Origin: Chloroflexota bacterium
GTDB taxonomy: Bacteria; Chloroflexota; Anaerolineae; UBA4142; SHND01
Assembly (NCBI GenBank): GCA_029778615.1
Contig: JAKOPZ010000130.1
Span: 1 to 32,165 of the forward strand
Direction of reading: 5' to 3'
Length of the DNA: 32,165 nt
A program made the position numbers and the translations under genes. This document shows, piece after piece, positions 1-32,165 of this stretch. Every line of letters starts with the position of its first letter. Within the stretch, counting starts at the first letter, position 1. Below the pieces are notes generated by a model. It was not told where the DNA came from. It made no database searches and was given only the letters and a program-made list of their open reading frames with translations.

Positions 1-88
1 CGCCATTGTAGCAAAAGAGCGCGAAAAAAAACAGAGGGGGTTGGCGCAATTTGGAGTGAACTACATCACGAATGGCACTGTTGATTTG

Positions 89-661
89 TCACAGGGGAGT
101 ATAAACGTTGAACCCATCTGCCCGGGACCAATCACTATCCAGAGTAACTACATCGCGGATTTGCCAACGTTCTGCCTCACTCAGAATGGTTGCATCTTTA
201 GGTAGAATCTGAAAAGAGCTAATCAGTTCCCCCATCCGCTGTGCCAGTGGAGTTGCATTTGCGAGTGCTGGGGTCGCAATATCTTCTGGCTCACTGATAT
301 GAATGGGGAATGCGCGCAGTGTATTGAAAAATTGAAGAAGATGCGGAAGGATTTGCTGGAAGCTATCGGGGTTTTGTTTGTAGTAGATGTGCCAAAATTG
401 ATTCCCTGAAAGAGCGCGCAGAATACGTTGACAGATTTTGAAGTAACATTCTTCAAAGGCGAGCAATGGCAAAACTGCAATAACTCTTTCGGCGAGTGCT
501 TCGCCTTGAAGACGGTGTAAGAACGTTACTGCCGCGACATGGTTTGGGTGAGGTTGTTCGTTTGGATTCGGCGCTAGCTCAAGCACAATGCTCGCGTCCA
601 GAATCAAAAATTCTGGTAGAGGCAGATTTGGGTCCGACAAATTTAGTAGCCTGGCTGGCAT
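89..661 (-). CDS. PIN-domain protein (putative ribonuclease, VapC-like)
   Basis: 190-residue protein with the PIN-fold pattern of acidic residues: Asp22 in an N-terminal strand (LILDASIVLEL), Glu70/71 in a helix (LLAFEECYF), Asp156 (PKDATILSEA) and Asp175/177 near the end (VVTLDSDW). PIN proteins are Mg-dependent ribonucleases, often toxins of toxin-antitoxin pairs. It is longer than a typical VapC (about 130-140 residues), with an extra middle helical stretch. It is the last gene of a three-gene operon: the upstream stop lies five bases before this ATG. Base composition is visibly less GC-rich and poorer in CGCG than most of the window, suggesting acquisition. The toxin role is inferred; no classical VapB partner was recognised. 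Confidence 0.7.
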   Translation of the reverse strand: MPARLLNLSDPNLPLPEFLILDASIVLELAPNPNEQPHPNHVAAVTFLHRLQGEALAERVIAVLPLLAFEECYFKICQRILRALSGNQFWHIYYKQNPDSFQQILPHLLQFFNTLRAFPIHISEPEDIATPALANATPLAQRMGELISSFQILPKDATILSEAERWQIRDVVTLDSDWSRADGFNVYTPL

Positions 662-666
662 TCTCG

Positions 667-1035
667 CTACCCGTATGGTTCTTCAATGATCTCCCGCCAA
701 GTAGAATAGTCCCCAGGCAGTGACTCAAAGAGTTGGACAAGAGACTGTACTGGGTTGGGTGTGTTTTCTCTTAAAGCCTTTGCCTCCGTAATTGTCTTGG
801 ACCAATTCGCTCTGAGGCGCGCTTTAGGAGAGCTAACAATCTCGATTGGCATGTTGGCAGGCGTTGATTGCCCCGGCGCAATCCTTTCAAGAGTACTAAC
901 AGATTTACCGCTGATCCTAACGGTAATGTACACTTTGATCGGCGCCCGTTTGATTTTCACAGTATCAGTTGATTTGCCGAATGGTAGAGATTGTGGGAGA
1001 AGGTTTGAACCACTTCGAGTTAGAGTTGAAATCAT
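667..1035 (-). CDS. Hypothetical protein of PIN operon
   Basis: 122-residue protein that I do not recognise. The N-terminal third is basic and Ser-rich. A beta-rich segment follows (IKVYITVRISGKS), then a basic patch (KARLRANWSKTITEAKAL) and an acidic, aromatic C-terminus (WREIIEEPYG). No membrane segment or signal peptide is seen. Its ATG overlaps the stop of the preceding DUF3467-like gene by four bases (ATGA) and its stop is five bases before the PIN gene, so the three are almost certainly co-translated. Position next to a PIN protein makes it a candidate antitoxin or accessory factor, but only by context. Confidence 0.6.
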   Translation of the reverse strand: MISTLTRSGSNLLPQSLPFGKSTDTVKIKRAPIKVYITVRISGKSVSTLERIAPGQSTPANMPIEIVSSPKARLRANWSKTITEAKALRENTPNPVQSLVQLFESLPGDYSTWREIIEEPYG

Positions 1036-1331
1036 TGTTGGTCATCCTCTTTCTCTACATAACCTTTCAAGAGGTTGTAGAATGCCTTTAGCCCACTCGG
1101 GGTAACTACGATCTTTGCGATAGGATTAATTGTAGCGTCTTGCAGTTGATTTGAAACGGATTCAAGGGTTCGACCAGGTAACATTATGGCCGAAGTAAAT
1201 TCGCCAAAAAAGATTACAGTCTCGACACCAGTGCTAAAGATCCCAAACTGATTTGCGAACAGAGCTGGCAAATTATCGTCTGTTGGCCATTTCAAATGTA
1301 CTTCTACTTTCAGGTCGTCTGGTTTATCCAT
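1032..1331 (-). CDS. DUF3467-like small protein
   Basis: 99-residue protein with the layout of DUF3467 proteins: a short polar start, an ALFANQFGIFSTG segment resembling the family's YANxFxVxxT strand, a hydrophobic strand (TVIFFGEF), and a C-terminal half with PIAKIVVTPSGLKAF followed by a helix, matching the family's P-x-A-x-I-V-x-x-P-xx-x-K-x-L pattern. The function of DUF3467 is not established. It is the first gene of the PIN operon. The ATG is preceded by a GAGAGG ribosome-binding site about nine bases upstream and by a good promoter at 1358-1385. Family assignment is by pattern only. Confidence 0.6.
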   Translation of the reverse strand: MDKPDDLKVEVHLKWPTDDNLPALFANQFGIFSTGVETVIFFGEFTSAIMLPGRTLESVSNQLQDATINPIAKIVVTPSGLKAFYNLLKGYVEKEDDQQ

Positions 1332-1357
1332 TATCAGCCTCTCATTCTATGCTGCTT

Positions 1358-1385
1358 ATTATACCTGAAGTGTGTATGCTGTAAA
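1358..1385 (-). promoter_or_regulatory. Sigma70-type promoter of the PIN operon
   Basis: Read on the minus strand: TTTACA (1385-1380), 16-bp spacer, TATAAT (1363-1358). Predicted transcription start near 1351, about 20 bases before the first ATG (1331), with GAGAGG as ribosome-binding site in between. The promoter sits just after the stop of the MFS gene, so the PIN module carries its own promoter. Confidence 0.6.
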
Positions 1386-1392
1386 TGCTCGG

Positions 1393-2610
1393 TCAACGAT
1401 ATTTTCGCAGCGCGGGCACGCGCCACGCGGTCGCCAGCACAAACAGAATCGTCAACACGCCGCCGAGCGCGACAGAAAACGGCGCGCCCAAAAATTCGGC
1501 GGCAATGCCCGCTTCGAGTTCGCCGAGCTGCGGACCGCCCATAAAGAAAATCATGTTGACAGAAGTCATGCGTCCGCGCAGCGCATCGGGCGTGATGAGC
1601 TGGCGGATAGTGGAACGCAGAATCGTGCTGAGCGTATCGCCCGCGCCGAGAAGCATCAAAAAGAAAACCGAAAGAATGAAAAGGTTGGACAAGCCAAAGC
1701 CAATCGTCGCCGCGCCGTACAACAAAACGCCGAGCAAGAGGAAAATCCCTTTGGCTTGGATGTTGCCCCACACCGAGACAATCGCGCCCGTGACAACCGA
1801 GCCGAGCGATTCCGCCGCCGACAAAATGCCAAACCCTTCGGGACCGACTTTTAAGATATCGCTCGCGAAAATCGGCAGCAGGGTATTCGCGCCCGAAAAG
1901 AATGTCGCAAAAAAATCGAGCAGCATGGTAGAAAGGATGATGCGTTCGTGAAACACATAGCGCAGACCTTCCAGCATGGTTTTTAAATTCGCCGCGCTCG
2001 CGTGCAGGCGCGCGGGGGTTGGCGTTTTGATGAGCGCGAGCGCGCCGAGCAGCGCAATGTAGGAAATGCCATTGAGCCAATAAATGATGCCGACGCCGAA
2101 TTTGCCGATAAGCACGCCCGCGATGCCCGGACCGAGAATCGTCGCGATTTGAAATACCATACTGCTGAGCGTAATCGCGTTGGTCAAATCTTCGGACGGC
2201 ACGAGGTTGGGCGTGAGCGATTGGCGCGAGGGCAAATCGAACGCGGCAGCGGCGGCGTTCACAAAGCCGACGCCGTAAATCCACCACACATTGACGATAC
2301 CCAAAAGCGTGACCAAGCCCAGCACAAAGGCAGTGCTCATCATCACACTTTGCGTAACAAGCATCACCTTGCGCCGATTACGCGTATCCGCGACCACACC
2401 GCCTGCGAGTGAAAAAAAGATAATCGGAATCAAACGCGCCAATCCCAAACCACCGAGCGCGAGCGCCGACCCCGTGATTTCGTACGTCTGCCAATTGATG
2501 GCGACGTTCTGCATCTGCGAACCCGCAACCGAAATCAAAAGTCCAATCCACAAGAGGCGATAGTCGCGATGACGCAGCGCGTTAAACGCGCGGGGGCGCA
2601 AGGCAGCCAT
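1393..2610 (-). CDS. MFS transporter (EntS/MFS_3-like)
   Basis: 405-residue polytopic inner-membrane protein of the major facilitator superfamily. It has about 12 hydrophobic segments, starts with the MFS_3-type sequence FNALRHRDYRLLWIGLLIS, carries a loop 2-3 motif (GGVVADTRNRRKVML, the family's GxxxDRxxRR signature), and has a second-half repeat. Relatives include the enterobactin exporter EntS and macrolide or drug exporters; the substrate cannot be read from sequence. The ATG at 2610 has a strong GGAGG site about eight bases upstream. The gene starts 18 bases after the ABC permease stop, so it is the third gene of an export operon with the ABC-2 transporter. Full length for the family. 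Confidence 0.85.
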   Translation of the reverse strand: MAALRPRAFNALRHRDYRLLWIGLLISVAGSQMQNVAINWQTYEITGSALALGGLGLARLIPIIFFSLAGGVVADTRNRRKVMLVTQSVMMSTAFVLGLVTLLGIVNVWWIYGVGFVNAAAAAFDLPSRQSLTPNLVPSEDLTNAITLSSMVFQIATILGPGIAGVLIGKFGVGIIYWLNGISYIALLGALALIKTPTPARLHASAANLKTMLEGLRYVFHERIILSTMLLDFFATFFSGANTLLPIFASDILKVGPEGFGILSAAESLGSVVTGAIVSVWGNIQAKGIFLLLGVLLYGAATIGFGLSNLFILSVFFLMLLGAGDTLSTILRSTIRQLITPDALRGRMTSVNMIFFMGGPQLGELEAGIAAEFLGAPFSVALGGVLTILFVLATAWRVPALRKYR

Positions 2611-2628
2611 TTCGGTTTCCTCCGCTCT

Positions 2629-3444
2629 TTATTTCCACTGCGTCAAAATCTTTTCGCGTTGAAACAAACGTACGCCGAATCGCAAAATTAATGCGTCGAG
2701 GGCGGCGATGACGAGCGCGCCAAGCAGAAACGATGTCGCGTTCAACAAAATCAAGCCCGTCGTCTGCGCGACGCCCAGAATCACAATCGGCATGACGATA
2801 AAGCCGCCAATTTGCTGCACGGCGCGCGTATCATTCACGCGCGACGAAATAATCACGGCAATGCTCACGGACAAGAGCGAAAGCAGCGGCGCAAGAATCA
2901 ACATTGCAACGAGCCATTTCGGATTGAGCAGCGTCCAGTACACGCGGTCGCTGGAAATCAAAAGGCGTCCCACGCTAAAGAAAATAACAAACGCCGCCCA
3001 CGTCGCGAGCACGGCGGGCAGCACCGCCGCCACGGCTTTGGCGAATAACAATTCACCCGTTTTGATAGGCGTCGCCAGCAGCGGTTCGAGACTCTTGGTC
3101 TGTTTCTCGCCGACGATACTTTGCGCGGCGATGGACATGGGAATGATGAGCGGCATCAACAGAAAAAAAGTGAGGAACTGTTGAAGGATGATAAACATCG
3201 TCACTTCGCCCGTTGTCCACGTTTGCAGTTCGGGCATCGTTTGGAGAAAGGGACCCAGGTCGCGCGCGGTGCGCGACGCGTCGGGGTCCGCGTTCATCGC
3301 GTTTCCCAAAAACGCGACGCCGATTAACGGCAGAATGGTGATTAATAGTGGCGGCAAAAAAATCGCAAGCAGCAAGCCGCGACTCTTGACTATTTCTTGG
3401 ACCTCACGCCGCAGCACTGCCATCACGCGCGAAAAATTTAACAT
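2629..3444 (-). CDS. ABC-2 type transporter permease
   Basis: 271-residue membrane protein with an N-terminal cytoplasmic helix (MAVLRREVQEIVKSRGLLLAIF), typical of NatB/YhaP-type ABC-2 permeases, then about six transmembrane segments with a large loop after the first one. The mid-protein stretch with GEKQTKSLEPLLATPI matches the family's conserved E-K-xx-x-LE-LLxxP loop that contacts the ATPase. Membrane-bound, it forms the translocation path and would pair with the ATPase encoded at 3529-4461. The start has AAGGAAA upstream. Substrate unknown; NatAB-like Na+ export or drug or lipid export are possibilities. Confidence 0.85.
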   Translation of the reverse strand: MLNFSRVMAVLRREVQEIVKSRGLLLAIFLPPLLITILPLIGVAFLGNAMNADPDASRTARDLGPFLQTMPELQTWTTGEVTMFIILQQFLTFFLLMPLIIPMSIAAQSIVGEKQTKSLEPLLATPIKTGELLFAKAVAAVLPAVLATWAAFVIFFSVGRLLISSDRVYWTLLNPKWLVAMLILAPLLSLLSVSIAVIISSRVNDTRAVQQIGGFIVMPIVILGVAQTTGLILLNATSFLLGALVIAALDALILRFGVRLFQREKILTQWK

Positions 3445-3474
3445 CGGTGTTTCCTTGTTTCACAACTGACCGAT

Positions 3475-3495
3475 AGACGTTTCAGCGAAACGTCT
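3475..3495. repeat. Perfect palindromic hairpin element
   Basis: AGACGTTTC, loop AGC, GAAACGTCT: a perfect 9-bp stem in the 84-bp gap between ABC permease start and ABC ATPase stop. It continues into CTAC outside the stem on one side. It lies directly beside the octamer tandem repeat. It has the look of a dispersed palindromic (REP-like) element rather than a terminator, since no T-run follows. Confidence 0.7.
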
Positions 3496-3502
3496 CTACA
3501 TT

Positions 3503-3562
3503 GACGACCCGACCCTCCGACGAACGGACTATCCGACTGTCTGACCGCCCGACCGTCCGACC
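3503..3562. repeat. Degenerate octamer tandem repeat
   Basis: On the minus strand about 7.5 units of an 8-bp motif with consensus GGTCGGAC (variants GGTCGGGC, GGTCAGAC, AGTCGGAT and so on). The array begins inside the ABC ATPase gene, encodes its last ten residues (VGRSGGQTVG) including the TAG stop at 3529-3531, and runs into the intergenic gap next to the palindrome at 3475-3495. Confidence 0.75.
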
Positions 3563-4461
3563 AAATCCAAATACACTTCTTCCAACGACGCGCGTTCCTG
3601 CCGCACTTCAAGAATCGCCGCGCCCGCGTTCACCAACGCGTTCACCACGAGCGGCGTCATTTCGTCTGGCGCATCGAGCGCAATCGAAAATGTGCTGCCG
3701 TTGCGCTGCACATCGCGCGCAAAGGCGAGGGCGTTGAGCGCGTTCGCTTGTGCCTCTGTAATTTCGCGCACGCGAAACAACACGCGCTGTCCGTACAACT
3801 TGCGCCGCAAATTTTCGGGCGTGTCCACCTGAATCAAATGCTGTTTGAAAACGCCCACGCGGTCGGCAAGACGGTCGGCTTCGTCCAAATTGTGCGTGCA
3901 GAGAAAAATCGTGCGCCCTTCGCTTTTTAATTCCGCAATGAAATCGCGCACCACTTTGGCGGATTCGGGGTCGAGCGCGCTCGTCGGTTCGTCAAAGAAA
4001 ACCACTTGCGGCTCGTGCAATAACGCGCGGGCGATGGACAATTTTTGTTTCATGCCTTTGGAAAAATTGCCGACCGGTTCTTTTTGCCGCTCGCCCAAGC
4101 CAAGAATCTGCAAATAGCGTTCAATTTGTTTCGCGCGCGTATCCGCGTCGAGTCCGTACAAGCGCGCGAAAAAATCCAAATTCTGCACCGCGTTCAATTT
4201 TTCATACAACCCCGGCGCTTCGGTGAGAATGCCGATGCGGGCGCGAATCTGGTCGTCGTCGCGTCCGACATGCAAACCCGCGACCGTCGCTTCGCCACCC
4301 GTCGGCGCGATGAGACACGCGAGCATTCGCATCGTCGTCGTTTTCCCCGCGCCGTTCGGTCCGAGAAACGCGAAAATTTCGCCCGCGTTCACCGTGAGCG
4401 ATAAATTTTCGACGGCGGTGAATTTGTCAAACGTTTTGGTGAGGTTGTGTGTTTCAATCAT
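3529..4461 (-). CDS. ABC transporter ATP-binding protein
   Basis: 310-residue ATPase with a complete nucleotide-binding domain: Walker A GPNGAGKTT (residues 34-42, Lys40), signature FSKGMKQ (133-139), Walker B VVFFDE (153-158), D-loop SALDP and switch His190. A C-terminal DUF4162-like domain follows (VDTPENLRRKLYG onward), usual for ATPases of ABC-2 exporters. It energises the permease encoded 84 bp downstream. The last ten residues come from an octamer tandem repeat and are probably not part of the ancestral protein. The ATG at 4461 has no SD; instead the T-run of an intrinsic terminator ends three bases before it. MIETHNLTKTF is the natural family start, so initiation is probably non-SD. 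Confidence 0.9.
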   Translation of the reverse strand: MIETHNLTKTFDKFTAVENLSLTVNAGEIFAFLGPNGAGKTTTMRMLACLIAPTGGEATVAGLHVGRDDDQIRARIGILTEAPGLYEKLNAVQNLDFFARLYGLDADTRAKQIERYLQILGLGERQKEPVGNFSKGMKQKLSIARALLHEPQVVFFDEPTSALDPESAKVVRDFIAELKSEGRTIFLCTHNLDEADRLADRVGVFKQHLIQVDTPENLRRKLYGQRVLFRVREITEAQANALNALAFARDVQRNGSTFSIALDAPDEMTPLVVNALVNAGAAILEVRQERASLEEVYLDLVGRSGGQTVG

Positions 4462-4464
4462 GGG

Positions 4465-4495
4465 AAAAAAAGAGCAAGAGCGTTTTGCTCTTGCT
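4465..4495 (-). terminator. Intrinsic terminator after DUF433 gene
   Basis: Read on the minus strand: stem AGCAAGAGC, loop AAAAC, stem GCTCTTGCT, then C and seven T. The stem is perfect over 9 bp (4473-4481 with 4487-4495). It would end the DUF433 transcript; it abuts the ABC ATPase start codon (4461), so it could also act as an attenuator for that operon. Confidence 0.8.
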
Positions 4496-4525
4496 TGATG
4501 TATAGCCTATCAGAGCAGACAAACC

Positions 4526-4744
4526 CTATGGGAATGTACGGATTCGTACTTGCCCTGTATCTGCTGCATAAGCAAATGCGGCTTGAATATCCTCGCGTGT
4601 CAAACGCGGATATGCATCCAACAATTCGTTCTCCGTTATGCCTTCGCCAAGTTTGCGCAAAATCAATTCTACGGGAATGCGCGTGCCGCGAATTACGGGC
4701 TTTCCCAACATCACGTCGGGATTGATTTCAATTCGTTCTAACAT
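4526..4744 (-). CDS. DUF433 domain protein (antitoxin-like)
   Basis: 72-residue protein that is nearly all DUF433: [20 protein letters not shown], then [11 protein letters not shown], then the helical [23 protein letters not shown]433 proteins carry a winged-helix/HTH-like fold and are frequently antitoxins next to a PIN or Mut7-C (DUF5615) protein. Here no toxin gene follows: the next element is a terminator and then an ABC operon on the same strand. It is therefore an orphan or a stand-alone regulator. AAGG lies directly upstream of the ATG. Upstream it is divergent from argF. Confidence 0.85.
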
Positions 4745-4895
4745 CCTTGATACACCTTTCGAATTTTACGCGTGCAACAATATCAAGATTGTAGGCAGAG
4801 CATTTGTACGTGTCAAACTCTACTTGTTCCCAAGTTGCGCGCGATGGCACTCTGACTATCATTCATTCCATCCCACGTCATTTTCGGAGGACACG

Positions 4896-5894
4896 ATGCC
4901 TGTCAATCTTCAAGGTCGCTCGTTCGTCAAGGAACTCGATTACACCGCCGACGAATTTAAATTTTTGTTGAAACTTGCCGCCGATTTAAAAGCCGCCAAG
5001 TACGGCGGGTACGAGAAACCGCGCCTGAATGGAAAAAATATCGCGCTGATTTTTGAAAAAGCATCCACGCGCACGCGCTGCGCGTTCGAAGTCGCCGCGT
5101 ACGACCAAGGCGCGCACACGACGTATCTCGGACCCGAAGGTTCGCAAATCGGCAAAAAAGAATCCATGAAGGATACCGCGCGCGTGTTGGGTCGCATGTA
5201 CGATGCGATTGAATATCGCGGCAAGAAACAATCGGTCGTCGAAGAGTTAGCGCGCTATGCAGGCGTTCCCGTGTACAACGGACTCACCGACGAATTCCAT
5301 CCGACGCAGCTGCTCGCGGATGTTTTTACGATGCTCGAACACGCGAACAAACCGCTTGAGCAAATTGCATACGCGTTTCTCGGCGATGGACGCTTTAACA
5401 TGGGCAACTCGTACTTGATTACGGGCGCGCTGTTGGGAATGGATGTCCGCATCGGCGCGCCGCGCGATTTGATGCCGAAAGCGCAATTGATTGAAACCGC
5501 GCGCGAGTTGGGCAAGAAATCGGGCGCGCGGATTACGCTCACGGATAATGTCCAAGACGCGGTGCGCGGCGCGGATTTTATCGCAACCGATGTGTGGGTC
5601 TCGATGGGCGAACCCGCGTCCGTGTGGGGCGAACGCATTGAACTGTTGCACGACTATCAAGTGAACGCGCGCGTGCTCGAAATGGCGCAAAATCCGAACG
5701 TGAAATTTATGCACTGCCTTCCCGCGTTTCACAATCGCGAAACGGAAATGGGCGAAGAGGTCTATCAACAATTTCATGTGGACGCGATGGAAGTGAGCGA
5801 CGATGTTTTTGAATCGCCCGCGTCGGTGGTGTTTGACGAAGCAGAGAATCGAATGCACACCATCAAAGCGATTATGGTGGCGACGTTGGGGTAA
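4896..5894 (+). CDS. argF: Ornithine carbamoyltransferase
   Basis: 332-residue cytosolic enzyme converting ornithine plus carbamoyl phosphate to citrulline in arginine biosynthesis (or, in the reverse sense, arginine catabolism). Carbamoyl-phosphate-binding STRTR is at residues 57-61, HPTQ at 135-138, and the ornithine/catalytic HCLP at 273-276. The start chosen is the ATG with GGAGG five bases upstream and the family-typical length; the reading frame stays open some 250 bases further upstream, but that part has no family similarity. There are no other arg genes nearby, so it is probably monocistronic. It is divergent from the DUF433 gene and convergent with the MutS-like gene, with structured 91-bp repeats between the two stops. 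Anabolic (argF) rather than catabolic (arcB) use is assumed, since no arcA or arcC is seen. Confidence 0.93.
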
Positions 5895-5926
5895 TACTAT
5901 TTAAACTTCGGGCGGTTGGAAACCGC

Positions 5927-6240
5927 AGCGACCCATAGCGAAACCGATCTACATCGGTTTCAAGCAAACAGAGTCAACGGAGGTTGACTTGGCAATGGGT
6001 TGCTGCGAATTCTATTCAGCGACCCATAGGGAAAGCGATCTACATCGGTTTCAAGCAAACAGAGTCAACGGAGGTTGACTTGGCAGTGGGTTGCTGCGAA
6101 TTCTATTCAGCGACCCAAAGCGAAACCGATCTATATGGGTTTCAAGCAAACAGAGTCAACGGAGGTTGACTTGGCAGTGGGTTTCAACAAACGCAGTCAA
6201 CGGAGGTTGACTTGGCAGTGGGTTGCTGCGAATTCTATTC
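5927..6240. repeat. 91-bp structured tandem repeat array
   Basis: About three and a half units with a 91-bp period (unit starts at 5927, 6018 and 6109), the third shortened and followed by a partial duplicate. Each unit contains nested palindromes: GAAACCGAT/ATCGGTTTC around CTAC (perfect in unit 1), GTCAAC/GTTGAC around GGAG, and outer arms AGCGACCCAT and ATGGGTTGCT that pair with one G-U. The array lies between the convergent argF and MutS-like genes, and its right end overlaps the TAG stop (6235-6237) of the latter. No spacer-like variable segments are present, so it is not CRISPR. Bidirectional termination is a possible role. Confidence 0.85.
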
Positions 6241-8100
6241 GCCCGATTTCACTTTAATCGGCAACCCTTCCAGCTCCATAATTTTCAACGCGTTCGTCGT
6301 GGGACTCGGACCCGCGCGCAACAGATAATCAAACACCAATTTTCCATCGCGCACCTCGTCGCGGAAATGATAATTTCGCGCGCGCGAATTGTTGTCGGCG
6401 AGATGCGCGAGTTCCAAATCGTGCGTCGCAATGAGACCGATGCCGCGCGCGCCGAGCAGTGCTTGAATATACGCGCGGCTGCCGATGAGCCGTTCGCGAT
6501 TATTCGTCCCGCGAAAAATTTCGTCAATCAAATACAACAGCGGCAGTTCATCGTCGCGTTGTAAATCCTGTAGTAATGTCTTGAGACATTTGACCTCTGC
6601 GTAAAAGTACGAAAAGCCATCCAGAATCGAATCGGTGATGCGAATGCACGTGTGCAAACGAAACGGCTGCGCGAAAAATTGCGATGCCATCACAGGCGCG
6701 CCCGCGTGGGCGAGACAAAAATTGATGCCCACCGTTTTGAGAAACGTGCTTTTCCCCGCCATGTTCGAACCCGTCAAAATATCCACTTGCCCCAATTCTT
6801 GAATTTCAAAATCATTCGCCACACGCGCATCCGCGCGAATCAACGGATGCGCCAAATTCTCGACGTGCAACGCGGGCGATATATCCGCGCGAAGTTCGGG
6901 AAATGCCGCGTCGGGATGCAGCGCCGCGAAATTTCCCAATGCAATGAGCGCGTCGAGTTCGTGCACCACGCGCACCCATTCGGGCAAAACGTGCGCGATG
7001 TTCTCGCGTTCGCGCGCGGCGAGAGCGGCAAACAAAAAATCCCACGGCGAAATTACGTTCAACAAAACGGACCACAGCGGATTGTTTCGTAAACCGACGG
7101 CGGCAGTAATCCACTGCACGCGGCGCAATTCTTGCGAGGGCACGGGACTTTTGTTGACGAACGGCGCGCACAATTCCGCCAGATGCGGCGCATTGCGGTA
7201 CGATGCGCGTTCGAGATACTCCACCAGCGCGCGAAATTTTTCCAATTCCGCGTTCACGCGGACGACCGCGCTCAAAATCGTTTCCAATTCTTTTTGATTC
7301 CAATAATAAAACGCAGCATAGGCGACGAGCGAGAGAATGAACCATGGCGGGAACGAAAAATATTGCCAAAGGATGAACAGGAGCAAATTGATAGCGACGA
7401 GCAGCGCGGCGACGGGCAGTGTCCAACGCAAACGCGCGGCGGGGAATTCCGTCTTGAGCCAATCGAGTAAATTGTCGCCTTCGAGCTCGCGTTTCAACAC
7501 GCGGCGATAGGTGAGCCAAAAGCGCTCGCGAAATCGCGCGCGCGGTTTCAATTCCCGCACAATGTTTTGGCGCGCGCCCAACGCGTTTGTATCGGGACGC
7601 GACGACGTGAGCCATTCCGCGAGCAATTGCGTGCCGTGACGCGAAACGGTCGTGTCGAGGAGTTGATGGAGTGAGCGATAGCCCGTGAGGTCGAGGTCGA
7701 GCGCGAGAGACTTGTCTTTTAATTCAATTGGACGCGGCGGCGGGAGCGATTCCCAATCGAGAAGCATTCGCGCGCGTTGGTCGCTTTTTAGCGCGCGCAA
7801 AAGGGTGAGTGTTTCAATCCAATTTTCTAAACGCCGATGGAGAAAAACGAGGACGAGAAAAACGAAAAGCGAGAATGCGAAAACGAGCCACGCGAGCGCG
7901 CTATTGAAAAAAAGCGCGGCGAGAATGGCGTCGAGGATTCCAAGCAGAACGATTGCAAGACGCAGTAACGCGATGCGATTGCTCTGCTGTTCCAACGGAC
8001 GCAAACGTTTCGAGAGACGTTCGATTTGAAAGGCGAGAGATTGGAGATTGGAGACTGGAGATTTGTCCCGCGCAGAGACAAGGGTTCGGAGGTTGGACAC
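6235..8100 (-). CDS. Membrane-anchored MutS-like ATPase
   Basis: 621-residue MutS-family protein. Two hydrophobic helices near residues 45-90 (LAIVLLGILDAILAALFF, WLVFAFSLFVFLVLVF) and two more near 225-265 indicate a membrane-anchored form. A helical MutS core/lever region follows, then the ATPase: Walker A TGSNMAGKST (Lys450), Walker B YLIDEIFRGTNNRER (Asp526, Glu527) and the ATHDLELA switch. The mismatch-recognition domain I is absent, so this is the 'MutS-related' branch, not MutS1; its role is not established. The start is GTG, one base after the FAD oxidoreductase stop, so it is the last gene of the long operon. Residues about 13-22 are encoded by a heptamer tandem repeat, and the stop lies inside the 91-bp repeat array. 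Confidence 0.8.
   Translation of the reverse strand: MSNLRTLVSARDKSPVSNLQSLAFQIERLSKRLRPLEQQSNRIALLRLAIVLLGILDAILAALFFNSALAWLVFAFSLFVFLVLVFLHRRLENWIETLTLLRALKSDQRARMLLDWESLPPPRPIELKDKSLALDLDLTGYRSLHQLLDTTVSRHGTQLLAEWLTSSRPDTNALGARQNIVRELKPRARFRERFWLTYRRVLKRELEGDNLLDWLKTEFPAARLRWTLPVAALLVAINLLLFILWQYFSFPPWFILSLVAYAAFYYWNQKELETILSAVVRVNAELEKFRALVEYLERASYRNAPHLAELCAPFVNKSPVPSQELRRVQWITAAVGLRNNPLWSVLLNVISPWDFLFAALAARERENIAHVLPEWVRVVHELDALIALGNFAALHPDAAFPELRADISPALHVENLAHPLIRADARVANDFEIQELGQVDILTGSNMAGKSTFLKTVGINFCLAHAGAPVMASQFFAQPFRLHTCIRITDSILDGFSYFYAEVKCLKTLLQDLQRDDELPLLYLIDEIFRGTNNRERLIGSRAYIQALLGARGIGLIATHDLELAHLADNNSRARNYHFRDEVRDGKLVFDYLLRAGPSPTTNALKIMELEGLPIKVKSGE
8035..8062. repeat. Heptamer tandem repeat (TGGAGAY), in coding sequence
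   Basis: Four 7-bp units (GAGAGAT, TGGAGAT, TGGAGAC, TGGAGAT) inside the N-terminal part of the MutS-like gene. On the coding strand they yield residues around SPVSNLQS. The same motif recurs at 15540-15574, 31338-31365 and 31999-32068. Confidence 0.7.
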
Positions 8101-8101
8101 G

Positions 8102-9376
8102 TTAGCTTATCCAGTCCAAAAAACGATAATACAACGCGGCGAATGGAAGGAACCACGGGTTGCCCCAATAGAACGGCATCGTCGGAAAATTCATGCCCTC
8201 AAACGGATTGTGCCATTCTTGACCCGCGATGCGATTCGCAAGTTGTTGTCCCAAGTACGTGGCAAGCGCGACGCCGTGACCCGCGTAGCCCATCGCATAA
8301 TACACGCCGTCCATTTGCCCCGCGTGCGGATAAATGTCAAACGTGAAACCGAGCGTGCCGCCCCACGCGTACGCGGTCGGATACTTGACCACTTGCGGAA
8401 AAATTTCCAACATCCCTTTACGCAAAAGGTCCGCGCTCTCGCGCACCGTGTCGGGCGTCGCGGGGAAAAACGCGGCGCGTCCGCCAAACACAATGCGGTC
8501 GTCGGGCGAACGGCGAAAATAGTACAAAAAATTTTTCGTGTCGAAAATCATTCGATTATTCGGAATGAGCTGCTGCGCGAGATTTTTTTCGAGCGGTTCA
8601 GTGGCGATGATGTAACTGCCGATAGGAATGATGCGTTTTTGAAATTGCGGCGTCGCGCGGTCAGTGTAACCGTTCGTCGCGGCGATGACATCTTTGGCAG
8701 AAATATCTCCGCGCGCGGTTTTCACCACAAAGCCGTTCGCGTTTTTTTCGATGTAGGTTGCGGGCGTCGCGTCGTGCAAATCCGCGCCCGCGCGCTGCGC
8801 GGCGCGCGCGAGTCCGCGCACATAGTTCGCGGGATGCAGCCCCGCGCTGCGTTCGTCCACCATGCCGCCGTGATAAAAATCGGTGTCGAGTTCGTCGCGC
8901 AAATTTTGTTTCTCGACAATGCGCGTCGGGTAATCAAAATCGCGTTCGAGCAGCTCGTGCGTTTTTTTCAAATGCTCCATGTGCGCGGGTTTGTATGCCG
9001 CGTCGAAATGTCCGCGCCGCGCGAAATCGCAATCAATGTTCTCTTCTTGCACAATCGTCGCGACGGTTTCCAACGCGGACAGCGACGCGTTCCACAAATC
9101 GCGCGCACGCTCGATTCCAAACACGCGCGTCATTTCGCCGATGCCGTGTTTGTGTCCCGTCAGCACCATGCCGCCGTTGCGCGAACTCGCACCCCAGCCA
9201 ATGCTATCTTTTTCCAACACGGTGACGCGCGCGCCGAGCTTTGCTAAACGCAGCGCGGCAGACAGTCCCGTATAACCGCCGCCGATGATGACGACATCCG
9301 CGCGCGGCGGCAATTCGCGATTTGCGAACGAGGCAAGTTCGGGCGCAGTGGCGGACCAGAGGGATTGGAGTTGCAT
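8102..9376 (-). CDS. FAD-dependent oxidoreductase (DAO/PuuB-like)
   Basis: 424-residue flavoprotein of the D-amino-acid oxidase family. The dinucleotide-binding motif GGGYTG lies in the first 40 residues, after a leader (SLWSATAP) typical of gamma-glutamylputrescine oxidase (PuuB/OrdL)-like proteins. GWGASSRNGGMV is the conserved FAD-contact segment, and GYAGHGVALATYLG is the C-terminal FAD-binding segment. Such enzymes oxidise amines or amino acids to imines with H2O2 release; the substrate is not determined. The ATG at 9376 overlaps the protease gene's stop (TAATG); a start five codons upstream is possible but less likely. The MutS-like gene follows after one base. Confidence 0.88.
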   Translation of the reverse strand: MQLQSLWSATAPELASFANRELPPRADVVIIGGGYTGLSAALRLAKLGARVTVLEKDSIGWGASSRNGGMVLTGHKHGIGEMTRVFGIERARDLWNASLSALETVATIVQEENIDCDFARRGHFDAAYKPAHMEHLKKTHELLERDFDYPTRIVEKQNLRDELDTDFYHGGMVDERSAGLHPANYVRGLARAAQRAGADLHDATPATYIEKNANGFVVKTARGDISAKDVIAATNGYTDRATPQFQKRIIPIGSYIIATEPLEKNLAQQLIPNNRMIFDTKNFLYYFRRSPDDRIVFGGRAAFFPATPDTVRESADLLRKGMLEIFPQVVKYPTAYAWGGTLGFTFDIYPHAGQMDGVYYAMGYAGHGVALATYLGQQLANRIAGQEWHNPFEGMNFPTMPFYWGNPWFLPFAALYYRFLDWIS

Positions 9377-9753
9377 TACACCTCGCTCCAATGCAACCGC
9401 GGACCATCAAGCAGCAAAGCAACGTGATTGATAACATCACGCCCTAAAATCCCTACGTCTTGGTCAATCACAAGATAAAGTCCACGAACAGTTCGCTTGA
9501 GAAAAATCAAGTCGAGTTCCACTGCATGTGCGAAACTGGTCGCACCATTAAATCCCATCACTTGATAATTTGGAAGTGAATCCAGTGTGATTCCAAGTTG
9601 GTCCAGTGTGCTTTGCGGGACCAAGCTCACATCCGCGCCTGTGTCAATTAACATTGGCACATTGAATGCGGAGGCATCACTCTGCTGAACCCGAAAGGCA
9701 ACGAATGCGAGCGGCGCGGGCGGACTATAGCGTCGCTCGTCATAAGCTGCCAT
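9376..9753 (-). CDS. Retropepsin-like (clan AA) aspartic protease
   Basis: 125-residue protein with the retropepsin active-site signature MLIDTGADVSLVP (Asp37-Thr38-Gly39) and the second conserved block GILGRDVINH followed by LLLDGP, as in single-domain bacterial clan AA proteases. These act as dimers; physiological targets are mostly unknown. The start ATG follows a perfect GGAGGTG site and overlaps the preceding small gene by 14 bases. Its stop overlaps the oxidoreductase start (TAATG). Composition is less CGCG-rich than the neighbouring operon genes, suggesting that this gene and the preceding small one were inserted as a pair. No signal peptide. Confidence 0.85.
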   Translation of the reverse strand: MAAYDERRYSPPAPLAFVAFRVQQSDASAFNVPMLIDTGADVSLVPQSTLDQLGITLDSLPNYQVMGFNGATSFAHAVELDLIFLKRTVRGLYLVIDQDVGILGRDVINHVALLLDGPRLHWSEV

Positions 9754-9955
9754 TGTTCACCTCCAAGATAACCTTCTTCTCGAAATCCGTCGCCTGCTCT
9801 GGATACTTGAGTCGGGGGCTTCTCAAGTGGGGAACAGCTTGGGGTTGGACCTCTGGCACAATTACATACACCTTTGTTTTTTCGGGCAGTGAAATATTCT
9901 CTGGGAGTTGAACTTGCCCATTTTCGATGATGCCCTCGTAGGTGACGAGCTTCAT
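9740..9955 (-). CDS. AF2212-like small protein (putative antitoxin/regulator)
   Basis: 71-residue protein beginning with a short beta-rich domain of the AF2212/DUF104 kind: TYEGIIENGQVQLPENISLP then EKTKVYVIVP, matching the family's xGxxxNGxxxLxxxLxLPExTxVxVxI pattern. A basic and acidic tail follows. These domains are swapped-hairpin, AbrB-reminiscent modules often found as antitoxins. The ATG overlaps the membrane-protein stop by four bases (ATGA), and the 3' end overlaps the protease gene by 14 bases, so it is translationally coupled to both. Its partner by position is the aspartic protease rather than a known toxin. A longer upstream start is open in frame but lies inside the membrane-protein gene. 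Confidence 0.7.
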   Translation of the reverse strand: MKLVTYEGIIENGQVQLPENISLPEKTKVYVIVPEVQPQAVPHLRSPRLKYPEQATDFEKKVILEVNNGSL

Positions 9956-11814
9956 GAGTTGTCTCCTTCCATCATGGCTTGCTTTTTTATCTCTTCCGTC
10001 CAACTTGCGCGTTGAAACAAACGCGTGAGCGTTATGGCTGCCAGCGCGTACAAGAGCGGCAGTCCAAACGTTTCCATGCCGCGCCACGCGACGCTCCCCG
10101 TGAGTTGTTCAATGTTGTTCAGGTCGTGCGACGCGAGCGCCCAATTCACAATCATCACGCTCAACAACACGTATCCCAGATACAAAAAGATGCGGCTCAC
10201 GCGCGGAAAATTTTGTGACGACGCGTTTGCCCATTTGCCCGCGCCAATCGCATCATACAAAATACCGAACGCGACAAAACCGATGCCGGCGAAACCAAGA
10301 AACGGCGTGAACGGGTTGGAAATAAAATCGGACTGCCGCAGCAAGCCGAACAAAACTATCAGGAACAACAGACCTGCAGCGCGTGTGGGCGTGAGCGCGC
10401 GGCGCGCAATCCAATACAAGGCAATGCCCAACAAAAAGAGCATTGCGAAAAAATCAATGCGCTCGCGCGTCGCCCCGCGCAGCGCCGCGAGCCAACCATC
10501 GGGCGCGAGCCAAGCGTACCAAAACGTCAACGCGCCCGCTATCGTAACATACAATGCCAGTTCGCGCGCGCCGCGCCGCGCGAAAAAAATTCCCGCGCCG
10601 AGAAACAAAAATGCGGCAATCAAGAGCCACGGCTGTTCCGCGCGCGTTTGCAAAACGTTCAACACGTCAAACAACGTCGCGCGCGCGGCATCCAACGCGC
10701 GCATCGTCGGCAGCGCTTGGGTGAGATTGATGACAATGTATTCGATGAATTTGACTGCGCTAAACGCGAGGATGAGCCACAGCGCGTAACCATGCGCGTT
10801 TTCCAAAAGGGATTCGTCGTTCAATTCCCCGCGCGTATTTTTTGCCAAACGCCGGATGCCAAAATACGCCGCGCCGACGATGAGCCAAACGCCCACCGCG
10901 CCGCCGAGCGCCAAGAGTTCCGCCCTCCAGCCGTTTGCGATGACGCGCGTGTTGGCTTCCATGACTACTGTCGAAATTCTGAGCGCGAACGCGACTAACA
11001 AAATCGCGTATAAAAATTCCGACCTCAGCCGCACTTGCACCACTTGCGTTGTCCACTGCGCGGCTTGACTGACGAACAGCGCGATATTGAGTCCCGCGAG
11101 CAAGAGCAGCGGCGCGACGAATCCTTGATACGAAACGAGATTCGTCTGCAGCACGCCGACGATGACAGGAATCCCAAAGCGCCGCCAACTCGCCATATCG
11201 CGCGCGTGAATCACGGCAAAGAACGCGGCGACGCACACAAACAGCGCGAGCCATTCCCACGCGGGGCGCGGCGCCGCGCGCGCGCGCAAAATGAAAAACA
11301 TTGGCACGATGAGCAGGGCGAGCGCGAGCGCGCTAAATTCGATAACGTCTTGTTGTGCGATTCCGTTTGGAATAAAAAACTGTGCGACGATGCCGGTGAG
11401 ATTCAGCCAGCCCCACGCAAATAGCAAATAGAGCGCGTTCGCCGCGACGCGCACGAGCCAATGCGCGTGCAGCGCGCCCGCAAGAATGTACGTCCACGCG
11501 ACGGCGATGAAAAAAAAGGTGACGGGAATCAACGCGTCGGGCACAAGTGAGCCGCGTCCGACTGCGCCGTTGACCTGCGGCACGAGGGCGAATTGCGCGC
11601 GCCACGTTTCGTTCAAGACGAGCGCGCCGACCATTCCAAACAACAGCCCAAAGCCGACGACGACGAGAATTTTTGTCGGCAGATTCAAACCGCGCACGCG
11701 AACGAATCCCTCGCGCAAATCCGCCAACACAAAATCGCGCACAAGCGAAAGCGGCAATTCAATCAGCGCGCGCAGTTGATTCGAAATACGCGAGCGTTGC
11801 GAAATCTCTTGCAT
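9952..11814 (-). CDS. Large polytopic membrane protein, function unknown
   Basis: 620-residue integral membrane protein with roughly 14-16 hydrophobic segments separated by short Arg-rich loops. A cytoplasmic N-terminal stretch of about 45 residues precedes the first helix (ILVVVGFGLLFGMVGALVL). I recognise no family motif. The ATG at 11814 overlaps the stop of the PQQ-propeller gene as TAATG, so it is translated by coupling; sequence upstream in the same frame is inside that gene and looks like non-coding Arg-rich shadow. It is followed by the AF2212-like gene with an ATGA overlap. The strict coupling with a secreted or anchored propeller protein suggests that the two form one envelope complex (inference). 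Confidence 0.75.
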   Translation of the reverse strand: MQEISQRSRISNQLRALIELPLSLVRDFVLADLREGFVRVRGLNLPTKILVVVGFGLLFGMVGALVLNETWRAQFALVPQVNGAVGRGSLVPDALIPVTFFFIAVAWTYILAGALHAHWLVRVAANALYLLFAWGWLNLTGIVAQFFIPNGIAQQDVIEFSALALALLIVPMFFILRARAAPRPAWEWLALFVCVAAFFAVIHARDMASWRRFGIPVIVGVLQTNLVSYQGFVAPLLLLAGLNIALFVSQAAQWTTQVVQVRLRSEFLYAILLVAFALRISTVVMEANTRVIANGWRAELLALGGAVGVWLIVGAAYFGIRRLAKNTRGELNDESLLENAHGYALWLILAFSAVKFIEYIVINLTQALPTMRALDAARATLFDVLNVLQTRAEQPWLLIAAFLFLGAGIFFARRGARELALYVTIAGALTFWYAWLAPDGWLAALRGATRERIDFFAMLFLLGIALYWIARRALTPTRAAGLLFLIVLFGLLRQSDFISNPFTPFLGFAGIGFVAFGILYDAIGAGKWANASSQNFPRVSRIFLYLGYVLLSVMIVNWALASHDLNNIEQLTGSVAWRGMETFGLPLLYALAAITLTRLFQRASWTEEIKKQAMMEGDNS

Positions 11815-14696
11815 TATTTTTCCGTCAGTCCCAACAACGCAGACGTGTATGGCACAAGCACTCGCGAACCGACGACGACGGGATGCTGTGACACGCCGCC
11901 GAACAAATTCAAATCCACATCCGCAAACTGCGCGGCGAGCGCGCCCGTGTTTGCATCGAGCGCGTTGACACGTCCGTTTTGCAAAAGGAACCACACGCGG
12001 TCATTTTGCAAAAAAATTGTCCCAAGCCGTTCGCTCGGCGGTGGGTTCGTCCAGCGCACCGCGCCATCCTGCGCGTCGAGCGCGGCGATTTCGCCTTTCA
12101 AGCTGGAAACAAATACGCGCCCATTGTGCCACCACACGCGTTCGATGAAACTCGGCGAACTCGTTGTTGTCCGCGCGCGCCACAATTCTTTGCCGCTTGT
12201 GGCATCGAGCGCGACGAGGTATCCTTCTTCCCCCCGTGTTACCGCTGCGACGTACAGCACACTGCCCGCGTCATTCAACACCGGTTCGCCAATCGTCAAC
12301 AAATCCAGCGCGGTGTGCCAACGCGGCGCGCCTGTTTGCAAATCGTACGCGGCAGGTTCGGCAGTGTACACAATTCCCTCGCGCACGGTCACACCCGTTG
12401 GATAACCGCTGCCTTGCAATTTTGTTTGCCAGTGTGTTTCCCCGCTCGCGCGGTCCAGCGCATACAATGCTCCATTCACTTGCGCGGATACATCACTCAC
12501 TTGCAATTTTGACCACAACACCAAATCGTTCGCGACGACGACGGGGCGATAACTCAAATCCGGTTTTTGCGTTTGCCACACTACGCGCCCATTGCGTAAA
12601 TCCATCGCGTACAACGATTCGCCAATGTTGGCATAAAACACATCGTCCGCGATGACGGGGTCAATGCGCGTCGCTTTTGTGTCGCCTGTTGTAATTTGTC
12701 CGATGCGCTGTGCCGAACCGTCGTTCGGGTTTACGGAATAAACGAAGGAACCTTCGTCAATTACAATCGCGCGCTCGCCATACGGAACGGGACTTGAGGT
12801 GATGCCAAACACTTGGAACGGCGCGTCCGCAATCGAAGTGAACCATGCGAGTTGAAGCGACGTGAGCGAAACACGCGGCGCGCCGAGACGCCACAAGCCC
12901 GCGTGGTCGTCCAGCAGCCAAATCGCGTCGCCGCCCCGCGCGGGCGATTGTTTGAACGCGCTCGCGTCAGAGGTCCACGTTTGAAGAATGTTCCCCGCCG
13001 AATCCGTGAGGTGAATTTTTCCATCCGCGCTGGCAATGACGAGATAAGCAGCAATCTCAATCGGCGTGCCGATAAATTGCGCGGGCGGGCTGCGCGAAAT
13101 CCGAGAACCCGTTAACGCATCGAATACGCCGAGCGCGCCATCGTTTGTGGTGAGGTGAACGCGCCCGGAGAAAATCAAAGGCGCAGAGTTCGCCGCGTCC
13201 GCGTCCGCCGACCAAATTTCATCACCCGTATCCGCCTTGAGCGCATAGAGCGTGCCGCTGCGCGAAATCACATACGCGAGGTTTTCTTGAACGACGATTG
13301 GCGTTTGTACCGCGTCGTCTGCGCCAAAGGTCCAACGCGTCGCGCCCGTTGTCACATCCAACGCATACACCGTTCCGTCATCCGAGCCGACAATCGCGAT
13401 ATCGTTCGCCAGCGCGGCGGATGAAACAATCGGACTCGCCGTTTCCGCGCGCCAAACCAGCTGTCCGGTCTCCGCATTCAGAGCATACACCGCGCGGTCT
13501 TCACTGCCAAAGATAACCAACGTGTTGGCGATGAGCGGGCGCGCGGCGATATTGTCGCGCGCGCGAAAACTCCACAGAAAAACTCCGCGCGCATCGAGTG
13601 CGTACAGACGTTTGTCGCTCGCGCCGAAATAAATGCGCCCGCGCGTTTCATCATACGCGGGCGCGCCGTACACCGTGCCGTTCAGGGGAAAGGACCACAG
13701 CGCGCTCGCCGCCGTGTCGTTTGCATCGTACGCATAAAACGCGCCGAGCAAGCCCGACGCCAAAACACTCGCCGGATTCGTCGGCAGCCACAGCGGCGGC
13801 ATCGTCGACTCTGCCGCGCTGATGTTTGAGCCGATGCGTCCGAGCCGCTTCAACTGCCATACATTAAAATTTGGCGCGAGCGACGCGGATTCGTTCGGAG
13901 GATTTTTGGGAAATAAAGCCAGCGCGTCAGAGGAAATCGGTTCGTCGCGGGAAAATATTTTTGTTTGTTCCGTCAGCTGCCCGTTCGCGTCCAGCGAGCG
14001 CGACGAAACCAAGCCCTTGCCCGCGCAGTATTCTTCCTGCATACGTGTTTGCGCCGCGAACGTGACATCGCTTTCGACAAGCCAGCAGTCCGTTTCGGAA
14101 TTGTACGAGACAACGCGTTCTTGCGAGGTGTACGCGAGATTGCCCGCCTTGCTTTGATTCTCCCACGTTGTGCCCACTTGAAACGACGCGGGACGCGCCA
14201 ACACGGGCGGGTCGAAAATTCCTTCCGTTTGTGTTTGGGGAAAATAAAGACTGATGACGTTATCGCCGCGCGCATCGCGCAAGATAATCGCGCTGAATTC
14301 GGAAACGTTGCCCTGTGCGTCCAGCGTGCGGTCGGTTTGGCGAATGATTTGCGCGTCATGCAAACGCGCTTCAAAGGTATCGAAATCAATTTCGCTTTCG
14401 CCCGCGCGGCGCATGAATTTTTGCAGCGCGTTGCGCGTGTTGGCGCGCAGTTCAGTGCCCAACGCAGGTCCCGTGCCCAGAATTTCAAACGTGCGGCTCG
14501 TCCAGCGTAGTGGCTTGCCCTCCGCGTCGATGGTGACGAGAAGAAACGCGTCCTTGTCGCGCAGCGGCATGTATTTTTCGAGGAACGGCGGAGCCGTGGG
14601 CGCGGCTTGCAGCCAGGGGACCGCAAACAAATATCCCGCGCCGACGAACGCGCCGAGGAGCAGAACCAGAACAACGAACGAACTGCGCGCTGCCAT
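11814..14696 (-). CDS. Anchored double PQQ-type beta-propeller protein
   Basis: 960-residue protein. An N-terminal signal anchor (SFVVLVLLLGAFVGAGYLFA) is followed by a region of about 270 residues without recognised motif, then two runs of PQQ-like/BamB-type propeller blades. Blades are seen as repeated YALDAxTGxxxWxxx motifs, for example VYALNAETGQLVWRAETA, VYALDVTTGATRWTFGAD, LYALKADTGDEIWSADA, and later LYALDRASGETHWQTKL and LVALDATSGKELWRART. There is no dehydrogenase-specific motif, so cofactor binding is doubtful; it is more likely a scaffold or sensor outside the membrane. It starts 14 bases after the TerC gene stop and overlaps the next gene. No clear SD. Function unknown. Confidence 0.85.
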   Translation of the reverse strand: MAARSSFVVLVLLLGAFVGAGYLFAVPWLQAAPTAPPFLEKYMPLRDKDAFLLVTIDAEGKPLRWTSRTFEILGTGPALGTELRANTRNALQKFMRRAGESEIDFDTFEARLHDAQIIRQTDRTLDAQGNVSEFSAIILRDARGDNVISLYFPQTQTEGIFDPPVLARPASFQVGTTWENQSKAGNLAYTSQERVVSYNSETDCWLVESDVTFAAQTRMQEEYCAGKGLVSSRSLDANGQLTEQTKIFSRDEPISSDALALFPKNPPNESASLAPNFNVWQLKRLGRIGSNISAAESTMPPLWLPTNPASVLASGLLGAFYAYDANDTAASALWSFPLNGTVYGAPAYDETRGRIYFGASDKRLYALDARGVFLWSFRARDNIAARPLIANTLVIFGSEDRAVYALNAETGQLVWRAETASPIVSSAALANDIAIVGSDDGTVYALDVTTGATRWTFGADDAVQTPIVVQENLAYVISRSGTLYALKADTGDEIWSADADAANSAPLIFSGRVHLTTNDGALGVFDALTGSRISRSPPAQFIGTPIEIAAYLVIASADGKIHLTDSAGNILQTWTSDASAFKQSPARGGDAIWLLDDHAGLWRLGAPRVSLTSLQLAWFTSIADAPFQVFGITSSPVPYGERAIVIDEGSFVYSVNPNDGSAQRIGQITTGDTKATRIDPVIADDVFYANIGESLYAMDLRNGRVVWQTQKPDLSYRPVVVANDLVLWSKLQVSDVSAQVNGALYALDRASGETHWQTKLQGSGYPTGVTVREGIVYTAEPAAYDLQTGAPRWHTALDLLTIGEPVLNDAGSVLYVAAVTRGEEGYLVALDATSGKELWRARTTTSSPSFIERVWWHNGRVFVSSLKGEIAALDAQDGAVRWTNPPPSERLGTIFLQNDRVWFLLQNGRVNALDANTGALAAQFADVDLNLFGGVSQHPVVVGSRVLVPYTSALLGLTEK

Positions 14697-14710
14697 AGCC
14701 GAACGGTTTC

Positions 14711-15448
14711 TCAGGGCACAACCTTTTCGCGCAGTTTAACGGGTTGACGTTCCTTGCCGCGTATACGCAGATTCAACATTTCTACGAAAACGGAAAAGCC
14801 CATCGCGAAATAAATGTATCCTTTGGGAATATGCACTTCGAGCGATTCGACGACGAGCGTAAAGCCGATGAGCAAGAGAAAACTGAGCGCGAGCATTTTG
14901 ATGGTGGGATGTTCGTCCACAAATTTTGCAATCGGACCCGCCGCAAAAATCATTACGCCCGCCGCGACAATGACCGCCATCACCATAATCGGAATTTCGT
15001 TCACCATGCCGACGGCGGTAATGACGGAATCGAGTGAAAACACCACGTCGAGCAGCATGATTTGAATAATGACGGCGTTAAAAGAAGCGGCGACGTGTTT
15101 TGACGTGTGTCCTTCTTCGCCTTCCAACTTTTGGTGAATTTCCTGCACGCTTTTGTAGATCAAAAATACGCCGCCGACGAACAGCACAATATCGCGGCCC
15201 GACAGTTCAAAGCCCAAAATGCTCACGAGCGGCGCGGTGAGGCCGACGATAAACGACAACGACAGCAAGAGCAAAATGCGCGTAATGACCGCGAGCGCGA
15301 TGCCGGTGGTGCGGGCGCGCGCTTGCTGCGCTCGAGGCAATTTGCTCGCGAGAATCGAAATGAAAATCACATTGTCCACGCCGAGTACGAGTTCCAGCGC
15401 GACGAGCGTGACGAGGGCGACGAGTAATTCGGGGTTCAACCAGTCCAT
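14711..15448 (-). CDS. TerC-family integral membrane protein
   Basis: 245-residue TerC/Alx-type protein. MDWLNPELLVALVTLVALEL is followed by VLGVDNVIFISILASKLP, the family's conserved E-x-x-LxxDNxxF/VI motif in the first helix pair. There is a second LLDVVFSLDSVITAVGMV motif in the symmetric half and about seven to eight membrane helices. TerC relatives affect manganese or other metal handling, with roles proposed in metalation of exported proteins. The ATG has AGAGGAG ten bases upstream; the frame stays open further upstream but runs into a heptamer repeat. First gene of the long operon ending with the MutS-like gene, under a promoter at 15504-15532. Confidence 0.9.
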   Translation of the reverse strand: MDWLNPELLVALVTLVALELVLGVDNVIFISILASKLPRAQQARARTTGIALAVITRILLLLSLSFIVGLTAPLVSILGFELSGRDIVLFVGGVFLIYKSVQEIHQKLEGEEGHTSKHVAASFNAVIIQIMLLDVVFSLDSVITAVGMVNEIPIMVMAVIVAAGVMIFAAGPIAKFVDEHPTIKMLALSFLLLIGFTLVVESLEVHIPKGYIYFAMGFSVFVEMLNLRIRGKERQPVKLREKVVP

Positions 15449-15503
15449 GATGCAAGGACTCCTCTGGGAGAATTGATTCCAACGCAAGTGAAACGCGTTG
15501 GCG

Positions 15504-15532
15504 ATTATATAGATGCGATAGAGTAAAGCAAA
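15504..15532 (-). promoter_or_regulatory. Promoter of the TerC operon
   Basis: Minus strand: -10 TATAAT (15509-15504) with a TTTGCT -35-like hexamer (15532-15527) at a 17-bp spacing. The predicted start near 15497 leaves a leader of about 50 bases to the TerC ATG. Confidence 0.5.
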
Positions 15533-15539
15533 TGGCGAC

Positions 15540-15574
15540 CGGAGAGTGGAGACGGGAGATTGGAGACTAGAGAT
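15540..15574. repeat. Heptamer tandem repeat (TGGAGAY), intergenic
   Basis: Five 7-bp units: CGGAGAG, TGGAGAC, GGGAGAT, TGGAGAC, TAGAGAT. They lie just upstream of the TerC promoter in the TerC-dnaE divergent region. Same motif as at 8035, 31338 and 31999. Confidence 0.75.
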
Positions 15575-15604
15575 TCGCGTTTGGAATGCTGCGTGTCTCC
15601 ACAA

Positions 15605-15729
15605 TTTTCCACAAATTATAAATCATTATCCACAGCTGCGAATGGCAAACCGCGCGGATTTCGCGAGAAAAAACGCGGCGCGCGTTACGTTATCCACAGG
15701 CGCGCAAAACTCTGTAAGGGTGTTGATAA
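15605..15729. promoter_or_regulatory. Cluster of DnaA boxes upstream of dnaE
   Basis: Two perfect TTATCCACA boxes (15626-15634 and 15690-15698), one TTTTCCACA (15605-15613), and one reverse TGTTGATAA (15721-15729, i.e. TTATCAACA) within 125 bp. An AT-rich stretch (AAATTATAAATCATTAT) sits beside the first two. The cluster lies between divergent TerC and dnaE, just upstream of the dnaE extended -10. It may regulate dnaE through DnaA, or be a DnaA-titration or origin-type site. No dnaA gene is in the window. Confidence 0.65.
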
Positions 15730-15759
15730 AAACTTTAAGGAGCTTCCGCGCGCGTACCA

Positions 15760-15768
15760 TGCTATAAT
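15760..15768 (+). promoter_or_regulatory. Extended -10 promoter of dnaE
   Basis: TGCTATAAT matches an extended -10 (TGnTATAAT); no convincing -35. The start would be near 15775, giving a leader of about 190 bases that contains the hairpin-capped minisatellite before the dnaE ATG. Confidence 0.5.
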
Positions 15769-15878
15769 CCGCGTAGAACACGTATTCTCGATTTCCCATT
15801 CGTGCGCGTTTTTTTGTACCTTGCGTTCCCCTGCCATGCCCGTACTCGGCGGGGGATGTTTTTCGATTGATATTTGAT

Positions 15879-15950
15879 GGAACGCGGCGGCGGGGAACGC
15901 GGCGGCGGGGAACGCGGCGGCGGGGAACGCGGCGGCGAGCGTTCCCTACT
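15879..15950 (+). repeat. Hairpin-capped 15-bp minisatellite, locus A
   Basis: Four 15-bp units (GGAACGCGGCGGCGG; the last ends in GA) followed by GCGTTCC and CTACT. The last unit's GGAACGC pairs perfectly with the terminal GCGTTCC, making a hairpin cap. It lies between the dnaE promoter and the dnaE ATG. Related arrays with the same cap are at 23258-23376 (minus) and 28212-28313. Confidence 0.8.
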
Positions 15951-15965
15951 CATTTCTCATAGCTC

Positions 15966-18900
15966 ATGGCTGAATTCGTCCATCTCCACGTTCATTCCGA
16001 ATATTCACTCCTTGACGGCTTGTCGCGTACCAAAGGACTCGCGGCGCGCGCCAAAGAATTGAACATGCCCGCCGTCGCCATCACCGACCACGGCACAATG
16101 TTCGCGGCGATTGAATTTCATGACGCGTGCAAAGCGCAGGGCGTGAAACCCATCATCGGCGTCGAGGCGTACCTCGCGCCGCGTACGATGGCAGACCGCG
16201 ACAGCAAAATTGACCGCTCGCCGTACCACCTTTTATTGCTCGCGGAAAACGAACTCGGCTATAAAAATCTTTTAAAAATTTCTTCGACCGCGCAGCTGCA
16301 AGGATTTTATCAAAAGCCGCGCGTGGACAAGGCGTATTTAGAAAAAACGTGCGCGGGACTCATCGCGACGACGGGCTGTCTCGCCGCCGAAATTCCGCAA
16401 TTGCTCGTGCAAGGCAAAACGCGACAGGCGCGCGATTTGGTGGACTGGTATCGCCAAATTTTCCAAGACCGTTTTTACATTGAACTTCAAGAACACGGCA
16501 TCCCCGAACTCACGCGCATCAATCAAGATTTGATTGCCCTCGCGCGCGAATTTAATTTGAAATTGATTGCGACGAACGATGTCCATTACGTGAACAAAGA
16601 CGATTGGTTCGCGCAAGATGTTTTGTTGTGCGTGCAAACGGGCGCGTTGGTGAGCCAGAGCGACCGCATGAAAATGGACGGGCGCGATTATTGGTTCAAG
16701 TCGCAGGATGAAATGTTCGAGCTGTGGCGCGAAATTCCCGATGCGCTCACCAACACGCTCGAAATCGCGGAACGCTGCAACGTTGATTTGTCATTCAAAG
16801 GATATCACCTTCCGAATTTCCCCGTCCCCGATGGACATACCGCCGATGGTTATTTGCGCGCGATTTGCGAACAGGGATTTCGCCAGCGCTATCCCGATGC
16901 CTCGCCCGCGCACATCGAACGATTGAATTACGAACTGGGCGTCATTCACAAGATGGGCTTTGATACCTACTTTCTCATCGTGTGGGACTTGACGCGTCAC
17001 GCGCGCGAAAATGGCATCTGGGCAAATGCGCGCGGTTCGGCAGCCGGTTCGATGGTCGCTTATTGTCTCGGCATCACCAATCTCGACCCGCTCCAACACA
17101 ATCTCATCTTTGAGCGTTTTCTCAACCCCGACCGCATCTCGATGCCCGACATTGATTTGGATTTTCCTGACGATGCGCGTCAAGAAATGATTGACTATAC
17201 GGTCAACAAGTACGGCAGAGACAACGTCGCGCAAATTATTACCTTCGGCAAAATGTTGGCGAAAGCGGCGATTCGCGATGTCGGACGCGCGATGGATTAT
17301 CCGTTGAGCGAAACAGACCGCGTCGCAAAATTAATTCCCGTCGGTCCCGGCAAAACGATTGACGGCACGCTCGAAGAAGTGCGCGAGTTCCGCGAACTGT
17401 ACGAAAGTTCCGATTACATCAAGAAATTGATTGACAATGCGAAACTGTTGGAAGGCGTCACGCGCAATGCGTCCACCCACGCGGCGGGCGTCGTCGTCAC
17501 CGACAAGCCGGTGATTGAATACACACCGCTGCATCGTCCCACGCGCGGCGATGAATCGGGCACGCCCGTGACGCAATATCCGATGGGCGACATTGAACAC
17601 ATCGGACTTTTGAAAATTGATTTTCTCGGACTGGCGCATCTCACAATTGTGCGTGAAGCGTGCAAACTTATCAATGCACGGCACGGCACAAATTTTGATT
17701 TGAACAGCATCCCCGTCGAGGACGATGAAGCGTTCAAGTTGTTGTCGCGCGGCGATGTGATTGGTGTTTTCCAAGTCGAAGGCGCTGGGATGAAACGCGT
17801 GCTGATGCAGATGCGTCCTGCCAAATTCGACCACATCGTCGCGACGATTGCGCTCTATCGCCCGGGACCGATGGATTACATTCCGACGTACATTGCGCGT
17901 TTGCACGGACAGGAAAAAGTAAAATATCATCATCCCGCGCTCGAACCGATTTTGTCCGAAACGTTCGGCATCATGGTGTATCAAGAACAAATCATGCGGA
18001 TTGCGCGTGACTTGTGCGGCTTTACCGGCGGCGAAACGGACACACTGCGAAAAGCGGTGGGCAAGAAAAACAAAGAAGCGATTCTCAAACAGCGCGAAAA
18101 ATTTATTTCCGGCGCAGGCAAAACGGGTATCATTACGGAAGAAATCGCGGCGAAAATTTTTGACGACATTGAATTTTTCGCGCGCTATGGTTTCAACAAA
18201 GCACATGCGGCAGTGTACGGCGTTCTCACCGGACAGACCGCGTATCTAAAAGCGCATTACACGATTGAATACATGACCGCGCTGTTGTCCACCGATATTG
18301 GCAACACGGAAAAAGTGGCAATGTTCATTGCCGAAGCGCGGCATTTGGGCATTCCCATTTTGCCGCCGGATGTGCGCTACAGCGGCATGAAATTTACAAT
18401 TGACGATGACGCGCACGCAATTCGCGGCGGCTTGCTCGCAATCAAAAATGTCGGCGAAGGTCCGGTGCAAGCGATTCTCGATGGACGCGGCGACAAGCCA
18501 TTCGATTCACTCGATGATTTTTGTACGCGCGTTGATTTGAAACAAGTGAACCGCCGCGTGTTGGAATCGCTCATCAAAGCGGGCGCGTTCGACGCATTCG
18601 GTCATCGCGCGCAATTGCTCGAAGCGATTGACCAGATGTTGTCCATCAGCGCGTCGCATCACAGCGCGAGCGCGGCGGGACAAATGAGCATGTTCGGCGG
18701 ATTGCTGGCAGCGGACACGTTTGGCGAACTGCCCAAGGTCAAAGAGATTGACAACAAGACGCAGCTCGAGTGGGAAAAAGAATTGATGGGCGTGTACTTT
18801 ACGCCGCATCCCTTGTTGAAACTCGCGGACAGCGCGAAAAAACATGTGGGCGCGTATGTCGGTGAAATCACCAACGAGAGCGATGGACACAACGTCACCA

Positions 18901-20021
18901 TCGGCGGCATCATCAAAAGCGTGCGCCAAATCGTTACCAAAAAAGGCGATGCGATGGCGTTCCTCCAAGTCGAAGACCCGCAAGGCACGATAGAGGTCGT
19001 CGCGTTTCCGCGCACATTCAACGACTGCCGCGATGTGATTCACGAAGACGCGCTCGTACTCGTGCGCGGCAAAGTCCAAGTGCGCGAAGACAAAATCGCG
19101 ATTCTTGCAGACTTGATTTGGAATTTTCCGGTTGAAACACCAAAACCCGAAGCCGTCGCGCAAGCGGACCGTCCGATTCCCGGAATTTTTTCCAACACGC
19201 CCGTCATTGTCCCTGCGCCGCCGCCGAGAGTGGATGAAATGGTTGAACGTGTTCTCGATGATTGGATGCCGCCGCCCGGCGATTGGGATGAGGAACTGAC
19301 GACGGACGACGCGCGAGAAATGAGAAACGAGACAAGCGCGTCCGATGTGGTTCACGCAAGCGCCGAGCCGGTTGCAGTCCCCGAACAACTTGCGCGTGCG
19401 GAAGATTCAAGCGGCGTGATTGCCGAAACCCAAACGGAAATTCCCGGTGAGAATGAGGATTGGTTCAAACCGAGCGATAATGATTTTGCCGAACCGGAAG
19501 CAGTTGCGATTCATGTTGAAACGCTCACGCTCAAACAAGAAATCGTTGCGCCTCCCATCGAAAAACCCATGAACGAAACACCTGCGCCCGCACAAAACAG
19601 TTCGCCTTTTTCAACGCCTCCCGTTCCCGAAATCAAACTCGGCGGCGGTGTCCCCATTCCGAGCAAAAATGGCGGCAATGGCGCGGCGCGCCCGCAACAT
19701 TCCGCGCCCGCGCCGCGCGGCAATGTGGGAAATGTCGCGCGTGAAAGTTCCGCCGCGTTTTTCCCGCGCAGCAGCGGCAATGCGCGCCGCGTGCGGGTGC
19801 GGCTGTATCGCACGCACGATACCGCGATGGATATGAAACACATGCGCGAAGTGGTGAAACTGCTGCGCGGCGCGGACGGGCACGACCGTTTTGCGTTGAT
19901 TGTGCCGCACGAATCGAGTTGGGTCGAACTCGACTTTCCCAATTTTTACACCAACATTGAGCAAGTGACGCCCCGGCTCGTGGATATGGTCAGCGAATGG
20001 GGAGCTGTAGAAATCGGTTAA
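15966..20021 (+). CDS. dnaE: DNA polymerase III subunit alpha
   Basis: 1351-residue replicative DNA polymerase. N-terminal PHP domain (HLHVHSEYSLLDG, TDHGTMF), palm with the catalytic aspartates in PDIDLDFPDDAR (about 395-403) and the third in LLKIDFLGL (about 549-557), fingers/tau-type helical parts, helix-hairpin-helix region, and OB-fold (NVTIGGIIKSVRQIVTKKGD). Beyond about residue 1056 comes a Pro/Glu-rich linker of about 220 residues without conserved look, and then a compact C-terminal domain (RVRVRLYRTHDTAMDMKHMR). The total is longer than E. coli DnaE. No SD precedes the ATG (CATAGCTC). A hairpin terminator follows the stop directly. Monocistronic by spacing. Confidence 0.95.
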   Translation: MAEFVHLHVHSEYSLLDGLSRTKGLAARAKELNMPAVAITDHGTMFAAIEFHDACKAQGVKPIIGVEAYLAPRTMADRDSKIDRSPYHLLLLAENELGYKNLLKISSTAQLQGFYQKPRVDKAYLEKTCAGLIATTGCLAAEIPQLLVQGKTRQARDLVDWYRQIFQDRFYIELQEHGIPELTRINQDLIALAREFNLKLIATNDVHYVNKDDWFAQDVLLCVQTGALVSQSDRMKMDGRDYWFKSQDEMFELWREIPDALTNTLEIAERCNVDLSFKGYHLPNFPVPDGHTADGYLRAICEQGFRQRYPDASPAHIERLNYELGVIHKMGFDTYFLIVWDLTRHARENGIWANARGSAAGSMVAYCLGITNLDPLQHNLIFERFLNPDRISMPDIDLDFPDDARQEMIDYTVNKYGRDNVAQIITFGKMLAKAAIRDVGRAMDYPLSETDRVAKLIPVGPGKTIDGTLEEVREFRELYESSDYIKKLIDNAKLLEGVTRNASTHAAGVVVTDKPVIEYTPLHRPTRGDESGTPVTQYPMGDIEHIGLLKIDFLGLAHLTIVREACKLINARHGTNFDLNSIPVEDDEAFKLLSRGDVIGVFQVEGAGMKRVLMQMRPAKFDHIVATIALYRPGPMDYIPTYIARLHGQEKVKYHHPALEPILSETFGIMVYQEQIMRIARDLCGFTGGETDTLRKAVGKKNKEAILKQREKFISGAGKTGIITEEIAAKIFDDIEFFARYGFNKAHAAVYGVLTGQTAYLKAHYTIEYMTALLSTDIGNTEKVAMFIAEARHLGIPILPPDVRYSGMKFTIDDDAHAIRGGLLAIKNVGEGPVQAILDGRGDKPFDSLDDFCTRVDLKQVNRRVLESLIKAGAFDAFGHRAQLLEAIDQMLSISASHHSASAAGQMSMFGGLLAADTFGELPKVKEIDNKTQLEWEKELMGVYFTPHPLLKLADSAKKHVGAYVGEITNESDGHNVTIGGIIKSVRQIVTKKGDAMAFLQVEDPQGTIEVVAFPRTFNDCRDVIHEDALVLVRGKVQVREDKIAILADLIWNFPVETPKPEAVAQADRPIPGIFSNTPVIVPAPPPRVDEMVERVLDDWMPPPGDWDEELTTDDAREMRNETSASDVVHASAEPVAVPEQLARAEDSSGVIAETQTEIPGENEDWFKPSDNDFAEPEAVAIHVETLTLKQEIVAPPIEKPMNETPAPAQNSSPFSTPPVPEIKLGGGVPIPSKNGGNGAARPQHSAPAPRGNVGNVARESSAAFFPRSSGNARRVRVRLYRTHDTAMDMKHMREVVKLLRGADGHDRFALIVPHESSWVELDFPNFYTNIEQVTPRLVDMVSEWGAVEIG

Positions 20022-20040
20022 GCCGCCTGCGGGCGGCTTT
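20020..20040 (+). terminator. Hairpin terminator of dnaE
   Basis: AAGCCGCC, loop TGCG, GGCGGCTT overlapping the dnaE stop codon; the following T-tract is short (TTT then ATGATTT), so efficiency may be modest. Confidence 0.6.
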
Positions 20041-20060
20041 ATGATTTCTGGCGCGGCGGA

Positions 20061-20066
20061 TATAAT
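20061..20066 (+). promoter_or_regulatory. -10 element, leaderless configuration
   Basis: TATAAT ends six bases before the GTG start at 20073, so transcription would begin at or within a base of the start codon. A TTTATG at 20038-20043 is a weak -35 at 17 bp spacing. Confidence 0.5.
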
Positions 20067-20072
20067 CGCGCT

Positions 20073-21113
20073 GTGCTTGCGCGTCGAACATGGTTGGGAC
20101 TCTTGCTGGTGCTGTTGCTCTTGGGGCTCGGCGCGCTCGCGTTCGTTTTCAATTTTCTCCCCGCGTCTCTGCAAGCGCCGCGCGTTCTGCAGATTGACCC
20201 CGCAAACGATGCAACGGATATTCTTCTCACATCGCCCATCACAATTACGTTTTCTGCGCCGATGCAGCGCGTGGAAACGCAAAACGCGCTCGGCTTGACG
20301 CCGCGCGTTTCAGGAAATTTCACGTGGCGCGATGACCAAACGCTCGTGTTCACACCTCGCACGCAGCTGCCCATTTCTACAACGCTTACGCTCACTCTGG
20401 CGCGGGACGCGCGTTCGTGGATTGGACGGGCGTTGGAAAACGAAACCCGTTCGCGTTTCACTACGCTTGCGCCCCCGTCTGTGGTAGACAGCTCGCCCGC
20501 CCTCGACGCGCGTTTTGTGTATGTGCCGAATCAGGTGACGATTGCATTCAGTCGCGCGATGGATGGGAACTTGCTCGCGGACAGTGTGATGATAGAGCCG
20601 CTGCCGGAACAATTTGGAATCAATGTGAATCAAAACCTCGTCACACTGCGCGGTTTTTTTCAGGCACGGACGCGCTATCGCATCACGATTCCGGAGTTTG
20701 TAACCGACAAGGAATTTGGCATTCCGTTAGCGCGCGATTATGTGTGGGCATTCACCGCCGCGTCGCAGTATCCGAATTTCTCCATTTTGAATCGCGGGCG
20801 CGTGTTGAAATTTTCCGCGAACACGCCCATCGAAATCCCGACACAGTTCACAAATGTTTCGCGGCTCGATGTGGAACTTTATTCCATTTCACAATCGGTG
20901 TTCGAGGAACAAGCGAACGCGCCATTTGAATCGTGGTACGAATTTGAACCGACGACCGCGCCAACCAAGACGCGGCGTGTCGAAACGAACGCGCAGCTCG
21001 ACGAATACACACAACAGAGCGTTTCACTAGACGCGCTGTCGCGCGGAACCTATTTTTTGAAAATCACAACGCCGGAAGGTGTGAGCGACGCGCAGTTGAT
21101 AGTTGTCGAGTAG
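20073..21113 (+). CDS. Membrane-anchored Ig-like (Big_5) protein
   Basis: 346-residue protein: N-terminal signal anchor (LGLLLVLLLLGLGALAFVFN) and then bacterial Ig-like domains of the Big_5/SbsA type, recognised by PRVLQIDPANDATDILLTSP, ITFSAPMQ, LVFTPRTQLP, and a second copy with VTIAFSRAMDG. This layout resembles the N-terminal part of bacterial alpha-2-macroglobulins, but no macroglobulin body or thioester motif follows; the gene ends at a clean stop before a strong terminator. It may be a stand-alone surface protein or a truncated derivative. GTG start; no SD, leaderless by promoter position. Confidence 0.75.
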   Translation: MLARRTWLGLLLVLLLLGLGALAFVFNFLPASLQAPRVLQIDPANDATDILLTSPITITFSAPMQRVETQNALGLTPRVSGNFTWRDDQTLVFTPRTQLPISTTLTLTLARDARSWIGRALENETRSRFTTLAPPSVVDSSPALDARFVYVPNQVTIAFSRAMDGNLLADSVMIEPLPEQFGINVNQNLVTLRGFFQARTRYRITIPEFVTDKEFGIPLARDYVWAFTAASQYPNFSILNRGRVLKFSANTPIEIPTQFTNVSRLDVELYSISQSVFEEQANAPFESWYEFEPTTAPTKTRRVETNAQLDEYTQQSVSLDALSRGTYFLKITTPEGVSDAQLIVVE

Positions 21114-21120
21114 ACGCGCC

Positions 21121-21159
21121 AACAAAAAATCGCCGCAGTGTGCGCGGCGATTTTTTGTT
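21121..21159. terminator. Bidirectional intrinsic terminator
   Basis: Perfect 16-bp stem AACAAAAAATCGCCGC with GCGGCGATTTTTTGTT around a 7-base loop. It has A-run and T-run arms, so it works both ways for the convergent Ig-like gene (+) and the anchored P/T-rich gene (-). Confidence 0.9.
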
Positions 21160-21161
21160 TG

Positions 21162-22202
21162 TTATGGCTCTTGTATTAGCGCGTTTGCCGAGACCCAATA
21201 GATGCGATTGTTGAGGCGCACCTCATACAACGCTGCCGACTCGGCTTGCGCGCGCTGAATTACTTCGCCGCCGCCCGCGCTCGAAATTTGCGCGCACAAG
21301 CCCAAAATCAACGGACGCGGATACTGTGCCTCGCACGCGAAAATCATGTCGCTTACAAATTCTACGCGCGTGCCCGCCTTGGAGTTGTCATATTGTGGAA
21401 ACGGCGCGGGCGCGGCAGTGACGTTATCGTTCAACGTCCAAAAGTGAAGCGTGCCGCCCTGCGACAGCAAATGCGTAAAGGCGCCCTCTTGCGCCAGAAC
21501 CTGAAAGGCGTCCACTGTATCCGTTTCGTACAAATACAGTTGGCCGGTTGGGTTCGGCGTATCTTGGTTCAATGCAAAAACTTGCGCGAACGGTTTCAGA
21601 TACACCGTGCCCGGCGCGGGCGGCGTTGGCACAAACGTTGGCGGGGGCGACGTAAGGTTGCTTGCTTGCACAATGACGAGCGGATTGCCCACGCGGTCCA
21701 AACGCGTTTGCAGCGTGTAAAAACAATTTGGTTCGTATTCGACTTGGCCCGTCACGAGCAAATGATTTGTCGTGTTGGGCACGAGAGTGATTTCAATTTC
21801 CACCGGACGCGCAATCGAAAATTCCCCGCGCTGTGCAAAAGTGCCCGCTTCGGTGGTGATTACAATTTCGCGTCCGCGTCCGAGCGTGACAGAAATTTTT
21901 TGCGACAGCAGATTCGTGGGCGAAAGGAGCGGGTTCACCCACAAGGGTTCGGGCGTCGCGGGAATTCCACATCCCGGCGTGGGGAATGGTGAGGGGTTAA
22001 GCGTTGGCGTGTGCGTCGCGGAAGGGGGGGGGGATGTATTCGTCGGCGGAACAAAAGTGGGCGACGCAAGTGCAGCGCTGGGAATGGTGGCGGTGGGCGC
22101 GGGCGCATTCAACGCGCCAAAAAGCGAAATCAACAACGGCAGCGCGAGAATCAGTACAACCAGCAAGATGAGCGCGGCGATGCGCGCCAGGCGTTCGGGC
22201 AT
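21162..22202 (-). CDS. Anchored extracellular protein with Pro/Thr-rich stalk
   Basis: 346-residue protein with an N-terminal signal anchor (IAALILLVVLILALPLLISL), a Pro/Thr/Ser-rich linker (about residues 30-75), and then two beta-rich extracellular parts split by a second Pro-rich linker (SPPPTFVPTPPAPG). The C-terminal end (ALYEVRLNNRIYWVSANALI) resembles an SH3-like repeat end. No enzyme motif. ATG chosen at 22202; TTG four codons upstream is possible. It is the last gene of the T4SS-like cluster, starting about 70 bases after the VirB4-like stop, and may be a surface component of that machine (inference from position). Confidence 0.7.
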   Translation of the reverse strand: MPERLARIAALILLVVLILALPLLISLFGALNAPAPTATIPSAALASPTFVPPTNTSPPPSATHTPTLNPSPFPTPGCGIPATPEPLWVNPLLSPTNLLSQKISVTLGRGREIVITTEAGTFAQRGEFSIARPVEIEITLVPNTTNHLLVTGQVEYEPNCFYTLQTRLDRVGNPLVIVQASNLTSPPPTFVPTPPAPGTVYLKPFAQVFALNQDTPNPTGQLYLYETDTVDAFQVLAQEGAFTHLLSQGGTLHFWTLNDNVTAAPAPFPQYDNSKAGTRVEFVSDMIFACEAQYPRPLILGLCAQISSAGGGEVIQRAQAESAALYEVRLNNRIYWVSANALIQEP

Positions 22203-22270
22203 GTTCGGGTCCAAGAAATGATTGCGGCTGTCTCAAATATACAACGGAAAACGGACAGTTCGACTTTTGC

Positions 22271-24850
22271 TTATTTGAAGGCGAGCTGCGGTGTGGCGTC
22301 TGCCGTTTCTTCCACGTCAAGACGCTGGATAATTTCTTTTTCTTCGGGCGTCACCAACACTTTGAGCGTGGTGTAAAAACCATCGGGGAGCACGAGCACA
22401 CAATAGCCGCGCGGGCGGCGGCGCGCGCCGATAATCAAATCAATCAACGCGGGTTCGTACCCTTTTTCAATCAACATTTCGCGGTCTTCGGCGCCGACCT
22501 GAAAATACGCGGCGGTACGAAATTTTTGCAAGGCAATGCCGAGATTACTGCCGAGCAAATCGCGCAGCGTTTGCGTCGCCGCGGCGATGACAAGTTTGCG
22601 TTCGGGCCAATCGCGGAACGCTTCCGCGACATATGTCGCCACCTGCTGCGCGTTTTCGGAGAGGTCGCGGTCTTTGGGCATGAGGCGGTGAATTTCGTCA
22701 ATCACCAGCGCGGCGGGGGTGTTGCGCGAGGGCAGCCATTCTTCGTAAAAGATTTTCATGAACGCGAGCAAGCACGGGTCGTCGGCAAGCGCATACGGGC
22801 GCGTGCCTTTGACAGGTTGATACAACACGGCGCGTTCGGAAACGAGCGCGGCGCGCGTTTTTTCTTCAAACCATTTCAAATCGTCCGTCGGATGCAAGGT
22901 GACCCCGCCAATCGCCTCCATGGCGGCTTGCATGCGCGTCGAATATTTAAGGTTGATGGCGACGACTTTATAATTCAAAATTTGCAGACGCAGCAAGAAC
23001 CACACAATCAGCGTCGAAGATTTTCCTCCCCCTTGGTCGCTCACCAACAAAACGGGTCCGGTATCCGAACGAAAGTCCGCGTATCGCAAACCTTCTTTGC
23101 CTGCGGTCACACTGCGCCCCAACAAAATTCTGCCGCGCGCGTCGGCGAGATGAATGTCACTGCCTTCTTCGCGCGCGAGCGTGGTCAACACTTGCGCGCT
23201 CAATAATCGCTGCGCGGGCGGGCGCGGCGGCAGCGTCAACCAATTCATCACGCGGTACGGAACGTTCGCCGTAACGTTCCCCGCAGCGTTCCCCGCAGCG
23301 TTCCCCGCAGCGTTCCCCGCAGCGTTCCCCGCAGCGTTCCCCGCAGCGTTCCCCGCAGCGTTCCCCGCAGCGTTTCGCAATACAGGCAGCCACGCTTCCA
23401 TTGAATCATCCAGCGCGCGGTCTGTCAGCGCGGTGAGATTCAACGCGGTAAGGTATGATGCCGCGAAATTCTGATTGAGCTGCGCGTCACGTTCGGTTTT
23501 GCCCCACGTGACCAGATACGTTTCGGTATCAAAAAGATATTCGAGCGAACGTTTGTCTTCTAATTTTTCCAGCGTGTCGCGCAGCTCGCGCGCGTGCTGC
23601 ACGCGTCCCAGTCCGGGCACGCGCGCCGCGAGCAGTTCGCCGCGAATTTGGGTCGCGCTCGTGTCACGCGGCAAAGGCGTAATCGTCACGCTCAACAGTC
23701 CGTCCGCCGCGCCGAGCGCGCGCATTAACGCCTCGCGCGCTTGATTGAACGGCGTATTGACGCGCAGCACCTGTAAAACATTTTTTTGTTCGCGCGCTTG
23801 CGTCGTGAGCATGGCGCCAATCTGCATTTGTTCGGGCACGTACCCGCGATACGCCACACGCGGCAGGGTGCCCGCATCGAGCAGCGTCGTCTGTTGAATT
23901 TGCCCCAAAAAACTTTCGCCACCGAAAATCATCCGCAGCAAGGATTCCGCCGCGTACGCGCCGAGGGGCGACATGCCCATATCCAGCGCGCCGAGCCAAT
24001 CGCGCATGCGGTCTGCGACGAACGTCGGATAGACGATGCCTGTGATGATGACGCGGGCGCGCCGCGCGCCGCTCGACGCAAGTTCTTGCAGCGCATTCAA
24101 ATAGTCTTGCGGTACGCGCTGCGCGCCGTCGCTGTCGGTCAAATCCAGCTGTCCGAGATGATAATCGGTGAGCCAAAACAGTTTGATGGGCACCGCGCCT
24201 TCTTCGTGCTGCGCGAGATACGCGAGAAATTTTGTGAGTGTGTCGGCAACATCGGCGGCGGCAAGCGCGGGTTTGTAGCCGGTGCGTCCGAGCGTGATGA
24301 GCGAGACTTGTACGCGTGTGCCGTCGCGCGCCACGATTTCGCCGTCGGTTTCGATTCTTTGAATCGGCAAGCGTCCCGCGACGGTTTCGAGATTCAATTT
24401 GCCACCGTTCGTTTCGCGCTGCGCGATGAGCCAAAACAAAATCGCGACGAGGACCAATAGCAATGCGCCCAACATGCCCACGCGAGAATCGGCGAGCGCG
24501 AGCAATCCAATTGCGACGAGCGACGCGGCAAGCATCGCCAGCAAATAAAATTGCGCTTCGCGTTTGTGAGACGGCAGGGTCAAGGGTTTGAACAACCATT
24601 CATACAAAGAACGCAGTGCGCCGACGACCACACGCCAGCGTTTGTAAAACGCAAACAGCAAAACGTACACCGCCAGCGGTCCGAAAATTTGAATGCCCGC
24701 GAAATTGCGCAAGCTTGCCCACGCGACCATCAAGCCGCCGACGGTCAGCGCGAGCAATTCCAACCACGTCAGACCAAGCGTCGTGGTGTAATTGAGAAAT
24801 GCCCAGAGACGCGCGAGGAAAATCGCGCGGGGGGAAGAAGGAGTACGCAT
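22271..24850 (-). CDS. Membrane-anchored VirB4/HerA-like ATPase
   Basis: 859-residue protein. About four hydrophobic helices lie in the first 150 residues (two pairs), then a beta/alpha middle region, then a C-terminal RecA-fold pumping ATPase: Walker [11 protein letters not shown] (Lys610), Walker [13 protein letters not shown] (Asp718, Glu719), and a Gln/Arg sensor block ([14 protein letters not shown]). The ending ([14 protein letters not shown]) is VirB4/TraC-like. N-terminal helices recall VirB3-VirB4 fusions. Residues about 493-530 are an in-frame insertion encoded by a minisatellite (eight NAAG repeats then NVTANVPYR). No SD; a TAAAAT lies just before the ATG. HerA-type alternatives are possible. 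Probable motor of the T4SS-like cluster. Confidence 0.75.
23258..23376 (-). repeat. Hairpin-capped minisatellite, locus B (in-frame)
   Basis: On the minus strand eight 12-bp units of GGAACGCTGCGG type (first one altered), then a 15-bp terminal unit (GGAACGTTACGGCGA) followed by ACGTTCC and GTAC. It forms the same cap as loci A and C, but the seventh stem pair is T-A (GGAACGT with ACGTTCC) instead of C-G. It lies in frame within the VirB4-like gene. Confidence 0.85.
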
Positions 24851-25256
24851 TTAGATTTTACAAACCAACTTTATTACATTGCCGGGCTGAAGGTTCTCTA
24901 ATGCTTGCAACACTATTCGCGTCCAAATTTGCGCGGCAGTGATTCGTTCACGAGAATTCGCATTGCTTATGCCGACACCAACTCAACTCCCTTGAAAATA
25001 TTTTGTAGTGACGAATTCATTCGTCCGCCCAGGGGAACGATTGAGGCGATGTCGTTCATCGCACGTTACTACGAGCTGTTACGACGCGCTGTTACGACGC
25101 GGCGCCCATTTTCATTGGCTGCGGGTGAGCCAACGGCTCATGGGCAACTCTCTTGAAAATGTACGGCAAATTTCTGCGATGGAGTTCATCGCCATTTGCC
25201 CTACCGCACCTCCATTTGCATTTGACAGGGGTGTATCGGGATACATCTTCAACTCT
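24851..25256. other. Intergenic region with palindromic elements
   Basis: About 400 bases without a convincing gene. It contains GACGAAT-TC-ATTCGTC (25010-25025), GCGATG-TCGTT-CATCGC (25046-25062), a 13-bp direct repeat of GCTGTTACGACGC (near 25075-25105), and a nested hairpin with GGCAAAT/ATTTGCC outer arms and GCGATG/CATCGC inner arms (25165-25200). Two blocks begin with the similar phrase CAACTCYCTTGAAAAT. These look like remnants of one or two small palindromic mobile elements. The region also holds the possible VirB4-like promoter. Confidence 0.6.
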
Positions 25257-25718
25257 TTACAATTCGCTCAACCTTGCCTTGCGACGCAAGTTCCGTGTAA
25301 TCACATTGCGCGAAATGGGCGACTGCAAAATCAACTCACATGCGCGCGCATACGAATCCCACACGCGTTGATTTTTGTTCAACTCGATGATCCGGTCCCA
25401 ATTCTTTAGCGTCAAAAATCCGAGCGGCACATATTTGAACGTCGAACGAATCGGCAAATAACCCATGCCGCGAATGTTCAAATCATGTTCGACCATCAAG
25501 TACGCGCAGCGCGGCGCCGTATACAGCGCGGCGAGCCACATATTCCCAATCGTCAAACTTGCGTATGTGTCGTGAATGCCGAACCACGCGTCGTTCGGAT
25601 ACAACTTGGACGGCACGCCAAATGCTTGTTCAAAAAATAAAACGCAATCCTTTGTAAATTCATTCGCGCGGCGTTTTTCCAGCCACGCGCGCGTTTGCGC
25701 TTGCCATCTCATACGCAA
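25257..25718 (-). CDS. Hypothetical protein in T4SS-like cluster
   Basis: 153-residue soluble-looking protein that I do not recognise. It has an Arg/Lys-rich helical N-terminus (RAWLEKRRANEF), a central aromatic part (YPNDAWFGIHDTYASLTIGN), a VEHDLNIRGMGYLPIR segment, and a helical end with SPISRNVITRNLRRKARLSEL. The start is uncertain (a second Met two residues in). It lies between the TrbL-like and VirB4-like genes on the same strand but is separated by repeats on both sides, so it may not be part of the system. A nuclease-like role is conceivable but unsupported. Confidence 0.6.
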   Translation of the reverse strand: MRMRWQAQTRAWLEKRRANEFTKDCVLFFEQAFGVPSKLYPNDAWFGIHDTYASLTIGNMWLAALYTAPRCAYLMVEHDLNIRGMGYLPIRSTFKYVPLGFLTLKNWDRIIELNKNQRVWDSYARACELILQSPISRNVITRNLRRKARLSEL

Positions 25719-25741
25719 TTTTTCACTGTGCGAATATCTGG

Positions 25742-25820
25742 ACGCGGCTCAACGCGGATGAACGCGGAAAATAAAAAATCACGTTTCACGTTTCACGATT
25801 GACGTTTTACGTTTTACTCT
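25742..25820. repeat. 10-bp and 7-bp tandem repeats
   Basis: Three units of ACGCGGNNNA (25742-25771, period 10), then six units of a heptamer (TCACGTT, TCACGTT, TCACGAT, TGACGTT, TTACGTT, TTACTCT; 25779-25820). The last heptamer contains the TAA stop (25814-25816) of the TrbL-like gene. Confidence 0.75.
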
Positions 25821-26941
25821 TCCATCATTCTCCGCCGCGCTTCGTCAATTTCGCGCGCGCGGGATGCTTCCGCCGCTGCCGGCAAATTTGCCGCGCCGTA
25901 ATCGTCCGCCTCTGCCGGAACCATGTCATTCCACGCGCGTCCCGCCGCGTCGCGCAACAGAATGAATGGGATGTTGAAAAATTTCCACGAGAGCACCACG
26001 AGCAGCAGACCCGCCGGCAAAATCAGCCACGTGTAACTCGCCAAATCTTGCGCGGCGGCGAGCGCCAGCACAATCAACAACAACGCCACTTTGGTCGTCA
26101 GGTCGAACCACGCTTCAAAAAATCCTGAAACGACGCGTCCCGCCGCGCGCGGACGCGTGCCTTCGAGCAGCACCGAAAATGGAATCACCAACACACTCAA
26201 CAAGCGCAAGAGAATCAACGCGATGCCGCGATAAATCAATTCGCCCAACACAATTACAAAAAGGACACTTGAAACGAGCAGGGCGAGGACAGACAACAAG
26301 CCGCCGTTCTTTTGCAGATTGGATACTACGCGCAGGATTTGGTCAAGCAACGTCGCGCGCTCGAAAAATTGTGCGTCGCCGCCGCTCAACGCAACCGCGA
26401 GCGCGCGTCCCAAATCGCTCATGCCGCGCGCAATGACGACGAACGCAGCAAGAAAAATCATTACGCCAATTACCAAGCCCGCGTACAAAAGCGGATTCGG
26501 AATCGGGCGTTCACGATACACACTGTAGACGAGCATCACCACATACGCCAACACATACAGCGGCGTCAATGTGAGCAGGGTGCTCGCCACGCGCGCGGCA
26601 AATTGATTGATGCCCAGATTCGGGTCGGCAAAATCGAGAAACAAAATGCCCGCGCCCTCGTGGTCCAACAATTCGGTTGCGGATTTTTGCGATTGTTGAA
26701 AAATTTGGTCTGCGTTCGGCGTGGTATGACCTTGCGCCAAATCGCTGACCATTTTTACAATCGCGTACAGTTTATCCAATTCTTGTGCGCCGGGAATCGG
26801 GAGTCCGCTGCCCTGTGCGGGCGCGGGGGGGGGCGGCGTCGGCGTTGGGTCCTGGGCGTTCGCGACGGCTGCGGACGCGGCGAAACAACCGAGCAACATC
26901 AACACAACCAGAATGCGTAATCGAAACAACTGGGACCTCAT
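25814..26941 (-). CDS. TrbL/VirB6-like polytopic membrane protein
   Basis: 375-residue protein with a signal peptide or first helix (FRLRILVVLMLLGCFAASAAVANA), a Pro-rich segment, an extracellular part of about 80 residues, then six or so membrane helices. The layout is like TrbL/VirB6 core channel proteins of type IV secretion: helices near 120, 155, 225-245, 280 and 295-310, followed by a charged cytoplasmic tail (EASRAREIDEARRRMMEE). Assignment is by topology and neighbourhood, not by a decisive motif. It precedes the VirB4-like ATPase gene on the same strand. No SD: a hairpin plus six T run straight into the ATG. Confidence 0.65.
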   Translation of the reverse strand: MRSQLFRLRILVVLMLLGCFAASAAVANAQDPTPTPPPPAPAQGSGLPIPGAQELDKLYAIVKMVSDLAQGHTTPNADQIFQQSQKSATELLDHEGAGILFLDFADPNLGINQFAARVASTLLTLTPLYVLAYVVMLVYSVYRERPIPNPLLYAGLVIGVMIFLAAFVVIARGMSDLGRALAVALSGGDAQFFERATLLDQILRVVSNLQKNGGLLSVLALLVSSVLFVIVLGELIYRGIALILLRLLSVLVIPFSVLLEGTRPRAAGRVVSGFFEAWFDLTTKVALLLIVLALAAAQDLASYTWLILPAGLLLVVLSWKFFNIPFILLRDAAGRAWNDMVPAEADDYGAANLPAAAEASRAREIDEARRRMMEE

Positions 26942-26982
26942 AAAAAATTACAAACTCGGTGCGCGGCACGAGTTTGTAATTT
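26942..26982 (-). terminator. Terminator-like hairpin abutting a start codon
   Basis: Minus strand: AAATTACAAACTCG, 10-base loop, CGAGTTTGTAATTT (perfect 14-bp stem, 26945-26958 with 26969-26982), then T, continuing directly into the ATG of the TrbL-like gene at 26941. It starts at the stop of the 105-residue protein. It could terminate or attenuate, setting a lower level for downstream genes. Confidence 0.75.
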
Positions 26983-27299
26983 CACTTGCCCAACAGCCAA
27001 TTGAAAAATCCTTGCGCGGCATCCGGCGCAGACGATTCGGCGGCGGCGCGTCCCGCCAACAAAAATTGAAACAAAAAGCCGGTGAGCAGCGCGACGCCAA
27101 GGCAGATTACCAACGTGCGCACGACACTTTTCACCTGACGGCGCCCCTCCACACTTTCCGTGAACGTGTCACCCTGTACGAAAAAAATCCACGCGAGACG
27201 GAACAAAAAGTAAAACGCCAGCAGCGTGAAAATGACAAACACCCACGAGAGCGGCGAACTAAAATTACCCGCCAATAATTCTTGAATCAATCCGGGCAT
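26982..27299 (-). CDS. Small two-helix membrane protein
   Basis: 105-residue protein with two strong helices (about 18-38: WVFVIFTLLAFYFLFRLAWI; about 62-84: VVRTLVICLGVALLTGFLFQ) joined by a short charged loop. The size and topology are those of VirB2/VirB3-type T4SS components, but no family signature is visible. It has a strong SD (AAGGAG) and a leader hairpin. It is the first gene of the T4SS-like cluster and divergent from the SIS-domain gene. Confidence 0.7.
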   Translation of the reverse strand: MPGLIQELLAGNFSSPLSWVFVIFTLLAFYFLFRLAWIFFVQGDTFTESVEGRRQVKSVVRTLVICLGVALLTGFLFQFLLAGRAAAESSAPDAAQGFFNWLLGK

Positions 27300-27313
27300 A
27301 CGTTACTCCTTGC

Positions 27314-27348
27314 GCGGCGGTGTACGATGCCGCCGCAACGATATTATA
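27314..27348 (-). promoter_or_regulatory. Promoter and leader hairpin of T4SS-like cluster
   Basis: Minus strand: TATAAT (27348-27343) with no clear -35; the predicted start near 27336 coincides with a 7-bp hairpin (GCGGCGG with CCGCCGC, 27314-27336), so the transcript would begin with that stem. AAGGAG SD follows, before the ATG at 27299. Confidence 0.5.
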
Positions 27349-27405
27349 TACGGGAAATTTTCCGGCGGGTTGCGCGCGTTCTGTGCGCGCCCGCCGAAAT
27401 TGGAT

Positions 27406-27411
27406 TATAAT
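27406..27411 (+). promoter_or_regulatory. -10 element, leaderless configuration
   Basis: TATAAT ends six bases before the ATG at 27418; a transcript from it would be essentially leaderless. There is no SD and no good -35. The GCGCGC palindromic pair at about 27372-27390 between the two divergent promoters could be an operator. Confidence 0.5.
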
Positions 27412-27417
27412 TTCTGT

Positions 27418-27990
27418 ATGAATTCTTTCGCCCATTATTTTAACGAACAACATGCCTTATTGGAACAAACGCCGACGGAAACACTGGAAACGATTCTCGA
27501 AACGCTCGAACGCGCGCGCGTCGAACGGCGGCACATTTTTGTTTTTGGCAATGGCGGCAGCGCGAGCACCGCGTCGCACTTTGCCGCCGATTTGGGAAAA
27601 AACACTGTGCGCTCGCACATGCCGCGTTTTCAAGTCACCTGTCTCAACGACAACATTGCCATCTTTTCCGCGTACGCGAATGATGATGGGTACGACAGTG
27701 TTTTTGCCGAGCCGTTGATTTCACTCTCGGACCCCGGCGATGTGGTCATTGCCATCAGCGCGAGCGGAAATTCGCCGAACGTGCTGCGCGCGGTGCAAGC
27801 GGCAAATGAACGCGGACTCATCACCATTGGGTTCGCGGGCATGCGCGGCGGCAAATTACGCGAACTCGCGCAGCACTGCATCGTCGTGCCCTCAAACTCG
27901 TATGAACACATCGAAGACATTCACCTCATGTTGTGCCACGCGTTAGTCGCAACGATTAAACAAAAACATCCCGAATTGAATACTGCGTAA
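27418..27990 (+). CDS. SIS-domain phosphosugar isomerase (GmhA-like)
   Basis: 190-residue SIS-domain protein of the sedoheptulose-7-phosphate isomerase type: FGNGGSASTASHFAADLGK (phosphosugar loop), AISASGNSPNVLRAV (second sugar-phosphate loop) and the C-terminal DIHLMLCHAL carrying the catalytic His169. The glutamate of E. coli GmhA (HFAEEL) is aspartate here (Asp58), as I recall for the DLGK subgroup linked to polysaccharide genes. In monoderm-like bacteria it would supply heptose for surface glycans rather than LPS; DiaA, a DnaA partner, is a homologue. Chosen ATG is directly downstream of a -10; upstream in-frame sequence looks non-coding. Bidirectional terminator follows. Confidence 0.85.
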   Translation: MNSFAHYFNEQHALLEQTPTETLETILETLERARVERRHIFVFGNGGSASTASHFAADLGKNTVRSHMPRFQVTCLNDNIAIFSAYANDDGYDSVFAEPLISLSDPGDVVIAISASGNSPNVLRAVQAANERGLITIGFAGMRGGKLRELAQHCIVVPSNSYEHIEDIHLMLCHALVATIKQKHPELNTA

Positions 27991-27991
27991 C

Positions 27992-28024
27992 AAAAAACCT
28001 CGTGTAACGCACACGAGGTTTTTT
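27992..28024. terminator. Bidirectional intrinsic terminator
   Basis: Perfect 14-bp stem AAAAAACCTCGTGT with ACACGAGGTTTTTT around loop AACGC, between convergent SIS gene (+) and ftsK (-). It overlaps the ftsK stop codon. Confidence 0.9.
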
Positions 28025-30779
28025 AATCCTTGTCCAAATCTGCCCAGTCCTGGTCCGTCCAATCGTCGAAACTGCCGAGCTCGTCATTCTCTTTCGAGCT
28101 GCGCTCCTCCTTTTTTGTCGCGTCGCGGTTGGACGCCGAACGCGGCGCGGTCTTGTTCCCCGCGTTCGGCGGGCGAATGATGCCGCTGTTGGCAGAGGGC
28201 GCAGGCGGTGCGGAACGCTGCGGCTCGGAACGTTGCGGTGTGGAACGCTCCGGTGTGGAACGCTCCGGTGTGGAACGCTGCGGTGTGGAACGCTGCGGCG
28301 AGCGTTCCGTACTGATTGGGGGAGGGGTGAGGACTTGGCGTCCTTTGGTCGGCATGCCTTCTTCTTCGCTCACGTATCCTTTTTCAATCAAGAGTTCCAT
28401 CAAGCGCGCCGCGCGCGAATAGCCGATGCGTAATTTGCGCTGCAAAAGCGAAACGGACGCGCGCTCATTGTCTTGTACAATTTGAATCGCCTGATTCAGC
28501 AATTCGTCTTGTTCGGAAATTTTCGGTTCCGCCTTCAAGTCGCTCCACAAACCGCCTTGCACAAAATTTCCCGTCGCGGGCGGATACTTGATTGCCGAGG
28601 GCGACACACTTGCTTTCGGCGCGTTGGAAAGGGTCGAGATGGTCGGTACGGGCGGCGGCGCGGGTTCGATGAATCCTTTCCAATACGTGACCAATTTTTC
28701 CAATTCTTTATCGGAAACGAAACAGCCCTGCAAGCGCGCGAGTTTTGACGAATCGCTCGCCATGTACAACATGTCGCCGCGTCCCAACAATTTTTCCGCG
28801 CCTGGCGTATCCAGCACGACGCGCGAGTCCACTTGACTGGTGACCGCGAACGAAATGCGCGAGGGAAAGTTTGCTTTGATGAGACCCGTTACCACATCTA
28901 CACTCGGACGCTGTGTGGCGAGAACGAGATGAATGCCTGTGGCGCGCGCCATCTGCGCGAGCCGCGTGACAGTGTGTTCCACTTCGTCGGGCGCGGTCAT
29001 CATCAAGTCCGCGAGTTCATCCACCACCAAAATTAGGTACGGCAATTTCGCGCCGCGCCGTTTCTCTTCCGGCAGCGCGTTGTATCCTTCGATGTTGCGC
29101 GCGCCGACGGCGGAAAATTTGCGATAGCGCTCGTCCATTTCTTGTACGGTGCGATTCAATGCCGCGACAGCCAAATCCATTTCGACGACGACGGGCGCGA
29201 GCAGATGCGGGATGCCGTTAAAGGTCGAAAGTTCGACACGCTTGGGATCAATCATCACAAACTGCAAATCGTCAGGCGTGTTGGTCATAATCGTGCACGT
29301 AATCAACGCGTTGATACAGACCGATTTACCGGAACCCGTCGCGCCCGCCACGAGGAGGTGCGGCATCTTGCCCAAATCCGCACAAATCGGTTGCCCCGAA
29401 ACATCTTGTCCCAGCGCAAACGCGAGCGGCGCTTTGGCGCGCAATTTTTGAAACTCTTCCGATTCCATCACCCCGCGCAAACTCACGCGCGAAATTTGCG
29501 AGTTGGGCACTTCGATGCCGACGATGCTTTTGCCGGGCACGGGCGCTTCCACACGAATCGGCGCGGCGGCGAGCGCGAGCTCCAAATCATGTTGGAGCGC
29601 GCTGATGCGATTCACTTTGACTTTGGTTTGGCGCAGTGTCCCATCCGAAGTTTTTTGTTGTACAAATCCGGGTTCCACGCCAAATTGGGTAATCGTCGGA
29701 CCTTGATTCACTTCGATGACTTTGGCGGGCACGCCAAAATGCGCGAGGGTTTCTTCGATTTGTTTGACTTTGGTGCGAATTTCGTTCGCGCTGATTTCTT
29801 GCTCGATAGATTCTTCGAGAATGTCCGGGACGCCCGGCAAGCGCCAGGCGCGATGCACCATCGGCTGTGCGGGCGCGCTGCCGCCGACGATGCGCGCGGC
29901 AACGGGCGGACGCAATGGCGTCAGCGGTTCTTGTTCGAACCGTTCGTCCATTCCAAAATCGGCAGGCAGTTTTGGCAGTTGGTCGGCGGGCTGGCGTCTA
30001 TTGTCAATGCTCTGTCGCGGCGGCGCCGTCACCATTTCGGTCGGCACGCGTTCTTTGCCGTTGCGCGTAATTTTGATTCCCGACGCGCGCTGCGCGAGCG
30101 ATTGAACATTGGTAATACTTGCGGCGATGGTGGCGAGAATTTGCGAAAAGGGAATGTTGAACAGCAGAATCAGCCCGATGGCGAGCGCAACGACAAGTAC
30201 CAGTAACGCCCCTGCAAGCCCCAGCCCACCAACCAACGCGTCATACAGCGCGTGTCCAATCAACCCCCCCCCCTGTCCCGCCTGCGCGGTGGCGAGGGAC
30301 GTTTTCGCAATTTGGAAAAAATCAACGCCGAGGATTTGGAGAAAACTTTCGAGGACGAAAAAAAGAATAATGAGCGCGAACGGTCGTTCCCAACCGATGT
30401 CGGGACGCATGTCGAGTGAATCGAGCATGAGCCACGCGCCGAGCCCGGCGAAAAAGAACGGCGCGAGATAACGTCCCCAACCGAACAGAATGGCAAGCAC
30501 ACGCGTCCAGCCGTCGAGCAAACTGCCGTTGGTGGGATTCACCGCGCCGAGAAAGGTCAAGGCGGCAATGATGAGGAGCACGACCGCAGAGAGTTGTTCT
30601 TGCTGGGCGGGGTTGAGCGAAAAGCCCGGACGCGGCGCTTTGCGCGTGGAACTGCCGCGCGGACGGCGCGGAGGGCGGGCGGGAGAGGGATTGCCTTGTG
30701 CCACAGATGCGTCAGGTTTGGAACTCGAATTGGCGCGCGGTTTTGGGGAACGCCGCGACGCGGATGCAAAAAATTTCAT
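28023..30779 (-). CDS. ftsK: DNA translocase FtsK/SpoIIIE
   Basis: 918-residue DNA translocase for chromosome segregation at division. A basic, disordered start of about 50 residues is followed by about four or five membrane helices (60-225), a Pro/Gln linker, alpha domain (about 330-420), and beta motor: Walker A GATGSGKS (Lys485) and Walker B LILVVDELADL (Asp587, Glu588). Then comes the winged-helix gamma domain (about 754-806; SLLQRKLRIGYSRAARLMELL). Unlike normal FtsK it continues about 110 residues beyond gamma: a stretch of RS(T/E/A)P-type five-residue repeats from a 15-bp minisatellite, then a charged tail ending DDWTDQDWADLDKD. No SD precedes the ATG. Consensus promoter and hairpin in the leader. 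Confidence 0.93.
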   Translation of the reverse strand: MKFFASASRRSPKPRANSSSKPDASVAQGNPSPARPPRRPRGSSTRKAPRPGFSLNPAQQEQLSAVVLLIIAALTFLGAVNPTNGSLLDGWTRVLAILFGWGRYLAPFFFAGLGAWLMLDSLDMRPDIGWERPFALIILFFVLESFLQILGVDFFQIAKTSLATAQAGQGGGLIGHALYDALVGGLGLAGALLVLVVALAIGLILLFNIPFSQILATIAASITNVQSLAQRASGIKITRNGKERVPTEMVTAPPRQSIDNRRQPADQLPKLPADFGMDERFEQEPLTPLRPPVAARIVGGSAPAQPMVHRAWRLPGVPDILEESIEQEISANEIRTKVKQIEETLAHFGVPAKVIEVNQGPTITQFGVEPGFVQQKTSDGTLRQTKVKVNRISALQHDLELALAAAPIRVEAPVPGKSIVGIEVPNSQISRVSLRGVMESEEFQKLRAKAPLAFALGQDVSGQPICADLGKMPHLLVAGATGSGKSVCINALITCTIMTNTPDDLQFVMIDPKRVELSTFNGIPHLLAPVVVEMDLAVAALNRTVQEMDERYRKFSAVGARNIEGYNALPEEKRRGAKLPYLILVVDELADLMMTAPDEVEHTVTRLAQMARATGIHLVLATQRPSVDVVTGLIKANFPSRISFAVTSQVDSRVVLDTPGAEKLLGRGDMLYMASDSSKLARLQGCFVSDKELEKLVTYWKGFIEPAPPPVPTISTLSNAPKASVSPSAIKYPPATGNFVQGGLWSDLKAEPKISEQDELLNQAIQIVQDNERASVSLLQRKLRIGYSRAARLMELLIEKGYVSEEEGMPTKGRQVLTPPPISTERSPQRSTPQRSTPERSTPERSTPQRSEPQRSAPPAPSANSGIIRPPNAGNKTAPRSASNRDATKKEERSSKENDELGSFDDWTDQDWADLDKD
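28212..28313 (+). repeat. Hairpin-capped 15-bp minisatellite, locus C (in-frame)
   Basis: Six 15-bp units (GGAACGCTGCGGTGT type; variants at a few positions), the last ending CGA, followed by GCGTTCC and GTACT. The cap stem GGAACGC/GCGTTCC matches locus A. The array is on the plus strand, antisense to ftsK, and encodes the five-residue repeats of the FtsK C-terminal tail. Confidence 0.85.
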
Positions 30780-30805
30780 GCGCTAACCAACACGGAAAAA
30801 AGTGT

Positions 30806-30830
30806 AAAAAAAGCGGACGCTCCGTCCGCT
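30806..30830 (-). terminator. Terminator-like hairpin in ftsK leader
   Basis: Minus strand: AGCGGACG, loop GAG, CGTCCGCT, then six or more T. It sits between the ftsK promoter and ATG, with the stem beginning about 26 bases after the predicted start. It could also terminate the glycosyltransferase transcript coming from 30942. Function as attenuator versus read-through terminator is open. Confidence 0.75.
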
Positions 30831-30862
30831 CATGGATTGTACTGCCGCGTTAGAACATCTGT

Positions 30863-30890
30863 ATTATAACGCGATTGAATGACGTGTCAA
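30863..30890 (-). promoter_or_regulatory. Consensus sigma70 promoter of ftsK
   Basis: Minus strand: TTGACA (30890-30885), 16-bp spacer, TATAAT (30868-30863); both hexamers match consensus. Predicted start near 30856, about 77 bases before the ftsK ATG. Confidence 0.75.
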
Positions 30891-30941
30891 CGGAATTTTG
30901 GTTCCGATTTCCGAATTGGGGCGCGGGTGTGAATTACAAGC

Positions 30942-32165
30942 TTAATTCAAAAGCAAAGTATAGAGTTCCAAATGCGCGTCGGCGATTTTGTCCCACGTAA
31001 AAAATTGGGCAGTCTCACGCGCGCCGCGCTGCAACCGCGCGCGCAGTTCGGGACTGGCGGCGATGCCTTTCACCGCGTCCGCAATGGCGCGCGGATTTTC
31101 CGGCGGAATGAGCAAGACATTTTCGCCGTCGCGTAATACAGGAAGGGCTGAATTTTGAGCAATCGTCATTGGTCGTTTGTCGTTCGTCGTGATGATCGCC
31201 ATGCCGTGTGCCAGCGCTGCCATAAACGTTCCGCGCCGATATGACGCGCCGTCGCGGTACGGCAGTACGCAAATGTCCGACGCGTAAAAATGCGCGCTGA
31301 TTTTTTCCGACGGCATAAAATCGGTCCAAATGACGCGATTCTCCAGTCTCCGGTCTCCAATTTCCTTTTTCACTTTTTCCAAATACGCGAAATTCGTTAC
31401 ATCGCTTGCGCCGGTTTGTCCGCCGAGCATCAAGAGTTTTGCGTTCGGGATTTCCGATAGCGCGCGGATGAGCGTTTCGCCGCCTTTGCTTTCGTTCAAG
31501 AATCCAAAATAGCAGAGCAGAATTTCGTCGGGCTGTACGCCGAGTTGGGCGCGCAGCGCGGCGCGATGGAGATTTCTCGCTCCGATGTAGGCAAGAGAAT
31601 CCATCGCATCGGAATCGCTCGAAATGACTGGCGTGGGAGGATTGATGTTGCTGCCGATGGGAATCAAAGTTAAACGTTTCAAGTTCAAAGCGTAAAGTCT
31701 AGAGTAATCGTCCTCGTTCGTCGCAATCACCGCGTCGCTTGCGCGCGCGAGTTGAAACGTGACCCAATCACGCACGCGTCCCGCTTTTGGGAACAAGTAC
31801 ATCGGGCGCAAGTCGTGAAAGGTGACGACGCTCTTGACGCGCGTGGGAAAAAAGCGCGGCGCGAAATTTATCATCGGATGCATTCCAAACGCGGCAGTCT
31901 GATATTGAATATGCACAATGTCGGTGCGCGTTTCGGAAATGGTCTTGCGAATTTGCGCGAGGGCGGACCAGTTCCATTTTTGGATGGTGCGAAGGACGTG
32001 GAGATTAGAGACTGGAGATTGGAGATTAGAGACTGGAGACTGGAGACTGGAGACTGCTGACTGTTGACTTGATAAAACGGAAACCACCACGCCGCGTTGT
32101 GCGAGGGCGCGCGCGATTTCGTTGGTGCAATCGCCGACGCCGCCTTGCATCGGGGGAAACTCGCC
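30942..32165 (-). CDS. GT4-type glycosyltransferase, partial (N-terminus outside window)
   Basis: About 407 residues visible; the frame is open through the right edge (GEFPPMQGGVGD reads into the window from upstream), so the start is missing. Typical GT-B family 4 features: the GGVGD donor-site loop near the start, HIQYQT and VTFHDLRP in the N-terminal half, FGFLNESKGGETLIRAL, and the C-terminal LRDGENVLLIPPENP with an E-x-Y/S-type segment upstream (YRDGASYRRGTFMAALAHG). Role: glycosyl transfer for surface polysaccharide or glycolipid; substrate unknown. Three heptamer tandem repeats lie in frame within the gene. SIS-domain isomerase gene nearby may belong to the same surface-glycan theme. 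No SD information, as the start is absent. Confidence 0.85.
   Translation of the reverse strand, partial: GEFPPMQGGVGDCTNEIARALAQRGVVVSVLSSQQSAVSSLQSPVSNLQSPVSNLHVLRTIQKWNWSALAQIRKTISETRTDIVHIQYQTAAFGMHPMINFAPRFFPTRVKSVVTFHDLRPMYLFPKAGRVRDWVTFQLARASDAVIATNEDDYSRLYALNLKRLTLIPIGSNINPPTPVISSDSDAMDSLAYIGARNLHRAALRAQLGVQPDEILLCYFGFLNESKGGETLIRALSEIPNAKLLMLGGQTGASDVTNFAYLEKVKKEIGDRRLENRVIWTDFMPSEKISAHFYASDICVLPYRDGASYRRGTFMAALAHGMAIITTNDKRPMTIAQNSALPVLRDGENVLLIPPENPRAIADAVKGIAASPELRARLQRGARETAQFFTWDKIADAHLELYTLLLN
31164..31191. repeat. Heptamer tandem repeat (ACGACNA) in GT gene
   Basis: Four 7-bp units (TCGTCAT, TGGTCGT, TTGTCGT, TCGTCGT on the plus strand). On the coding strand it falls at TTNDKRPMTIA, between the alanine-rich helix and LRDGENVLL, where family members normally have a shorter loop. 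Confidence 0.65.
31338..31365. repeat. Heptamer tandem repeat (TGGAGAY) in GT gene
   Basis: Four units (ATTCTCC, AGTCTCC, GGTCTCC, AATTTCC on the plus strand), complementary to the TGGAGAY motif. It encodes the segment EIGDRRLENR of the glycosyltransferase. Confidence 0.65.
31999..32068. repeat. Heptamer tandem repeat (TGGAGAY), longest copy, in GT gene
   Basis: Ten 7-bp units (TGGAGAT, TAGAGAC, TGGAGAT, TGGAGAT, TAGAGAC, three TGGAGAC, TGCTGAC, TGTTGAC). On the coding strand it encodes the Ser/Gln-rich SLQSPVSNLQSPVSNL stretch near the N-terminus, with the 21-bp (7-residue) periodicity expected for three heptamers. Confidence 0.85.

Follow-up and report, generated by a model that had tools for sequence, protein, structure and literature searches.

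In a 32,165-nucleotide stretch of a Chloroflexota genome (the window; it is contig C236 in an assembly that totals 6.0 Mb over 372 contigs), short tandem repeats at three places end in a similar small hairpin, which raises the question of whether they are simple repeats that happen to terminate in a palindrome or copies of a discrete element that spreads. An earlier note, made from the letters of the window, had proposed a dispersed minisatellite family with a hairpin end under selection, perhaps recognized by a protein, and had matched it to no named element. Our analysis keeps the spreading and the hairpin, and moves the identity of the element from the array to its cap.

A tagged hairpin dispersed in the genome

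The architecture common to the three loci is borne out (table 1): shorter units lie 5' of a 22-nt hairpin of consensus GGAACG NNN CGGCGA N CGTTCC, followed in the window by CTAC or GTAC, and a single 26-nt module, GGAACGNNNCGGCGANCGTTCC+NTAC, is repeated exactly in all three caps. They agree with the consensus at each of its 20 fixed positions, when the best match after first-order Markov resampling of the window (40 resamples) still has 5 mismatches. Folded as single-stranded DNA, each cap forms a hairpin that leaves its four-base tag unpaired, with a modest z-score (-1.6) at locus A. The 7-bp stem first described holds for A and falls one pair short for B and C, where T8 also pairs with A15; similarly, TAC does follow the stem and the conserved tail is the longer NTAC. 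At locus B, the units belong to one subtype (CTG) and the cap to another (TTA), and all three caps are lone hairpins with no inverted partner. An Rfam search of the window returned no match. The window further contains a tandem repeat of 91 bp (5926-6224; 2.8 copies, 95%, with nested palindromes) and dispersed TGGAGAC-type heptamer arrays (8037-8063, 15533-15575, and 31999-32063).

Table 1. Arrays, caps, and tags of the three loci, in window coordinates
Feature	Position	Strand	Description
Locus A array	15879..15923	+	Three 15-bp units GGAACGCGGCGGCGG; upstream of dnaE (15966-20021)
Locus A cap	15924..15945	+	Putative REP hairpin GGAACGCGGCGGCGAGCGTTCC; 7-bp stem, G8-A15 mismatch
Locus A tag	15946..15949	+	CTAC, GTAG on the minus strand
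Locus B array	23281..23376	-	Eight 12-bp units, seven GGAACGCTGCGG and the outermost GAAACGCTGCGG; in frame in ORF 22271-24850 (-), coding for (GNAA)n
Locus B cap	23259..23280	-	Putative REP hairpin GGAACGTTACGGCGAACGTTCC; 8-bp stem
Locus B tag	23255..23258	-	GTAC
Locus C array	28212..28286	+	Five 15-bp units; read on the opposite strand, in frame in the FtsK C-terminal tail (ORF 28023-30779, -); repeats such as TPQRS/TPERS
Locus C cap	28287..28308	+	Putative REP hairpin GGAACGCTGCGGCGAGCGTTCC; 8-bp stem
Locus C tag	28309..28312	+	GTAC

A search of the whole genome confirmed that the family is dispersed, with 63 exact caps against 0 for a reversed control pattern. A looser scan that allowed changes in the arms brought the wider family to 129 copies in the genome stretches examined, and a sister hairpin, GGAACGAAACGGCGTTCGTTCC, has arms, loop, and tag in common with the cap hairpin. 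When the 116 hairpins of the combined family are oriented by their loop, NTAC stands at the same end in 110, the opposite end being variable; read on the other strand, an NTAC-ended copy is GTAN followed by the hairpin, with an unpaired tag at one end that is degenerate at its fourth base (complemented: G in 69 of 129 copies, C in 47, T in 10, and A in 3). Copies lie within long ORFs in 48 cases out of 116, in both orientations. Many G000 contigs end or start at these hairpins (L001, L013, L016, L021, L023, L027, and L030), so that the true copy number is probably higher.

The compensated base pair that had been noticed between caps (GGAACGT/ACGTTCC in B vs GGAACGC/GCGTTCC in A and C) turned out to be one instance of a general pairing constraint, the hairpin end being kept by compensatory change. 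Among 112 distinct sequences, drawn from this genome, three relatives of the same genus, and matches in named genomes by a scan that tolerated arm mismatches, four stem pairs covary: against shuffles, which ignore shared ancestry, Watson-Crick pairing is found in 102 sequences at 7:16 (shuffled mean 36, maximum 53), 101 at 8:15 (mean 51, maximum 67), 98 at 1:22 (mean 76, maximum 83), and 103 at 3:20 (mean 83, maximum 94). Pairs 2, 4, 5, and 6 are near-invariant and thus uninformative in this respect. The search consensus favors paired arms at its fixed positions and leaves 7, 8, 15, and 16 free; at these, CT/AG, TT/AA, and AA/TT account for 40, 35, and 34 of the 116 hairpins, and because both 7:16 and 8:15 occur as all four Watson-Crick types, the stem must have changed more than once. 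The correct register is paired in 92% of cells, as opposed to 8-32% after a slide of 1-3 columns, whereas 9:14 is unpaired and the loop, NCGGCG, is almost fixed.

Neighboring hairpins form 29 tag-outward, 11 tag-inward, and 12 head-tail pairs, and in 26 of the 29 tag-outward pairs an AA-type hairpin is joined to another type. Their spacer measures about 9-25 bases without an array and up to about 200 with one, which places the array of a pair between both hairpins. By analogy with described elements, this is the layout of REPs and REPINs.

Exact hairpins recur in three genomes of the genus (G001, G002, and G005) and, within the same order, in several further genera; they are absent from two further genomes of the genus (G003 and G004), from all 40 class relatives outside the order, and from a further sample of 300 genomes of the phylum. 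Named species were scanned with a search that relied on the consensus and shows presence rather than frequency; it found other subtypes, among the matches listed, in assemblies of Armatimonadota, Acidobacteria/Acidobacteriota, Pirellulales/Planctomycetota, and Abditibacteriales, with the arm ends, CGGCG loop, and tag seen here and, again among the matches listed, several tag-outward pairs. That these subtypes are mostly unlike those of Chloroflexota counts against contamination. No RAYT was seen beside them in the flanking DNA examined at those loci.

Insertion into genes and probable local growth of arrays

If the family spreads, some relatives should be empty at the corresponding sites, and the comparison of orthologues supports the earlier proposal of a spreading element, as the arrays of all three loci are missing from same-genus orthologues. 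The locus A array is absent before dnaE in G003, G004, G005, and more distant relatives. At about the same place, G001 (L120) and G002 (L119) have an unrelated 9-bp array (cgcactatc/cgcactaac). At locus B, about 33 codons (the GNAA repeats and the cap) are inserted in frame into an ORF of 859 aa, whose product has no Pfam match and displays an ATPase-like GGGKSS stretch, noted by eye in the translation, making it a putative ATPase; its orthologues in G003 (L062) and G001 (L063) harbor unrelated short insertions at the same point, which thus appears to be an insertion-tolerant linker. At locus C, FtsK has an in-frame insertion of about 30 codons in its C-terminal tail, past the gamma domain. 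Outside the window, where gene names were read from the sequences by eye, one inverted hairpin pair makes up a 19-aa insertion in a P-type ATPase, a PEP carboxylase has 7 inserted aa, an Lhr-like helicase contains an array, and an M28-like peptidase has an insertion as well; the copy in a biotin carboxylase (L007) looks like a replacement, in that the loop is not lengthened. As the flanks have diverged, the exact boundaries of these insertions cannot be fixed.

Arrays, for their part, are optional. Two or more like-sized units accompany 31 of the 116 hairpins, when 73 have no array at all, and the array sits on the untagged side in 31 cases and on the tagged side in 2. Hence, contrary to the earlier proposal, the minisatellite is not the element itself: it is an optional, local growth by the hairpin. 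Units start with GGAACG at hairpin base 1, where the 5' arm begins, and in almost every array they match their own cap over 6-20 bases before diverging. The presence of 29 distinct unit sequences among 31 arrays suggests that arrays probably arose locally, after insertion. For about half of the arrays, the tail of the unit is also found just ahead of the first unit, as expected if the copied stretch took in some flank; for the other half it is not. At one site common to this genome and G001, the cap is identical and the array has two units in one and five in the other. Finally, unit length is a multiple of 3 in all 13 arrays located in long ORFs versus 10 of 18 elsewhere (Fisher p 0.0096), lengths of 11, 16, 17, and 22 being confined to arrays outside long ORFs.

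A candidate protein partner and the competing explanations

The suggestion that a protein recognizes the hairpin end has gained a likely candidate, namely the product of a RAYT-like, IS200-like gene of 187 aa on contig C6 (L034/L226, 375-935, minus), with REPs on both sides, six in about 1.2 kb. A gene 93% identical is flanked by the same hairpins in G002, some of which have switched their outermost pair to C-G, and in both species the TAG stop codon of the gene lies within the GTAG tag. Since the protein scores 76.9 bits (E 1.4e-21) against NCBIfam NF047646, just missing the curated cut-off of 80, we call it RAYT-like only; against Pfam Y1_Tnp it reaches 21.5 bits for a cut-off of 23. Its MPDHLHFIV and SYVLNNPVRKGLV stretches were compared by eye with RAYT motifs, and we take them to be the HUH motif and the tyrosine of the C-terminal part. 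It has no sequence relative in the PDB (E 0.01), and its single-sequence structure model is too poor for use (mean pLDDT 33). Neither G001 (68 copies) nor G005 (112 copies) has a close relative of this gene, although both contain other RAYTs, so that a C6-type RAYT does not always accompany the repeats. This hairpin family is absent from the flanks of most other RAYTs, and the Y1 transposase loci L031-L033 contain no exact copy of the hairpin (L033 has a three-mismatch cousin). Other RAYT genes (L033, L354, L235-L240, L247, and others) are flanked by different GTAG hairpins (GTAGGACAA..TTGTC, GTAGCAACGGAACCAGGTTCCGTTG, and GTAGACACGGAACC..), which indicates that multiple REP/RAYT systems coexist; L033 and L354 also have TGAACG-type cousins of the present hairpin.

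On this basis, we consider it highly probable that a GTAG-type REP, a RAYT-like partner, and arrays grown by slippage together account for the loci. The cap would be a repetitive extragenic palindrome (REP) of GTAG type, made of the 22-nt hairpin and its unpaired GTAN tag, and the complete form would be REPIN-like, with two inverted hairpins whose tags point outward. Copies exposed as single strands during replication would be recognized by the cognate RAYT, an IS200/IS605-like HUH transposase, through their stem, CGGCG loop, and tag, a recognition that may be what keeps the cap under selection; the enzyme, presumably of the C6 type, would insert copies elsewhere, genes included, with survival of in-frame outcomes only within genes. 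The inserted hairpin would then stall DNA synthesis, and once the 5' arm, the loop, and part of the 3' arm had been copied, the nascent strand would slip back to where the 5' arm begins; repetition of this copying would leave, on the untagged side, a locus-specific array of copies truncated at their 3' end, with one full hairpin as its cap. Replication slippage, known for DNA polymerases at hairpin templates (PMC4134008), is the most likely origin of the arrays. As it could act on either side of the hairpin, the polarity of 31 versus 2 calls for an additional reason, one possibility being that arrays on the tag side would move the tag away from the end that is mobile.

Other explanations can be confronted with the same observations. 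Ordinary minisatellites of a GC-rich genome, with the hairpin end as a by-product and no mobility, would fit the other simple arrays of the window (the TGGAGAC heptamers and others) and the variation of units between loci; this is however already refuted by arrayless copies that keep the exact hairpin and tag (73 of the 116 hairpins have no array), and also meets the conservation of hairpin and tag everywhere when units are not conserved, the covariation of the stem, the insertions relative to orthologues, and the polarity of the tag, so that we grant it almost no credence. It is likewise very improbable that the hairpins persist because they serve as RNA elements (terminators or mRNA stabilizers) or as DNA uptake signals: they are strand-specific, and secondary roles of this kind are described for REPs of other bacteria in PMC3733652, but the window lacks an Rfam match, CTAC or GTAC instead of a T-run follows the stem in the three caps, copies lie in long ORFs in either orientation, and subtypes vary by lineage.

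The remaining alternatives accept that the family spreads and dispute how. Mobile REPs whose arrays were made by the transposase itself, which would insert again and again at the untagged end in an aborted or rolling manner, would readily explain both the polarity and units that start at hairpin base 1. We nevertheless regard this as unlikely, as unit length and the 3' part of the unit differ at almost every locus and some arrays run on from the flank, both of which fit a local copying error, and as unit number differs between two species next to an unchanged cap, as slippage would give. A spread that needs no transposase, in which copies interact during replication through gene conversion or template switching, finds some support in the high copy numbers of G001 and G005 and in the replacement seen in biotin carboxylase; against it stand the REPs that surround the RAYT gene of two species, where the tag contains the stop codon, and net insertions at most of the sites compared, which make it quite unlikely in our view.

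If a mobile REP with slippage at its hairpin is the right explanation, the element could be a mobile seed of protein repeats, in-frame insertion being followed by hairpin-driven slippage that yields locus-specific peptide runs; we put this forward as a real possibility rather than as our expectation. One mobile family would then keep making new repeat tails and linkers (GNAA, QERYGE, and TPQRS) in conserved proteins, FtsK included. Mobile palindromes and minisatellites, usually separate, are here joined in a single anatomy, of which this one genome offers many independent examples and in which both act within conserved coding genes, and as the seed, i.e., the cap, is still attached to each array, the origin of these minisatellites is testable.

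Relation to known palindromic repeats

Tiny hairpins at many sites, some of them in frame within genes, are reportedly also a feature of the small dispersed repeats of cyanobacteria, as far as a comparison by description goes. The same can be said, by description only, of the palindromic elements (RPEs) of Rickettsia, which are cited in PMC3733652 and for which some in-frame copies in coding genes are likewise noted.

A much closer match, at odds with the earlier idea that no named element resembles this one, is offered by REPs and REPINs. As in REPINs with their RAYTs (Bertels and Rainey 2011, PMC3116915), two inverted REPs are separated by a short spacer and the RAYT gene is flanked by its own REPs; unlike REPINs, the pairs described here mostly unite two subtypes (AA with CT or TT), their spacer often contains an array, and there are numerous intragenic copies and numerous singlets. 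The GTAG-tagged REP superfamily (Di Nocera, De Gregorio and Rocco 2013, PMC3733652), as characterized there, consists of palindromes of 20-40 bp with an unpaired tag at one end, GTAG, and stems of 5-13 bp, ranges that include the 22 nt and 7-8 bp found here. Complementary stem changes that define subfamilies, head-head dimers (with a predominance of tag-outward pairs in our case), a TAG stop within the tag, some intragenic copies, and a nearby RAYT are common to both, and GTAG repeats are reported there in Chloroflexi as well (Thermomicrobium roseum GTAG-23). We therefore see a strong case for membership of the GTAG REPs, even with a degenerate tag and a RAYT just under the curated cut-off, and a high probability, as part of the whole explanation, that the hairpins form a new GTAG-type REP/REPIN family, novelty being judged outside the Figure 1 consensus list of PMC3733652, where a listed family (e.g., of Planctomycetes) may correspond to them. 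It would add to the superfamily a family of Anaerolineae-type Chloroflexota, and variant subtypes that share its tag, stem base, and loop occur in several other phyla. What sets it apart is a tag that reads GTAN, exact copies that are restricted to one order among the Chloroflexota sampled, and an array of truncated units next to about a quarter of the copies. Tandem REPs with flanks do appear in the text of PMC3733652, from which the words “minisatellite” and “slippage” are absent; compared with known GTAG REPs, the novelty would thus lie in the many copies that carry hairpin-capped minisatellites, often in frame within genes.
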